A stretch of DNA of 64,000 bases from Gammaproteobacteria bacterium (GTDB taxonomy: Bacteria > Pseudomonadota > Gammaproteobacteria > Burkholderiales > Nitrosomonadaceae). Below, piece by piece: positions 1-64,000 of this stretch (position 1 is the stretch's first letter; every line of letters starts with the position of its first letter). The position numbers were made by a program, and so were the translations under genes. The notes below the pieces were generated by a model. That model searched no databases. It was not told where the DNA came from and worked only from the letters and a program-made list of their open reading frames with translations. The stretch is from the NCBI GenBank assembly GCA_030431985.1, contig JAUIIB010000012.1, forward strand, positions 1 through 64,000, given 5' to 3'.

Positions 1-66
1 AAACGCTATCGTGGCGAAGGCATCGGCGGCAGAGCCTGGGTTGTAGATCAGGCGAAATATCAGTAA
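1..66 (+). CDS. C-terminal end of an unidentified protein (5' truncated)
   Basis: Frame 1 is open from the first base to a TAA stop at 64-66 and encodes the last 21 residues, KRYRGEGIGGRAWVVDQAKY and a final Q. A terminator-like inverted repeat follows about 30 bases later, and the next gene converges on it, which supports a genuine gene end. The fragment is too short and has no recognisable motif, so I assign no function. Confidence 0.5.
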   Translation, partial: KRYRGEGIGGRAWVVDQAKYQ

Positions 67-95
67 ATAATCCGCTCTTACTCTGTTAACACGAC

Positions 96-123
96 CATGA
101 CCTCCGAATACCCAGAGGTCATG
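96..123 (+). terminator. Terminator-like hairpin after the truncated gene
   Basis: Perfect 9-base arms (CATGACCTC at 96-104 and GAGGTCATG at 115-123) enclose a 10-base loop, 30 bases after the stop of the upstream gene. The downstream T-run is poor (TCATCTT), so termination strength is uncertain. It lies between two converging genes and could serve both. Confidence 0.45.
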
Positions 124-269
124 TCATCTTAGTACAGGACGATTTAAAATTTCTATCCGACAACCCCCGCCTTCCGCAACACATTTTGGCTAAGGCAAAA
201 GCAGAAAATTACATGCGCGTTTTCAGTAGAACTAATCTGCTTCACAAATAAAATCACCATCATTTCTGA

Positions 270-2291
270 TTAAAAATGCCATCTTACACCGGCGTAAATC
301 CCGCGCGGAATACGCGAGGGTACAGTGGGAATAAAGCCGGATTGAAACTCTCTATGATTCTTACGCAACAGGTTTTGCCCAACAATAAAAAACTCGACGT
401 CTTTTACCGGCCTCCAAGCTAATTTAGCATCCAAAGTTACATAATCCTTGATATTGTAAAACGGCAGTGCACTGACATAGCGCAACCAAAAATTGAGTTC
501 TAGTCTTTCTGACACATCATAATTTGAACGCAGTGATACCTGATGGTTTGGATTTGTTGTCGGTGCGCCAGCTGTTGTCGCATCAAATTGCTTAGATAAT
601 GCATTAGCCGAAGTGTGGATATGAAGATAACTGTAAGTTCCCTGTAAACGCCAGTTTTTACGCACTCTCCAATCCGCTGACAATTCAACTCCATACGAAT
701 AAGCCGATGCATTGTTTGAATCCAATACAGGCAGCACAAGATGTGGCAATGGTCCCGATCCCAACGAAATTCGACCTAGATTAAAGTCACGTAGCTGACT
801 ATAGTCGTTAAAGAATCCCGCAACATCTATAGTTGCCTGCGGCGTGAATTGATGCCGGAAACCCAGTTCATAGGCAATTAATTTCTCTGAACGGGATTTT
901 CCACTGCCCTGTATCTGTGCCAAAATGGGAAACGGAGATGTTGGCAGCCCAGGTAAACTTTGTGAGGCTCTTACATTGAGTTGAATATTTTCTGATCGGG
1001 ACGGTACTCGAACCGCACGGGATACCGACAACCAAACCGAACTTTGATGCGTGGGCGTCCACATCAATCGTGCATCAGGTTGCGCTTCAAAACCAGTAAA
1101 ATCGTTGTAACCAAGCCTTACGGCTAACGCTAATTTCAAACGATCGGGAATTAGCGTAATTTCGTCTCGCATAAATGCGCTTGCTAGATGATCCGTTTTA
1201 CGACGAGGATTGAATGTGATTAAGTTTCCGTCAAAAACACGATTATTATAGAGACGATAATTCACACCCCATGTAAAATCATGGCGCTCCATAAAAGGAA
1301 AGCGGTGTTGAAAATCAATATCGAAACTCTCTGCATCAAAGTCTACAACCGGCGATAAATTATACCGATTGCGATCGTAATAGACTTGTAGCATGACTGA
1401 AGAAAGCGCCGACATAGTCCGTGTCCAGCGCAAGCGTATGTTACCTCCGGTGTCCTTGCCGCTAGCAGTCTGCATCTGTGAAAAGGGCGCAGTAATGATG
1501 GGTTTAACAATTTGGTCGCCGATATCATTATGAAAAACATCTCCTTGCAATGTAAATTCATCTATACCGCGGGTATGATCAAGACGAAAACCCATTCTAG
1601 CCTGACGCCAGGTATCCTGAGCATTTTCACCTGAAAGAGTTGATGTATTATTTCTTTTAAAAACCTTTGCATAAACACGAAAGGGAGTATTTTCATTAAT
1701 TTTTCCGCCATAACGCAACCCCATAAAACCCTGCTCAAAACTGCCGCCACCCGCAGTAAGCAGTAAACCCTGGGCATCAATGGCTTTTTTGGTAATAATA
1801 TTAATAACACCATTGACTGCGTTTACACCCCATGTCGTCGCATTAGGGCCTCTTACTACTTCAATTCGTTCAATATCTTCTAGTAGCGTATCCTGCTGTT
1901 GCCACAACACACCAGAAAAAATAGGTGTATAAACACTGCGCCCATCGATCAAAATTTGTAGCTTGTTGGATAGCCGGCCATTAAACCCCCGAATGCTAAC
2001 GGCCCATTTATCGGTACCAATTCGTGCCACCTGAACACCCGGTGCCATTCGTAGAGCCTCCGGAATACTGGTTGCACCCGAGCGACGAATATCATTTTGA
2101 GTAATCACAAAAACAGCTGATGATACCTGAGACAACTTTTGTGAATGTTTTGAAGCAGTAGTTACCTCAATATTCATCAACTCTTCGATATTCAGTCCCA
2201 GCAGTTCATTTGAACTGCTTGTTGCTTCAACACTGAAGCTGAAGATTAACAGGGCTGAAATAAATAACTTAAGCTGGTATGTTGCTGACAT
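270..2291 (-). CDS. TonB-dependent outer membrane receptor
   Basis: This 673-residue outer membrane receptor should import a ligand using TonB energy. Seen: a signal peptide (about residues 1-23, ending VEA), a plug domain (about 40-170) with the phrases SGATSIPEALRMAPGVQVAR, RGFNGR, LIDGRSVYTP and IERIEVVRGPN, then a long beta-barrel ending in the terminal aromatic GVRWHF. The plug has the style of a widespread proteobacterial receptor subfamily whose substrate is usually not assigned. The gene stands alone. About 75 bases upstream is a near-palindrome (CCCTTTATATAAGGG, 2366-2380) that could be an operator. No neighbouring transport gene reveals the substrate. Confidence 0.9.
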   Translation of the reverse strand: MSATYQLKLFISALLIFSFSVEATSSSNELLGLNIEELMNIEVTTASKHSQKLSQVSSAVFVITQNDIRRSGATSIPEALRMAPGVQVARIGTDKWAVSIRGFNGRLSNKLQILIDGRSVYTPIFSGVLWQQQDTLLEDIERIEVVRGPNATTWGVNAVNGVINIITKKAIDAQGLLLTAGGGSFEQGFMGLRYGGKINENTPFRVYAKVFKRNNTSTLSGENAQDTWRQARMGFRLDHTRGIDEFTLQGDVFHNDIGDQIVKPIITAPFSQMQTASGKDTGGNIRLRWTRTMSALSSVMLQVYYDRNRYNLSPVVDFDAESFDIDFQHRFPFMERHDFTWGVNYRLYNNRVFDGNLITFNPRRKTDHLASAFMRDEITLIPDRLKLALAVRLGYNDFTGFEAQPDARLMWTPTHQSSVWLSVSRAVRVPSRSENIQLNVRASQSLPGLPTSPFPILAQIQGSGKSRSEKLIAYELGFRHQFTPQATIDVAGFFNDYSQLRDFNLGRISLGSGPLPHLVLPVLDSNNASAYSYGVELSADWRVRKNWRLQGTYSYLHIHTSANALSKQFDATTAGAPTTNPNHQVSLRSNYDVSERLELNFWLRYVSALPFYNIKDYVTLDAKLAWRPVKDVEFFIVGQNLLRKNHREFQSGFIPTVPSRIPRGIYAGVRWHF

Positions 2292-2442
2292 AAAATTGAC
2301 TGATTGGCAAATAACCCGGATTTCAACAAGTCATCGAATATATGCAACAATAACAAGCTTATAAGCCCTTTATATAAGGGAAAACTACAGATTTTCTAGC
2401 CTATTTCCTTATGTCGATATTCCGATGCCAAATGGGATTTAT

Positions 2443-3321
2443 GGGCCTGTCCCGAAATACCTGGACATTTTGAAATAAGCACATGTGAGGCATTGGATTG
2501 TTAACATAGGGAGTCACGTACTCATGGAGAAAGCCAGTCCAACCTCCCATCAAATCGCAATGGTTTCACTGGAAGTGTTGATTCCAGCGGATCATCCTTA
2601 CCGTTATTTTAAGCAGGTGCTAAACGATTCGTTTATAGAATGCTGTTTATCTGGAGTATCGTCGGATTTTGGTCGGGAAGGTTACGTCATAGTGTGGCTG
2701 TTTTATTGTCTGCTATTGCAGTTTATGGAAGATTTGAGTGACCGGGAATGTGAGCGATTTTTGAGGGAGAACGTGAGCGGCAAGTGGTTGCGTGGATTTG
2801 GATTGGGCGAAACAAGATAGCTGGCCCGCAAACGTCGTTGGCGCAAAAGGCCTGAAACATGTGTGTCCCAATCAGGGTGCGGTCTATGCAGACAAAGGCT
2901 ATTGTACAAAACCCGCGCGGCATACCGCTGCAAAACGAAGTACCCATCTGGCGGCAATCATGATAAACCACGCTGGCTAAGAATCACGACAAAGACCGCC
3001 GGTTCAGCCACCTGAGAATGCCTTATGAACGCTTATTCTCCAAGCGCAATTCACAGGTTACCTTATCGTGGCATCGCCAAAAATCAATTTGCCGCATTTA
3101 TGGCTGCGATCAGCTTCAATCTTAGACGGATTTAGTACTCGATTCGCCTGGCTTGGCTTTTTCTTAAAGGAGTTAGTGCGGCTAAAATCGTACCAAACGG
3201 ATAAAACTCATTGTAATCACCGTCATTTTGACATTGCATTCACAATACCAAAACAAATTTTCATAAAATTGCTGAAGTCCATTACAACAAAATCAATTTT
3301 TCCAAATTTCGTGACAGACCC
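2443..3321 (+). mobile_element. Remnant of an IS5-like insertion sequence
   Basis: The left end GGGCCTGTCCCGAAAT (from 2443) matches the reverse complement of the sequence ending at 3321 (GGGTCTGTCACGAAAT) at 14 of 16 positions, which I read as terminal inverted repeats. Between them lies a deleted transposase. I see no convincing target duplication (left flank TTAT, right flank TAAA). The 186 bases between the transposase end and the right repeat are long for this type, so the right boundary is less certain than the left. Confidence 0.6.
2524..3135 (+). pseudogene. Broken IS5-family transposase (DUF772 type)
   Basis: The N-terminal part (from ATG 2524, after GGAG at 2510) reads normally through phrases typical of this family: DHPYRYFKQVLNDSF and MEDLSDRECERFLRENVSGK. 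It then ends prematurely at 2820 after FGLGETR. The C-terminal part resumes in another frame with GAVYADKGYCTKPARHTAAK, and after a further stop and shift with YERLFSKRNSQV and NQFAAFMAAISFNLRRI, ending at 3135. The central catalytic portion is missing. The element cannot make an active transposase. Confidence 0.8.
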
Positions 3322-3403
3322 TAAAAAGCTAAGTGAAATAATTCTTGAAATTCCGCACTTGGCTGAGGCCGTTAAGATACTCGAGAAATTAGATCTTTCT
3401 TAG
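3322..3403 (+). pseudogene. Possible 3' remnant of a gene cut by the insertion sequence
   Basis: Immediately outside the right inverted repeat an open frame reads PKKLSEIILEIPHLAEAVKI and seven further residues to a TAG stop at 3401-3403. It looks like an amphipathic protein tail rather than random translation. The frame runs back into the element (open from 3068), so no start of its own is visible. I do not recognise the family. It could equally be a chance open frame. Confidence 0.2.
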
Positions 3404-3509
3404 TGCGACGATATGTCACATTGTCATAAGTATTACTTGATGAAATAATATTTTTAATATTCAGTACAAAAGTTTATTTGTTACTGATAATAAATTTTGC
3501 AGAGACTTT

Positions 3510-3878
3510 ATGCGTAGATTTTTTACTATTAATTCCGTAGTTTTAATACTATTTGTCAGTCTATTGACAAACGGTTTTACTGCGGCAATGTATGGTGAGA
3601 TTTTTATGCACGAATCGAATCATTGCCATCAACACTCCCCTTCAGTTGAAGAAATCACACATGGCGAATATCCGCATAATAGATTAGCTGAAGAAGAGAA
3701 TTTAGATCTTTCAGTACACACTTGTTTTAATACCGTATATCTACCGCTTCTCTTAACTAAACTACCATTATTGCCCACAGTGGATGGTAAAGAGACTCTA
3801 GCTCAATTTATTTATTTCCAAATTCCAGAATCTACTCCAGATTCTCCGTTTCATCCTCCCCGAACTCTTCCCAGCTAG
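3510..3878 (+). CDS. Small exported His-rich protein, unknown function
   Basis: This 122-residue protein has an N-terminal hydrophobic segment (about 7-27) that would act as a signal peptide or anchor. A His/Cys-bearing stretch follows (HESNHCHQHSPS, about residues 34-45, with further His near 51-56), and the tail is proline-rich (FHPPRTLPS). The layout recalls small periplasmic proteins of metal-resistance loci, but I cannot name a family. It lies on the same strand as a TonB receptor 346 bases downstream, so a shared role in metal handling is an inference. It is AT-rich, like that receptor and unlike the genes after 6.5 kb. Confidence 0.6.
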   Translation: MRRFFTINSVVLILFVSLLTNGFTAAMYGEIFMHESNHCHQHSPSVEEITHGEYPHNRLAEEENLDLSVHTCFNTVYLPLLLTKLPLLPTVDGKETLAQFIYFQIPESTPDSPFHPPRTLPS

Positions 3879-4224
3879 AACCCTAGACTAGACTGTTCCA
3901 GTTCCCAGTATTCAATATAGAAATGTTTGGTTAGTCGTATTTCTCAATTATGAGCTGGCACAGTGGAAATATTTCTCTTGAAAGCCGCTTAAAGTTAACG
4001 CCAGCTTGATGCAGTAATTGGTGCTAACGCATTAATAATAGCTTCTTCATAAGCTAAGTTGGTTTCTGCGCATCTCATTCATTCTAGTCTAAATCGTTTT
4101 CTCTAAGTTTTACGATAAAGGCAGCAAATTTGGTCAAAATAGTTTTTTATTTGTACAAGCTATTGCCAGACCAATTTCTGGTCTTTCTATATTACAAAAA
4201 ATGCCATCTCAGGTAAGAAATGCA
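3879..4224 (+). other. Noncoding leader before the second receptor
   Basis: There is no credible gene here. Near the end is a small hairpin (AGACCA/TGGTCT with a 5-base loop, about 4168-4184) followed by an AT-rich run into the receptor start. This may be a leader structure. No known riboswitch is recognisable. Confidence 0.3.
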
Positions 4225-6336
4225 ATGAAACAAATTATATTAATGCAAGGGATTGTTATTGTTGGGTTGAGTCTATCGTTACAAGTGTCAGCTGAGCCGG
4301 TATTAATGCCGACAATTACAATTGAAGGGCAAGGAATACAGTCTAATCAAGTAAGTGTAACTCCAGAATCTGGTGGTGCATTGGATTCAGCACTGCTACT
4401 AAAACGGATACCGGGCGGGAATGTTAATAGTAATGGACCGCTAACTAATATTCCTCAGTATCGAGGATTATTTGGAAACAGGCTAGGCGTAAAACTAAAT
4501 GGTATAAGCGTTCAAGAGGTTGGCCCAAATGCGATGGATACACGTTCCAGTACTGTTCCTAAATCAATGGTTAGAAGTATTAAGGTTTATCGTGGTATTG
4601 CGCCAGTTAGTGCCGGAATGGAAACAATAGGAGGTGCGATTGAGATTAATTCGCGTCGAAGTGAATTTAGTAGCAGTGCAAAGTCAGAAGTAAATGGTTT
4701 TGTTAATTCTGGCTTTAGCTCAGTTGATACTGGTCGCTATTTTGGCGGTTTAATGAGTCTATCGAACGATAAACATCGGTTCCATGTAAGTGGCAATACT
4801 GAAAAAGGTGAGGATTATAGGTTTAAAGATAATAAAAAAGTTAGGCCGAGTGAATATCAACGGGATGTAATATCAGCTGGATACGCATTTAGGCCTAGTA
4901 GAGATCATGAAATATCGTTTGATTATGATTATAAGGACACTGGTAATACCGGCACCCCATCTTTACCGATGGATATTGGCTACGTTCGAACTCATCTGGG
5001 AAATATTGGTTATCAAGGTGCGCTATCAAATAATCTTAAGGTTAAATTTAATGGTTTTTTTAATCGTGGCGACCATCTCATGAGTAATCACTTGTTACGT
5101 CCGGCACCTAGGCCTGGAGGTGGCAATCAGCGTTTTCGTAGTGCAACAACAAAACTGGACTCAGGTGGGTACAATCTTCATTTTATTGTTCCGGAATTAC
5201 GCTCGGGTAGTCTGATTATTGGCTTTGACGGAGATCTGGCTGTTAATAATTCTGCGATTTCTGATCCCACCAATGGAAATTTCTTTTTAAATAACTTTGT
5301 AAACTCAACGAAAGAAAGGTATTCAAGTTTTGCTGAATGGAATGGAGAAATCGCCACAGATTTAATGCTTGAGATGGGTTTTCGTTACACCTATGTGCAT
5401 ATGAATACCGGCCAAGTTAATACCAGTATGGCGAATATGATGATGCCTGTACGTAATTTACAAGAACGTTTTAATAACTCAGATCGTAGTAAAAATGACC
5501 ATTTATTCGATGTGTCTACGGTGTTTCGTTATATCGCGTCCGATAACTTAGATTTCGAGTTTGGGATTGCGCGTAAAACTCGAGCACCAAGTTACCAAGA
5601 GCGTTTTCTGTGGATACCACTAGAATCAACTGGTGGTCTGGCTGATGGTAGAGTTTATGTGGGCGACACAAGCTTAAAACCGGAAAAGTCTTATCAAGTT
5701 GAACTAGGAGCTAATTTACATGGCGGCGGTGCTTATTTTACGCCACGTGCGTTCTACCGGTATGTGAATGATTTTATTCAAGGCTTACCAACTAATGATA
5801 CATTGACCAATATGGTCGCTGGAAGAATTCAGCCAGGCGGGCCGGGTCCTTTGCAATTTTCAAATATAGATGCGCATTTATGGGGTGTTGATTTTGAAAT
5901 AGGGTACACGATTACTGACTATCTACGATTAGATGGAATTATGAGTTTTGTGCGAGGTAAACGAACAAGCGGTAATGACAATTTGTATCGTATTGCCCCA
6001 GTAAATGGCCGTCTCAGTTTAACTTATGAACGTTCAGATTGGTTGGCTTCGGTAACCTATATTGGCGCGATGAAACAAGATAAGGTTGCAGCTTTTAACG
6101 GCGAACAAAAAACTTCCGGATATAGCATTATGAATGTCTATACACAATATCGCCCTTCATTCAGCAATAAAGTTAAAGGACTAACTCTTACAGCTGGAGT
6201 CAATAATATTATCGATACCAAATATGTTGATCATCTTAATGGTATCAACCGTGCCGCTAATAGCAATATCTCCTTGAATCGACGTATCCCAAACCCAGGC
6301 CGCAATATTTTTGTTACGATGCGTTATGATTGGTGA
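4225..6336 (+). CDS. TonB-dependent outer membrane receptor, probable metal or metallophore type
   Basis: A receptor of 703 residues with a signal peptide (MKQIILMQGIVIVGLSLSL, cleavage after VSA), a plug with IPQYRGLFGNRLGVKLNG, SIKVYRGIAPVSAGMETIGG and AIEINSRRSEF, and a barrel ending MRYDW. I prefer the ATG at 4225 to the in-frame ATG at 4201 because an AGG ribosome site lies about 11 bases before it and the signal peptide then starts normally. The plug phrases recall proteobacterial receptors often found near metal genes; the substrate is unproven. It follows the His-rich protein. Base composition is more AT-rich than the 6.6-11 kb genes, which together with the adjacent insertion sequence remnant hints at transfer. 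Confidence 0.88.
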   Translation: MKQIILMQGIVIVGLSLSLQVSAEPVLMPTITIEGQGIQSNQVSVTPESGGALDSALLLKRIPGGNVNSNGPLTNIPQYRGLFGNRLGVKLNGISVQEVGPNAMDTRSSTVPKSMVRSIKVYRGIAPVSAGMETIGGAIEINSRRSEFSSSAKSEVNGFVNSGFSSVDTGRYFGGLMSLSNDKHRFHVSGNTEKGEDYRFKDNKKVRPSEYQRDVISAGYAFRPSRDHEISFDYDYKDTGNTGTPSLPMDIGYVRTHLGNIGYQGALSNNLKVKFNGFFNRGDHLMSNHLLRPAPRPGGGNQRFRSATTKLDSGGYNLHFIVPELRSGSLIIGFDGDLAVNNSAISDPTNGNFFLNNFVNSTKERYSSFAEWNGEIATDLMLEMGFRYTYVHMNTGQVNTSMANMMMPVRNLQERFNNSDRSKNDHLFDVSTVFRYIASDNLDFEFGIARKTRAPSYQERFLWIPLESTGGLADGRVYVGDTSLKPEKSYQVELGANLHGGGAYFTPRAFYRYVNDFIQGLPTNDTLTNMVAGRIQPGGPGPLQFSNIDAHLWGVDFEIGYTITDYLRLDGIMSFVRGKRTSGNDNLYRIAPVNGRLSLTYERSDWLASVTYIGAMKQDKVAAFNGEQKTSGYSIMNVYTQYRPSFSNKVKGLTLTAGVNNIIDTKYVDHLNGINRAANSNISLNRRIPNPGRNIFVTMRYDW

Positions 6337-6523
6337 TATATATTGATTGCACCCCGTCAGCACAAGTTGGGCAACATTCTCTGTTCCAGTTGTCTAAAAT
6401 GTGCTGGATTTAGGTATTCGGTTAAAAACCATAATCATTATTTTGTGCCGGTTTATGACGATCTATGATTCCAGATGAAATATCCTGTGGATTGTTACAG
6501 CATTTCAGCGCGGTCATGCTGAC

Positions 6524-6560
6524 AAACTAAGCGAGCAGATATCCCTGCTCGCTTAGTTTT
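6524..6560. terminator. Bidirectional rho-independent terminator
   Basis: A strong 15-base stem (AAACTAAGCGAGCAG at 6524-6538 pairing with CTGCTCGCTTAGTTT at 6545-6559), with T/A runs on both sides, lies between the converging receptor (plus) and the zinc-locus genes (minus). Confidence 0.85.
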
Positions 6561-6595
6561 AATAATAATCGTAATCGATTAACCCGGTGGACGCT

Positions 6596-7393
6596 TTAAT
6601 TGACATCCATTACTTCTTCAACTTCCGTCAACTGAAACTGATTATTACCGGTAAATTGCATCTTTACCTTATAAACGTGGCCAAAAGCGCTAACCCGCTG
6701 AATAGTTAATACGCCGGTTTCAGCAACAAACACCGAATTGTCATCCAGCCCGGCTGCAGCCGATACCGCCAGCTCGTAACTTTCGGTTTCCAATCCACGA
6801 TTGAATACAATCGCTATTGGAGACGCAGCAATAGAAACTGACGTATCGCTTTGTGGTAGCGATTCAAACAACTTAAACTGTATTCGATATGCGCCAGCGC
6901 TGCCATTGGGTGTATTGGACGCGTCGAATATTGCGAAGCTTAAATGTTCGTGCACACCGCCGTTGCTATCAACTTCACCGATCACCCCTGCTGTTTCACT
7001 GACGCTGTCGGCGCTGTATGAAGTGACATTACTGAGCACATCGGTGATTTCAATTCTTTCACCGTTGGGTATCGCATCAGTCCATTGTGCACCATCCCAA
7101 AACAATAGCTGACCGACAGGTTGAAAGCGTAACCAGTTACCCGGTGTAAAACCGCCTTCTTCAACGTTAACATCAATTCCCGGATCATCGGTGGCAAACG
7201 GACCACCCCCCAGATCGCCGAAATCGGTCTCATAAAGTGCGTTTTCGGTAAATATTTCAGCACCTACACGCCATGGATTTATGTCACCTGCGTGTACCTC
7301 GTGATCGTGATCATCTTCTGCCAATGCATGTGTTGTTGAAAGCAATACAATTAAAGCGACTGTGTTACAAACTATTTTTAACTGTTTTATCAT
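6596..7393 (-). CDS. Secreted His-bearing protein of the Zur-linked locus (all3515-like)
   Basis: A 265-residue protein with a clean signal peptide (cleavage near ALA-ED, residue 25) and an acidic, His-rich N terminus (DDHDHEVHAGD). Its core contains TDFGDLGGGPFATDDPGI, NWLRFQPVGQLLFWDG and GVHEHLSF. From memory this resembles the all3515-type secreted proteins controlled by Zur in cyanobacteria; no search was possible. A C-terminal module of about 45 residues (VFVAETGVLTIQRVSAFGHV) recurs twice in the neighbouring 452-residue protein. A perfect AAGGAG lies 8 bases before the start. It is last in the minus-strand run after the ZnuD-like receptor, so a periplasmic zinc-binding or delivery role is inferred. 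Confidence 0.75.
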   Translation of the reverse strand: MIKQLKIVCNTVALIVLLSTTHALAEDDHDHEVHAGDINPWRVGAEIFTENALYETDFGDLGGGPFATDDPGIDVNVEEGGFTPGNWLRFQPVGQLLFWDGAQWTDAIPNGERIEITDVLSNVTSYSADSVSETAGVIGEVDSNGGVHEHLSFAIFDASNTPNGSAGAYRIQFKLFESLPQSDTSVSIAASPIAIVFNRGLETESYELAVSAAAGLDDNSVFVAETGVLTIQRVSAFGHVYKVKMQFTGNNQFQLTEVEEVMDVN

Positions 7394-7467
7394 GTTTCAA
7401 TCTCCTTTTGTGGTGGGTTATAGTTTTGGTTGTAGCGTTAAAAATCAGTCAAGCTAATCACTTTTTC

Positions 7468-8826
7468 TCAATCAATTTGATTGGGTAGCGCATCAATTTC
7501 TTGAAATGATTCCACTGCAAAAAGCGAATTTCCGGTATTTTTCAGGATAGCCTGGTAAAATTTTCCGTTGACAAAAACCGCCGGAATATCAAGCATTCCA
7601 GTAGCCGCATCATACTGAACAGGTGTTGCATACCGGGAAATATCAGATTGCAGCTGCGTCAAAGTAAATATAAGATCATCTCGCTGTTGCAACTGCGCGC
7701 GAAAATGACCGCCATCTACATGGATATCGTTAAGGCTCAGAATGCCCGAAGCGTGGTCGTAAGTTGCCGCAACATTCAGCGCCGTCGCCGGTGCCTCAAT
7801 CGGAATACTGCAAAGCCTCAATGTGCATCGCGTTTTAGCCAGCAGCGCATCGGCTCGGGTAATGAATCCATCTTGGTCAACATCGAAAGCCGCATTGGTC
7901 GTATTTAACGTTTCATTATTCTGCGCTGCCAACAGAATCAATGCGACATCTATTCGGTCGACATCGCCATCCAAATCCACGTCTCCAGGAATAGAGACCG
8001 GAAGTTCAGGTTGTTGCGGCAGTTCATTGTTTCCTGCTTCTCCCGTTAATGCAATCAAAGCAGCGCCAAACTCGCCCGGATCGATACCGGCATTAAATAG
8101 GACCAGTATCGGATCAGACGGAAAGAAACGTGCATTGGAAATGAGTTGCATTTCGATCAAATAAGCACCGCTAGGACCACCGACTTCGCCAGCCTGATTT
8201 TCCAGAAAGAAGCTAAGGTGCGTATGTAAAATGCCATTTGAATCGGTAATGTCGACAACCAATTCCGGACTGCCCTGTATGCCGTTTCCGGTAAAAATCG
8301 TGCTGCCATCGATACCAAAGCTGTTTTCGCTAAAACACAGCAATTGTCCGGCACATTGAGCAAAATCACTGAGCACCTCAGCGTTGCCTTCAAGCCCGCC
8401 AAATAACCGAATTTGCACATCCGGCGATGCATCACCCCAGGTGGATGTTGCCGGATCCCAGTATCTCAGTTTACCTAAGGCGCGATAACTGATCAGCTCA
8501 TTAGGCAACAGTGCATTACGAACGGATTGAAAGCCCGGGTTTCGGGTACTGAAATCACCACCACTCAGATCACCAAAATCGACTGTAAAAATGGGTTTAT
8601 TTGTTACAGCTTCTATCGGCGGTAGCGTACCGTCTGGTAGCCCCAATGCGTCTGCTAAACCGTCCAAATCACAGCCGATAGCCGCAGACGTACGACAATA
8701 ACCTGCAAATAAGGCATTACCCTGTCCCCAGACTGCGACATCCAAGTGTTGCGCAAACACTGGCTGAATGGTCAGTACAGTCGTCAGTGCAAGGTACAAA
8801 AAATGATTACGACAATTCATGGCCAT
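7468..8826 (-). CDS. Secreted all3515-like protein with dockerin-like EF-hand repeats
   Basis: A 452-residue protein with signal peptide (cleavage near VFA-Q). The N-terminal half is paralogous to the downstream 265-residue protein: VDFGDLSGGDFSTRNPGF, LGKLRYWDP and ILHTHLSFFLE match its TDFGDLGGG, VGQLLFWDG and HEHLSF. Around residues 278-335 are two calcium-loop-like repeats (GDVDLDGDVDRIDVAL and FDVDQDGFITRADALL), as in dockerin type I. Two copies of the module shared with the 265-residue protein follow (about 350-448). The start lies 2 bases after the receptor stop, with no clear ribosome site, which suggests translational coupling. The role is unknown; its place in the operon implies extracytoplasmic metal binding. 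Confidence 0.78.
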   Translation of the reverse strand: MAMNCRNHFLYLALTTVLTIQPVFAQHLDVAVWGQGNALFAGYCRTSAAIGCDLDGLADALGLPDGTLPPIEAVTNKPIFTVDFGDLSGGDFSTRNPGFQSVRNALLPNELISYRALGKLRYWDPATSTWGDASPDVQIRLFGGLEGNAEVLSDFAQCAGQLLCFSENSFGIDGSTIFTGNGIQGSPELVVDITDSNGILHTHLSFFLENQAGEVGGPSGAYLIEMQLISNARFFPSDPILVLFNAGIDPGEFGAALIALTGEAGNNELPQQPELPVSIPGDVDLDGDVDRIDVALILLAAQNNETLNTTNAAFDVDQDGFITRADALLAKTRCTLRLCSIPIEAPATALNVAATYDHASGILSLNDIHVDGGHFRAQLQQRDDLIFTLTQLQSDISRYATPVQYDAATGMLDIPAVFVNGKFYQAILKNTGNSLFAVESFQEIDALPNQID

Positions 8827-8828
8827 GA

Positions 8829-11081
8829 TTAAAAGGTGGCACGCACGCCAAAAATAAAACTGCGGCCCGGTTCCGGCGCAAAATTACGCAAAAAAGAAAC
8901 CGAGTTACGAATTTCTTCATTGAGCAAGTTGTATCCTTTCGCGAAAAACCATAGATTCGTCCATCGATTTGCCTTGAGCTGATAATCTGCCGACGCAGTC
9001 AATAAATGGTACCCATTCGTAGGCGTTTCATTTACGCCGGGGTTACGTTGTGCCTCAGCCCGTGTATAACGCAGTGCCATATTCCATACTGGGTTACCCA
9101 ATCCCAGTTCGCTGCCGTAGCGCAAGGGCGGCATACGGGGTACATCATCACGGTCGCCACTGACGAAACGACCGCGCACATAATCTGAAAACAACGCCAG
9201 TGACAAATTTCCGTAAGGTAGCTGGTAAAGTGTGGCATCGATTCTGGATTCGTAACCAATGAATTCAGCATTGCGCTGGTCGTACGCAAAAATCGATACA
9301 CATTCCGCAGCACTGACACAACGCTGTCGAATAACCTCGTTGTCAACTTCATAAACCAGGCCGGTATTACGCCGAAAAATAAAATCGTCAGTGCGGCTAT
9401 AATAGCCATTGAACCGCATACTGATGCGCTCGGTTTGCCATTCAAAACCCAGATCGACCATATTTGCGGTTTCATTGTTTAACCGAACATTACCAATATC
9501 AAAGCTGCGTGTAGACAAATGTGGCCCGAATGAAAGCAATTCCTGGATATCCGGTGGACGTACACCGTGGTTATATGTCAACGTAGCAGTGAAATCCTGC
9601 CGCGGTTTCCACTGTAATCCTAAAGAAGCGGATACTGCCTGAAAATCAAGGGAGTTGGGCAGCGCTACCGGTGACAGCGCACTACCTCTCAGCCTTAATT
9701 CGTTTGCTTGAGGATTAACCTGAGAGTGCTCGAATCGTAGACCGCCCTGCAATGACCAATTGTTCAAGGTATACGTTTGCGTGGTGTAAACGCCAATTGA
9801 CAGTTGATCGGTCTTAGGGACAAATGTTTCGACACCTAGCGCCGAAAATTTCCGGTCAATCCATTGCACACCGAAAGTGCCACTGAGATTATTGACTAAG
9901 CTGTGATGCATTTCTACACGGCCTTCCCCTGCATCATTCTTAAAGCGGGTAAAGGGCAATCCACCCTCAAACTCGGTATGCCCGTAGTCGACGAGACCAT
10001 AACGAAAACTGATGCTATCAATACCTTTTACCGGTTCGTACCACTCGGATTTGAAATCGTAGCGTGTTTGCCGCATATTGATACGGATACTGGGAAACAA
10101 AGCTTGCGGACCGAAAATATCCTCAAATCCTGTCAGATCGTCCAGTCTTGGCAAAATCGTTTCCAGACCCTCCAGATGATTCGGGTCGAGACCATGACTA
10201 CCTCTGGGAACGCCATAGTGATTGTCGGTATGCGAAACCGACATACCCGCCATTACCTGGTCTCCCAGCCACGAAATACCGGTAAAACCACCAATGCTTC
10301 TACTGTCAGTATTCGGGATTCTACCGCTGGCGTTGGATATTTCCGTCAGTCCGAGCTGTTGCGCGGCAAAGGTTTCATCAATGGCCTTACCGGGTATCTT
10401 GATATTACTGCGATCACGAAAAAAGCCGCCCATATTGAGTGCAAACCGGTCTTTTCCGGTGTTTAATGTAAACGCCGAGTGCGTGCCGTTGCCGTTGGTG
10501 TTGTAACGACTCTCGACTGTACCGCTAACGGTTTTTTTTACTCGTCGCTGCGGTATACGGCCATCGCTAACATCAACAATACCCCCGATTGCGTTACCGC
10601 CATAACGAACAGTCTCGGGACCTCGCAGGATTTTAATATCATGTGCAAACAAAGTATCGATCGCCAGTGCATGGTCGGGGCTGAGACTGGTTGCATCGTG
10701 CGTACCGATACCGTTTTGCAGGATGCGCACACGTGAACCCGTCAGTCCGCGAATAACCGGAACACCTACGCCGGGACCGAAGGATGCGTTACTGACACCC
10801 AGCTCTTCATTCAACGTTTGACCCAGCGTATCACTCTGTTGTAATTGCAGGGTTCGACCTCTGAGGATGCTGGCACTCGACTTTGGTTCTTGCTTGGGTG
10901 TAATGCCAATAACATTTATTGGGGCCATTTTAATCACGGGATCATCGCCGACTAACGCCGACGAAGCTTTATGGTGTATTTTTTCATGGGCTGCATCTTC
11001 CGCTAGAACCTTTTTGTTGGCAAAGATGCCGCTTATTAACACAGCAAGGGTAATTGCCATTAACCGAACGGATAGATACAT
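8829..11081 (-). CDS. znuD: ZnuD-like TonB-dependent zinc receptor
   Basis: A 750-residue outer membrane receptor. Seen: a signal peptide (cleavage near VLA-ED), the His-bearing segment AAHEKIHHKA, and a plug with VIRGLTGSRVRILQNGIGT, LSPDHALAIDTLFAHDIKIL and RGPETVRYGGNAIGGIVDV. The SPDHA and YGGNAIGGIVDV phrases are characteristic of the ZnuD family, which imports zinc (or haem) across the outer membrane. The barrel ends GVRATF. It is first of three minus-strand genes, divergent from a Zur-type regulator, which supports zinc as substrate. A Zur-box-like palindrome lies 213 bases upstream. The family call is solid; zinc specificity is an inference from family and context. Confidence 0.88.
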   Translation of the reverse strand: MYLSVRLMAITLAVLISGIFANKKVLAEDAAHEKIHHKASSALVGDDPVIKMAPINVIGITPKQEPKSSASILRGRTLQLQQSDTLGQTLNEELGVSNASFGPGVGVPVIRGLTGSRVRILQNGIGTHDATSLSPDHALAIDTLFAHDIKILRGPETVRYGGNAIGGIVDVSDGRIPQRRVKKTVSGTVESRYNTNGNGTHSAFTLNTGKDRFALNMGGFFRDRSNIKIPGKAIDETFAAQQLGLTEISNASGRIPNTDSRSIGGFTGISWLGDQVMAGMSVSHTDNHYGVPRGSHGLDPNHLEGLETILPRLDDLTGFEDIFGPQALFPSIRINMRQTRYDFKSEWYEPVKGIDSISFRYGLVDYGHTEFEGGLPFTRFKNDAGEGRVEMHHSLVNNLSGTFGVQWIDRKFSALGVETFVPKTDQLSIGVYTTQTYTLNNWSLQGGLRFEHSQVNPQANELRLRGSALSPVALPNSLDFQAVSASLGLQWKPRQDFTATLTYNHGVRPPDIQELLSFGPHLSTRSFDIGNVRLNNETANMVDLGFEWQTERISMRFNGYYSRTDDFIFRRNTGLVYEVDNEVIRQRCVSAAECVSIFAYDQRNAEFIGYESRIDATLYQLPYGNLSLALFSDYVRGRFVSGDRDDVPRMPPLRYGSELGLGNPVWNMALRYTRAEAQRNPGVNETPTNGYHLLTASADYQLKANRWTNLWFFAKGYNLLNEEIRNSVSFLRNFAPEPGRSFIFGVRATF

Positions 11082-11293
11082 TCTGAGTACAGTAATAGTT
11101 TGCTAAAATAAATTGGAATTGAACTTGCTCCGTCATTTTGCACTTTTCGATTTATGTCATTTCAAAATTTAATTTAAATAATTTAAATGATTCTTTTAAA
11201 AGATATCTTTAATTAGTATTTTCTATGTAAAAATAGTTTATCGAAGCGTTACTTATTCATAATAATAAGTTAATTTATTTTGTGTAAATTTAA

Positions 11294-11313
11294 TGATATG
11301 TTATATCATATCA
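11294..11313. promoter_or_regulatory. Candidate Zur operator
   Basis: TGATATGTTATATCATATCA is an 18-of-20 palindrome containing the TGTTATA half-site of known proteobacterial Zur boxes. It lies between the divergent ZnuD-like receptor and the Zur-type gene, in very AT-rich DNA. It is 213 bases from the receptor start and about 240 from the regulator start, so it would need long leaders on both sides. The AT-richness weakens the case. Confidence 0.5.
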
Positions 11314-11350
11314 ATATTCAACCCATTTTATATAATTTTATAATTATTTC

Positions 11351-11476
11351 ATGCAAAATGCTTATTTGCTGGTAACTGAGCATTCAAGTTTGGAAGTATT
11401 ATATGCCGCTGTTATTATCGATGATACAAATGAAGTAAACATTGATGCGGCGATGATTAAAAATAGTTTTCGCTGA
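11351..11476 (+). CDS. Possible 41-residue small protein
   Basis: An open frame from ATG 11351 to TGA 11476 encodes MQNAYLLVTEHSSLEVLYAA and 21 further residues ending NSFR. It sits in the otherwise noncoding gap before the Zur-type gene and is less AT-biased than its surroundings. No Shine-Dalgarno is evident and no family is recognised. It may be a leader peptide, a gene remnant or chance. Confidence 0.25.
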   Translation: MQNAYLLVTEHSSLEVLYAAVIIDDTNEVNIDAAMIKNSFR

Positions 11477-11550
11477 ACCAATTACAATAAATGTTGATTA
11501 AGTCTAGCTAAATGAAATGCGGCCGCGGTTATGGATATCATTGACTAAAA

Positions 11551-12027
11551 GTGATTAATCAAATGCCTGATAAGATTAGAAAAATTACCAAAAAGCCACA
11601 GGAGGCCTATATTGTGGCCGGAGTGAAGTTAACTAACAAACGCAAAAACGTTTTAACTGTGCTATCAAATTCAAAAACACCGCTTTCTGCGTATGATATC
11701 GCTGACAGATACAAAACACACTTTAAAGAATCGTTACCAGTAATGTCAATTTATCGTATGCTAGACTTTTTGATCAATGAAAAATTAGTGCATAAACTCG
11801 AAACTTCCGGACAGTACATCTCATGTGCGCACATTATGTGTGATCATCAACATGAAACACCACAATTTCTTATATGCGATCACTGCGGTCATGTTAAGGA
11901 AATTGGTATAAAAAAACCTGTCGTCAATGAGATTGAACGTAGCGCTGAGGAAACCGGTTTTACTTTGACGCATAGACAATTGGAATTGCACGGAATATGT
12001 AAAAATTGCCTCAATCGTTCAGCGTAA
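11551..12027 (+). CDS. zur: Fur-family regulator, Zur type
   Basis: A 158-residue Fur-superfamily repressor. Seen: an N-terminal winged helix (KLTNKRKNVLTVLSN, YDIADRYK, VMSIYRMLDFLINEKLVHKL) and a metal-binding C-terminal domain with His/Cys-rich AHIMCDHQHE, the CxxC pair CDHCG (about residue 110) and a final CKNC (about 151-154). The two CxxC motifs form the structural zinc site of Zur/Fur proteins. The annotated start is GTG 11551; ATG 11563 four codons later is equally possible, and neither has a strong ribosome site. Being divergent from the ZnuD-like operon makes Zur more likely than Fur or PerR. Confidence 0.85.
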   Translation: MINQMPDKIRKITKKPQEAYIVAGVKLTNKRKNVLTVLSNSKTPLSAYDIADRYKTHFKESLPVMSIYRMLDFLINEKLVHKLETSGQYISCAHIMCDHQHETPQFLICDHCGHVKEIGIKKPVVNEIERSAEETGFTLTHRQLELHGICKNCLNRSA

Positions 12028-12458
12028 GTTCATGATAGTTCACAATGTTTTATTGTTTGAAAAACCTAAACAGAGAAGAAGTTATCATACTCGACTTTAA
12101 AAATCGAAATGGTTTTATCGCTACTTATATGCTAAACAGCAACCAGAGCCTTAATCTAAATTAAGATTAATATTTCGCAGACAAACCTCCACAAATCATT
12201 ATTCATATCATGCAACTACTTGCATACTCTCAATTCTGAAACGGCTCAGGCAACTTCTACACGATACGATACCTAAAGCACTTACCAATAATTAAATCCC
12301 ATTCTGGATCAATAGTGGGATGGTTTTACATCAGAATCATCAATCTTAATTACCCGTGTAAGATAATACCCGGATTCTAAATGCCTTTATGGTAACTAAG
12401 AAATGTTTGGAGTTATAATTCATAGTTCATATTTGATAAATATAGACAACAAAAAACC
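12028..12458 (+). other. Noncoding gap between zur and the lipase
   Basis: No credible open frame or RNA gene is visible in these 431 bases. A weak imperfect hairpin (TCCCAT...GTGGGA, about 12297-12322, followed by TGGTTTT) could terminate the zur transcript. The last part presumably carries the lipase promoter, but I cannot place it confidently. Confidence 0.3.
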
Positions 12459-13676
12459 ATGTCCAAAAATTTCAGCATTGCCGGATTACTCATTAGCCTG
12501 AGTTGTATTCTTGCATCTATCGATCAAGCGCGCGCCATGACTACGGATTGCATGGATCAAACCGCACCAGCAGCCTTTCTTGCAGAGAAAGGCTTGTTGT
12601 GTTTACAAAGAGTTATTATCGCCGAGCAGGGAGAAACGTCCGCCTACACCGCTACATTAACGTGGTCGGGCGAAAATAGCCCCAGTCAGTTTATGCTGCT
12701 CGATACCGGACTTGATATGTCAGCCGGTGTAGACAGTCCATCTTTTTCTACAGTAAGCGGCACTTTAACGCTGCCTAAAGTAGATGTACCTGCCACATTT
12801 GGCACTAACCGCTATGTCGTCAGCATGACTCTGGCAAATGCCGAGAGTTCAGTTTTTGAACTCGGCGCTGTATCTGTTTACATCAATCCCGACTATATTC
12901 CCAATGTCACATGGAAGCCTTACGGCATGCTCGACCGGGAAGAAAAACATGCTGTCAATACACTCGGACGCTCATTGCCTTATGCGAAACTCTCAGACGC
13001 GGTTTATAATTTTGACAACACGGTTATTGATCAATGGGTTTTAGTTGAAACTAAAGACAAAAATTCTGGTATGCAAGCAGCCGTTTACTATAACCCGGAT
13101 ACAGATGAAGTCGCTCTTGCCTTCCGTGGAACGGAGACGTGTGATTTTCCTTGCTCGCTAAATGAAACAAGCGAATTTTTTCTGGATTCTGCCGCCGATG
13201 CCTTATTGACATTTGGACTCGTCGATACACAGTTTGAGGACGCAGTGGATTACGCCCAGGATGTAATCAATCGCGCCCAGGGAAGACAGATCATCGTGAC
13301 CGGCCATTCACTAGGTGGCGGTCTGGCACAGGCGGTAGGAGCCGCATTTGGATTGGAAACTTTCGCGTTTAATTCCGCGCCGGTACCGGATGATTTTTTT
13401 GACGACTATCCACCCGCTCTGCCGTTTGAAACACTGAACGAAATTATTCATGTGCTCAGCGATATTCACGACCCGGTTTCCAATACCGACGAAACCGGTG
13501 ATTTTTATCAAAATGCCATGCATGTGTCGTCACTGATACAATTTGATTTTGACGATAAAGAAGTGCTTCCCATGGAATTGAAAAAACTCAACGACCTAAG
13601 ATTTAACAGGCATAGTATGACCAGACTGGTTGAAAATGCATCTGCTCTCATAATGCTTTATCAAGATGGATGGTAA
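12459..13676 (+). CDS. Secreted class 3 lipase-like hydrolase
   Basis: A 405-residue alpha/beta hydrolase of the lipase class 3 (Mbeclike) fold. It has a signal peptide (cleavage near ARA, about residue 26). A beta-rich N-terminal region (about 30-150) precedes the catalytic domain, which has the oxyanion segment VALAFRGTE, the nucleophile elbow GHSLGGG (Ser about 283), the acid in DIHDPVS (Asp about 337) and a plausible catalytic His in FNRHSMTRLVE (about 384). It should hydrolyse acyl esters outside the cytoplasm. The transporter gene starts 14 bases after its stop, suggesting cotranscription. The lipid substrate cannot be read from the sequence. Confidence 0.85.
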   Translation: MSKNFSIAGLLISLSCILASIDQARAMTTDCMDQTAPAAFLAEKGLLCLQRVIIAEQGETSAYTATLTWSGENSPSQFMLLDTGLDMSAGVDSPSFSTVSGTLTLPKVDVPATFGTNRYVVSMTLANAESSVFELGAVSVYINPDYIPNVTWKPYGMLDREEKHAVNTLGRSLPYAKLSDAVYNFDNTVIDQWVLVETKDKNSGMQAAVYYNPDTDEVALAFRGTETCDFPCSLNETSEFFLDSAADALLTFGLVDTQFEDAVDYAQDVINRAQGRQIIVTGHSLGGGLAQAVGAAFGLETFAFNSAPVPDDFFDDYPPALPFETLNEIIHVLSDIHDPVSNTDETGDFYQNAMHVSSLIQFDFDDKEVLPMELKKLNDLRFNRHSMTRLVENASALIMLYQDGW

Positions 13677-13690
13677 TGCGGCAAATTTAA

Positions 13691-15532
13691 ATGTTTCATG
13701 ATTTTTTAACAACTGAACAATTACTCATCTGCAGTATATTACTCACTACGGCAGTTTTGTTTTTATGGGGTCGTTGGCGGCATGATCAAATCGCAATCGG
13801 CGCCCTGTTAACCTGCGTTATTACCGGACTGGTTGATTATTCAGAAACTTTCTCAGGTTTTAGCCATCCCGCCGTAATAACCGTTGCCTGTATTCTGGTT
13901 CTGAGTGCGGGATTGCAAAACTCAGGCGCCGTAGACTGGCTCACCAAATGGTTATTACCGTCAAAATCAGGTACCACAGTTTCGATAGTAGCTCTGGCAG
14001 GTTTAGCTGCATTGCTGTCCGGTTTTATGAACAATGTCGGTGCACTCGCCATTCTGATTCCGGTAGCATTACAAACCGCAACACGACTAAATTTATCATC
14101 CGGTCAAATTCTTATGCCTGTCGCTTTTGGGTCGATTCTAGGCGGCATGACGACATTAATCGGCACACCGCCCAATTTGATTGTATCTGGTGTTCGTGCC
14201 GAGACAACGGAATTGGGGTTTTTTTCCATGTTTGACTTTATGCCTGTAGGGCTTTCTGTCGCTGTTGCAGGTGTATTATTTATCGCTTTATTTGGCTGGC
14301 GGCTAGTTCCTGCAAGGCAACAGGCTAATACAGAAGGGTTTGATCTCAGTGCATATCTGACAGAAGCACGGGTTACCGAAGACAGCAAAGCGGTTGGTAT
14401 GCTCCTGCGTGAAATCGAAGCAGCATTGAGTGAAGCTGATGCTCAGGTAGTCGGCTTGATACGTAATGATGTCCGGGTCACACCGGCAAATCTAAGTCGA
14501 AAAATTTACGCCAACGATATTCTGATCATCGAAGCCGAAGCCGAGCCGCTGGCTAATGCACTATCAAGCTTAGGCCTCGTACTTGAAGAAGCTCATATTG
14601 AAGAAGGAAGCGTTTCCGAAGACCAGGAATTACACAATAGCCAATCACAAAATAACGACAATCGGTCGGCATCTGGCGAACTCATTCTGGCTGAATATGT
14701 TGTGTTACCGGCATCATTACTCGTTAACCGTTCGCAAAAAACAATCGAACTACGCACCAGTTATGGTGTAAATTTACTGGCACTATCAAGAACAGGAAAC
14801 CGCTCGATGGCGCGGCTACGTGCTATTCAATTTAAAGCTGGTGACGTTTTATTATTACAGGGTTCACCGGACGCACTTGCCGAATTTGCCGAAAATACCG
14901 GATGCGTTCCGTTAGCGGAAAGAAAGCTACGTATTCCCAATAAACGCAAAGCTGTTTTAAGTGGATTAACGATGCTACTGGCCATAGGAGGTATTGTTAT
15001 GGGCATTCTGCCACCTGCTGTTGCATTTATGTGCGCCGTTCTTGCGGTTACTGTGCTACAAATAGTACCCTTACGCACACTTTATCAAGCCGTTGACTGG
15101 CCGGTAATCGTGCTTTTAGCCGCACTCATCCCGGTGGCCGGGGCAATGCAAAGCACCGGCACAGCCGACCTCATTGCGCGTGGATTGCTTGAATCTTTGG
15201 CGCAAGGTAATACGGCTATTGCACTGGGACTTATTCTGATTATCACGATGACATTATCAGACGTGATGAATAATGCTGCAACTGCAGCTGTCATGTGCCC
15301 GATTGCTTTGGGTATCGCAAATCAACTCGACGCAAATCCCGATGCTTTTCTGATGGCTGTAGCCGTAGGTGCATCGTGCGCTTTTCTAACACCCATCGGT
15401 CATCAAAATAATACATTGATACTCGGCCCAGGCGGCTTTCGTTTTGGTGACTATTGGCGGCTGGGGTTGCCACTGGAAATCCTGGTCGTTACTGTTAGTG
15501 TGCCTATGCTGCTTTGGATTTGGCCACTATAA
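13691..15532 (+). CDS. SLC13/DASS-type anion transporter with TrkA-C domains
   Basis: A 613-residue polytopic inner membrane protein. Membrane segments occupy about 1-210 and 415-613. Between them are two regulatory TrkA-C (RCK-C) like stretches (about 225-390; ANDILIIEAEAEPLANAL and AGDVLLLQGSPDALAEF). Family signatures include GFMNNVGALAILIPVAL, GGMTTLIGTPPNLIVSGVR and MNNAATAAVMCPIAL. This architecture is typical of permeases for dicarboxylates, sulfate or similar anions. It probably shares a transcript with the lipase. The substrate is unassigned. Confidence 0.85.
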   Translation: MFHDFLTTEQLLICSILLTTAVLFLWGRWRHDQIAIGALLTCVITGLVDYSETFSGFSHPAVITVACILVLSAGLQNSGAVDWLTKWLLPSKSGTTVSIVALAGLAALLSGFMNNVGALAILIPVALQTATRLNLSSGQILMPVAFGSILGGMTTLIGTPPNLIVSGVRAETTELGFFSMFDFMPVGLSVAVAGVLFIALFGWRLVPARQQANTEGFDLSAYLTEARVTEDSKAVGMLLREIEAALSEADAQVVGLIRNDVRVTPANLSRKIYANDILIIEAEAEPLANALSSLGLVLEEAHIEEGSVSEDQELHNSQSQNNDNRSASGELILAEYVVLPASLLVNRSQKTIELRTSYGVNLLALSRTGNRSMARLRAIQFKAGDVLLLQGSPDALAEFAENTGCVPLAERKLRIPNKRKAVLSGLTMLLAIGGIVMGILPPAVAFMCAVLAVTVLQIVPLRTLYQAVDWPVIVLLAALIPVAGAMQSTGTADLIARGLLESLAQGNTAIALGLILIITMTLSDVMNNAATAAVMCPIALGIANQLDANPDAFLMAVAVGASCAFLTPIGHQNNTLILGPGGFRFGDYWRLGLPLEILVVTVSVPMLLWIWPL

Positions 15533-15710
15533 TTCATAGAGTAATCATCGAAGTTCTCCCGGACATTCAGATGCTAGACGTAGAAAATCGTGCACAAATG
15601 TTGATAGGAACTTAACATATTCCACACCCCTTTCCATTTCATCAGTGTCGAGAAGCTTTACTGTCTTTATAAGGCAAATACATAACACTTTGTTTTAACA
15701 AAATTAATAT

Positions 15711-15738
15711 TTGTGGAACGGTTATTGCTTTATATAAT
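15711..15738 (+). promoter_or_regulatory. Candidate sigma-70 promoter for the PEP-CTERM gene
   Basis: TTGTGG (15711-15716), a 16-base spacer and TATAAT (15733-15738) lie 66 bases before the start codon of the PEP-CTERM gene, which also has a GAGGAAA ribosome site. Confidence 0.45.
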
Positions 15739-15803
15739 TAGCCAGGGACTTAGCATCTTAGTATAAGTCCATCTATTCTATTGATACTAATGAGGAAATA
15801 AAG

Positions 15804-16610
15804 ATGAAACATACACAAATACTAGTAGCCGCATTACTTTTTTCATTCATGACCAGCAATGCCAATACAGCGCCGATTGGTTTCGGCGTGGACGGTGATA
15901 CTACAGACTCAACGTTTTACAGCATAGATTTTGCGACTGGAACGGGTACTACGATTGGTGGTGTTGGCGGTGTTGGATTTAGCGATGTTGAAGCGCTGTC
16001 GTTTTTCGGTAACACACTTTATGCCATTGATGATAGCACCAATCAATTGATTACCATCAATACCACGACAGGTGCGGGTACGGCAGTAGGCGCGCTTGGT
16101 GTTTCAGTTAGCGGTCCTGGATTAGCCATCTCTGCATCAGGGGACGCTTTTATGGGCGATAGATCAGGTAATGACCTTTGGACCGTCAATCTTGGCACCG
16201 GTGCGGCAACGCTTCTGAATGGTTCAATCGGTGCGGATCTGGACGGACTCACATTTCTTGGTAACACGCTATATGGTGTCGACCCAGGTAACGATTCTTT
16301 GTACACCGTAAACACGACAACGGGCGTTGCGTCGCTGGTCGGTGCCGGAGGTACGCTCACTGGACTATCTACTGAATCCGCGTTGACAACAGACGGCACA
16401 TGGCTATATGCAGGAGACGACGATGGTGACTATTTTCGTATTAACCCCAATACCGGTACCGCAACGATGATTACTACAAACGGTACAGACGTTGAAGGTT
16501 TAGCAATACGATCAACAGCAATTCCGGTACCAACCACGCTTGCCCTCCTGGGAATAGGGCTCTTTGGGTTTGGCTTCAACAAACGTGAAAATTTCAATAA
16601 TCGTTGTTAG
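15804..16610 (+). CDS. PEP-CTERM exported repeat protein
   Basis: A 268-residue exported protein with a signal peptide (cleavage near NTA), a glycine/threonine-rich repetitive body, and a C-terminal sorting signal: the VPTTLALLGIGLFGFGF motif then the basic tail NKRENF. The body repeats units like FFGNTLYAIDDSTNQLITIN, FLGNTLYGVDPGNDSLYTVN and LYAGDDDGDYFRINPNTG, consistent with beta-propeller blades (DUF4394-like). PEP-CTERM proteins are processed by exosortase and associated with exopolysaccharide; no exosortase gene is in the window. GAGGAAATAAAG precedes the ATG. It appears monocistronic. Confidence 0.85.
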   Translation: MKHTQILVAALLFSFMTSNANTAPIGFGVDGDTTDSTFYSIDFATGTGTTIGGVGGVGFSDVEALSFFGNTLYAIDDSTNQLITINTTTGAGTAVGALGVSVSGPGLAISASGDAFMGDRSGNDLWTVNLGTGAATLLNGSIGADLDGLTFLGNTLYGVDPGNDSLYTVNTTTGVASLVGAGGTLTGLSTESALTTDGTWLYAGDDDGDYFRINPNTGTATMITTNGTDVEGLAIRSTAIPVPTTLALLGIGLFGFGFNKRENFNNRC

Positions 16611-16676
16611 ACTGTCACTCCGATACAGTGCTTGATTGTTCATCAGTAGCCTGCAATCTTTCAAACTAATTATACT

Positions 16677-16708
16677 GCTTTCATGATAAGAGCATATGTC
16701 ATGAAAGC
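16677..16708. terminator. Inverted repeat between converging genes
   Basis: A perfect 10-base stem (GCTTTCATGA/TCATGAAAGC) with a 12-base loop lies after the PEP-CTERM gene and before the converging mtkB end. It lacks a clear T-run on either strand, so it may be a mRNA-stabilising structure rather than a terminator. Confidence 0.4.
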
Positions 16709-16792
16709 AGCAAATACTGTAAAATCATGATTGCTAATAAAATTTATCTGGCCGTCGACTGGCCCGTGAGCATTTTTTGGCTACTCTAACAA

Positions 16793-16817
16793 AGGGTACC
16801 CATAATATGGATACCCT
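16793..16817 (-). terminator. Weak terminator-like hairpin after mtkB
   Basis: AGGGTACCC and GGATACCCT pair with one mismatch around a 7-base loop, about 30 bases past the mtkB stop. Only three T residues follow on the minus strand. Confidence 0.35.
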
Positions 16818-16845
16818 ATTCTTACTCGATTTATTCCAAGCAATA

Positions 16846-17733
16846 CTAGATTTTAGCCGCCACCTCAGCCACAGTTTGTCCCATCAGTGAAGGGGTTGGG
16901 CAGATCGTAACACCAAGCTCTTTAAGCGTTTCCACCTTTTCAGCCGCACTTTCACCTGCCGAAGAAATAATTGCACCGGCATGTCCCATACGGCGGCCCT
17001 CCGGTGCGGTTAATCCGGCAATATAAGCAACCAGCGGCTTTGTCATGTTTTCTTTAAAGAAGACACCTGCATCGACCTCCATCGGACCGCCGATTTCACC
17101 AATCATCAATGCAATTTTTGTTTCCGGGTCCTGTTCCAGCTTTTCCAGCACATCAAGATGCGAACTCCCAATAATTGGATCGCCGCCAATACCCACGGCA
17201 GTGGAAATACCGATACCGAGCAGCCGCATTTGATCGGCGGCTTCATAGCCGAGCGTACCTGAACGACCAACGACACCAACATTTCCTCGTGTATAAATAT
17301 GGCCTGGCATAATACCCAGCATGGAGCGACCGGGACTAATCGTGCCAGCACAATTCGGACCGGTTAACATCATCCGTTCTTCTTTGGGAAAACGGCGTAG
17401 AAAGTTCTTAACCGTCATCATGTCCTGCGTTGGAATACCATCAGTAATCGCGACACAGTACTTAATACCCGCATCCGCTGCTTCCATAATGGAATCCGCC
17501 GCAAAAGCAGGTGGCACAAAAACAATGCTGGCCTCTGCACCAGCTTGCTGCACCGCCTCTCTGACAGTGTTAAATACCGGCAAACCGAGATGCTTTTGGC
17601 CGCCTTTACCCGGAGTCACGCCACCAACAACGTTTGAACCATATTCAATCATTTCCTGTGCATGAAAGGTTCCTATTTTTCCGGTAAAACCTTGAACAAT
17701 AATCCGTGTTTTCTCATCTATTAATATCGCCAC
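16846..17733 (-). CDS. mtkB: Malate-CoA ligase alpha subunit (SucD-like)
   Basis: A 295-residue ADP-forming acyl-CoA synthetase alpha subunit. Seen: the CoA-binding Rossmann region (RIIVQGFTGKIGTFHAQEM), and the phosphohistidine region including GPNCAGTISPG, VGVVGRSGTLGYEA, GIGGDPIIG and GHAGAIIS, where the His of GHAGA is phosphorylated in this family. The sequence fits succinyl-CoA synthetase alpha as well. Pairing with a malyl-CoA lyase 1.3 kb upstream and the MtkA-like beta subunit makes malate-CoA ligase more likely. It lies 9 bases after the beta subunit gene, in one operon. Confidence 0.82.
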   Translation of the reverse strand: MAILIDEKTRIIVQGFTGKIGTFHAQEMIEYGSNVVGGVTPGKGGQKHLGLPVFNTVREAVQQAGAEASIVFVPPAFAADSIMEAADAGIKYCVAITDGIPTQDMMTVKNFLRRFPKEERMMLTGPNCAGTISPGRSMLGIMPGHIYTRGNVGVVGRSGTLGYEAADQMRLLGIGISTAVGIGGDPIIGSSHLDVLEKLEQDPETKIALMIGEIGGPMEVDAGVFFKENMTKPLVAYIAGLTAPEGRRMGHAGAIISSAGESAAEKVETLKELGVTICPTPSLMGQTVAEVAAKI

Positions 17734-17742
17734 TGTTTACTC

Positions 17743-18921
17743 CTAACCCTCTTGTCCAACCTGGTTACGCGCGGCGACAACTTTTTCGGCCGCTTCTGCC
17801 AGTGTATCTGCTGTTATGATTTTTAGCCCGCTGTCAGCAATAATCTTGCGTCCCTCTTCTACGTTTGTTCCAGATAATCTGACTACCAGTGGAACTTTCA
17901 TATCGATATTTCTGGCAGCCTGAACAACACCTTCGGCAATCCAATCACAGCGGTTTATTCCGGCAAAAATATTAACCAGCATCGCCTTGACATTTTGATC
18001 CGCCAGAACCAGACGAAACGCTTTTTCTGTTCTTTCAGCCGAAGCGCCGCCGCCAACGTCCAAAAAATTAGCCGGCTCGCCGCCAGCAAGCTTGATCATA
18101 TCCATCGTCGCCATAGCCAGCCCCGCGCCATTGATCATGCAGCCAATGTCACCATCCAGTCCTACATAACTGAGACCTACCTCAGCAGCGGCAACTTCTC
18201 GTGGATCTACCTGCGAGTTATCGCGCAGTTCCGCAATTTTATGGCGTCGATAAAGCGCATTCTCATCAAATGCCATTTTAGCGTCGAGCGCGATAATTTC
18301 ATTGTTGGTCGAAACCACCAGCGGATTAATTTCCAGTATATTTGCATCAAGATCTCTCAACGCGCGGTAACAGCCCTCGATCGTTTTAACTGCATGATTC
18401 AATAATGATGAATCAAGACCTAATGCAAACGCCATCTTACGTACCTGAAAGTCCTGCAAACCAACAGCGGGTTCGATATAAATCTTGGTAATGGCCTCGG
18501 GGCGTTCTTTTGCCAGTGCTTCAATTTCCATCCCGCCTTGCGCCGAGCCGACCATAATAACTCGCTCCGTACTACGGTCAATCAAGAACGACAAATAAAT
18601 TTCTTTGGCAATTTTAGTGCCTGCCTCTATATAGACACGTGAACATAGCTTACCTGCCGGTCCACTTTGATGAGTCACTAGCGTTTTACCTAGCAGTTCT
18701 TCAGCTGCAGCTTCAACTTCATCGTGTGTTTTGCAGACTTTAATACCGCCTGCCTTACCCCGTGCACCCGAATGAATTTGAGCCTTAACGACCCAGGTAT
18801 CTCCTTCAATTTCTCTCGCACGCTGCGTGGCTTCCTCTACGCTGTAGGCAATGCCACCTTCGGCAATCTTAACCCCGTAGCCCGCCAGAATCTCTTTGGC
18901 TTGATATTCATGTATATTCAA
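17743..18921 (-). CDS. mtkA: Malate-CoA ligase beta subunit (SucC-like)
   Basis: An ATP-grasp beta subunit of 392 residues: [57 protein letters not shown] and the C-terminal flavodoxin-like part with [15 protein letters not shown]. The GPAGK insertion and the KEIYL region are closer to my recollection of MtkA than of SucC, whose usual partner genes are absent. An ATG at 18942 is in frame, but a strong GAGGAA sits 6 bases before a TTG at 18921, exactly at the conserved MNIHEYQAK start, so I choose TTG. The enzyme converts malate, CoA and ATP to malyl-CoA. Confidence 0.82.
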
Positions 18922-19025
18922 TTCGATTTCCTCATCAATCACATGTATTGACGTGACTAAGCAGCTGCTGAATATACGCTGCTCAGTTACTCATTATTTT
19001 ATTTTGAATCGTAATACTTACAGTG

Positions 19026-19050
19026 AAAAGGCCGCTTCTATACGGCCTTT
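19026..19050 (-). terminator. Terminator between mcl and mtkA
   Basis: AAAGGCCG (19027-19034) and CGGCCTTT (19043-19050) form a GC-rich stem 10 bases past the malyl-CoA lyase stop, with A/T runs on both flanks. It implies that mcl and mtkAB are at least partly separate transcripts. Confidence 0.65.
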
Positions 19051-19059
19051 AAAATCCAT

Positions 19060-20007
19060 TTATTTTCTTGCAGCTATCGCATCAGCAATTCGCACCACGT
19101 TACTGGCCATTCTTTCCGATGCCGCATCAATCAAACGTCCGTCCAAAGCAGCTGCACCCTTACCCTGTGCCGCCGCTTCTTTGAGCGCCGCCAATATTCT
19201 CTTGGCTTTTTCAACTTCCGCTTCAGGCGGTGTAAAGACTTCGTTGGCTAATGCTATCTGGGTTGGATGTATCGCCCATTTTCCTTCACAACCCAGGGCT
19301 GCTGCACGTCTTGCAGCCAGTTTATAGCCATCTGGATCTTTGATATCACCAAAAGGACCATCAACAGGACGCAATCCATATGCACGGCAGGCTACAGTCA
19401 TCCGACTGATCGCGAAATGCCATTGGTCGCCGGGATAATCCGGATTCAATCCTCCGATATTGGTTGTCCGGGCACGGTTACTTGCCGCATAGTCCGCCAC
19501 GCCAAAATGTAACGCCTCCAAACGGCCTTGCGAACCGTTGCGGGCGATATCTTCAACATTGGCCATACCTAATGCAGTTTCAATCAACGCCTCCAGGCCA
19601 ATACGATTTTTCAACCCCTGCTGCATTTCAAGTTGATTAACCATCGCTTCGACCATATAGATATCCGCATAAACACCTGCTTTTGGAATCAAAAGCGTAT
19701 CAATTTTATCGCCGGCCTGTTCAACCAGATCAACTACATCACGCACCATAAACTGTGTATCCAGTCCGTTAATACGGACAGAAACCGTTATACCGTGCCC
19801 CTTCCAATCTAGATCGTTAATGGCTTGAATTACATTTTTACGAGCCTGCAGCTTATCATCAGGCGCAACCGCATCTTCAAGGTCAAGAAAAACAAAATCC
19901 ACACCGCTTTTTAAGGCCTTTTCAAACATCTCGGGGCTTGAACCAGGAACGGCAAGTTCGCAGCGTTGTACCCGTTGAATTTTTGTTTCGTATAGCGTGT
20001 GACTCAT
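19060..20007 (-). CDS. mcl: Malyl-CoA lyase (HpcH/HpaI-CitE family)
   Basis: A 315-residue TIM-barrel lyase that splits malyl-CoA to glyoxylate and acetyl-CoA, or condenses them in reverse. Seen: RCELAVPGSSPEMFEKAL, the metal-binding FVFLDLEDAVAPDDK, SVRINGLDTQFMVRDVVDLV, IGLEALIETALGMANVE, HFGVADYAASNRART, and the C-terminal EGKWAIHPTQIALANEVFTP. These match the Mcl subgroup rather than citrate lyase beta. It lies upstream of mtkAB on the same strand, separated by a terminator. With glycolate oxidase elsewhere in the window, a role in glyoxylate assimilation is plausible. Confidence 0.88.
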   Translation of the reverse strand: MSHTLYETKIQRVQRCELAVPGSSPEMFEKALKSGVDFVFLDLEDAVAPDDKLQARKNVIQAINDLDWKGHGITVSVRINGLDTQFMVRDVVDLVEQAGDKIDTLLIPKAGVYADIYMVEAMVNQLEMQQGLKNRIGLEALIETALGMANVEDIARNGSQGRLEALHFGVADYAASNRARTTNIGGLNPDYPGDQWHFAISRMTVACRAYGLRPVDGPFGDIKDPDGYKLAARRAAALGCEGKWAIHPTQIALANEVFTPPEAEVEKAKRILAALKEAAAQGKGAAALDGRLIDAASERMASNVVRIADAIAARK

Positions 20008-20257
20008 TTTTTCTCCCTAAACATTCTAAATAGTTATACTGGTCCGATTTTTGAAGATTGCATATTAGCAGGCATATGTTTCAACCAAACGACTTTACAT
20101 AATCCCGTGTTGCGGCAACCAGCAAATTGACTATTATAACATCCGTTAGCTATGTGATTCTAATCAGGCTGATTTTGCAGGATAATTTTATAGCGATTGT
20201 GTGATAACCGGAGCGGTAAAGATGCAAACAGAAAAACCAGAAACTGTCTTCTAAAAT

Positions 20258-21226
20258 TTAGAGATGCGTGCAAGCATGAGCTGCAGTTGCAAGGTTTTTG
20301 TAAGTTGCCAACCAAGATAATGGAATTGCGGCATTACTGTCATTGCGTGTTTCTGCTGCTGCAGCCGCAATCGCACCGAGCATGATGGCGCGCCCGCAAT
20401 TATCACCGCTGGCACGGATATTGGCCTCTACCGCCTGCTGATAACCCGTAGCATGCCGCAAGATATGCACAATCACAGGAAGACCCTCAAGCACATGACA
20501 GGCTGAACCAAAACGCTGCGCTGCTGCCACACTGTCCAAACGATTTGTATTGAGCGCATCACTCAACAACGGCGTCAATGTTTCACCGGCAAACTGTAGT
20601 GATGACGTTAATGCTTCATTGAGCGAACTGCCTTCCAGAACAGCCAATAAAACGGAAGCCGTGTATTTCGCTGCAGCTATAGCATCATGATTATTATGAG
20701 TTAAACGCACAACCTGTTCTACTTTCTCAAGTAAGGCATCTCGTGACCCTTTATGCGCAGCAGTAATCACCGGAACAGTCGCCAATGCCGCAAACTGATC
20801 ATCGTCGACCCCGGAAATCTCCGGAAATTCTTCCGGTTTTAGCGGTATCAGTTTAAGCAGAATCTGGCGTGTCGGTGTATCGATATAACCGGTATAATTT
20901 CCGCCGGGACCAAAATGATTTCTGAAAGCTGTCTGATATTCAGTACGCTTGAATTCACCATATTCTGCCAAATGCTTCAATATCAGCAGGCAAATCTCAC
21001 CATAAGCGGAAGACGCGCCCGCTTCCTTCCCGCCATGCACAAAATAACCTTTTACATTGGCATAATGCTCTGCCTGAGGCGGCAAAAACGCTAGTCCTTT
21101 TGTTTTTTCAATCTGTGCAATCCGATCGGCATCATAAATCCAATGAAGTCCGAGCGCTGCGGAATCTGCAATCAGTGCTCCCATCACCGCTGCAACGCGC
21201 GGCGCTAATCTAATATTCGTGTTCAT
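20258..21226 (-). CDS. ADP-ribosylglycohydrolase-family protein
   Basis: A 322-residue all-helical protein. The N terminus has VMGALIADSAALGLHWIYD, which corresponds to the family's GALIGDALG metal-site helix. Further on are GYIDTPTRQ and, near the C terminus, ANIRASGDNCGRAIMLGAIA, equivalent to the second metal-binding segment (DNDTTGAIAGAI-like). Members remove ADP-ribose from proteins such as dinitrogenase reductase or from small molecules. Here the target is unknown and the first motif differs from canonical DraG. The gene stands alone between mcl and the par block. Confidence 0.7.
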   Translation of the reverse strand: MNTNIRLAPRVAAVMGALIADSAALGLHWIYDADRIAQIEKTKGLAFLPPQAEHYANVKGYFVHGGKEAGASSAYGEICLLILKHLAEYGEFKRTEYQTAFRNHFGPGGNYTGYIDTPTRQILLKLIPLKPEEFPEISGVDDDQFAALATVPVITAAHKGSRDALLEKVEQVVRLTHNNHDAIAAAKYTASVLLAVLEGSSLNEALTSSLQFAGETLTPLLSDALNTNRLDSVAAAQRFGSACHVLEGLPVIVHILRHATGYQQAVEANIRASGDNCGRAIMLGAIAAAAAETRNDSNAAIPLSWLATYKNLATAAHACTHL

Positions 21227-21279
21227 GATTAATAAATGTGATGTTTAGTTGAAAAACAGACTGAAATGACCAGGGTTTT

Positions 21280-21462
21280 TCAACTGATGTCCACTTCGTC
21301 GGGTATTTTGCGGGCTTCGTCTTCGAGCATAACTGGTATGCCATCTTTAATCGCGAATGCCAGCCGGTCGGGTTTGCAAATCAATTCATTATCCTGTTTT
21401 TTGTAAAGTAACGGGCCTTTGCATAACGGGCATACCAGGATATCGAGTAACTTTGAATCCAT
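21280..21462 (-). CDS. Trm112-like zinc-ribbon protein (YcaR family)
   Basis: A 60-residue protein that begins [18 protein letters not shown] and continues with [20 protein letters not shown], the standard pattern of bacterial Trm112/YcaR proteins. Only the first CxxC pair is present; the second position has a single Cys (LICKPD), as in many bacterial members. An AGGAG lies just before the ATG. The function is generally unassigned in bacteria; eukaryotic Trm112 activates methyltransferases. Confidence 0.85.
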
Positions 21463-21511
21463 AATTCTCCTATTGTCGAACCTTGATTATTTTCGATTAA
21501 ATTACTTTATT

Positions 21512-22351
21512 TTATAACTTGCTCAGTATTTCATCCAGTTGATCCAGGCTTGTGTACTGAATAACAATATTGCCGCGCCCCTTTTTACCGGATTTAATTG
21601 TGACCTGTGCACCGAGCCGCTCTGAAATACGCTCCTGCAACGCCAATTGATCCCGATCAACTTTCCGTGATTGAGGTGTAACAGGTTTGTTATGCTGTTG
21701 TATCAGTCTTTCCGTTTCACGCACAGATAGCTGTTTCAATACAATCCGGTTTGCAAGCGTTACCTGTTCTGCCGATGTTAAAGCCAGCAAAGCGCGACCA
21801 TGGCCCATTTCAATTTTTCCTGCCATCATCAACTTCTGAACCGGCTCAGACAAATTCAGCAAGCGCAACAAATTGGAAACCGCACTACGAGAGCTGCCAA
21901 GCGCTTGTGCAGCGCTTTGATGGGTCATGCCAAACTCATCGATCAGGCGCTGAATACCCATGGCTTCTTCCAACGGGTTCAGGTTCTCACGCTGAATATT
22001 CTCAATTAAAGAAATGGCCAGTGCCGTTTCGTCTGCCACCTCACGAATAATAACAGGCACTTCCACCAATCCTGCTAGCTGAGCGGCACGCCATCTCCGC
22101 TCACCGGCAATAATTTCATAGCTGTCGACACCGATCGCACGTACCAGTATCGGTTGCATGATACCTTGTGTTTTAATCGATTCAGCCAAACTTTCCAACG
22201 CCGCCGCGTCCATATTGGTACGCGGCTGATATTTGCCGGGCTTGAGCGATATGATATCTAGATCCTGCAGTTTATCGGTTTTCATATCCCCGGACTCATC
22301 ACCGGAAAATAATGCATCGAGTCCTCGGCCCAAACCTTTCAGCTTCGTCAT
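21512..22351 (-). CDS. parB: Chromosome partitioning protein ParB
   Basis: A 279-residue ParB. The N-terminal CTP-binding domain has DIISLKPGKYQPRTNMD and the arginine-rich IIAGERRWRAAQLAGL with SLIENIQRENLNPLEEA. The central helix-turn-helix is MTHQSAAQALGSSRSAVSNL, and a C-terminal dimerisation segment ends in IQYTSLDQLDEILSKL. It loads onto parS, spreads as a sliding clamp and works with ParA to segregate origins. It directly follows parA, and a perfect parS lies upstream of mnmG about 3.4 kb away. AAGGGA precedes the ATG. Confidence 0.95.
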   Translation of the reverse strand: MTKLKGLGRGLDALFSGDESGDMKTDKLQDLDIISLKPGKYQPRTNMDAAALESLAESIKTQGIMQPILVRAIGVDSYEIIAGERRWRAAQLAGLVEVPVIIREVADETALAISLIENIQRENLNPLEEAMGIQRLIDEFGMTHQSAAQALGSSRSAVSNLLRLLNLSEPVQKLMMAGKIEMGHGRALLALTSAEQVTLANRIVLKQLSVRETERLIQQHNKPVTPQSRKVDRDQLALQERISERLGAQVTIKSGKKGRGNIVIQYTSLDQLDEILSKL

Positions 22352-22384
22352 TGCTTTTCCCTTACAGGATCAATTTCAGAACGA

Positions 22385-23143
22385 TTAAACATTTAATACT
22401 TCTTTTGCGAGTTCAAGGTACGCCTGCGCACCTTTGGATTGTTTATCATGATACAACACCGGTATACCGAAACCCGGCGCTTCCGCCAGCCGGACATTTC
22501 TTGGAATAACAGTACGATAAACCTTGTTACCGAAATGCTGTTGCAACTGATCAGAAACCTGCTGCGCAAGAATATTACGTGGATCGAACATGGTACGTAA
22601 CAACCCTTCAATACGCAATTTAGGATTGAAATTCATGCGTATTTTCTTAATTGTATTGACCAAATCGCTCAATCCCTCCAACGCATAATATTCACATTGC
22701 ATCGGTATCATGACGGCATGCGCGGCACATAGTCCATTGAGCGTCAACAAATTAAGAGCTGGTGGGCAGTCGATGATAATATAATGATAACTTTCTTCAA
22801 TACCGGCCAAAGCCGACTTTAAGCGTATTTCCCTTTTAGGTAAGGCGACCATTTCAACTTCGGCACCCGCCAGATCGCGACTTGATGGAATCAAATCATA
22901 CTGCGCCCGTAAATTACTGACACGTGCAGCCTCAACCGGTATTTCACCCAGCAAGACCTGATACACAGTTTGCTTTACGGTCTGTTTATTGACGCCACTA
23001 CCCATGGTTGCGTTGGCTTGCGGATCCAGATCAATCAGTAGCACATGCTTGCCTGTTGTCGCCAAACTCGCAGCAAGATTAACGCTAGTCGTCGTTTTAC
23101 CGACCCCCCCTTTTTGATTCGCTACCGCTAAAATCTTAACCAA
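22385..23143 (-). CDS. parA: Chromosome partitioning ATPase ParA (Soj)
   Basis: A 252-residue deviant-Walker ATPase: the P-loop KGGVGKTTTSVNLAASLA (about residues 10-27), LLIDLDPQANAT and IIIDCPPALNLLTLNGL. It forms the gradient that moves ParB-parS. The start is TTG at 23143, preceded by AGGAG with 5-base spacing; there is no ATG before the conserved VKILAVANQKGG. It follows rsmG after 2 bases, so the two are probably translationally coupled. Confidence 0.95.
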   Translation of the reverse strand: MVKILAVANQKGGVGKTTTSVNLAASLATTGKHVLLIDLDPQANATMGSGVNKQTVKQTVYQVLLGEIPVEAARVSNLRAQYDLIPSSRDLAGAEVEMVALPKREIRLKSALAGIEESYHYIIIDCPPALNLLTLNGLCAAHAVMIPMQCEYYALEGLSDLVNTIKKIRMNFNPKLRIEGLLRTMFDPRNILAQQVSDQLQQHFGNKVYRTVIPRNVRLAEAPGFGIPVLYHDKQSKGAQAYLELAKEVLNV

Positions 23144-23145
23144 AA

Positions 23146-23814
23146 TTACTCCTGATTCAGTCGTTTTGATTGAGCCGATTGACCTACAACCACCAATTCA
23201 CGTTCTGCTTCAAGCCCAGGAACACATAAAGGAATTCTTTTTTCAACATAAAAAGGCGTTTTAATTTCCTTCAATTCTTGCTCCGAACAGCAGCCTTTCA
23301 TCGCCATCCAGCGGCATAGCGCATCATCCGGTGTAACCCAATGGCATGTCGATGTTATGAACTTACCCAAGCTTGAATACGCTCTGGAAATAATTGTCGT
23401 TATTTTTTCACAAACCTGCACATTCTCAGCACGCCGCGCCGCAACGGTAATATTAGCCAGATTCAGCTCAATTTTAGCCTGTTGTAAAAAAGCAGCTTTC
23501 TTTTGATTACTTTCAACTAACGTGATCTGCCAGTCTGGACGCACAATCGCCAGCGGAATACCCGGTAGCCCTGCGCCGGTCCCTACATCGACAATCTGAG
23601 GTCCATGCACATATGAAGCAACTGACAAACTATCCATAATATGCTGATACACCATCGCCTCAATCGTTTTGATCGCTGTCAGATTATAATGCTTATTCCA
23701 TTTTTCGATCAGAAGCAGATATTGTATAACACGATTGTGTACATCGGACGTATTTGCCAATGCAGGGCTGTTCAGATCCAACAGACCCTGTTCAACCCGC
23801 TCAGCCAAATTCAT
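23146..23814 (-). CDS. rsmG: 16S rRNA (guanine-N7) methyltransferase RsmG
   Basis: A 222-residue SAM-dependent methyltransferase (GidB) that methylates G527 of 16S rRNA. Seen: [20 protein letters not shown], the SAM site [20 protein letters not shown] and the [12 protein letters not shown] region. Its ATG overlaps the mnmG stop by 4 bases, the usual gidA-gidB arrangement. Its length is normal. Confidence 0.95.
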
Positions 23815-25703
23815 GCACGTTGTTTGGCATCAGACGCATTCAATCCACGGCGGATATGCACCAATAACAGTGAAATTGCCGCAGGCGTCACCCCGGATAT
23901 TCTACTGGCCTGACCGATTGTTTCCGGCTTGTGTTGATTTAACTTTTGTTGAACTTCATTCGATAGTCCTCTAACCAGACTATAATCCAGATCTGTCGGT
24001 AACGCAGTCATCTCAAATTGAGATTGGCGCGTAATTTCTTCCTGCTGACGCTTGATATACCCCTGATATTTGGCCTGAATTTCTACCTGTTCGGCAACTT
24101 GTTGATCAACCCCGGCATCCACACCCGGCAATTGCATCAAATCAGCATAGCCTACATTAGGCCGACGTAGCAATTCCGCCAATGTATAATCCCGCTCTAT
24201 TGACTTACCCAACACGCGTATCAACACATCTTCCGGCACCGCACCCGGCACAACACGCAAACCGTTTAGCCGTTCATACTCTTTCTCGATCGATTCTCGT
24301 TTTTTAGCATAGACAGTCCAGCGATCATCATCGATCAAACCCAGCTTTCTGCCGGTTTCCGTTAATCGCTGATCCGCATTGTCCTCACGCAATTGCAGAC
24401 GATATTCCGCACGACTGGTAAACATACGGTAGGGTTCGGTAACGCCGGATGTAACCAAATCATCCACCAGAACACCAATATAGGCTTCATTGCGCTGCGG
24501 ACACCAGGCTTCCCTCTGCTGCACACTCAAAGCAGCGTTAATACCGGCAAGCAGACCTTGCGCAGCGGCCTCCTCATAGCCGGTTGTTCCATTAATTTGC
24601 CCGGCAAAATACAAGCCGTTAATCGTTTTGGTTTCCAACGACCGTTTCAAATTTCTCGGATCAAAATAATTATATTCAATCGCATAACCGGGGCGGGTAA
24701 CATGCGCCTGTTCAAGACCGGCAATCGAATGAATCATCCTGACCTGAAGCTCATACGGCAAACTCGTCGAAATGCCGTTTGGATAAATTTCGTGCGTATC
24801 GAGTCCCTCGGGTTCTAAAAAAATTGAATGGCTATCCCTATTTGAAAAACGCACAACCTTGTCTTCAATGGATGGACAATATCTCGGGCCAACACCTTCA
24901 ATCACTCCACTATACAGTGGCGATTCAGACAAACCATCGCGGATAAGTTCATGTGTGGTCTGATTAGTCTGGGTAATCCAGCATGAAACCTGAGCCGGAT
25001 GATCAACGGCATTTCCCATAAAGGAAACAACCGGTGTCGGGAAGTCACCAGGTTGTTCTCTCAGCTTGCTGTAATCGAGGCTACGTCCGTCAATACGAGG
25101 CGGCGTTCCTGTCTTCAATCTGCCAACAGGTAGATTCATTTCATTCAACCGGTGTGCGAGCGCGGTAGCGGGCGGATCACCCGCCCTGCCAGCTTGAAAA
25201 TTTGATTTTCCAATATGTGCCAAACCGGCCAGAAAAGTGCCAACCGTTAATACAACTGCATGGGCGCGAAAGGTTATGCCTAATTGCGTAACCACACCCG
25301 TAACTTTTTCATTGTTTATTAGGAGATCATCAACTCCTTGCTGCATAACCCAAAGATTGGCCTGATTTTCAATTTTTTTTCGTATCGCGCAACGGTATAA
25401 AACCCGATCCGCTTGTGCACGCGTCGCGCGCACTGCTGGACCTTTACTTGAGTTGAGTATACGGAACTGAATACCAGCCTCGTCGGTTGCCAGACCCATG
25501 GCGCCACCCAACGCATCAACCTCACTGACCAAATGACTTTTACCAATACCACCAATTGAAGGATTACACGACATCTGGCCGATCGTTTCAATATTGTGCG
25601 TAAGCAGCAACGTTTTACAACCCATACGCGCAGCCGCCAAGGCCGCCTCCGTTCCCGCGTGCCCACCGCCAACAATGATGATATCGTAGTCTTGTTTACT
25701 CAT
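23811..25703 (-). CDS. mnmG: tRNA uridine-5-carboxymethylaminomethyl modification enzyme MnmG
   Basis: A 630-residue FAD protein (GidA) that with MnmE modifies U34 of certain tRNAs. Seen: the FAD-binding [35 protein letters not shown]-type segment (here [20 protein letters not shown]), [17 protein letters not shown] and [20 protein letters not shown]. Full length for the family. It heads the mnmG-rsmG-parA-parB block. A parS lies about 65 bases upstream of its start. Confidence 0.96.
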
Positions 25704-25767
25704 TTAAAAGTAATCATCAACACGTCCCAATTTACATGCGCGTTTGATCTTTAAGGATTTTAAAAAA

Positions 25768-25783
25768 TGTTTCACGTGAAACA
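25768..25783. promoter_or_regulatory. parS centromere site
   Basis: TGTTTCACGTGAAACA is a perfect match to the universal bacterial parS palindrome bound by ParB. It lies just upstream of mnmG and close to parAB. It is about 31 kb from the probable oriC in this window. Confidence 0.95.
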
Positions 25784-25861
25784 TTGGATTTGCAAATAAC
25801 AAGAAAGTTGTTAATTGCGAATTATAGGTGCTCAAATGGAGCAAATGCAAGAAGCATCAAA

Positions 25862-25889
25862 AAAGCCGGTATATGCGTATACCGGCTTT
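25862..25889. terminator. Terminator, likely bidirectional
   Basis: A 12-base perfect stem (AAAGCCGGTATA/TATACCGGCTTT) around TGCG, with A/T runs on both sides. It lies 28 bases past the stop of the DUF3460 gene (minus) and separates it from the mnmG promoter region. Confidence 0.8.
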
Positions 25890-25917
25890 AAAATCTTCGA
25901 TCTATTCGACCGGCAAA

Positions 25918-26118
25918 CTATTTTTTCGAATCCGGGTTAAAGTAAACATAAGGTTTTTGTGCAACAGCCGATTCTTTAAACCGCTTTTGATCTTCTTTGT
26001 TAAGCTGTTTATCCCACCAGATACCCCTGGCAGATAAACGTTTTTCTTTAACCTCAGGATTTTTATCCAAAAATTCACGCATGAATCTGGTTTGTTCTGA
26101 TTCGTAGCTATAATCCAT
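25918..26118 (-). CDS. DUF3460 family small protein
   Basis: A 66-residue protein: YSYESEQTRFMREFLDKNPE, then SARGIWWDKQLNKEDQKRFK and QKPYVYFNPD. This pattern (FMREFL, R-x-x-WWDK, QKPYVY) is the DUF3460 family, which is essentially betaproteobacterial. The function is unknown. It appears to be a single-gene unit with a strong terminator. Confidence 0.85.
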   Translation of the reverse strand: MDYSYESEQTRFMREFLDKNPEVKEKRLSARGIWWDKQLNKEDQKRFKESAVAQKPYVYFNPDSKK

Positions 26119-26229
26119 AATACTTAACCGTTATTCAAAATGATAGCGCGCACTTTATCACACAATTAATCCACTTTACAGGGGGAGCCACACAGTCGTT
26201 TGTTCAAGCATCATCCCATTCCCCACCCA

Positions 26230-26979
26230 TTAATAATACTTCTGCAACTTTACGACAAACTCGGAAAATGGCAAAGGATACAATTTCTCCAGTTTCTGCG
26301 CTTGTTTACGGATAGTTTGCCACGAATGTTTTCCAGAATTATTTTTGAAGGCAAAAACAATTAAATTGCCGCGTGTCTCCACCATCATAGCAATAATATG
26401 ACCATCAAAACTATTTTCAATCCGTTGCAAATAACTTTTCAACGCCTTGTCACGACTTAACAGATTAACTACCAACACACCGTTCTTGCGTAAGGCCAGC
26501 TTTGCACAGTCGTAAAACTCCTGACTGCATAAAGACGGCACTTGATAATCATCGTCAAAGCCGTCAATCATAATGACATCAGCGGCATTTATACGCTCTG
26601 CGATAAACTGTCCGCCATCCGCAATTACAATATCAAACTGTTCATTTTCGTCGGGCAACTCAAAATATTGACGAGCAGCCGTAACAACCTGGGGATTGGT
26701 TTCAACTACTGTTAGCCGTACTTCAGGCATAGTGTGAAAAATGAATTTAGCCAATGACCCGCCCCCAAGCCCAGCCATAAGTATTCTTTTCGGTTTCGGA
26801 TTAAACAACAAAAAACCCATCATACATTGCGTATAAAACAGTTCGAGATCATTCGGCGCGGCAATACGCATCGCACTTTGCACCATCGTACCGCCCAAAT
26901 GTAATGAACGCACACCATCTTGCTCACTGATTGTAATCTCAGGAAATTGTGTTGGAAACTTAACGGATTTTGGTGTCAT
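26230..26979 (-). CDS. Spermidine synthase-like protein
   Basis: A protein of about 249 residues with the spermidine-synthase-type Rossmann fold: MCMMGFLLFN-like lead (here QCMMGFLLFNPKPKRILMAG), the SAM-site motif AGLGGGSLAKF, VVETNPQVV, and FDIVIADGGQFI with DVIMIDGFDDD. The GGGDGG and DLTDP motifs of true polyamine aminopropyltransferases are altered, so catalysis on putrescine is doubtful. I start at ATG 26979 rather than 27045 because the longer form would run into the preceding gene. A second, canonical enzyme is at 34.9 kb. Confidence 0.72.
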   Translation of the reverse strand: MTPKSVKFPTQFPEITISEQDGVRSLHLGGTMVQSAMRIAAPNDLELFYTQCMMGFLLFNPKPKRILMAGLGGGSLAKFIFHTMPEVRLTVVETNPQVVTAARQYFELPDENEQFDIVIADGGQFIAERINAADVIMIDGFDDDYQVPSLCSQEFYDCAKLALRKNGVLVVNLLSRDKALKSYLQRIENSFDGHIIAMMVETRGNLIVFAFKNNSGKHSWQTIRKQAQKLEKLYPLPFSEFVVKLQKYY

Positions 26980-26992
26980 GTGTATAACAAAC

Positions 26993-27712
26993 CTAAAAGT
27001 GTTCCCTGATTTCCAGATATCGCCACTTACCTTCGGGTAAATCACTCAACCTGACCTTTCCGATCCGTACGCGCTTTAATCCGGTAACTTGCAGACCGAC
27101 CTGCTCGCACATTCGTCTTATCTGCCTTTTTCTACCTTCCTGCAGTACAAAGCGTAGTTGATCATCATTCAACCTTTGTACTTTTGCAGGTTTCAGTGCC
27201 CTGCCATCTAAACTCAAACCATGGTTTAACAGTGTCAATTTTTCTTCAGGAAGACGGCCTTTCACTCTCACCAGATACTCCTTCTCGATTGTCGAGTCAT
27301 TGCCAACCAGCTGTCGAGCAATTCGCCCGTCTTGTGTAAATACCAGCAAACCCTGAGAATCAATATCCAACCGTCCGGCAGGGGCAAGATTTTTCAAATG
27401 CTCCCTTTTTAAAGACTTACCGTTAAACTGCATTGCCGGTTTAATCAATTGGATAGCCGGACGATAACCGGGCTCCGGCTGTCCGGAAACGTAGCCGACC
27501 GGCTTATTGAGCAAAATCGTCACCCGTTGTTTTTGCTGTGTCCGGGCAGCTTTATGTAACGTTATTTTTTGTGTCGGGAAAATTTTACTACCGAGCTCGG
27601 CGATACATTCACCGTCAACAAAAACCCAGCCACGCTCAATGTAATGATCTGCCTCACGTCTGGAACACAATCCTTGCTCCGACATTAATTTTGATAAACG
27701 TTTTTTTTCCAT
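26993..27712 (-). CDS. 23S rRNA pseudouridine synthase, RsuA/RluE-RluF family
   Basis: A 239-residue protein with an N-terminal S4 domain ([20 protein letters not shown]) and the catalytic pseudouridine synthase domain: [14 protein letters not shown], the active-site loop [20 protein letters not shown] (catalytic Asp in RLDxDS), and [20 protein letters not shown]. This is closest in style to RluF-type large-subunit enzymes; the modified position cannot be assigned. Its stop is 13 bases before the start of the spermidine synthase-like gene. Confidence 0.85.
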
Positions 27713-27798
27713 AGCAACAAAAATAGGATGAGCAACAAGTAAAATAGATCTATTATAGGGAATTTCAAAGAATAACTGACCTTGAACGGATAAAATTT

Positions 27799-28251
27799 AT
27801 GGAAACGATTGACACAATCCTGCAAAAAGCCCAACAGCGCGCGCGGGATTTAGGCCTACCCTACAAAGGCGCACTGCTACCTGTGGAAGCTTTTCGCGTT
27901 CTTCAGGAAAATTCACAGGCACAACTGGTAGACGTCCGCACCCGTGCCGAACTCGACTGGGTCGGACGCATTCCCGGCGCCAAAGCTATCGAATTGCTCT
28001 CCTATCCCGGTATGCAGCTCAACCCTGATTTTCTCAATGAAATAACACAACAAATCGACAAAAAAGCGCCCGTTTTATTCATCTGCCGCAGTGGCGCACG
28101 ATCAGGACAAGCCGCCGCTATTGCCGCAGGAGCTGACTTTATTGACAGTTATAACATCCTCGAAGGTTTTGAAGGCGATAAAGACGAGCAAGGCCATCGC
28201 GGGAAAACCTTTGGTTGGAAAGCTGCTGATTTACCATGGGAACAAAGCTAG
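27799..28251 (+). CDS. Rhodanese-domain protein
   Basis: A 150-residue single-domain rhodanese. Seen: AQLVDVRTRAELDWVGRIPG near residues 38-57, and the active-site loop FICRSGARSGQAA with catalytic Cys about residue 95. The C-terminal tail FEGDKDEQGHRGKTFGWKAA is common in proteobacterial members. It probably handles sulfane sulfur in the cytoplasm (no signal peptide). It is divergent from the pseudouridine synthase and converges with the quinone oxidoreductase. Confidence 0.85.
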   Translation: METIDTILQKAQQRARDLGLPYKGALLPVEAFRVLQENSQAQLVDVRTRAELDWVGRIPGAKAIELLSYPGMQLNPDFLNEITQQIDKKAPVLFICRSGARSGQAAAIAAGADFIDSYNILEGFEGDKDEQGHRGKTFGWKAADLPWEQS

Positions 28252-28275
28252 CGTAACCACGCACATTCCTTGAGA

Positions 28276-28319
28276 TTGTTCAAGATCTTAATAAACGGAC
28301 TTAGTAAGTTCTTGAACAA
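28276..28319. terminator. Inverted repeat between converging genes
   Basis: TTGTTCAAGA (28276-28285) pairs perfectly with TCTTGAACAA (28310-28319) across a 24-base interior that can partly fold. It lies between the rhodanese gene and the converging oxidoreductase gene. The loop is long and T-runs are short. Confidence 0.4.
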
Positions 28320-28332
28320 ATTCTTAGCGTAA

Positions 28333-29334
28333 TTACCGTCCGACGGTCAGCACTACCTTGCCTATCGGGTGTTGCCGTTCGAGAAAATCCTGCGCTGCGG
28401 CAGCTTCGGTTAAATCGAACGATTTAGCCACCGCTATGTTCAATTGATTATCGTCGATCAGCACGGCGCACTGCTTTAAAATCTCCCCCTGATGATGCAT
28501 AGCACCGTCAAGTCCCATAATCATCGGTGTTAACATCAACTCAAGACTCATACGAACGTTGCGTACCCTGGCATCACTCCAGTCGGTATTCTCTGAAGGC
28601 TGCAAAATCGTCACTACATCGCCATAAGGCCTGACACAGCTGAAACAATCTTGTAACACCGTCGACCCCACGGTATCAAACGCAATATCTACGCCTTCGC
28701 CATCGGTCCAATCCATTACGGCCTCGATAACATTCTGCGTTGGATAGTTTATCGTCATGTCCGCACCTATCCTTTTAGCAAATTCAGCTTTTTTACCACT
28801 GCTGACAGTAGTAATTGCCTGTGCGCCAGCCTGTTTTACCAGCTGAATGGCAACATGACCGACGCCACCGGCACCACCAACAACCAATACTTTTTGACCG
28901 GAAGCAATGCGCGCACGATCATGTAACGCTTCCCACGCCGTAATCAGAACCAGCGGCGCCGCAGCAGCCTGCTCGAAAGACAGGGATTCCGGCTTTCTGG
29001 CCAGCAAAGACTCATCTACACACACGTGTTCCGCATAAGTACCCTGACACCGATGAAAACCCGGCTGTGAAAAATAAACTGCATCGCCTGGTTGGAATGC
29101 CTGCACCTGTTGACCAACCGCTTCCACGATACCGGCGCCATCACAACCGGGAATAACCGGAAAAGAAACGGGAAAACGGTCCGGCGCAATGCGGATTTTA
29201 CAATCAATCGGATTAATTCCAGCTGCCTTGATGCGCACAATGACCTGTTTATCACCGCAATTTTCTGGGCCGTTTATGTCACCATACCGCAACACATCCG
29301 ATGTCCCACCACATTCAAAATAAACTGCTTTCAT
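28333..29334 (-). CDS. Zinc-type alcohol dehydrogenase-like quinone oxidoreductase
   Basis: A 333-residue MDR-superfamily oxidoreductase. Seen: the N-terminal GroES-like domain (IKAAGINPIDCKIR, VIPGCDGAGIVEAVG) and the NADPH-binding VLVVGGAGGVGHVAIQLVKQ with TVSSGKKAEFAKRIGAD. No structural or catalytic zinc ligand set is evident, consistent with zinc-independent quinone reductases (Qor/YhdH-like). The substrate is unknown. It is divergent from glgA. Confidence 0.85.
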   Translation of the reverse strand: MKAVYFECGGTSDVLRYGDINGPENCGDKQVIVRIKAAGINPIDCKIRIAPDRFPVSFPVIPGCDGAGIVEAVGQQVQAFQPGDAVYFSQPGFHRCQGTYAEHVCVDESLLARKPESLSFEQAAAAPLVLITAWEALHDRARIASGQKVLVVGGAGGVGHVAIQLVKQAGAQAITTVSSGKKAEFAKRIGADMTINYPTQNVIEAVMDWTDGEGVDIAFDTVGSTVLQDCFSCVRPYGDVVTILQPSENTDWSDARVRNVRMSLELMLTPMIMGLDGAMHHQGEILKQCAVLIDDNQLNIAVAKSFDLTEAAAAQDFLERQHPIGKVVLTVGR

Positions 29335-29431
29335 TTTGTCATCCTTTTCCGGCTACACCACTCGCTCACTATCCTCCAACGGTATAATGCATCATTATCA
29401 CATATGCTAAAATTTATCTTCGCTTCTAATT

Positions 29432-30934
29432 ATGATTACCTTAAAACCCCAAAAACTTAAAGTACTCTTTGCAACCAGCGAAGCACATCCGCTTATTAAA
29501 ACAGGCGGGCTTGCCGATGTTGCCGGGGCACTCCCCATTGCGTTACAACAACTGGAATGCGATGTACGAGTCATACTACCCGCTTATGGCGATATTCTGG
29601 CAAAGTATCCAGCCATAACAGCCTTAACGGAAATATATTTATCTGGAATACCGGGAAAAGTTACCCTGTATGCTACTCATCTGGGTGAAAGCAACATAGA
29701 AGTACTGCTTGTCGAGCATTATTCCGCTTTTTCACGCAACGGAAACCCCTATCTTAGTCAAAACGGCGAAGCCTGGCCCGATAATGCTGAACGTTTTGCA
29801 TTATTCAATAAAATCATCCGGCTTGTCGCTCTGGATCAGGCTCAATTAGACTGGAAACCCGATATCATCCATTGTAATGATTGGCAAACCGCCCTGGTAC
29901 CGGCGTTACTGAAATTAGTACCGGACGCACCGCCCTGTCTGTTCACCATTCATAATCTGGCTTATCAAGGCTTGTTTCCACAGAATGCATTCAATTCAAT
30001 AGGTCTGCCAACAGAATTATGGTCGCCTTATATGCTGGAATTTTACGGCCAGCTCTCCTTCATTAAAGGCGGCCTTGTGTTCGCGGATCGTATTAATACA
30101 GTGAGTCCACAGTATGCCAAAGAAATACAAACGCCTGAAATGGGATGTGGATTAGAAGGCCTACTTAAACACCGTCGCAATGTGTTATCAGGCATCGTTA
30201 ACGGGATCGATGACACGGTCTGGAATCCGGAAACAGATCAATTGATTGAGCAGCGCTTCACTAATAAAACATTTGCTCAGAAAAAAATCAACAAATCCGC
30301 CCTGCAAAGACTATATGGCCTCCCAGATAAGGCAGACGTGTTTATGCTCGGATTTGTCGGTCGCCTCGTGGAACAAAAAGGCGTTGATCTGATTATTGAG
30401 TTCCTGAAAACCATCAAAAACAGACCTGTTCAGTTCTGTCTCTTGGGTTCGGGCGACAATACGCTTCAAGATATGCTAAAAAAACTTGCTGAAGAAAATC
30501 CGGCACAAATCGGCGTTAATATCGGCTATGATGAAGCCATCGCCCATCAGATTGAAGCAGGATCGGATGCATTTTTAATGCCGTCACGATTTGAACCCTG
30601 CGGATTGAACCAGCTCTACAGTCTGCGTTATGGCACGATACCGATTGTCCATAATGTTGGCGGATTAGCCGATACGGTCGTTAATGCAACCGATAAAACA
30701 ATAGCGGACAATACGGCCACGGGCTTTGTGTTTGGCGAACCAACGGTAAAAGCCTTTAACCAAGCAATAATACGGGCGCAAAACGCCTATCGAAATACTC
30801 CAATCTGGCTTAAACTGGTAAAAACCGGCATGAATGCCGATTTAAGCTGGCGCAGCAGCGGTCAAAAATATTTGAAACTGTACCAAGAGATACTGGAAGA
30901 ATCTTACGACAGAGCATTAATTTACCGACCTTAA
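29432..30934 (+). CDS. glgA: Glycogen synthase GlgA
   Basis: A 500-residue GT5 ADP-glucose alpha-glucosyltransferase. Seen: the ADP-glucose-binding HPLIKTGGLADVAGALP near the N terminus, IIHCNDWQTALVPALL, FTIHNLAYQGLFP, GFVGRLVEQKGVDLI and the C-terminal SRFEPCGLNQLYSLRYGTIP with GGLADTV. The fold is complete. No glgB, glgC or glgP is adjacent, so glycogen genes are dispersed. The start has no strong Shine-Dalgarno; ATG 29432 gives a normal N terminus. Confidence 0.95.
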   Translation: MITLKPQKLKVLFATSEAHPLIKTGGLADVAGALPIALQQLECDVRVILPAYGDILAKYPAITALTEIYLSGIPGKVTLYATHLGESNIEVLLVEHYSAFSRNGNPYLSQNGEAWPDNAERFALFNKIIRLVALDQAQLDWKPDIIHCNDWQTALVPALLKLVPDAPPCLFTIHNLAYQGLFPQNAFNSIGLPTELWSPYMLEFYGQLSFIKGGLVFADRINTVSPQYAKEIQTPEMGCGLEGLLKHRRNVLSGIVNGIDDTVWNPETDQLIEQRFTNKTFAQKKINKSALQRLYGLPDKADVFMLGFVGRLVEQKGVDLIIEFLKTIKNRPVQFCLLGSGDNTLQDMLKKLAEENPAQIGVNIGYDEAIAHQIEAGSDAFLMPSRFEPCGLNQLYSLRYGTIPIVHNVGGLADTVVNATDKTIADNTATGFVFGEPTVKAFNQAIIRAQNAYRNTPIWLKLVKTGMNADLSWRSSGQKYLKLYQEILEESYDRALIYRP

Positions 30935-30960
30935 AACAGTTAATCCCTTTTAAGAAGCAA

Positions 30961-31000
30961 AGTGACTTAAAAATTGCAATTCGGCAAATTTTAAGTCGCT
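30961..31000 (+). terminator. Long hairpin after glgA
   Basis: AGTGACTTAAAAATTGC and GCAAATTTTAAGTCGCT form a 17-base stem with one mismatch and one G-T pair around a 6-base loop, 27 bases past the glgA stop. There is no T-run afterwards, so it may be a processing or stability structure. Confidence 0.45.
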
Positions 31001-31135
31001 ATCATCTGACTATTACCTGGATTTAACAACAGGTTATTACTGGTAATTTCTATCTAACCATTTTATTATCGAATTCAGGTGATTTAAACGTCAAACCCAA
31101 GGTTACATTATGTAAAATTTTTGTAATTACTTACT

Positions 31136-33166
31136 ATGACAGAAAAATCTGTACGCCTTGTAAAACAATATAGTCGGCAGACTCGAAGACTTAGATTCGG
31201 TTACATCATTGCCTTTGTAGTGCTAATCATTATGACAATTTCAAATTTTATCGTAATGAATCTGATGATAACCAATCAGGATAAAATCAACATCCTGACT
31301 AAATCAGTCGATAGTCAATTACATAGGTTTCATCGGATTGATGAAATTGTTCTGATCGTACTGCGTAATGTAGAAAGACGGCAAATGAGTGCAACGCTCG
31401 CACATCAAACACAGGCAGAGCTTATTCTTCTCACAGCAGAACTAAATAATATTCAGAAAACAATAAAACTGAATTTCCAGGATTATGATAGCTTCGGCCT
31501 ATCCCTGGAAGACGAACTCGGCATCCTTTTCAAAGAACCTTACCAACTCGTCAATTCCGTAGACGATTTAATTACCCATTTAAAAGATTTGACCGGCGAA
31601 GATTTTATGCTGCTTAACCGGCGCTACTCACTCTGGACGCCGATCATATTGGCAATGGGATCGAATAGCAAAATTTCTCGAGGAACTCAGAAACTACAAT
31701 CCCTGCTTGAAACGAAATCTGAATACAACATGAAAGCGTTGAGTCGAGTGCACCATAGCTTAACGATAGTATCGGTTATGGTCATATTTCTAGAGATAAT
31801 ACTCATATTCTTCCCACTTCTCAATCAACTCAATCATGTACATAAGAAAATTGTTAAAAACAGCGAGAAATTAGACTATCTGGCGACCACAGACACTTTG
31901 ACAAGTTTGGGTAACCGTCGCATGTTCGAACATACCATTAATGCCATTCTGCAAGACTCCACGTTACGATACGGAATCAGCCTCACGCTCCTTGACTTAA
32001 ATGACTTTAAGCTGATCAATGATACCAGTGGCTATATTGTCGGCGACCATGTACTTAAAGTTATTGCTAAACGCTTAAAAAATAACATGCCATTAAATTC
32101 ACATGCGTTTCGTTTAAGTGGCGACGAGTTTGTACTGATAATTCTTTCCGAAAAAGATTGTAAATTCGTAAATCAGCTCGTAACAGAATTAATAGACAAG
32201 GTATTCAAACCCATCAACTATAAAAACGCAACGCTGCTAATTAGTGCATGCGCCGGTATTACTTATAACTGGATAAACGGTGGCAGTCACAATATTGACG
32301 ACATGCTAAATAATGCCAATCTGGCGCTTCGTTTAGCTAAAAGTCAAGGCAAAGGAAAAATCGCTACCTACAACGATGACGAGATAATTAACCAAAAACG
32401 CCGCCAGAAAATGTCTATCGCGCTGCAACAAGCTATTGCCGATCATTCAGTACGTGCTTTTTATCAGCCCCAATTTGATTTAACAACAATGCAAATAGTC
32501 GGTGTAGAGGCGCTGGCTCGATGGATACATTCAGATGGACACATTATATCGCCCAATAAGTTTATTCCAGTAATTGAAGAATATAACATGCAGGGGGTGT
32601 TACTCCGGCATTTTCTAAGTCAAATAAAAAACCACCATGACCAATTAGATAAATCAGGTATTTCAATAACGTTTAGTATCAACATTACTGAGAAGATATT
32701 GATTGATAAGCATGCTATCAATTACTTTCTGGAAATACTCAACAGTGACCATTTACCCTGGCTCCATTTGGAAATATTGGAAACTGCGGTCATACATAGA
32801 GCCTCAGTTCACATTGCAGAGAACCTTGATCGCTTTATGCAGTGTGGCGTCAAAATTGCGCTTGATGACTTTGGAACAGGGCATGCCTCGCTTAAACATT
32901 TACAAAATTTTCCTTATGACATTATTAAGATAGATAAATCCTTTATCACCGATTTAAATGTTGATTACCGTTCCAATCATATTGTCGAAGGGATTGTTAA
33001 AATCGCACAAGGGCTAAAGAAAGCAATAGTAGCCGAAGGGGTTGAATTAGAATCACAAAAAGAATTTCTAAGAAAACTCGGAGCGAACTACGGCCAAGGA
33101 TTTTTGTGCAGTAAGGCTGTCGAATTCGATAGCTTACTCACTTTATTAAACCGTCAAAAATGTTAG
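31136..33166 (+). CDS. Membrane GGDEF-EAL cyclic di-GMP protein
   Basis: A 676-residue inner membrane signalling protein. A transmembrane helix (about 22-46), a periplasmic domain of about 160 residues with no family I recognise, and a second helix (about 207-230) precede a GGDEF domain (about 245-415) and an EAL domain (about 430-670). The GGDEF signature reads SGDEF, so cyclase activity may be weak. The EAL domain keeps its catalytic set: VEALARW, SINIT, EILETAVI, DDFGTG, IKIDKSF, AEGVE and QGFLCSKAVE. It should therefore degrade c-di-GMP. The next gene, a periplasmic binding protein, starts 4 bases later, suggesting a ligand-sensing pair. Confidence 0.92.
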   Translation: MTEKSVRLVKQYSRQTRRLRFGYIIAFVVLIIMTISNFIVMNLMITNQDKINILTKSVDSQLHRFHRIDEIVLIVLRNVERRQMSATLAHQTQAELILLTAELNNIQKTIKLNFQDYDSFGLSLEDELGILFKEPYQLVNSVDDLITHLKDLTGEDFMLLNRRYSLWTPIILAMGSNSKISRGTQKLQSLLETKSEYNMKALSRVHHSLTIVSVMVIFLEIILIFFPLLNQLNHVHKKIVKNSEKLDYLATTDTLTSLGNRRMFEHTINAILQDSTLRYGISLTLLDLNDFKLINDTSGYIVGDHVLKVIAKRLKNNMPLNSHAFRLSGDEFVLIILSEKDCKFVNQLVTELIDKVFKPINYKNATLLISACAGITYNWINGGSHNIDDMLNNANLALRLAKSQGKGKIATYNDDEIINQKRRQKMSIALQQAIADHSVRAFYQPQFDLTTMQIVGVEALARWIHSDGHIISPNKFIPVIEEYNMQGVLLRHFLSQIKNHHDQLDKSGISITFSINITEKILIDKHAINYFLEILNSDHLPWLHLEILETAVIHRASVHIAENLDRFMQCGVKIALDDFGTGHASLKHLQNFPYDIIKIDKSFITDLNVDYRSNHIVEGIVKIAQGLKKAIVAEGVELESQKEFLRKLGANYGQGFLCSKAVEFDSLLTLLNRQKC

Positions 33167-33170
33167 ATTA

Positions 33171-34493
33171 ATGATTGATAAGTATCTATTCGAAAAAAAT
33201 AACACAATTGACATAGCGTACAACAATTATCGCACGCAGATTTCGATTGTTCTGATTGTAATCATAACGTTATCGATTCATCCAAATGCGCATTCAAACA
33301 CCAGTTATTATAACCAGTTTGAGTTCATGCACTTCTGGAGAACTCAAAGTGAGTATCTTGCCCTAAGTGTACTTTCAGAAGAATTTATCCGCCGTGGGGG
33401 CAAGTGGATAGATACAACATCTGATGACTATGATTTTATGAAACGTGATGCATTATTAAGAATATCAGCTGGCTTCCCCCCGTCCGCCATGTTCTGGCTT
33501 GGCGGTGTCGATACAAAATATTTGCATTCACTTCAAGTCGTCACACCGTTGAATCAATTCATTGACATCTCAGCAATAAAAAAGCAACTTCCTGATTTTG
33601 TTATAGATATAATCGATATCGATGGTCAAATCGTAGCGTTGCCATCTTCTATTCATAATGTAAGCTTTGCGTGGTTTAATTTATCGATTTATCAGAAATT
33701 AGGATTAACAGTACCTGTTACCTGGGAACAGGTTGTGCAGCAGGCCCCTATAATAGCCGCCTCAGGCTATTACCCCTTGGCCATTGGGAACCAGGATTGG
33801 TTAATGACTATGTGGTTTGCAAATATGGTGGCCGGTATAGGTGGAAAAACACTGTATCACCAGATTTTTGTCAAAAACGATATGGACGCACTCGATAATT
33901 CCAAAATACGGGAAATTCTTACAATTATGGCTACGCTGCGCCATTATTTACCAGCGAAAACAAAAAACGAACTATGGAATGATGCAACACGCCTAGTAGC
34001 CGAGGGAAAAGCAGCGATGCATATTATGGGAGACTGGGCCAAAACAGAATTTCAACAACTGGGAGCACGTATGGATAAAGATATCGCGTGCACAAGTGTG
34101 CCTGATACACATGGGATAGCTATTGCTACCGTCGATTTAATTGTATTTCCAAAATTAAAAAATCAGCAGCAACAAAAATGGCAAAAGCTTTTCATCGATG
34201 TGATGACTGATCATAATATTCAAGTTAATTTTGCAAAATATAAAGGATCAATTCCTGCACTTAAACACATGAATATAGCGCTATTAGACTCGTGTGCCCG
34301 GATAAGCCGAATCTCACTCCTTAATCCGAAAACCAGGCTACCTTCTCCACGCTTAACCATGTCGGAAGAATTATTGGCAAAACTCGGTATGGTATTGTAT
34401 GGCTTTGTCAATACTCCTGATATGACCATCGATAGTGTCATTAAACAGTTATCTGACCTTAAATCATTCACAATAATCAACACAAAGCAGTAA
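33171..34493 (+). CDS. Periplasmic solute-binding protein, carbohydrate ABC type
   Basis: A 440-residue family 1 solute-binding protein. A hydrophobic signal region (about 22-42, ending NAHS) precedes the mature domain with FMHFWRTQSEYLALSVLSEE, RRGGKWIDTT, FPPSAMFWLGG, PVTWEQVVQQAP and ASGYYPLAIGNQDWL. This is the pattern of sugar-binding (COG1653) proteins. No ABC permease or ATPase gene accompanies it. Instead it is coupled to a GGDEF-EAL protein 4 bases upstream, so I infer it works as a periplasmic sensor subunit. The long charged N terminus before the signal helix is odd and the true start may lie further in. Confidence 0.85.
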   Translation: MIDKYLFEKNNTIDIAYNNYRTQISIVLIVIITLSIHPNAHSNTSYYNQFEFMHFWRTQSEYLALSVLSEEFIRRGGKWIDTTSDDYDFMKRDALLRISAGFPPSAMFWLGGVDTKYLHSLQVVTPLNQFIDISAIKKQLPDFVIDIIDIDGQIVALPSSIHNVSFAWFNLSIYQKLGLTVPVTWEQVVQQAPIIAASGYYPLAIGNQDWLMTMWFANMVAGIGGKTLYHQIFVKNDMDALDNSKIREILTIMATLRHYLPAKTKNELWNDATRLVAEGKAAMHIMGDWAKTEFQQLGARMDKDIACTSVPDTHGIAIATVDLIVFPKLKNQQQQKWQKLFIDVMTDHNIQVNFAKYKGSIPALKHMNIALLDSCARISRISLLNPKTRLPSPRLTMSEELLAKLGMVLYGFVNTPDMTIDSVIKQLSDLKSFTIINTKQ

Positions 34494-34853
34494 ATGTACA
34501 ATTTCAGGACAATCTAATTAAAAATACACTGAAACTGACCTACCTATTGTATTCACTCGTCATTATTCCAATTTTTATCATTTCCAAGTAAAATCTCGCC
34601 TTCACATAAATTGCATCCAAACACACAAATTTTTCGAGAAGCTACCAAAACAACGAATTGATTCGGTACCGAGTCTGAATATTTGATCAGACACCTGTAT
34701 TGCTGTCACTCTTCGAAAGAAAAGGTAGCCCTGTTGGGTTTTGTAAGAATTGAACGAAGACGCCATAACGCCGCCCCACGGTGGTTACATTTACATTTCA
34801 TACTCCGACTATACTTTTCAACCGTCTTTATCCGCATCATCGGAGACCCGGCC
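34494..34853 (+). other. Noncoding leader region before speDE
   Basis: These 360 bases hold no convincing gene. An open frame reaches back from speDE to 34683, but its translation is unlike the SpeD family. Nothing resembling a known riboswitch, and no strong terminator for the upstream pair, is visible. Confidence 0.3.
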
Positions 34854-36050
34854 ATGAACGGTTTACATTTGATCGGCGATTTAAGCGGCTGCCGCTGCGA
34901 TATGCAACGCCTGCTTGATGGTGAAGATTTTAAGAAGCAATGCACTGATATGGTGCGGGCTTCCGGACTGACGATAATGGACGTGACGTTTCAACAGTTC
35001 GATGATTCGGGTTTTACCGGTACCGTGGTGCTCGCCGAATCCCATCTTGCCATTCATACCTGGCCGGAAAATAATGGGTTAACGCTAGATGTCTACGTCT
35101 GCAACTACAGTGCAGATAACAGCACCAAAGCGCATCAGTTATTCGACGCCATTATTGATTATTTCAAGCCGAAAGAAGTTGCGAGGCATGCTATAGAACG
35201 CGGCGAACATACGCTTGTTGAGCCTTTAAACGACTCAATCGGGTTTTATGTCAAGGCCAGCCGTCAGATTGGAGAATGGCAGACGAAATACCAAAAACTT
35301 GCCATTTACGACACCCCACAATATGGCAAAATTTTTCGCCTGGACGACTTTAATATGACTTCCGAGCGAGAGGAATTTGTTTATCACGAGAATCTGATCC
35401 ATCCGGCGCTTACAGTTCACGATGCACCTAAAAACATTTTAATTATCGGTGGCGGAGATGGAGGCTCGTCCGAAGAGGCTCTGAAACATCCATCTGTAGA
35501 GTGTGTGACGATGGTCGAAATTGATGAAGAAGTTATTGACGTAGCCAAAGCACATTTCAAAGCAGTGCATCACAATGTATTTGATCATCCGCGTTTGCGG
35601 GTTATTATTGATGACGGTATGCAGTTTGTACAAGAAACCCAAGAGAAATTCGACTTAATTGCACTGGATCTTAACGATCCAGTCGGTCCTGCTGCGGCGC
35701 TGTATTCTGCTGATTTTTTTCAGCAATGTCGCCAGATACTGAACCCGCAAGGTCTGTTCACACTGCATATCGGCTCACCCACGGCACACCCCGAACGTGT
35801 CACAGAAATCACTCGACGGCTCAGACAGGTATTCAATATCGTACGGCCCTATACCCTGTATATTCCACTATATGGCGCACTTTGGGCGCTTGCGGTCTGT
35901 TCTGATAAACTGGACCCAAAAACATTTGCTGCGAACGTGATCGATGAGCGCATTAGTGCACGTAACCTACAGCAACTACAATATTACAACGGCGATACGC
36001 ATCAGGGTGTATTTGCATTGCCTAACTTTATACGTAAACTGGTGGACTAA
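34854..36050 (+). CDS. Fused S-adenosylmethionine decarboxylase / spermidine synthase
   Basis: A 398-residue fusion of SpeD (about 1-120) and SpeE (about 125-398). The SpeD part has LHLIGDLSGC and the self-cleavage site ESHLAIHTWPE, where the Ser becomes the pyruvoyl cofactor. The SpeE part has IGEWQTKYQKLAIYDT, FRLDDFNMTSEREEFVYHE, the canonical IIGGGDGGSSEEALKH and the catalytic LDLNDPVGPA. One polypeptide thus makes decarboxylated SAM and transfers aminopropyl groups to putrescine. I start at ATG 34854, which has CGGAGA upstream and gives the SpeD N terminus, instead of the longer open frame. Confidence 0.92.
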   Translation: MNGLHLIGDLSGCRCDMQRLLDGEDFKKQCTDMVRASGLTIMDVTFQQFDDSGFTGTVVLAESHLAIHTWPENNGLTLDVYVCNYSADNSTKAHQLFDAIIDYFKPKEVARHAIERGEHTLVEPLNDSIGFYVKASRQIGEWQTKYQKLAIYDTPQYGKIFRLDDFNMTSEREEFVYHENLIHPALTVHDAPKNILIIGGGDGGSSEEALKHPSVECVTMVEIDEEVIDVAKAHFKAVHHNVFDHPRLRVIIDDGMQFVQETQEKFDLIALDLNDPVGPAAALYSADFFQQCRQILNPQGLFTLHIGSPTAHPERVTEITRRLRQVFNIVRPYTLYIPLYGALWALAVCSDKLDPKTFAANVIDERISARNLQQLQYYNGDTHQGVFALPNFIRKLVD

Positions 36051-36105
36051 CGTATATCGACAAACAATACCGGGTTGTCAAAAATTCCGATCTGCAACCC
36101 ATTAA

Positions 36106-36687
36106 TTGCCAATGCTCATCCTACCAAAATCCTGCTTCCTGCATGTCCCCAAAACAGGTGGTTCATGGGTAAAAAAAGCAATTGCCGCCGCAGGAATACC
36201 TTGTAAAAGCTATGAAATGTCGGGTAATCCGCATATCGGCCTGAAAAACTGCCCTTGTCCAGAAAAATTCAAATTTGCATTTGTCAGGCACCCGGTCAAT
36301 TTATATCGCTCATACTGGCAATACAAAATGACTTTTGGATGGGATTCGGACAACCTCCTCGACCAAACATGCCAATCGGATAATTTTCGGCAATTTATTC
36401 GTCACGTACTGGATCAATTCTCAGGTGTTTATAGCGATAACTTGATTGAATTCATAGGTGAAACAAATGATGAAATCGAGTTTGTCGGCAAATATGAAAA
36501 TTTGGTTGACGATTTAATCGCTGCTTTAAATTCAGCCGGAGAAACATTTGACGAACAAATTATCAGGACACTGCCGCCCTTCAATGTCAGTGATAAAGTT
36601 CAATTTCCCGCTGTCTACACGCCCCAGCTTGAAGCCGAAATCAAGCTCGCCGAACAGAAGATCATGTCACGATTTGATTATGTATAA
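36106..36687 (+). CDS. Sulfotransferase-family protein
   Basis: A 193-residue protein with the two PAPS-binding signatures of sulfotransferases: 5'-phosphosulfate loop HVPKTGGSWVKKAI (about residues 11-24) and 3'-phosphate segment FAFVRHPVNLYRSYW (about 57-71). It has no signal peptide. It is shorter than typical carbohydrate sulfotransferases, but the core is present. The acceptor is unknown. It follows speDE by 55 bases and precedes a converging regulator. Confidence 0.8.
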   Translation: MPMLILPKSCFLHVPKTGGSWVKKAIAAAGIPCKSYEMSGNPHIGLKNCPCPEKFKFAFVRHPVNLYRSYWQYKMTFGWDSDNLLDQTCQSDNFRQFIRHVLDQFSGVYSDNLIEFIGETNDEIEFVGKYENLVDDLIAALNSAGETFDEQIIRTLPPFNVSDKVQFPAVYTPQLEAEIKLAEQKIMSRFDYV

Positions 36688-36731
36688 AACAGTGAAGCCT
36701 GTATTCTGCATACACCTTATGCCAAAACCGA

Positions 36732-37454
36732 TTAAATACCGCCACGCACCATATTGACCTTATCCGCTAGTTTGGCAACATCCAGAATATGCAAATCATG
36801 TCCTTTTCGCTGCACGACTTTTTCTTTCGTTAAACTACTTAGCTCACGTGTTACAGCCTCACGATGCGTGCTCACCAAGTTAGCAATTTCAAAATGAGTC
36901 GGCGATGGTGAAATAATTGCCGTATTGGATCCCGTCATGTTCTTTTTAGCAATGCGCAATAATTCTGCCTGGATTCGGTTACTGACAGCAAGCGTACTAA
37001 AATCATAAACACGGTCAGTCAGCCGACGAACTTCGCCGACTAAACGCTTAAGAATAGCCCGGGCGACATCCGGATTCGAAAAAATTGCAGCCATAAAATC
37101 GGCTGCAGTCATACACGCGAGTAAAGTATTTTTCTTAGCCAGAACAGTTGCCGAACGGGATTGACCGTCAATAGCGGTCAGTTCTCCAAACATTTCTCCT
37201 GTCGGTAAATCGCATAAAATAACTTCATGGCCTGAAAGTGAATGATAAGTCACACGAATTTCACCTTGAGCGATAAAAAATACGCTGTTGGAATCATCGT
37301 GAAAACGGATGATTTCCTCACCCTCATCATAACGGCGCCAGTGGCAGGCACTGCCAATCTCAGCCAAATCTGTCGAAGACAGCGCACGAAACTCCTTGAT
37401 CGTGGAAAGCATTGCACATGCCCGTTCTACGGATATTTGCCGCGTAATTGCCAT
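36732..37454 (-). CDS. Crp/Fnr-family transcriptional regulator
   Basis: A 240-residue regulator with an N-terminal cyclic-nucleotide-type sensor domain (IIRFHDDSNSVFFIAQGEIR, PTGEMFGELTAIDGQSRSAT, about 25-145) and a C-terminal Crp helix-turn-helix (FEIANLVSTHREAVTRELSS, about 190-215). The phosphate-binding segment FGELTAIDGQSRSAT resembles the cAMP-binding pattern. No Fnr cysteine cluster is present. The regulon is unknown. Confidence 0.88.
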   Translation of the reverse strand: MAITRQISVERACAMLSTIKEFRALSSTDLAEIGSACHWRRYDEGEEIIRFHDDSNSVFFIAQGEIRVTYHSLSGHEVILCDLPTGEMFGELTAIDGQSRSATVLAKKNTLLACMTAADFMAAIFSNPDVARAILKRLVGEVRRLTDRVYDFSTLAVSNRIQAELLRIAKKNMTGSNTAIISPSPTHFEIANLVSTHREAVTRELSSLTKEKVVQRKGHDLHILDVAKLADKVNMVRGGI

Positions 37455-37554
37455 CTGTTTTACTATCCGTCAGATTTACCGAACCAAAATCCCGGAGCTT
37501 TATATGCGATCACCAAAACCAATTAGATCTCGTTAATAAAATGCAATAATCTGC

Positions 37555-38703
37555 TTATTGTATTTGTTCTGGCTCGGGTATTTCGGCTGTTTTAAGCTGC
37601 TCACTCATTTCATCTGCCAAAGTTGCGTTAAACGGCAACATATTCTGCACATGTGAAGCCTGATTGATATACCCCAGCACCGTCATCTCCTGTTGTGTAA
37701 TCGGCAACGAAATCGAGCGTGGATTGTGAATTGCTTCACTAAGCACCGCCTCATTCACCATCAGGTGAGGACGAGCGTTAATTTGCGCCTTAAGTACAGC
37801 ACGTGAGGATTTCATCCGCTTGTCGAAGATTTTGTCATGATCTCGCTTGTCATCCTCCAATACCGGATATGACTGAACAAACAATTGGTCACCCCGCCAT
37901 CCGAGCAAGCGAGGCTGATTGACGATACGTACCGGCGTACCGACAGCAATCTTGTTATAAATACCGGCGATGTCTTCCGGATACATACGAATACAACCGA
38001 AACTACCACGTAATCCGATACTCGGTGGTTTATTGGTGCCATGTATGGCATAAGTTGGCCATCCAAGTCTCAGTACGTGGGAACCCATCGGATTATCCGG
38101 CCCAGGCGGAACTGTTGCCGGTAACGGATTACCATTGCGGGCATATTCCCTACGAATGGATTGCGTTGGCCGCCATACGGGATTTTCATCCTTGACTGTA
38201 ATTCGTGTCAACCCTTCTGGCGTTTTCCATTGTTCACGACCGATGCCCACCGGATGTGTGATAACGGTTTGCAACTCCCCATCTTTTGCCTGCGGAAAAT
38301 AAAACAAGCGCATCGCAGCAAGATTAATAACGATGCCTTTGCGTGGCGCGTCCGGTAAAACAAACTGCGTAGGTATTACAATTTGAGTACCCTCCCCGGG
38401 TAGCCAGGGATCAATACCAGGATTGGCGCTGACAATCTCTTCGTAACCCAGATTAAAACGTCTGGCAATATCCGAAAGCGTGTCTTCCTGCTTAGCACTG
38501 ATTATCTGAAGCTCTCCAACAACATCATCACGGGCCGGATCAAAGCTAAACTCATGGGTTGCCAGCGGAATAGGCAGTCTGCCAGCAGTTGCATGCCGCT
38601 CATCCTGCGATTGAGTCATAAATGTCTGACACCCACTGAAAAGCACAAAGCAAAGCAAGCCCAAACTATAGATCCCATGTCGGCTCTTGCTAATTCTAAT
38701 CAT
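37555..38703 (-). CDS. LysM-containing L,D-transpeptidase lipoprotein
   Basis: A 382-residue peptidoglycan enzyme. Seen: a lipobox (LFSGC, Cys about residue 25), a LysM-like segment (ISAKQEDTLSDIARRFNLGY, about 68-87), and the YkuD catalytic domain with AIHGTNKPPSIGLRGSFGCI followed by RMYPEDI, where the Cys is the nucleophile. It would make 3-3 crosslinks or attach proteins to peptidoglycan, as ErfK/YbiS proteins do. The C-terminal 100 residues are an extension of unknown role. Confidence 0.9.
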   Translation of the reverse strand: MIRISKSRHGIYSLGLLCFVLFSGCQTFMTQSQDERHATAGRLPIPLATHEFSFDPARDDVVGELQIISAKQEDTLSDIARRFNLGYEEIVSANPGIDPWLPGEGTQIVIPTQFVLPDAPRKGIVINLAAMRLFYFPQAKDGELQTVITHPVGIGREQWKTPEGLTRITVKDENPVWRPTQSIRREYARNGNPLPATVPPGPDNPMGSHVLRLGWPTYAIHGTNKPPSIGLRGSFGCIRMYPEDIAGIYNKIAVGTPVRIVNQPRLLGWRGDQLFVQSYPVLEDDKRDHDKIFDKRMKSSRAVLKAQINARPHLMVNEAVLSEAIHNPRSISLPITQQEMTVLGYINQASHVQNMLPFNATLADEMSEQLKTAEIPEPEQIQ

Positions 38704-38856
38704 AATTACATCTCTGCATAACGTTTTTCTTTAATTTACAGGGTTTTGTTGAACATCTCAACAAAAATAAACCGGTAAAGACAACCTATTTAATTATCTT
38801 TATACTAATTAACAACAAATTTTTACACCTTTTTATCAGGATTTTACATACAAAAT

Positions 38857-39771
38857 ATGGCAAATATTGGTTTTATCGGGCTGGGCATTATGGGCAAACC
38901 CATGGTAAAGCATTTGCTGCAAAGCAACCACACCGTCTATCTTCAAACGCGTAGTGGTGTACCGGATGATCTTGTTACATGTGGCGGGATCGTATGTAAA
39001 ACACCGTTTGAATTGGCACAAAATGTGGAAATACTCATTACCATGCTACCCGACAGCCCCGATGTTGAAACCGTATTATTTGGTGCAAATGGCGTGGCTG
39101 AAGGTTTGCGAACCGATACACTTTATCCGCAATTACGTCGAACAATCATTGATATGAGTACGATTTCCCCGATTAAAACCCGTGAATTTGCTACACGCAT
39201 TAACGAGCTGGGACACGATTATGTCGACGCACCGGTTTCAGGTGGAGACATCGGCGCACACAATGCAGCACTAACAATTATGGTTGGTGCGGATGAAATT
39301 GTTTTTGAACGAATTAAACCTATACTTGAATTAATGGGAAAACAGGTAACCCTAATTGGCAGCAATGGCGCAGGCCAAATTTGCAAGATGGCCAATCAGA
39401 TTATCGTCGCACTCACAATTGAAGCAGTTGGTGAAGCGCTACTGTTCGTTTCAAAATCCGGCGCCGACCCTGAAAAAGTTCGTGAAGCCCTGATGGGCGG
39501 TTTTGCAGGTTCCCGGGTTTTAGAAATACATGGTGAGCGTATGATCAATCGTCACTTTGATCCGGGTTTTAAAATTGCGCTACAGCAAAAAGATCTGGAT
39601 ATTGTACTTGCCTGCGCATCATCGCTCGGGCTCGCCCTACCCAATACTGCCACGGCACTGGAATTATATAATGCCTGCATAGCTCATGGCGGGTCAAAAT
39701 GGGACAATTCTGCTATTGTAACAATGCTGGAAAAACTGGCTAACCATGAAATAAAGAAAAAAACGACATAA
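38857..39771 (+). CDS. glxR: 2-hydroxy-3-oxopropionate (tartronate semialdehyde) reductase
   Basis: A 304-residue beta-hydroxyacid dehydrogenase: the NAD(P)-binding IGFIGLGIMGKPMVKHLL, substrate-binding DAPVSGGDIGAHNAALTIMV and catalytic-lysine region GQICKMANQIIVA. It reduces tartronate semialdehyde to glycerate. Close relatives act on 3-hydroxyisobutyrate, but placement 24 bases before glcD strongly favours the glyoxylate pathway. The partner glyoxylate carboligase is not in this window. Confidence 0.85.
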   Translation: MANIGFIGLGIMGKPMVKHLLQSNHTVYLQTRSGVPDDLVTCGGIVCKTPFELAQNVEILITMLPDSPDVETVLFGANGVAEGLRTDTLYPQLRRTIIDMSTISPIKTREFATRINELGHDYVDAPVSGGDIGAHNAALTIMVGADEIVFERIKPILELMGKQVTLIGSNGAGQICKMANQIIVALTIEAVGEALLFVSKSGADPEKVREALMGGFAGSRVLEIHGERMINRHFDPGFKIALQQKDLDIVLACASSLGLALPNTATALELYNACIAHGGSKWDNSAIVTMLEKLANHEIKKKTT

Positions 39772-39795
39772 CAGATACCTTTCTGTTAACTATCC

Positions 39796-41247
39796 ATGTC
39801 TAATGATTTAATCAAAAAATTACAGGCTTTCTTACCCGCAGACGCCGTATTACATGAAACAGAAGACCTGAAACCTTACGAATGTGATGGCCTGTCCGCA
39901 TACCGGCAAACACCGATGATTGTCGTGCTGCCAGAATCGGAGTCACAAGTCGTTCAGATTCTAAAACTCTGTTATGCCATGCAAATACCTGTTGTTGCAC
40001 GCGGCGCGGGTACCGGGCTTTCAGGCGGTGCATTACCGCATGCAAATGGCGTATTAGTATCACTGGCAAAATTAAACTGTATGCTGGAAATTGATCCGCT
40101 CGCGCGTACAGCCCGGGTTCAACCGGGTGTCAGAAATCTTGCTATCAGCGAAGCGGCAAAACCACACGGCTTATATTATGCGCCTGACCCATCTTCGCAA
40201 ATTGCGTGCTCGATTGGCGGCAACGTGGCGGAAAATTCCGGTGGCGTACATTGCCTGAAATATGGCCTGACCGTACATAATATTCTTAAATTGCGCGTAC
40301 TCACCATTAACGGTGAAATACTGGAAATCGGCGGTGATAGCCTGGACAGTCCGGGTTACGATCTGCTCGCACTGATAACGGGCAGCGAGGGCATGCTCGG
40401 CATTGTCACCGAGATCACGGTAAAGCTGATTCCAATCCCTGAAAAGGCGCAACTCGTAATGGCTGCATTCGACGATATTCAAAAGGCCGGACAAGCCGTC
40501 GCCAACATCATAGCTGCAGGCATCATCCCGGCCGGAATGGAAATGATGGACAAAATTACCATCCACGCTGTCGAAGCATTCCTACATGCGGGCTACGATT
40601 TAAATGCCGAAGCGATTTTGCTATGTGAGTCCGACGGTACAACCGAGGAAGTTGCAGACGAAATTCAACGCATACAAACGATTATGAAATCCAGCGGCGC
40701 AACAGATCTTAAAACCTCACGCGACGATCCTGAACGGCTACGGTTATGGGCAGGCCGCAAGGCCGCCTTTCCCGCCGCCGGACGTGTTTCGCCGGATTAT
40801 TATTGTATGGACGGCACGATTCCACGCAAACACCTTGCAAAAGTTTTAAAGGGCATCGCAACATTATCGGAAACATACGGCCTGCGCTGTATGAACGTGT
40901 TTCACGCCGGTGATGGCAATCTACATCCGTTAATCCTCTACGATGCCAACACACCTGGCGAATTGGAAAAAACTGAGGCATTCGGCGGTAAAATTCTGGA
41001 AATGTGTATCCAGGCCGGTGGCACTATTACCGGCGAGCATGGTGTCGGTGTGGAAAAAATCAATCAAATGTGTTCACAATTTGAATCAGATGAACTCAAT
41101 CTGTTTCATAGCGTTAAAACGGCCTTTGATCCACAGGGACTGCTAAACCCCGGAAAAGCCGTTCCCACATTACACCGTTGTGCGGAACTGGGCGCCATGC
41201 ATGTTCACCATGGTGAAGAAAAATTTCCGGATCTGCCACGTTTTTAA
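39796..41247 (+). CDS. glcD: Glycolate oxidase FAD subunit GlcD
   Basis: A 483-residue FAD-linked oxidase: PCMH-type FAD site VARGAGTGLSGGALPHANGV, DPSSQIACSIGGNVAENSGG, ITGSEGMLGIVTEITVKLIP, and the C-terminal FHAGDGNLHPLILYD and GEHGVGVEKINQM. It oxidises glycolate (or lactate) to glyoxylate with GlcE and GlcF. First of three tightly packed genes. Confidence 0.93.
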   Translation: MSNDLIKKLQAFLPADAVLHETEDLKPYECDGLSAYRQTPMIVVLPESESQVVQILKLCYAMQIPVVARGAGTGLSGGALPHANGVLVSLAKLNCMLEIDPLARTARVQPGVRNLAISEAAKPHGLYYAPDPSSQIACSIGGNVAENSGGVHCLKYGLTVHNILKLRVLTINGEILEIGGDSLDSPGYDLLALITGSEGMLGIVTEITVKLIPIPEKAQLVMAAFDDIQKAGQAVANIIAAGIIPAGMEMMDKITIHAVEAFLHAGYDLNAEAILLCESDGTTEEVADEIQRIQTIMKSSGATDLKTSRDDPERLRLWAGRKAAFPAAGRVSPDYYCMDGTIPRKHLAKVLKGIATLSETYGLRCMNVFHAGDGNLHPLILYDANTPGELEKTEAFGGKILEMCIQAGGTITGEHGVGVEKINQMCSQFESDELNLFHSVKTAFDPQGLLNPGKAVPTLHRCAELGAMHVHHGEEKFPDLPRF

Positions 41248-41270
41248 TCCGCGTATCGCACTCAACCGAC

Positions 41271-42344
41271 ATGCAAACTCTCATTGATCAATTCGCGTCT
41301 ACGATACGCACTGCCGCAGAAAATCAACGGCCATTGCACATTCAAGGTGGAGGCAGTAAGGCCTTTTACGGCCGACCATTGATAAACCCTGCAGAGAAAC
41401 TGGACGTGTCTGCCTTGCAGGGAATTATCGATTATGAACCCACCGAGCTGGTCATCACCGCGCGGGCAGGCACGACACTTGCAACAATCGAATCATTGCT
41501 GCAACAGAATAACCAAATGCTGGCATTCGAACCACCCTATTTTGCCAATAGCGCCACACTGGGCGGGTGCATTGCAACCGGTTTATCGGGTCCACGGCGT
41601 GCCTCGGCCGGTGCTGTACGCGATTTCGTGCTCGGCGTTCGCATTCTCGACGGTAACGGTCGCGATTTACGCTTTGGCGGACAAGTCATGAAAAATGTGG
41701 CGGGCTACGATGTGTCGCGTCTGATGGTTGGTGCAATGGGCACATTGGGTGTTTTGCTTGAAATCTCACTCAAAGTGCTGCCGATACCGGCTGTTGAACG
41801 TACCTTAAGCCTAGATATGGATGAAGCACATGCGATTGAATACATGAATCGCTGGGCCGGTAAACCCTTACCGATTTCCGCCACCGGTTTTGTCGATGAC
41901 CGGTTATTTATTCGGTTATCCGGTGCCGAATCAGCCGTTCATGCCGCTCAAATACAACTTGGTGGTGAAATCAATCAGGAAAGTGAAATGTTCTGGAAAT
42001 CGGTGCGCGAACATTCTCATAACTTTTTTAAATCGGCAAAATCCTTGTGGCGTTTATCGGTGAAATCCACTACACCACCGATAAAACTTCCACAGTCCAC
42101 ACAGTTCATCGAGTGGAATGGCGCATTACGCTGGCTGGCGTATCAGGAAACCATGCCAGCAGACATAATTCGTCAAATCACGAGAGAAATTGGCGGTAGC
42201 GCTACGTTTTTTCGTAATACCGACCCCGCTATCCCTGTATTTCAACAACCAGGACCTGCACTTATGCATGTTCACCGGCAACTGAAAAAACAATTCGACC
42301 CTGCAGGTATACTGAATCCGGGTCGACTTTATCCACAGTTTTAA
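41271..42344 (+). CDS. glcE: Glycolate oxidase FAD-binding subunit GlcE
   Basis: A 357-residue protein paralogous to the N-terminal part of GlcD: LHIQGGGSKAFYGRP, ITARAGTTLATIESLLQQ, LGGCIATGLSGPRRASAGAV, RDFVLGVRILDGNG and KNVAGYDVSRLMVGAMGTLG. It starts 23 bases after glcD and ends 12 bases before glcF. Confidence 0.93.
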   Translation: MQTLIDQFASTIRTAAENQRPLHIQGGGSKAFYGRPLINPAEKLDVSALQGIIDYEPTELVITARAGTTLATIESLLQQNNQMLAFEPPYFANSATLGGCIATGLSGPRRASAGAVRDFVLGVRILDGNGRDLRFGGQVMKNVAGYDVSRLMVGAMGTLGVLLEISLKVLPIPAVERTLSLDMDEAHAIEYMNRWAGKPLPISATGFVDDRLFIRLSGAESAVHAAQIQLGGEINQESEMFWKSVREHSHNFFKSAKSLWRLSVKSTTPPIKLPQSTQFIEWNGALRWLAYQETMPADIIRQITREIGGSATFFRNTDPAIPVFQQPGPALMHVHRQLKKQFDPAGILNPGRLYPQF

Positions 42345-42356
42345 CGCTACACAACC

Positions 42357-43598
42357 ATGCAAACCAAACTTGCCGATTTCATCAAACATTCGCCTCAGGG
42401 CAAAGAAGCGGATGCTATTTTACGCAGTTGTGTTCATTGTGGTTTCTGCCTGGCCACCTGCCCGACTTATCAATTACTGAGTAACGAACTGGACAGTCCT
42501 CGCGGCCGTATTTACCTGATGAAGCAAATGCTTGAGGGCCAACCTGTAACGCAAAAAACGCAATTGCATCTGGACCGTTGCCTGACATGTCGTGCATGTG
42601 AGTCAACCTGCCCCTCTGGCGTGCGATATGCCGAACTGGTTGATATTAGCCGCGATTTAATTGAAAAACAGGTTAAACGCCCTGCAGGTAAAAAACTACT
42701 ACGCTACCTGTTACGCAAAGTTTTGCCGCATCCACTATTGTTTAAGCCTTCGATCAAAATTGGACAGTTATTGCGCCCAGTACTGCCCTCTGATTTAAGA
42801 AAATCGATACCTGCAACATACAAACCGACCACACGATGGCCGGAGTCCAGTCATAACCGCAAAATGATGTTGCTCGACGGTTGCGTGCAACCAACACTGT
42901 CGCCCGGTATCAACCCCGCAACCGCGCGTGTACTAAGTACTTTAGATATCTCGCTGATTCGATCGGCGCAAGCCGGCTGCTGCGGCGCAATCGCCTATCA
43001 CCTGAATGCACAACAAGAAGGTATGCAAGCCATGCGCAGAAACATCGATGCATGGTGGCCGTTCATAGAACGTAATGAAATTGAAGCGATCGTTATAACA
43101 GCCAGCGGTTGTGGTGTAACCGTTAAGGAATACGGGCATATTCTACGCCACGATCCGGCTTATGCCGATAAAGCTACACGCATCTCCGCCATGACCAAAG
43201 ACATCAGTGAAATTCTGATTGCCGAGCAGAAAAAACTCACTCAGATTTTAAGCCGACATAAAGACAAATCAACCGTCACACGGCTTGCTTTCCACTCACC
43301 TTGTACCTTGCAGCACGGCCAGCAAATTCATGGACAGGTGGAACAACTCCTGCAACTCGCAGGATTTCAGTTAACCGCTGTACCAGATTCGCACCTGTGT
43401 TGCGGTTCCGCCGGCACTTACTCTATTCTGCAGCCCAAATTGTCTCAAAAGCTACTCAAGAACAAAGTAGCTGCACTCGAATCCAACCAACCCGACCACA
43501 TTGTTACTGCCAATATCGGCTGCCTGACGCATTTGCAGAGTGAAACACCGTTACCGGTCAAACACTGGATTGAAGTATTAAATGAACAATTGTCCTGA
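42357..43598 (+). CDS. glcF: Glycolate oxidase iron-sulfur subunit GlcF
   Basis: A 413-residue protein with two ferredoxin-type 4Fe-4S motifs (CVHCGFCLATCPTY about 26-39; CLTCRACESTCPSG about 76-89) and two C-terminal CCG domains (CCGAIAYHL and CCGSAGTYSI). It carries electrons from the flavin subunits to the respiratory chain. Last gene of glcDEF; no terminator is obvious after it. Confidence 0.93.
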   Translation: MQTKLADFIKHSPQGKEADAILRSCVHCGFCLATCPTYQLLSNELDSPRGRIYLMKQMLEGQPVTQKTQLHLDRCLTCRACESTCPSGVRYAELVDISRDLIEKQVKRPAGKKLLRYLLRKVLPHPLLFKPSIKIGQLLRPVLPSDLRKSIPATYKPTTRWPESSHNRKMMLLDGCVQPTLSPGINPATARVLSTLDISLIRSAQAGCCGAIAYHLNAQQEGMQAMRRNIDAWWPFIERNEIEAIVITASGCGVTVKEYGHILRHDPAYADKATRISAMTKDISEILIAEQKKLTQILSRHKDKSTVTRLAFHSPCTLQHGQQIHGQVEQLLQLAGFQLTAVPDSHLCCGSAGTYSILQPKLSQKLLKNKVAALESNQPDHIVTANIGCLTHLQSETPLPVKHWIEVLNEQLS

Positions 43599-43762
43599 AA
43601 TCCTAAATGATTTCAGATTCGCCCCCAACCTTTACTCTACGATATTTCCACGCAATTCTGGATTGCGCTGCCGTGCAGATCGTCATATGTTTAGGAAAAC
43701 TGTGGCAGCATCTCTGATGAAGAGTCCGTGTATAATATTGCTGATAAATTCAGTATTTTGCA

Positions 43763-45154
43763 ATGATTCGAAAATTACTCCATAAGGTATTTAAACAGAA
43801 AAACCCAACCACTAATACGAATACGCAGCTACGTATCATACTATTCGACGAACATCGTATTAACCGAAATCAAATCAGTTCATGTGCGTTAAAAACAACG
43901 CAAGGACTACAAAAGGCTGGCTTTTCAGCCTTCATTGTAGGTGGTGCTGTCAGGGATCTACTGTTAGGACTTAAGCCAAAAGACTTTGACATCGCTACCA
44001 ATGCAACTCCCGAGCAAACGCGCTCACTTTTTAAGCGCTCCCGCATCATTGGCAGAAGATTCCGCTTGGTACACGTCATGTGCGGCTACGAAACTATCGA
44101 GGTATCTACATTTCGCGGCCCTGTATCCAACGATAACGATATACCTGATACGAAAAACCACACCGATCAGCATGGCCGATTGCTCCGTGATAACATCTTC
44201 GGTAGTCAGGAAGAAGATGCCGCACGGCGGGACTTTACTTCAAATGCGCTGTTTTACGACCCCTCCAGCGAAGAAATTCATGACTATCTTGATGGTTACA
44301 CCGACCTTAAAGCTAAAACCCTGCGAATCATTGGCGATCCGGTAACGCGTTACCGGGAGGATCCCGTCCGTATGCTCAGAGCCATTAGGCTGAGTGCAAA
44401 GCTGGATATGCAACTCGACCATAGAACGGCTGAGCCGATTGGCGATCTAGCACCGCTGTTACAAAATGTACCGTCGGCACGCCTGTTTGATGAAATGTTG
44501 AAATTACTACTGTCCGGCCACGCGCTTTCAGGGGTTGTCGATTTGCGGACACGCGGCCTGCATCATGGCCTGTTACCCATGCTTGATGTAATTCTGGAAC
44601 AACCTCTGGGCGAACGGTTTATCACGCTTGCACTAAAAAATACCGACGAAAGAATACAGCACGACAAGCCTGTTTCCCCCGCATTTTTATTCGCATCACT
44701 ACTGTGGCACGAGGTACTGACTTCTTGGAATACCTATAAAAACTCCGGAGAAAAACCACTTAGTGCATTGTATCAGGCCATGAATGAAGTATTGTCAAAG
44801 CAGCAACAAAACCTATCTATTCCAAGGCGTTTCTGCGCAACAATTATGGAAATCTGGGTTATGCAACCACGCTTTGAATCATTGATTGGCCGCAAACCAT
44901 TTCGCTTAATCGCCCATCCGCGTTTTCGCGCTGCATATGACTTTATGCTATTGCGTTGCGAAAGCGGTGAGATAAAAACGGAATTGGGAACATGGTGGAA
45001 AAATTTTGTTGCAGCCACCCCCGAAAAACGTGAAAAAATGATCCATAAACCGCAGGCCTCCGGAAAGCGTAGAAAACGCAACCGTCGCAGAACGAGCCGT
45101 ACGAATAGTACACAACGCTTAACCACCGCGACTAAAGAGAAGAGCGAATCGTAA
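43763..45154 (+). CDS. pcnB: Poly(A) polymerase PcnB
   Basis: A 463-residue class II nucleotidyltransferase: FIVGGAVRDLLLGLKPKDFD, the catalytic DFDIATNATPEQ, RRFRLVHVMCG, RDFTSNALFYDP and YREDPVRMLRAIRLSAKLDM. The arginine/lysine-rich C-terminal tail (KRRKRNRRRTSR) and the overall length mark PcnB rather than the CCA-adding enzyme. It polyadenylates RNA for decay. FolK often lies next to pcnB in proteobacteria, but here they are 8 kb apart. Confidence 0.92.
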   Translation: MIRKLLHKVFKQKNPTTNTNTQLRIILFDEHRINRNQISSCALKTTQGLQKAGFSAFIVGGAVRDLLLGLKPKDFDIATNATPEQTRSLFKRSRIIGRRFRLVHVMCGYETIEVSTFRGPVSNDNDIPDTKNHTDQHGRLLRDNIFGSQEEDAARRDFTSNALFYDPSSEEIHDYLDGYTDLKAKTLRIIGDPVTRYREDPVRMLRAIRLSAKLDMQLDHRTAEPIGDLAPLLQNVPSARLFDEMLKLLLSGHALSGVVDLRTRGLHHGLLPMLDVILEQPLGERFITLALKNTDERIQHDKPVSPAFLFASLLWHEVLTSWNTYKNSGEKPLSALYQAMNEVLSKQQQNLSIPRRFCATIMEIWVMQPRFESLIGRKPFRLIAHPRFRAAYDFMLLRCESGEIKTELGTWWKNFVAATPEKREKMIHKPQASGKRRKRNRRRTSRTNSTQRLTTATKEKSES

Positions 45155-45340
45155 AAGCTGCGTGATATTTGATGAAAGTTGCGATAGCGTAATCATTCTG
45201 ATATGCAACAACACAAAATGTGGGAGCGTAATATAAGAGCCCGATAATACTGTCCATGTTTAAATTCAAATACAGCCAGGTTTTTAAAACTATTTCTACG
45301 TTAAAAACATCGGTGGTCAGGCTTATACTAGTTATTAGGT

Positions 45341-45352
45341 CACATTAATGTG
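45341..45352. promoter_or_regulatory. Palindrome at the ribosome site of the sensor kinase
   Basis: CACATTAATGTG is a perfect 12-base palindrome ending at the first G of the GGAG ribosome site of the GTG-started kinase gene. It may be an operator or an RNA stem limiting translation. It could be chance in AT-rich DNA. Confidence 0.25.
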
Positions 45353-45363
45353 GAGACAATATT

Positions 45364-46992
45364 GTGAATCAAGCAGAAGAATTTGAAAATGAAACGTCTT
45401 TTACCTTTCCTAAGACGTTTTTAGTTATTGTATTAACGGTATGCTTCACACCCACATGCTTGAATATTTTTGGCTACGATTTTTCATCAACAATACATGA
45501 CTTTGATACACAGGAGTTTTTGGGTCAACAATGGCTGAATATCGACTCTGTTGATGAAATGTTTTATGCCCTGACGGGCTCATTACATCATGGTTTGCTG
45601 GAATGGAGTGCGGTCGTAATAGCGATGCTGACTATTGTTCTAGCATTTTCACATTTTGCCATTACTAAAGACATTACGATGCCAATCATCGGTCTGGCAT
45701 TATTTTGTTCAGGGATAATGGATGCTTTCCACACTATGGCAGCAATGCGCCTTATTGAAGCAGTAGCCGAGAACACAAATTTGATCCCATTCACTTGGGC
45801 TTTAGCGCGCGGATTTAACGCTGCAATCTTATTGACAGGGGTACTGCTTTCTCTAAATCTAAAAACAACTAACTTCAGAATCAGTATTTATCACGTTTGC
45901 ATAATAGGTGTGGCATCTACTGCGCTATCTTATCTGTTAATTGACTATGCAGCCAACAGCGAACAATTACCTCAAACACAATTTACAGATGCATTTATCA
46001 CGCGACCATACGATGTTGCCCCTCTCATTTTGTTCATAATCACCATTCCATTCTTTTGGAAGCTATACCGTAAAAAACCAAACTTACTGACGGCATCACT
46101 GTTAATTTCTATCATACCTGAAATTATGCTGGAGATTCATATGGCCTTTGGGTCTTCCACTTTATTTGATAACCACTTTAATATTGCACATTTTTTAAAG
46201 GTTATTGCTTATTTAGTACCATTCATCGGTCTAGTTCTTGACTATATGCGCACTTATCGCGTTCAATATCACACGCAAGCATTACTAGAAAAACGCGAAC
46301 ACAATCTTGTGCAAGCTAACGCAGAATTAGAAGAATTTGCTTATCGTACATCACATGATTTACGCTCACCCATTGTATCCTCGATAGGGCTGCTAGATTT
46401 AGCTGAAAAATCAATTCAAAGTAACGATCAAGACAAAGCCATTAAAAGTATTGCACATACGCAAAAATCATTAAAAAAATTAGAAGTGCTCATAAAAGAC
46501 ATTCTTGTTCTCACTGAAGTAGAAAAAAAGGACGAAGAAAATCAGCTCTGCGATGTAAGTGAGATAGTTAATGAAGCCCTTGAAAAAATGGCACATATAG
46601 AAAAATTTGATCGCCTTGATATTCAGACAGACTACCAAGAGAACCATACCCTTTACACAAAGAAAACCCGCTTTAATATGATCTTAGAGAACCTGATATC
46701 AAATGCTATAAAATATCAGGATGATTCAAAATCAAATTCTTACATCAAAATTACAACACGAAAAACTAACACTCATTTTATGCTGGAAGTGAAAGACAAT
46801 GGGCTGGGCATACCGCCAGATCAACAAGATAAATTGTTTACCATGTTCAGCAGATTTCACCCAAAGGTTTCATTTGGCAGCGGTCTGGGTCTATATTTAA
46901 TGAAAAAAAGTGCAGATGTTATAAATGCTGAAATTTTTTATGAAAGTCATAACGAAGGCTCAATTTTTCGTTTGCATATACCCTTATTATAA
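45364..46992 (+). CDS. Sensor histidine kinase with multi-helix membrane input domain
   Basis: A 542-residue kinase. About seven membrane helices (residues 18-300) carry a MASE3-like sensor region with LFCSGIMDAFHTMAAMRLIE and FTWALARGFNAAILL. The cytoplasmic part has the H-box EFAYRTSHDLRSPIVSSIGL (phospho-His in SHDLRSP), N-box ILENLISNAIKYQDD, and G-boxes DNGLGIP and GSGLGLYL. The start is GTG 45364, 8 bases after GGAG. No response regulator is adjacent, so it is an orphan here. The ligand is unknown; the MASE3 assignment is tentative. Confidence 0.85.
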   Translation: MNQAEEFENETSFTFPKTFLVIVLTVCFTPTCLNIFGYDFSSTIHDFDTQEFLGQQWLNIDSVDEMFYALTGSLHHGLLEWSAVVIAMLTIVLAFSHFAITKDITMPIIGLALFCSGIMDAFHTMAAMRLIEAVAENTNLIPFTWALARGFNAAILLTGVLLSLNLKTTNFRISIYHVCIIGVASTALSYLLIDYAANSEQLPQTQFTDAFITRPYDVAPLILFIITIPFFWKLYRKKPNLLTASLLISIIPEIMLEIHMAFGSSTLFDNHFNIAHFLKVIAYLVPFIGLVLDYMRTYRVQYHTQALLEKREHNLVQANAELEEFAYRTSHDLRSPIVSSIGLLDLAEKSIQSNDQDKAIKSIAHTQKSLKKLEVLIKDILVLTEVEKKDEENQLCDVSEIVNEALEKMAHIEKFDRLDIQTDYQENHTLYTKKTRFNMILENLISNAIKYQDDSKSNSYIKITTRKTNTHFMLEVKDNGLGIPPDQQDKLFTMFSRFHPKVSFGSGLGLYLMKKSADVINAEIFYESHNEGSIFRLHIPLL

Positions 46993-47172
46993 TATTCTTG
47001 AACGCAATCTAGATTTTTTAGAAATCTACGCTACAAACGAAAGAGAAAAATAACGGTCGATAACTCGTTTAATTATGGGAAAATTACCGCTCAACTGGAC
47101 ATGATGTAAATGATTATCCCAAATCATCTATCAGATTAACAAACCATTACTGATTATCAATGTCCCAACTTC

Positions 47173-48114
47173 ATGATCACTGAAAAACTCAGATTTTTCC
47201 GGGATGTTTTAGCGTGTACACCGCGGAAATTCCTAAAAGACAATGTATTGGTTTACGCTGCGGCACTCTCCTATTATGCTATTTTTTCACTTCCGCTTAT
47301 GCTGCTGGTCATACTGTTTACCACTACATTATTCTATGATCCGCAGATTATCCGACAAACAGTTTTTGGTGAACTGGCCGACGTAATCGGTAAGGAAAGC
47401 GCAGCACAGCTTAACAACACAGTCAAAATGGTGGGGGTTTTCAAAGGAGAATGGTGGGCAACGACAATCAGTATTGCAGCCTTACTTTTCACTTCAACCA
47501 CCGTTTTTGTCACAATTCAAGATGCGCTCAACAAATTGTTTAGGGTTAAACCCAAATCAAATGCTGCATGGTTTAAGATATTGAAGGACAGAGCTATTTC
47601 TTTTACATTATTACTCAGCATAGGATTTATACTGGTTGTCTCCCTGACGATTAATGCACTGGTTGCTACATTCAGTGAGTATCTCATAACAACCTTACCA
47701 AGCATTTCAATTTTAATACTTGAAATTACATCGCTTGCACTTCCTTTTCTTATCACTGCTATCTTATTCACACTGATTTTTAAGTATCTTCCAGACGTTC
47801 GATTACCTTGGAAAAGTGTTTCAATCGGCGGTATTTTTACCGCTCTTTTATTCTTTGTTGGTGTCTATTTTATAAAACTTTACATTAGTAACTCTAATAC
47901 AGCGACTCTATATCAAGCGGCAGGCTCCGTGCTGGTTATCATGGTATGGGTTTATTACGCTTCAGTAATTTTCTTGTTTGGCGCTACATTTACCTTTTGC
48001 TACAACGAAATGTCCGGAAAGCAAATGCCGGCTGAAGATCACGCCATTAAAATAATGAATTTAGAAATCGAAGTCGATCCCCAAAACACCTCTGAGAATA
48101 AACCAGAATCATAA
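47173..48114 (+). CDS. YihY/BrkB family inner membrane protein
   Basis: A 313-residue polytopic protein with six predicted helices: VYAAALSYYAIFSLPLMLLV, FTSTTVFVTIQDALNKLFRV, IFKYLPDVRLPWKSVSIGG, AAGSVLVIMVWVYYASVIFL and FGATFTFCYNE. These are hallmarks of the YihY/BrkB family, once called ribonuclease BN by mistake. The function is not established; an exporter-like role has been suggested. Confidence 0.88.
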   Translation: MITEKLRFFRDVLACTPRKFLKDNVLVYAAALSYYAIFSLPLMLLVILFTTTLFYDPQIIRQTVFGELADVIGKESAAQLNNTVKMVGVFKGEWWATTISIAALLFTSTTVFVTIQDALNKLFRVKPKSNAAWFKILKDRAISFTLLLSIGFILVVSLTINALVATFSEYLITTLPSISILILEITSLALPFLITAILFTLIFKYLPDVRLPWKSVSIGGIFTALLFFVGVYFIKLYISNSNTATLYQAAGSVLVIMVWVYYASVIFLFGATFTFCYNEMSGKQMPAEDHAIKIMNLEIEVDPQNTSENKPES

Positions 48115-48689
48115 TCTGATACATGCAGTTTCAAATACTGATGTAATAAAGGTCTTCAGGGAATGAGCGCGCGGTATCTGAAACATTACAGGGTTGTCAT
48201 TACACCCGATCATTACCACACTCGTATCGGAATAATATTTTACTGATCAAGCACGATAATAAACTGAAGAAGCTGGATAAAAACAAAATCGACAAATCGC
48301 AAACCTTTTCACCTTAGTTAACATACTGAGACGAAAAACAACACATCCGCTTTATATCTCAGGCAGTGCCGAAGGCATCATTTTTCAACAAGACTAGCGA
48401 TAGGTCTTGCAAACGTGCACCGTTATATGAAGTGTATGTGCGGTTAATCACATCATTTACTTTGTCCAGATACTAATATCACTACACCTGCACATGATTA
48501 CAGGCTGTTAGACATTATAAACGTGCAACAGGTAATTTCATCAAAACTCAACTGTACTCCAATAAGTTAAACGAAGAATTTATTGATCGGATTAATGACC
48601 ACCCGTCAATAATCCACTTAGGTAAAAGGGAAATTTTGAAATTCCTCGCGTCAGAATAGGCGCCATACACCTGTTACTTGGAGAAAAAA
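48115..48689 (+). other. Long noncoding region before the haloperoxidase
   Basis: No open frame, tRNA or clear repeat is seen in these 575 bases. Stop codons are frequent in all plus frames. The last 30 bases carry the GGAG ribosome site of the haloperoxidase. It is unusually long for this part of the window and may hold regulatory sequence or a decayed gene. Confidence 0.3.
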
Positions 48690-50462
48690 ATGACTGATAA
48701 TAGGCGACAAAATGCTAAAGAAATACGCGAATCTGCAAGCCAAATGGCTCATGATCGCAAATCCATTACACATCAGAGCAATGGTGACGAACAACGATAT
48801 GCTGCCGCGAATTTTGCGATGAGCTTTACGAAAGGACTGGAACACAATAGCAGTAACGGGTTAATCGGTAATGCCAACGACTACAGGGCGTTTCGTTCTG
48901 CCATTGATGAGGGCTTTGTCGATGCCTTTACCACTTCCGTACCATCCGCCCCGGACAAAAAAAGACAATGGGAAGCACCCACAGCCGGAATCGTTTACGA
49001 CTTACAAGGACCTGACTCGCAAGCAGTAACCATGCCGCCCGCGCCTGCACTCGGTTCTACTGAACTAGCGTATGAAATGGCTGAGGTTTATGAACTTGCA
49101 CTGCTACGTGACGAGCTATTATCTGATTTTAGCGATATGATGGCTAATGCTAATATCACCAATTCGTTGAACAGGCTAAATAGTATTGGTTACGACATCA
49201 CCGGTAGCAACGGCCGTTCGCGAAAAAATATTGTCGGCAATATCACCGCACAAACAGCATTCAGAGGTTCGTCACCCGGTGTTGAAATCGGTCCCTACCT
49301 ATCCCAGTTTATGCTGCTGGGCAATAAAAGCGTTGCCGGTGAAGGCGATGTAACCGGGGGAATTATTCGCTACGGTGCCTTAAATATTGACCAGCGTGTT
49401 CCGGTGGCAAATATGGGTACCGATTTTATGACTGAATGGAATGACTGGCTGGACGTACAAAACGGCACAGATCCTCATGTCGGCAATGAGGCGGATATTT
49501 TCGGTGCACCTAACAACGTCACCCGGCGCTTTATCTCCACACCGCGCGATCTCGCCACCTACGTACATTACGATGCATTATACGAAGCCTATTTAAACGC
49601 TTGTCTAATCCTGCTTGGGATGGGCGCGCCAACGGACCCTGGATTTGACAAACTTTCAGGCCAGGGCACGCAACACTGGAACAGCCTTGATCCAGATGCT
49701 CCGTCTATTATTACACGCTTCTTTGAAATCCATGAACGTGAGGCCGGCGGTTTTGCACTATGGGGTGGGCCGCATATTCTGACTCTTGTGACCGAAGTCG
49801 CAACACGCGCACTGAAGGCAGTACGCTATCAAAAGTTTAATATACATTGCAGGCTACGCCCTGAAGCACTGGCCGGGCGTATTGAAAAAGCAAGCCAAAT
49901 CGGTATGGATTTTCCTTCAATTGGTAACCTTTTCACACAGCTTGAAAGCACCATACAGGATACGGTAGACGCTATCCAAATGCAGAATACTTCGAATACC
50001 AAACTGTTACCGATGGCTTTTCAGGAAGGTTCACCTATGCATCCCTCTTATGGCGCGGGACATGCAACTGTAGCGGGCGCATGCGTCACAATACTCAAAG
50101 CTTATTTTGACACCAGTGCCGTGCTGGTCAGTCGCAATGGCAACATTCTTTTTAGTCACTATGAAAGTGGTGATGCGCCGGTCGCATTTGTTCCAGATCA
50201 TACGATGAATGACCTAACCGATGTCAATGACGGTTCTTTTCTCACACTTGAAGGCGAATTGAACAAGCTTGCGGCCAATATCTCTATTGCCCGCAATATG
50301 GCGGGTGTGCATTACTTTTCGGATTATTATGACAGTCTGCGCATGGGTGAAGAAATCGCTATCGGAATTCTGGAAGAACAGGCGCTGTGCTACAAGACAG
50401 ATCCGTTCGTACTTTCCGTCCCAACCTTTGACGGCGACGTCCGCCGCATCGGCCACCGTTAA
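48690..50462 (+). CDS. Vanadium-dependent haloperoxidase
   Basis: A 590-residue protein with the vanadate-pocket motifs in order: KFNIHCRLRPEALAGR (Lys about 381, Arg about 388), SPMHPSYGAGHATVAGAC (His about 457) and ISIARNMAGVHYFSDYYDSL (Arg about 535, His about 540). Upstream IGPYLSQFMLLG and YEMAEVYELALLRD resemble algal and cyanobacterial bromoperoxidases more than fungal or streptomycete chloroperoxidases. It oxidises halides with hydrogen peroxide. There is no signal peptide in the N terminus, so export is uncertain. I start at ATG 48690, since GGAG stands 6 bases before it; an in-frame TTG at 48678 is less likely. Confidence 0.9.
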   Translation: MTDNRRQNAKEIRESASQMAHDRKSITHQSNGDEQRYAAANFAMSFTKGLEHNSSNGLIGNANDYRAFRSAIDEGFVDAFTTSVPSAPDKKRQWEAPTAGIVYDLQGPDSQAVTMPPAPALGSTELAYEMAEVYELALLRDELLSDFSDMMANANITNSLNRLNSIGYDITGSNGRSRKNIVGNITAQTAFRGSSPGVEIGPYLSQFMLLGNKSVAGEGDVTGGIIRYGALNIDQRVPVANMGTDFMTEWNDWLDVQNGTDPHVGNEADIFGAPNNVTRRFISTPRDLATYVHYDALYEAYLNACLILLGMGAPTDPGFDKLSGQGTQHWNSLDPDAPSIITRFFEIHEREAGGFALWGGPHILTLVTEVATRALKAVRYQKFNIHCRLRPEALAGRIEKASQIGMDFPSIGNLFTQLESTIQDTVDAIQMQNTSNTKLLPMAFQEGSPMHPSYGAGHATVAGACVTILKAYFDTSAVLVSRNGNILFSHYESGDAPVAFVPDHTMNDLTDVNDGSFLTLEGELNKLAANISIARNMAGVHYFSDYYDSLRMGEEIAIGILEEQALCYKTDPFVLSVPTFDGDVRRIGHR

Positions 50463-50480
50463 TAAAGATTTTATCGATTC

Positions 50481-50510
50481 AAGGCCGTCTTCCTATAGTT
50501 TGACGGCCTT
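50481..50510. terminator. Terminator after the haloperoxidase gene
   Basis: AAGGCCGTC (50481-50489) and GACGGCCTT (50502-50510) form a 9-base stem followed by TATCTTTG, 18 bases past the stop. It lies between converging genes and may act on both. Confidence 0.75.
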
Positions 50511-50533
50511 TATCTTTGTAATAACTTTTAAAC

Positions 50534-50866
50534 TTATTTAACTTCTATAAAGTTTTTAACCTGACTTACGCCCGAAGTTAGTTGCGCTATCTCACCAGCC
50601 AATTCTTTTTGAGTTTGGGTTTCAACAAACCCTGTTAACTTAACCACATGCTTCGAAGCTTCAACGTGAATTGCAGCAGCGCTTAATTCATCCGATTGAA
50701 TAAACTTTGATTTAATCTTCATTGCCAGCACGACATCTTCTTGTGGTTCCCTCTCAACAGTTTCAGGGTTAAACATACTCGTGCATCCAGTCATTAACAC
50801 GATAATGACAAACAGTCCCAAGACATTTTTACAGCAAAACAATGTGTCAATTTTCCTATTTAGCAT
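50534..50866 (-). CDS. BON-domain lipoprotein
   Basis: A 110-residue lipoprotein. The lipobox LMTGC (Cys about residue 28) is followed by a BON domain: LAMKIKSKFIQSDELSAAAI, HVEASKHVVKLTGFVETQTQ and LTSGVSQVKNFIEV. BON domains bind membranes or envelope components; the protein resembles half of an OsmY/DolP-type protein. It is downstream of the AsmA gene's neighbour region on the same strand order, but transcribed after it only by proximity (gap 37 bases from 50904). Confidence 0.8.
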   Translation of the reverse strand: MLNRKIDTLFCCKNVLGLFVIIVLMTGCTSMFNPETVEREPQEDVVLAMKIKSKFIQSDELSAAAIHVEASKHVVKLTGFVETQTQKELAGEIAQLTSGVSQVKNFIEVK

Positions 50867-50903
50867 TTTGTAGCACCCAAAACATAAGTTATTAACTCAT
50901 ACA

Positions 50904-52841
50904 TCAACGCGCTTCGTTGATTGCATCTACAAGTCCGGAACAATGTATATTTTCTTCACCACCGTCTTCATGCAACAATGAAATCAAACTCGCAATCGGC
51001 GCCGAAGGCAACAGCGCCAGCGATGCCGCACCACGTATAATCGCCGATGAGCCGGGTGTAAATTCAGGATGACTAAAGCGGCCTTCGATGTGCAGGGGTG
51101 CACGCGCAGAAAACAGACTCAAATCCTTTGGTTTAGGGTCAATGACTAAATCCAACAGCTCTTCGGAAAGATCTATTGTGCCCTTACCCAAAAATACAGT
51201 ATCTTTTGTGTCGACAACAAACGTATTCATATTCATCATGCCGTTTTTAACTGGAAAATCGACAAACGCACAATTGATGTCGGTTTCTTTTTGATCACCA
51301 ATCAATGCTGCCAGAGTTTCGCCTAAATCAAGCCCGGCAATTTCAACGAGCAGGCTTTCAAATCGACCACCTGTCATCAACATCAATAAACCACCATCAG
51401 CAGTTCCCAGCATTTCAGATATTGAATCACCTGTTAACCAAAACATACCCCGCCCACCAATTATTCCCGCACTTTCATCAGCCACCTCAAAAACATTCAA
51501 GATTTCAGAAAGCCGGATATGCTGAATCTCAGTTTCCATTTTGCTCTTTACTGGCTTTCGACCGGCATCGATTTCAATTCGAGATTTTATATTCCCATCG
51601 GCAACACCGAAGTCTAATGGAGCTAGAGTTAAATGCCTGCCATCAATAATAATATGCATCTTGAGATCGTCTATTGGTAACTTCGATTCGACACGTTTAC
51701 CTTGTAACCGGATATCGGCACCAACCTGATATAACGCATCAAAATTAATCTTATCGCGAGGCAATACTGTTGGCGTTGTCTTTTCACGCTTGTCCTCTAT
51801 TTGCTGTGATTGAGATGCCGTCTCTCCTGGGCCAGCATCCGGCGCTATTCCAATCAAAGGGCCAAGATCGTCTAAATCAATCTTTTTTGAATATAAATCG
51901 GCTTTAATAAACAGTGGGGTAACGTCCATATTAATAGTGATATCACCCGTTAAATCACTATCTCCCACTCGACCATCAAAATTCGTAAATTTCAACATAT
52001 TGCCTTGACGGGACAAATCCCCTTTTATCCGATAGGGCGGCAGGTCAGGTAAAGGAAAATCTAGAATTTTTGACAGTCGTCCAGGATTAGGACCTTTTAC
52101 TTCAAAATTCATATTCAATCCTTTTAGGTGAAGCGGTTCTTTCAATGAACCAGCCATTATGGCAACTGTTTTACCTAGTCTAACACCCAGGGCGAGTTTA
52201 TAAGGCGCATCTGTTTCTCTAAGTTCAAGCAGTGAATCCGCCTTCAAAGTAACTTTTAATTTTTCCCCTTTTAATTTACCTTTCGCCTGCATCGTAATGG
52301 ATTCATTATTTTTTTGTTTTCCCCGAGCTGTAACAATAGTTGCTTTTAGATCGGTATCTGTTAATGGATCGAGATAGGAAATTAATCCATCTTCAATCTT
52401 AAGTCGCTGAATAACTGGAAATTCATCACGATCATCGGGTGCGGGATCACCAACAGGGAGGATATCTAACTCCCAATTGGCTTTACCGTCAGACGATTTC
52501 TCCAAAAATATAGATGAACCGAACAAACCGACTTCTGGTAATACAACGTGTCCTTGGATCAGTTTAGGTAAATCAATTTGAAATTCCAACTTATCCAGTT
52601 CGAGCATGTAAGGCCTGTCGCTCCATGCTGCATTTTCAAACTGAATCTGCTCAAGTCTTATACGCGGAACCCAAGACCAGTCAATATCAATATCACCAAT
52701 AACCAATGTCCGCCCGGTAAGCTCACTGAATTGCTCAACGACATAATCACGCGCCCAGTTCCAATTCATGAACCCAATGAATAAGGCAAGCAACAATAGA
52801 AAAGAAAAAAATAATATACCAATCCACTTCAAAATTGTCAT
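50904..52841 (-). CDS. AsmA-family envelope protein
   Basis: A 645-residue protein with an N-terminal membrane anchor (about 5-25), then NWNWARDYVVEQFSELTGRT and LVIGDIDIDWSWVPRIRLEQ, the opening of AsmA/YhjG-type proteins. The C-terminal domain has LSEILNVFEVADESAGIIGG, VDTKDTVFLGKGTIDLSEEL, FSARAPLHIEGRFSHPEFTP. AsmA proteins sit in the inner membrane with a large periplasmic beta-groove and are implicated in phospholipid transport or outer membrane assembly. The BON lipoprotein follows 37 bases later on the same strand, probably cotranscribed. Confidence 0.85.
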   Translation of the reverse strand: MTILKWIGILFFSFLLLLALFIGFMNWNWARDYVVEQFSELTGRTLVIGDIDIDWSWVPRIRLEQIQFENAAWSDRPYMLELDKLEFQIDLPKLIQGHVVLPEVGLFGSSIFLEKSSDGKANWELDILPVGDPAPDDRDEFPVIQRLKIEDGLISYLDPLTDTDLKATIVTARGKQKNNESITMQAKGKLKGEKLKVTLKADSLLELRETDAPYKLALGVRLGKTVAIMAGSLKEPLHLKGLNMNFEVKGPNPGRLSKILDFPLPDLPPYRIKGDLSRQGNMLKFTNFDGRVGDSDLTGDITINMDVTPLFIKADLYSKKIDLDDLGPLIGIAPDAGPGETASQSQQIEDKREKTTPTVLPRDKINFDALYQVGADIRLQGKRVESKLPIDDLKMHIIIDGRHLTLAPLDFGVADGNIKSRIEIDAGRKPVKSKMETEIQHIRLSEILNVFEVADESAGIIGGRGMFWLTGDSISEMLGTADGGLLMLMTGGRFESLLVEIAGLDLGETLAALIGDQKETDINCAFVDFPVKNGMMNMNTFVVDTKDTVFLGKGTIDLSEELLDLVIDPKPKDLSLFSARAPLHIEGRFSHPEFTPGSSAIIRGAASLALLPSAPIASLISLLHEDGGEENIHCSGLVDAINEAR

Positions 52842-53076
52842 AGCACTTATACTTAGATTTTTTGTGACTCACACAACACAAATGCGCTGGTGAATTATAG
52901 TGTCCTAACGACATCGTATCTAAAAAGTATGACACAAAGTCATTACGGTTCCATGTTTAAAATTAAACCGGCCCGCCAGATAGTTGACCCACCTTCATTA
53001 AGAAGGTTCGCCGATAATTATTAATCTCTGCTAGTCTAGAGACTTTCAAAATAGCGCAGGCAAGCCTCAAAAAATA

Positions 53077-53583
53077 ATGTCTAATTTTGGTAAACAATAC
53101 AATAACGCTTATATCGCTTTAGGCAGTAATCTGGAAGATCCTATTTGGCAAATACGATCGGCGTTTGAAAAAATCGCCAGATTGCCCGATACACATCTAA
53201 TACAACATTCTTCGCTTTACAAAAGCGCACCTGCTGGAGGACTTAATCAACCCGATTACATTAATGCGGTGGCAAAAATTAACACAAGCCTGACTCCATT
53301 TGAATTACTGGAAGTACTGCTAAGCATTGAGTCACAACATGGCCGCGTGCGCAAATTTCGTAATGCGCCCCGTACACTCGATCTGGATATTTTGCTCTAT
53401 GGCGATATGCAATTGAATGATGATAAGCTAATTATTCCACATCCCCGTATGTCACAGCGCGCCTTTGTTTTATACCCATTATCTGAAATCGCACCAAGCT
53501 GTCATATACCAGGTCATGATAAAATCGACCAATTGATTGCTGCGTGCTCCAATCAAATTATAGAACGACTAAATATGACTTAA
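53077..53583 (+). CDS. folK: 2-amino-4-hydroxy-6-hydroxymethyldihydropteridine pyrophosphokinase
   Basis: A 168-residue HPPK of folate biosynthesis. Seen: AYIALGSNLEDPIWQIRSAF, SAPAGGLNQPDYINAVAKI, the RVRKFRNAPRTLDLDILLYG signature and IIPHPRMSQRAFVLYPLSEI. Full length. It precedes panB by 64 bases, and the folK-panB-panC run probably forms one unit. Confidence 0.95.
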   Translation: MSNFGKQYNNAYIALGSNLEDPIWQIRSAFEKIARLPDTHLIQHSSLYKSAPAGGLNQPDYINAVAKINTSLTPFELLEVLLSIESQHGRVRKFRNAPRTLDLDILLYGDMQLNDDKLIIPHPRMSQRAFVLYPLSEIAPSCHIPGHDKIDQLIAACSNQIIERLNMT

Positions 53584-53647
53584 CTGAGAAAACTCCAGAT
53601 CTACAATTCCAAACAATAAATTCGATAATTCATTCATTATCATCAAT

Positions 53648-54442
53648 ATGAGAACGACCATCAGTTCCTTACTGAAAACATATGAACAGGGTGAAAAATT
53701 TACCGTTCTGACCTGTTACGATGCAACATTTGCCAAATTGTTGGAAGCATGCAGTGTAGACGTCCTGCTCGTTGGCGATTCACTGGGAAACGTTATCAAG
53801 GGCGAAGACACAACATTATCCGTAACGTTGGAGCAAATGATTTACCATACCCGATGTGTTGCCCAAGGATCTGAAAAAGCATTTATTATGGCCGACATGC
53901 CATTCGGAACCGCACAACACTCTCCCGAGCATGCTTTTAAGAATGCTTGTCAGCTCATAGCAGCTGGTGCCCAAATGATCAAACTCGAGGGCGGACGAAT
54001 CATGGCCGATACGATTCAATTTTTAACGCAACGCGGTATTCCGGTTTGCGCCCATATTGGTTTAATGCCTCAATCAATCCACCAAACAGGCGGCTACAAA
54101 ATACAAGGTAATACAGAAGATTCAGCTAAACGGCTGTTTGATGATGCAGTAATTCTCGAGCAATCGGGCGCTGCCATGCTACTCATGGAAGTGATACCTG
54201 CAACGTTGGCAAAACAAATTTCAGCGGCACTATCGATTCCCACAATTGGTATTGGCGCAGGCTCCGATTGTACGGCCCAAGTGCTTGTGTTACATGATTT
54301 ACTCGGCCTTTATCAAGATAAAAAATCTCGATTTGTCAAAAACTTTATGGATGATTCACAGACTATCCAAGATGCAGTATGCAACTATGTCAAAGCTGTT
54401 AAAACCGGGCAGTTTCCTGACAAAACACACGAATTCGAGTAA
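53648..54442 (+). CDS. panB: 3-methyl-2-oxobutanoate hydroxymethyltransferase
   Basis: A 264-residue ketopantoate hydroxymethyltransferase of pantothenate synthesis: VLTCYDATFAKLLEACSVDV, LLVGDSLGNVIKG, FIMADMPFGTAQHSPEHAF, KLEGGRIM and HIGLMPQSIHQTGGYKIQG. Complete, with metal-binding Asp residues in GDSLG and ADMPFG. panC follows 15 bases later. Confidence 0.96.
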   Translation: MRTTISSLLKTYEQGEKFTVLTCYDATFAKLLEACSVDVLLVGDSLGNVIKGEDTTLSVTLEQMIYHTRCVAQGSEKAFIMADMPFGTAQHSPEHAFKNACQLIAAGAQMIKLEGGRIMADTIQFLTQRGIPVCAHIGLMPQSIHQTGGYKIQGNTEDSAKRLFDDAVILEQSGAAMLLMEVIPATLAKQISAALSIPTIGIGAGSDCTAQVLVLHDLLGLYQDKKSRFVKNFMDDSQTIQDAVCNYVKAVKTGQFPDKTHEFE

Positions 54443-54457
54443 CAGCGCGCCTCTAAA

Positions 54458-55294
54458 TTGAAAATAGTCCATACAATAACTGCGCTACGCAGCGCATTGA
54501 AGAAAAAACAGCAAATTGCATTCGTACCGACTATGGGCAATCTACACGAAGGGCATCTCGCTTTAGTTAATAAAGCCAGAAATAACGCAGAAAACGTTGT
54601 TGTGAGTATTTTTGTCAACCCGCTCCAGTTCCTACCGAACGAAGATTTTAACCAATACCCGCGATCCTTAATGAATGATTGCGAATTATTGCGCAACCTC
54701 GGCACAGATATTGTCTTTGCTCCAGACGACAAAGCTCTTTTTTCTACCCAGCAGGAGATTCTGGTACACCTACCACCCATTGCTAATATTCTTGAAGGTG
54801 AATTCCGCCCTGGTTTTTTTCAAGGTGTCGCTACGATTGTATTAAAACTTTTTAATATTATTCAACCGGATATCGCTATTTTCGGTAAAAAGGACTATCA
54901 ACAACTCCACATTATCAGATTAATGGTGCAACAATTCAATTTTCCGATTAAAATTCTAGGTGAGGAAATAGTGCGTGCACCTGATGGACTTGCACTAAGT
55001 TCGCGTAACCAATATTTAAGTAAGCCGCATCGATCAGAAGCCAAAAATTTTTACCAAACATTAATAAACACGGCTAACGAGATAAAAAAAGGTCAACATG
55101 ACTTTTCGCGATTGCAAGAAAATGCAATGGATACATTATCGAAAAGAGGATGGCTCGTCGACTATGTTTCCATTCATGACCAGCGTACCCTATTACCCGC
55201 AAAAGCAAATGATAGAGAACTCGTTATTCTAGCTGCTGCAAGAATTGGTGATACAAGGTTGATTGACAATCTTGAGTTTAATAATGAAAACTAA
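54458..55294 (+). CDS. panC: Pantothenate synthetase
   Basis: A 278-residue pantoate-beta-alanine ligase: IAFVPTMGNLHEGHLALVNK (the HIGH-like HEGH), VVVSIFVNPLQFLPNEDFNQ, IAIFGKKDYQQLHIIRLMVQ and GLALSSRNQYL with the KMSKS-like SSRN. The start is TTG 54458, which gives the family's usual N terminus; there is no upstream ATG that fits, and the ribosome site is weak, so translation may be coupled to panB. Its stop is only 56 bases before dnaA. Confidence 0.94.
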   Translation: MKIVHTITALRSALKKKQQIAFVPTMGNLHEGHLALVNKARNNAENVVVSIFVNPLQFLPNEDFNQYPRSLMNDCELLRNLGTDIVFAPDDKALFSTQQEILVHLPPIANILEGEFRPGFFQGVATIVLKLFNIIQPDIAIFGKKDYQQLHIIRLMVQQFNFPIKILGEEIVRAPDGLALSSRNQYLSKPHRSEAKNFYQTLINTANEIKKGQHDFSRLQENAMDTLSKRGWLVDYVSIHDQRTLLPAKANDRELVILAAARIGDTRLIDNLEFNNEN

Positions 55295-55350
55295 CACCAT
55301 AAATTTTAACTGATAACAGTTAAAACGGACCTCATCCAAACATTCTAATT

Positions 55351-56715
55351 ATGCAAGCATTTAATACTTTTTGGTTATCTTGTCTTGAACATTTTAAAAA
55401 TGAGTTAAATGCGCAACAATTTAATACCTGGATCAAACCGCTGGAGCTAGAAGATAACAACCCTGACAACGGAAATGAGGTTGTTATTATTGCACCCAAC
55501 CGCTTTGTTTTGCAGTGGGTACAGGATAATTTTATTTCTCATATCAAAGATATGGCGGAAAGCCACTTTGCGCGAAAAATTCAGTTTAATTTAAAAATAG
55601 CTGATTCAACAAAGATTGTTCATACTCCCCAAATCTCTGAAAAAAAAGTATTACGGCCCAAACATCAAGAACGTTCGCCACAAAATGGCAGAACATCGAA
55701 TCAACTTAACACAAATTTTACATTTAATAATTTTGTCACAGGAAAGGCTAATCAATTAGCCCGTGCTGGCGCAATTCAAGTTGCCGAATCTCCAGGAATT
55801 GCTTACAACCCACTGTTTATTTACGGCGGGGTTGGTCTGGGTAAAACGCATCTTATCCAAGCCATTGGAAATTTTGTCCTGGAAAATAACAAACAGGCGA
55901 AAATTCGTTATGTGCATGCTGAAAAGTATGTCTCAGACGTTGTCAATGCGTACCAACACAAATCATTCGACCAATTCAAGCTGTATTACCACTCACTTGA
56001 CCTTTTACTTGTTGATGATGTGCAATTCTTCGGTGGAAAAAATCGTACTCAGGAAGAGTTTTTCTATGCATTTAATGCACTCATTGAAGCCCATAAGCAA
56101 GTTATCATTACCTGCGATTCTTACCCCAAAGAAATTTCAGGACTTGAAGAACGGCTTGTATCGCGCTTTGGATGGGGCTTAACTGTTGCGATAGAACCCC
56201 CAGAACTTGAAATGCGGGTTGCAATTCTCATTAAAAAAGCTGAAGAAGAAAAAATTAAACTTGACGAAAATGTCGCCTTTTTTATTGCCAAACATATTCG
56301 TTCAAATGTACGTGAGCTAGAGGGCGCATTAAAACGTGTTATGGCGTTTTCCCGGTTCATCGGACAGGATATAACGCTAGAAATCACCAAGGAATCACTC
56401 AAGGATCTACTTGCTGTACAAAATCGGCAAATATCAATCGAGAATATTCAAAAAACCGTAGCGGACTACTATAAAATAAAAGTATCTGAAATGTATTCAA
56501 AAAAAAGATCTCGGATTATTGCCAGACCGAGACAAATGGCCATGGCGATTGCAAAAGAGTTAACAACGCTTAGCCTGCCCGATATCGGGGAAGCGTTCGG
56601 TGGCCGGGATCATACAACTGTGTTGCACGGCTGCCGCAAAATTAATGAATTACGTGCATCAGATCCAGCAGTTAGCCGAGACTACAGTGCCTTGATACAT
56701 ATTTTGCGTGGTTAA
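55351..56715 (+). CDS. dnaA: Chromosomal replication initiator DnaA
   Basis: A 454-residue initiator: domain I (about 1-85, [20 protein letters not shown]), a linker (about 90-125), an AAA+ domain III with Walker [17 protein letters not shown] and Walker [13 protein letters not shown], and domain IV with the box-binding signature [20 protein letters not shown] and [14 protein letters not shown]. The small gap to panC means little room for a separate autoregulated promoter. The intergenic region after it carries DnaA boxes. Confidence 0.97.
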
Positions 56716-56940
56716 ATGAGTTGTAAAAATGATTGTTCATTATTCAATGAATAACAATTTAATAATTTGTGAATAACTTGGAATAAAGATAACTTGTTTA
56801 TGTTATCCACAAATTGTTCAAGTTGTTATTCCTTTTTTATGCACCGGTTTTTTTTACGGTATTCATCTGATTTAAAAAGAGAATCATAACTATACATAAA
56901 ATATAAAGCCTTTATTAGTTATTACTATATATTTATATCA
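56716..56940. other. Probable replication origin (oriC) between dnaA and dnaN
   Basis: This AT-rich gap contains a perfect DnaA box TTATCCACA (56803-56811) and an inverted TTATTCACA box (56768-56776). The first is flanked by an imperfect inverted repeat: GGAATAAAGATAACTTG (56780-56796) and CAAGTTGTTATTCC (56819-56832). Runs such as CCTTTTTTATG and TTTTTTTTACGG follow. Position between dnaA and dnaN is typical of bacterial origins. GC skew would settle it. Confidence 0.7.
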
Positions 56941-58056
56941 ATGATTTTAATTCAAGAACCCAGAGACAAGATCCTTAAACCCTTGCAAAGTGTCACAGGA
57001 ATTGTAGAAAAACGGCAAACACTACCAATACTTTCAAATGTACTGATTCAGAGAAATAGCAACACAATTTCTTTTCTTGCTTCAGATATGGAAATGCAGA
57101 TAGAAACCATATCTAAACTCGACACGAATAAAGAACAAAACTTTGCATTGACTGTATCTGCTAAAAAACTCCAAGATATCTTGCGTTCATTAGATGCAGA
57201 CTCAAGCGTTTCATTTGTCAGAAAAGATGAAAAACTACAAATTAAATCAGGTAAAACTCAGTTCAGTCTACAAATTTTGCCACCTGATGATTTTCCCGTC
57301 ATTAAAGAAGAAAATGAAAGCAAGACTTCAATTACCCTACAGCAAGACACATTTAAAAACTTACTGAGTAATGTTCAATATGCTATTGCCGAACAAGACA
57401 TCCGCTATTTTTTAAATGGTGTTTTATTATCGATTGAAAATGATAAACTTACCGTAGTCGGAACGGATACACATCGCCTCGCATTGGCATCAACAACAAT
57501 TCATGCAACTGATATCAACCAATCAGTTATTTTGCCGAGAAAAACTGTGTTTGAATTGGTAAAATTATTAAAAGACGACGGAACCCCCCTTGTTATAGAG
57601 ATTTTTTCAAAAAGAGTCAGATTTTTATTTTCTGATATTGTATTAATTTCAAAAATCATAGACGGGAAATATCCTAACTACAACCGGGCTATTCCTGTTC
57701 AAAATGATAAATCATTTAGTCTAGACCGGACCCCGTTTTTAAACGTGTTGCAGCGGGTATCCATTCTTTCCAATCCAAATGAACTGTTACGCGGTGTACG
57801 CTTAGTCATTAACAAAGAAAAACTTGATATTATTTGTAAAAATAATGAGCAGGAAGAAGCCGTTGATGAAATTGCTATACGCTATAATGGTGACATAATT
57901 GATTACAGTCTTAATGTCACTTACCTGATAGATCTGCTAAATCATGTGTCTGTGGATACATTTCACTTTGCGTTTACCGATGCATCCTCAAGTGTTTTGA
58001 TTACTATTCCAGGCAGAGATGATTTTAAATATGTCATCATGCCTATGAGAATTTAA
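56941..58056 (+). CDS. dnaN: DNA polymerase III beta clamp
   Basis: A 371-residue sliding clamp with three repeated domains. Seen: LQSVTGIVEKRQTLPILSNV near the N terminus, IRYFLNGVLLSIENDKLTVV, GTDTHRLALAS, IDGKYPNYNRAIP and the C-terminal VLITIPGRDDFKYVIMPMRI. The final PMR[IL] is the usual clamp ending. It lies in the normal dnaA-dnaN-gyrB order. Confidence 0.97.
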   Translation: MILIQEPRDKILKPLQSVTGIVEKRQTLPILSNVLIQRNSNTISFLASDMEMQIETISKLDTNKEQNFALTVSAKKLQDILRSLDADSSVSFVRKDEKLQIKSGKTQFSLQILPPDDFPVIKEENESKTSITLQQDTFKNLLSNVQYAIAEQDIRYFLNGVLLSIENDKLTVVGTDTHRLALASTTIHATDINQSVILPRKTVFELVKLLKDDGTPLVIEIFSKRVRFLFSDIVLISKIIDGKYPNYNRAIPVQNDKSFSLDRTPFLNVLQRVSILSNPNELLRGVRLVINKEKLDIICKNNEQEEAVDEIAIRYNGDIIDYSLNVTYLIDLLNHVSVDTFHFAFTDASSSVLITIPGRDDFKYVIMPMRI

Positions 58057-58076
58057 ATATCCATTTGTTGCAGTAA

Positions 58077-60515
<2,439 letters not shown>

Positions 60516-60591
60516 ATCTACATCAAGTAGTATTACTGATGATTTTAAGATAGATCAGCTTCTATCCGAATCAACTTGTGAATATTTTTAT

Positions 60592-61044
60592 CTAACGGAT
60601 TTTTCCTTCCTCTTCGTCTTCAAAAGGACTTTTTTCGCGGGATACGCCCTTTAATTTTTCAAAGGTGCGTAGTCCGCCCATACCCAGCATTGCGAGTACT
60701 AATTGATAAAGACCATCAGTTGGTAATTGCGGAAGATTAGGGTCTAATTCTGGTAAGAAAGCAGCGACTAACCAAGTGCACATAGGCTGTAATACGAAAG
60801 ACCATAACAATCCAATACCACAAACCCAGCCGATAAAAGGCCTCCATCCTGCAACAAATACACTATGATGTTGAGCTTCGGCAAGATTGACTTTGTTTTG
60901 CGCTTCACCGGCAGACATAACTGCTACCATCAACTCTCGTTCAAATTCTTCTTTCGCTTCAGCGCGTTTGTTGGGATCAGGTATTCTGTCAACAAGCTTG
61001 TTAACTAATGGACCAATTAAAGGTTGTAAAATATTCCAGATCAT
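60592..61044 (-). CDS. GTA-type three-helix holin-like protein
   Basis: A 150-residue protein with a soluble, charged N terminus (NKRAEAKEEFERELMVAV), an amphipathic stretch, and hydrophobic helices (FVAGWRPFIGWVCGIGLLW, then two more to about residue 125). The FVAGWRPFIGWVCG phrase is typical of the 'holin of 3TMs, for gene-transfer release' family. GAGGAG lies close to the ATG. No endolysin, terminase or other phage gene is near, so it is a solitary cargo or domesticated gene. Holin activity is an inference. Confidence 0.75.
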   Translation of the reverse strand: MIWNILQPLIGPLVNKLVDRIPDPNKRAEAKEEFERELMVAVMSAGEAQNKVNLAEAQHHSVFVAGWRPFIGWVCGIGLLWSFVLQPMCTWLVAAFLPELDPNLPQLPTDGLYQLVLAMLGMGGLRTFEKLKGVSREKSPFEDEEEGKIR

Positions 61045-61250
61045 ATACTCCTCTCTTATGTGTATTTATCTACAGGAATAGCAGCCCATACTAAAAGTAT
61101 AGTGATGTTATATTAACTTGTGTTGGGTTTTTAGTATGGTATAAATGTGGTTTCTTAATTTTAGGTTAATAGTGGCAGATAACTATTAGACGGGACCTGC
61201 AAAAGAGGTTATTCTGTAAGGCTTGTTATCATCGCTACATTATCAAATTT

Positions 61251-61327
61251 GCGCCCATAGCTCAGTTGGATAGAGTACCGCTCTCCGAAGGCGGGGGTCA
61301 CACGTTCGAATCGTGTTGGGCGCGCCA
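61251..61327 (+). tRNA. tRNA-Arg (anticodon CCG)
   Basis: A full cloverleaf of 77 bases with encoded CCA: acceptor GCGCCCA/TGGGCGC, D stem GCTC/GAGT, anticodon stem CCGCT/GGCGG with loop CTCCGAA (anticodon CCG at 61285-61287), T arm ACACG-TTCGAAT-CGTGT, discriminator G and CCA end. It reads CGG codons. Confidence 0.95.
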
Positions 61328-61415
61328 TTTCATTTGCCTAATTTATATTAATCAAAGATTAACTATTGATTAATAAAACGTAAATTATCGTTATATGAAT
61401 TGATTCAATGCAGTT

Positions 61416-62768
61416 ATGTGTTCATTTACCACAAAAATTGCCATAGTTATCCTATGTAGTTTGTTACTCATTGGGTGCGGATCATCTTATCGGCCGGTTC
61501 CGCCGTTTTCAATAGCAAATGAACTGGTAGTAATTACAGTAGTACATGCAGATAATTTTTATATTGATGCGGATAACGGCTTTTCTGGTATAGCGTATGA
61601 TTTAGCGCATGAATTTGCAGTGGATAACGGATTGGAAATACGTTTTATCGCGATGCCTAATGTTGCTTCAGCACTAACAGCGTTACAGCAGCATCGGGCT
61701 CACTTGGGTATTGGTTTGAATATTCAAGAAAATCAAAATAAGCGTTATGTTTTAGGTCCCGTCTATTTGCATAATCATCATCAACTGGCATTTAATGCAA
61801 AATATAAAAGGCCTATGAATATTCAGCAGCTTGCAGGAAAAAGGATAGAAGTGCCGGTGGGATCAATGCACGAGGAACTGCTGCAGAAAATTAAATCGGG
61901 AGTACCGGAGCTGGAGTGGTCAGCAGTAATCCTTTCTAGCGAAGCGCTATTGAGAAAAGTGAATCTAGGAGAAATTGATTATACAGTCGCTCATTCCCGG
62001 CAAATTAAAAAAGCCCATCACTTTTATCCTCAAATAAAGGGTGCATTTGAGTTGGGTACTTCTGCCAGTCGTTGGGTTTTCCCCAAATATTCTGAAAAGA
62101 TATTGATTGATAAAGTGAGTAGTTTTTTTGAGCGTATGGATCAGGAAGGCGTACTGGGGCAGTTGCTGGATAATTACAATGGACAATATCAACAGCTCAG
62201 TCCAGGTGATATTTTTTTCTTTAAAAAGAAAGTTAATTCAAGATTGCCTGATTTGAAACATTACTTTTTACAAGCGGGACGTCTAACCGATCTTGACTGG
62301 CGTTTATTAGCTGCTCTGGCCTACCAGGAATCGCATTGGAACTCGGAAGCGAAGTCACCAACCGGAGTACGTGGCATCATGATGCTTACGCGCGAAACGG
62401 AAAGTAGAATGGGTGTTAAAAATCCTGTGAATATACGCCAGAACATCATAGCTGGTGCGCGTTACCTACGGATGTTGATTGACGAGCTACCAGAAGATAT
62501 CCAGGAACCAGATCGAATTTGGATAGCGTTGGCAGCATATAATCAGGGATATGGTCGGATTATTGATGCTCGAGAACTTGCTACGCGTTTCAATCTCAAT
62601 CCGAATATTTGGATAGATTTGAAGAAAATGTTGCCTTTGCTCAGTCGGAAGCACTATACGGATACATTAAAATATGGACGAGCACGTGGTGATGAAGCTG
62701 TGGTATTGACAAACGCAGTGCGGGCTTATTATGAAATTTTAAAAAATATTGCAGATACTGAATCTTAA
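61416..62768 (+). CDS. mltF: Membrane-bound lytic murein transglycosylase F
   Basis: A 450-residue lipoprotein (lipobox LLIGC, Cys about 21). It has a periplasmic substrate-binding-like domain (SBP_bac_3, about 40-260; GFSGIAYDLAHEFAVDNGLE, HRAHLGIGLN) and an SLT catalytic domain (about 280-440) with ALAYQESHWNSEAKSPTGVR, where Glu is catalytic, GIMMLTRETESRMGV and IWIALAAYNQGYGR. This two-domain layout is MltF. It cleaves peptidoglycan glycan strands. Confidence 0.93.
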   Translation: MCSFTTKIAIVILCSLLLIGCGSSYRPVPPFSIANELVVITVVHADNFYIDADNGFSGIAYDLAHEFAVDNGLEIRFIAMPNVASALTALQQHRAHLGIGLNIQENQNKRYVLGPVYLHNHHQLAFNAKYKRPMNIQQLAGKRIEVPVGSMHEELLQKIKSGVPELEWSAVILSSEALLRKVNLGEIDYTVAHSRQIKKAHHFYPQIKGAFELGTSASRWVFPKYSEKILIDKVSSFFERMDQEGVLGQLLDNYNGQYQQLSPGDIFFFKKKVNSRLPDLKHYFLQAGRLTDLDWRLLAALAYQESHWNSEAKSPTGVRGIMMLTRETESRMGVKNPVNIRQNIIAGARYLRMLIDELPEDIQEPDRIWIALAAYNQGYGRIIDARELATRFNLNPNIWIDLKKMLPLLSRKHYTDTLKYGRARGDEAVVLTNAVRAYYEILKNIADTES

Positions 62769-62796
62769 CCCATCTAATTTATTTCGTAGCAACACT

Positions 62797-63429
62797 ATGT
62801 TTACAGGAATTATTCAGGCGGTCGGAACAATTGTAAAAATTGATCCGTTGGAGAACCATGGTAATGGTGGCCTGCATCTTGGTATTTCTCCTGGATCTTT
62901 AGATATAAGCGATGTTTCAGTTGGTGACAGTATAGCCGTCAATGGAGTCTGTCTTACGGTAAAGGAATTGTGCCTGCCGCTATTTACGGTAGATGTATCT
63001 TCAGAAACACTTCAGTGCACGTATGGTTTAACTTCAGTTGGCCAAACCGTAAACCTTGAAAAAGCCCTGCGTTTTTCGGATCGGTTAGGCGGACACCTTG
63101 TCAGTGGTCATATTGATGACACTGGTGAGGTTGTAAAGTTTGAACGGTCTGAAGGGGACGAACAAAATTGTTTGTTGTCAATTCGCACACCAAGGCATTT
63201 GTTGCGTTATATCATCCGTAAAGGGTCAGTTACAGTTAATGGTGTTAGTTTGACAGTAAACAGGATTGATGACGATGAATTTTTTGTCAATGTGATACCC
63301 CATACGTTATCAGTAACGACTCTAAATGAGTTAAAACCGGGTATACAAGTGAATTTGGAAACAGATATGCTGGCTCGTTATGTGGAAAGTTTGTTAAATG
63401 ATCTGGAAACCGGGAAATATGAAAATTAG
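62797..63429 (+). CDS. ribE: Riboflavin synthase alpha chain
   Basis: A 210-residue enzyme with two lumazine-binding repeats: [16 protein letters not shown] with [14 protein letters not shown], and [16 protein letters not shown] with [17 protein letters not shown]. It converts two 6,7-dimethyl-8-ribityllumazine molecules to riboflavin. I start at ATG 62797, the conserved MFTGI start; an open frame extends further upstream but has no family support. Its end overlaps the next gene by 11 bases. Confidence 0.95.
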
Positions 63430-64000
63430 TGTGACTGAGGACATTATTAGTGATTTAAAGTCCGGAAAAATGGTGGTCTTGGTAGATGAAGAGGAAAGAG
63501 AAAATGAAGGTGACCTGGTATTAGCAGCGGATTTTGTTACACCTGAAGCAATTAATTTTATGGCAACCCATGGCAGAGGATTAATCTGTTTAACGTTGAC
63601 GGAAAGGCATTGTCGCCAGTTGAATCTACCATTGATGGTTGCAGCAAATAGCTCTCCCCATGGTACAAATTTTACTTTGTCTATTGAAGCGGCTCGTGGA
63701 GTTACGACTGGTATTTCTGCGGCTGATCGTGCGACCACAATACAAGCAGCTGTTAAACAGGATGCAAGTGCTGAGGATATTGTTCAGCCGGGACATGTTT
63801 TTCCTTTAATGGCACAAAATGGGGGAGTTCTTGTCCGGGCAGGACATACAGAAGCTGGTTGTGATTTAGCAAAAATGGCTGGTTTGACTGCGGCATCTGT
63901 TATTTGTGAAATTCTTAAAGATGATGGCAGTATGGCAAGATTACCTGATTTAATGGGATTTGCCGAGAAACATCAACTTAAAATCGGTACAATCGCGGAT
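63419..64000 (+). CDS. ribB: 3,4-dihydroxy-2-butanone 4-phosphate synthase (RibB or RibBA), 3' truncated by the window
   Basis: An open frame from ATG 63419 runs off the window after 194 residues. Seen: [20 protein letters not shown] (catalytic and metal-site acid cluster), [55 protein letters not shown] and [13 protein letters not shown]. These are the DHBP synthase signatures. Whether a GTP cyclohydrolase II domain follows (RibBA) cannot be seen. It overlaps ribE by 11 bases, so the two form a riboflavin operon. Confidence 0.92.

What the first reader, a model, noticed from the sequence alone, without database searches (positions are those of the whole stretch)
31136..34493. Periplasmic binding protein coupled to a GGDEF-EAL membrane protein
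The genes are 4 bases apart, and there are no ABC permease genes. The layout (periplasmic binding protein, two-helix receptor with SGDEF and intact EAL) parallels the NspS-MbaA polyamine sensor of Vibrio, but here the binding protein has the pattern of sugar-binding proteins. Flanking genes are glycogen synthase and a spermidine synthesis fusion, so the ligand could be a sugar or a polyamine. This may be an undescribed nutrient-to-c-di-GMP switch.
Basis: partly seen in the sequence, partly recalled or inferred. Interest (0 to 1): 0.75.

Follow-up and report, generated by a model that had tools for sequence, protein, structure and literature searches.

The report
Sugar-binding protein coupled to c-di-GMP receptor
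A bacterium carries a two-gene unit in which a sugar-catching protein outside the inner membrane probably tells a membrane enzyme when to change c-di-GMP, the signal that decides between sticking and swimming, and the same unit turns up in distant bacteria, including root-nodule symbionts.

Summary
A 676-aa two-helix GGDEF-EAL receptor (31136-33166) is followed after 4 bases by a 440-aa solute-binding protein (SBP; 33171-34493), with no adjacent permease.

The pairing is not chance. The same order, receptor then SBP, recurs in Roseateles, Litchfieldella (two tandem SBPs), a congener and rhizobial plasmids: 32 of 34 plasmid records with a related sensor domain have the SBP directly downstream. 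The 14 paired SBPs separate from 77 other family members at 98/98.

The SBP belongs to the Pseudomonas glucose-binding (GltB) family. It keeps six family-wide pocket residues but lacks glucose-type K92, N301 and H379. This points to a carbohydrate, not a polyamine. The periplasmic domain is a predicted helical bundle without a Pfam family, with no sequence similarity to a Vibrio MbaA-like sensor. No MalF/MalG-type permease was found in the 91%-complete assembly. A congener has glgA and speDE adjacent without the pair, so these neighbours say nothing about the ligand.

Best reading: a sugar-to-c-di-GMP switch that works like NspS-MbaA or GltB-GtrS without being an NspS-MbaA homologue. Binding, ligand and sign of output are untested. 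New variant of a known kind.

The parts
31136..33166 (+). membrane receptor gene, 676 aa: helix, periplasmic domain, helix, GGDEF, EAL
31202..31258 (+). transmembrane segment 1 (residues 23-41)
   Evidence: hydropathy
31274..31753 (+). periplasmic sensor domain (residues about 47-206); predicted helical bundle, no Pfam family
31622..31645 (+). sensor motif RYSLWTPI (residues 163-170), R[YF][ST]xW, in 17 of 17 GGDEF-EAL receptors of the family examined (two of them, L045 and L123, are the same protein)
   Evidence: 16 of 16; L180
31766..31822 (+). transmembrane segment 2 (residues 211-229)
   Evidence: hydropathy
31883..32356 (+). GGDEF domain (residues 250-407), active-site motif SGDEF (328-332)
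32420..33115 (+). EAL phosphodiesterase domain (residues 429-660); E458, N516, E546, E549, D577, D578, K598, E634, Q654 kept in 17 of 17 family receptors
33171..34493 (+). solute-binding protein gene, 440 aa, GltB/glucose-binding family
33171..33296 (+). N-terminal export signal (residues 1-42; hydrophobic core about 24-36, likely cut after AHS), no lipobox seen
   Evidence: read from the sequence; a 19-residue hydropathy scan at threshold 1.6 did not flag it
33333..34244 (+). stretch holding the conserved sugar-pocket residues F55, W56, E61, W269, W289, D322, K358

Best explanation
A two-gene signalling unit. The SBP is exported, closes on a carbohydrate and docks on the helical-bundle periplasmic domain of its own receptor; the change passes through TM2 to the GGDEF-EAL module and alters c-di-GMP phosphodiesterase output, possibly with some cyclase activity through SGDEF. 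Shown here: gene pairing, co-inheritance, family membership, retention of a sugar-pocket core, intact EAL positions, no matching importer found in the assembly. Inferred: export, docking, carbohydrate as signal, EAL as main output. The sign is unknown; by analogy with NspS-MbaA I would guess that the loaded SBP restrains the phosphodiesterase (about 55:45).
For: Of the 80 best SBP relatives in genome contigs, 3 have a GGDEF-EAL gene directly upstream on the same strand (L028, L037, L045), and all 3 fall in the window's SBP clade; 0 of the other 77 do. 32 of 34 rhizobial plasmid records with the related sensor domain carry an SBP (at least 61% identical to that of L045) 1.37-1.51 kb after the sensor, same strand. 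Further pairs: G785 and G461 and congener G949, ATGA overlap. 14 paired SBPs versus 77 others: 98/98. Receptor and SBP trees share four groups. Six pocket residues are kept in 19 of 19 signalling-paired SBPs, and nine EAL-domain positions in 17 of 17 receptors. Best fold matches are glucose/galactose-binding proteins. No sugar permease found in the assembly. Precedent within the same SBP family: P. aeruginosa GltB binds the GtrS periplasmic domain (KD 0.1 uM) and needs its glucose pocket to activate it (sections 3.5 and 3.6 of PMC7927077).
Against: The sensor model is weak (mean pLDDT 71, pTM 0.46). Window, Roseateles and G949 rows are long branches in the trees, and no AU test was run. The six pocket residues are also kept in the ABC- and TCS-linked rows, so they show the family, not the signalling role. 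In the genus the pair is rare: 0 of 36 same-genus genomes match the SBP, and of 10 same-genus genomes listed besides the own one matches the sensor profile (G949, at another place). The assembly is 91% complete, so a missing transporter cannot be excluded. Glucose-specific residues are lost, so the ligand is unknown.
Confidence: 0.72

Rival explanations
1. The SBP serves an ABC importer encoded elsewhere, and its place behind the receptor reflects co-regulation only.
For: 65 of 80 related loci have a sugar-permease match within the fetched stretch; assembly 91% complete.
Against: The 9 permease matches in the genome are of Opp/Dpp-like, Pst, PhnU2/Fbp-like and LolCE/ADOP-like types; only the two Pst proteins exceed NCBIfam cut-offs, the others are named by their best match below cut-off. 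The only other SBP_bac_1 match lies beside the PhnU2/Fbp-like permease. 0 of 15 other paired loci examined have a match to the two sugar-permease queries, though one (L125) has an unrelated carbohydrate permease annotated upstream. SBP and receptor are co-inherited.
Confidence: 0.1
2. The pair senses a polyamine, as NspS-MbaA does.
For: Same type of layout (SBP plus GGDEF-EAL receptor), SGDEF in both; speDE lies downstream.
Against: SBP family, pocket residues and fold are of glucose/galactose-binding type; no meaningful similarity to a Vibrio NspS-like SBP or MbaA-like sensor; glgA and speDE are adjacent without the pair in G006.
Confidence: 0.04
3. The receptor is a bifunctional or mainly cyclase enzyme that raises c-di-GMP when sugar is bound.
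For: GGDEF intact in 15 of 17 receptors, SGDEF in the window, GGNEF in Roseateles; SGDEF of MbaA is needed in vivo.
Against: Nine EAL-domain positions are kept in 17 of 17 receptors, although G949 has ETL for EAL; the GGDEF motif is the one that varies, and only in the window's group.
Confidence: 0.3
4. The pair is a decaying accessory insertion with no present function.
For: AT-richer than its neighbours (receptor 38.5%, SBP 39.2% GC; glgA 44.9%, speDE 46.4%), rare in the genus; remnants exist elsewhere (L163, L170).
Against: Both frames are open, with pocket, EAL and sensor motifs kept although identity to relatives is only 23-39% in the SBP and 17-22% in the sensor.
Confidence: 0.06

Closest known systems
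NspS-MbaA polyamine receptor (Vibrio cholerae; also Sinorhizobium meliloti)
   Same: Separate periplasmic SBP plus two-helix receptor with tandem GGDEF-EAL, tightly linked genes; MbaA also has SGDEF (passages).
   Different: NspS is PotD-like and lies upstream of mbaA; here the SBP is GltB-like and lies downstream. The sensor domain of a Vibrio MbaA-like protein (L196/L212) shows no similarity to the window's. MbaA has EVL, the window EAL.
GltB-GtrS-GltR glucose sensing (Pseudomonas aeruginosa)
   Same: SBP of the same family, shown to bind the periplasmic domain of a membrane sensor and to need its pocket residues.
   Different: Output there is a histidine kinase, and GltB belongs to the gltBFGK-oprB operon (heading seen); here GGDEF-EAL and no importer found. 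K92, N301, H379 of GltB-type pockets are missing.
ChvE-VirA sugar sensing (Agrobacterium)
   Same: Sugar SBP acting on the periplasmic domain of a membrane receptor (passages).
   Different: ChvE belongs to another SBP family (recalled), and VirA is a kinase.
ScrB-ScrC (Vibrio parahaemolyticus)
   Same: SBP-like periplasmic protein with a GGDEF-EAL receptor (recalled; part of a related title seen in the reference list of PMC9602780).
   Different: Ligand not a sugar (recalled); not compared by sequence here.
EIIAGlc-PdeS (Vibrio cholerae)
   Same: Sugar-dependent control of a c-di-GMP phosphodiesterase (passages of PMC8846402).
   Different: Cytoplasmic, through the PTS; no SBP.

Membership tests
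NspS-MbaA | SBP of PotD/PotF (polyamine) type | tested here: not met
   25 PDB sequence matches at E 0.01 or better, none named as polyamine-binding, best are glucose-binding proteins; no meaningful match to a Vibrio NspS-like SBP (17.7 bits, E 0.59)
NspS-MbaA | sensor domain homologous to MbaA's | tested here: not met
   best local score 15.4 bits, E 1.7, to the MbaA-like protein of Vibrio plantisponsor. It was identified here by its overlapping PotD-like SBP, not by name; no V. cholerae MbaA sequence was held
NspS-MbaA | SBP gene upstream of the receptor gene | tested here: not met
   reverse order in the window and in 15 of 15 other pairs examined
NspS-MbaA | two-helix receptor with tandem GGDEF-EAL | tested here: met
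GltB / glucose-type SBP family | sequence and fold of the Pseudomonas glucose-binding protein | tested here: met
   phmmer E 7e-46; Foldseek top hits ppGBP, TM 0.93 by target for 5dvj
GltB / glucose-type SBP family | twelve glucose-contact residues | tested here: not met
   6 of 12 identical, one W to F; Q90, K92, N301 replaced, G68 and H379 gapped
ABC carbohydrate importer | MalF/MalG-type permease genes | tested here: not met
   none adjacent; none among 9 PF00528 matches in an assembly 91% complete
EAL phosphodiesterases | EAL motif and the other catalytic positions | tested here: met
   E458, N516, E546, E549, D577, D578, K598, E634, Q654; that these are the catalytic positions is recalled
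EAL phosphodiesterases | c-di-GMP hydrolysis | not testable with these tools
   needs enzyme assay

The most novel reading that the evidence does not exclude
A family of sugar-to-c-di-GMP switches spread over alpha-, beta- and gammaproteobacteria. A dedicated clade of GltB-like binding proteins has lost transport and is read by an unnamed helical sensor domain that can be attached to GGDEF-EAL or, in one case (L039), to a histidine kinase. In rhizobia it sits on large plasmids, where it could tie plant-derived sugars to attachment.
Probability: 0.6. Interest if true: 0.75.

Novelty: new variant of a known kind. Interest (0 to 1): 0.62.

Why it matters
A 2022 review of c-di-GMP sensing says that of the 27 PBP-clan families only SBP_bac_3 had been studied in c-di-GMP networks, and gives the PTS route (EIIAGlc-PdeS) as its example for sugars (passages). 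A sugar-type SBP that reports to a GGDEF-EAL enzyme would give a direct extracellular sugar input to the attach-or-swim decision. Its presence on rhizobial plasmids makes it testable in laboratory strains and names a concrete gene pair (RHECIAT_PC0000632/633 in R. etli CIAT 652).

Tried and rejected
Flanking genes as a clue to the ligand: rejected, because G006 has glgA and speDE adjacent without the pair.

Sensor domain by single sequence in the class: only the own genome of 369; a profile of four members was needed.

Weak profile hits (E 6e-7 to 9e-4) in 8 of the 12 matching phylum genomes and (E 1.5e-7 to 2.9e-4) in 5 of the 7 matching order genomes: 7 of the 8 (L160, L164-L169; not G049) and 2 of the 5 (L181, L182) were opened as wider regions; none of these 9 holds a pair SBP. 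Several carry GRQRMLSQR-type helical sensors, some on kinases. I read these as distant helical bundles, not members.

Fold search of the sensor: no match at E 0.001 or better; designed helical bundles first and, lower down, Tar, Tsr and NarQ among many unrelated helical proteins. No more can be said than 'helical bundle'.

Ammonia oxidation as a clue to the host: PF02461 not found, but no control genome rang either, so the answer is void. No call names the organism.

NspS-MbaA among the 30 SBP_bac_8 loci returned for five Vibrionaceae (of about 90 matches): none showed a GGDEF/EAL match; found later from the receptor side.

My first EAL motif patterns were too narrow (the E-x-x-E and EGxE patterns matched 8 and 1 of 16 rows); an alignment settled it.
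Full report
What is there. The two genes are as described: 31136-33166 (676 aa) and 33171-34493 (440 aa), both +, four bases apart. The first has transmembrane segments at residues 23-41 and 211-229, GGDEF and EAL domains and SGDEF and EAL motifs. The second is an SBP_bac_1 protein with a signal-like N-terminus read from the sequence; my hydropathy scan did not flag it at its threshold.

What the SBP is. By sequence its nearest solved relatives are the Pseudomonas putida glucose-binding protein (5xpj, 5dvf; E 7e-46 and 2e-45) and the SAR11 glucose-binding protein 8hqq (2e-45) (names). Its predicted structure (mean pLDDT 88.9) matches ppGBP with galactose (5dvj) at TM 0.93 by target length. Twelve residues contact glucose in ppGBP (list from section 3.6 of PMC7927077). 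The window keeps W36, E41, W250, W270, D303 and K339 as W56, E61, W269, W289, D322 and K358, has F55 for W35, and lacks the rest. The same six are kept in 19 of 19 signalling-paired SBPs, with Y or F at W35 in all, and none has G68, K92, N301 or H379. The six are also kept in the ABC- and TCS-linked rows, and many ABC rows also lack K92 and H379, so neither is a mark of signalling; they speak for a carbohydrate pocket of changed specificity. The P. aeruginosa residue matching D303 is needed for glucose to stabilise GltB. That the ligand is a carbohydrate is inference.

Is it a transporter part? The assembly (2.73 Mb, 62 contigs, 91% complete) has 9 matches to the permease family PF00528: Opp/Dpp-like, PstA/PstC, one PhnU2/Fbp-like protein with two matches, and a LolCE/ADOP-like protein below the Pfam cut-off. 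Only the Pst proteins pass an NCBIfam cut-off; the other names are best matches below it. The genome has two SBP_bac_1 matches: this one and one beside the PhnU2/Fbp-like permease. A protein search of the own genome found a single copy of the SBP.

Is the pairing more than chance? In 65 of 80 a sugar-permease match lies in the fetched stretch (one of these, L083, on the other strand at the edge). In 3 a GGDEF-EAL gene lies directly upstream: the best hit Roseateles oligotrophus (39%), Litchfieldella anticariensis (with two tandem SBPs) and a Rhizobium. In a fourth, L039, a histidine kinase lies 8 bases upstream. 0 of the other 77 have GGDEF-EAL directly upstream; two have GGDEF or GGDEF-EAL matches about 3.8-3.9 kb away (L082, L103). 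Spacing in pairs: 4-base ATGA overlap in Roseateles and congener G949, 49 and 25 bases in Litchfieldella and Rhizobium.

Rhizobial plasmids. The Rhizobium sensor domain finds 34 plasmid records. 32 of 34 carry an SBP at least 61% identical to the L045 SBP, same strand, 1.37-1.51 kb after the sensor; of the 85 further records with an SBP of this family the 28 listed are at 32-35%. Several of the 34 are strains of one species with identical scores, so they are not 34 independent events. I opened 10 of the 34: nine hold the pair; one of the two exceptions (S. americanum CFNEI 73) holds an SBP in two frames, matched only in part; the other exception was not opened. In one of the nine (L125) an unrelated carbohydrate permease and ABC ATPase are annotated upstream; none of the nine matched the two sugar-permease queries. 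L123 carries the same receptor protein as L045.

Sensor profile in 398 phylum genomes: 12 match; besides the own, G785 (two SBPs) and G461 hold complete pairs and G661 a remnant. In 399 order genomes: 7 match; besides the own, the congener G949 holds a pair at another place. With the SBP as query, 6 of 61 genomes (own included) and 0 of 36 other same-genus genomes match. In G006 the genes ADH, glgA, speDE and crp stand in the same order as here without the pair. The pair is therefore an accessory insertion here; it is also AT-richer than its neighbours.

Descent. In a tree of 94 SBPs (95 assembled, one dropped for a failed translation) the 14 GGDEF-EAL-paired SBPs plus the kinase-paired L039 are one side of a 98/96 branch. 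With L039 and two other long rows left out, the 14 stand against 77 others at 98/98. The program warns that long branches (window, Roseateles) meet there, and no AU test was run, so a single origin is likely, not proven. A receptor-sensor tree and an SBP tree of 17 rows agree on window/Roseateles/G949, Litchfieldella/G785, L045/L123/L127 and L121/L122/G461; the inner order of the first group and the place of L126 differ, and the sensor tree has very long branches.

The sensor domain. It has no Pfam family in the window or in five relatives scanned, is all helix in a moderate model (pLDDT 71, pTM 0.46) and has no significant fold match. A motif R[YF][ST]xW before TM2 is in 17 of 17 GGDEF-EAL receptors; the kinase L039 has RYARP at that place.

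The output domains. Nine EAL-domain positions are kept in 17 of 17 receptors; the motif is EAL in 16 and ETL in G949. GGDEF is intact in 15, SGDEF in the window, GGNEF in Roseateles. This favours phosphodiesterase as the constant output; cyclase activity is not excluded.

Mechanism. Within this SBP family, P. aeruginosa GltB binds the GtrS ligand-binding domain with KD 0.1 uM; of five pocket mutants three abolish and two halve the glucose response (sections read). GltB bound two other receptor domains as well. A survey states that SBPs can activate chemoreceptors, kinases and c-di-GMP enzymes (passages). I therefore infer that the loaded SBP docks on the helical bundle and changes EAL output. 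In V. cholerae NspS with norspermidine is reported to inhibit MbaA phosphodiesterase, and MbaA SGDEF is needed in vivo (passages of PMC8079147); the sign here is open.

Comparison and novelty. It works like NspS-MbaA but fails three of its defining features: PotD-like SBP, sensor homology, gene order (and the maps above). The MbaA comparison used a Vibrio plantisponsor protein that I identified by its overlapping PotD-like SBP (17 bases; the paper gives 16 for V. cholerae). Five paper searches for a sugar-type SBP paired with GGDEF-EAL gave none by title or abstract start in their listings, three of them cut; the library lacks most subscription papers. A comparative study of alphaproteobacterial c-di-GMP genes has no occurrence of 'binding protein' in its main text. 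A study of c-di-GMP and the R. etli secretome, searched by terms only, showed no passage on such a pair.

Noticed in passing
L008:1315-3645 (-) and L011:1480-3852 (-): In order-mate G040 two proteins carry an MCP signalling domain (named from sequence) with a GltB-like SBP fused to the C-terminus; by usual topology the SBP would face the cytoplasm.
   Followed up: partly
L013, L051, L091, L093, L101: Aeromonas, Vibrio and Photobacterium have response regulator, histidine kinase and GltB-like SBP in a row with no permease match in the stretch. K92 and N301 are kept, H379 is E or Q: apparently sensing without an adjacent importer.
   Followed up: no
L060, L065, L070, L072, L079, L103 around 5000-6200: Massilia and Duganella SBPs of this family without a permease match; in the two opened (L065, L072) they sit beside tryptophan-halogenase-like, LacI-like and beta-glucosidase-like genes (names recalled from sequence).
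   Followed up: no
L039:3445-6185: A histidine kinase with a related helical sensor and an SBP of the same clade 8 bases downstream: same input module, other output.
   Followed up: partly
L163:4496-5229 and L170:7204-7796: Remnants: a sensor start running into a truncated SBP, and an SBP split between frames behind an intact receptor.
   Followed up: partly
window 36106-36687: Sulfotransferase-like ORF between speDE and crp that has no match in the corresponding stretch of G006 (name from the sequence, not scanned).
   Followed up: no
L123:8821-10488 and L045:6579-8246: A globin-coupled chemotaxis sensor lies just downstream of the pair in this rhizobial branch.
   Followed up: no
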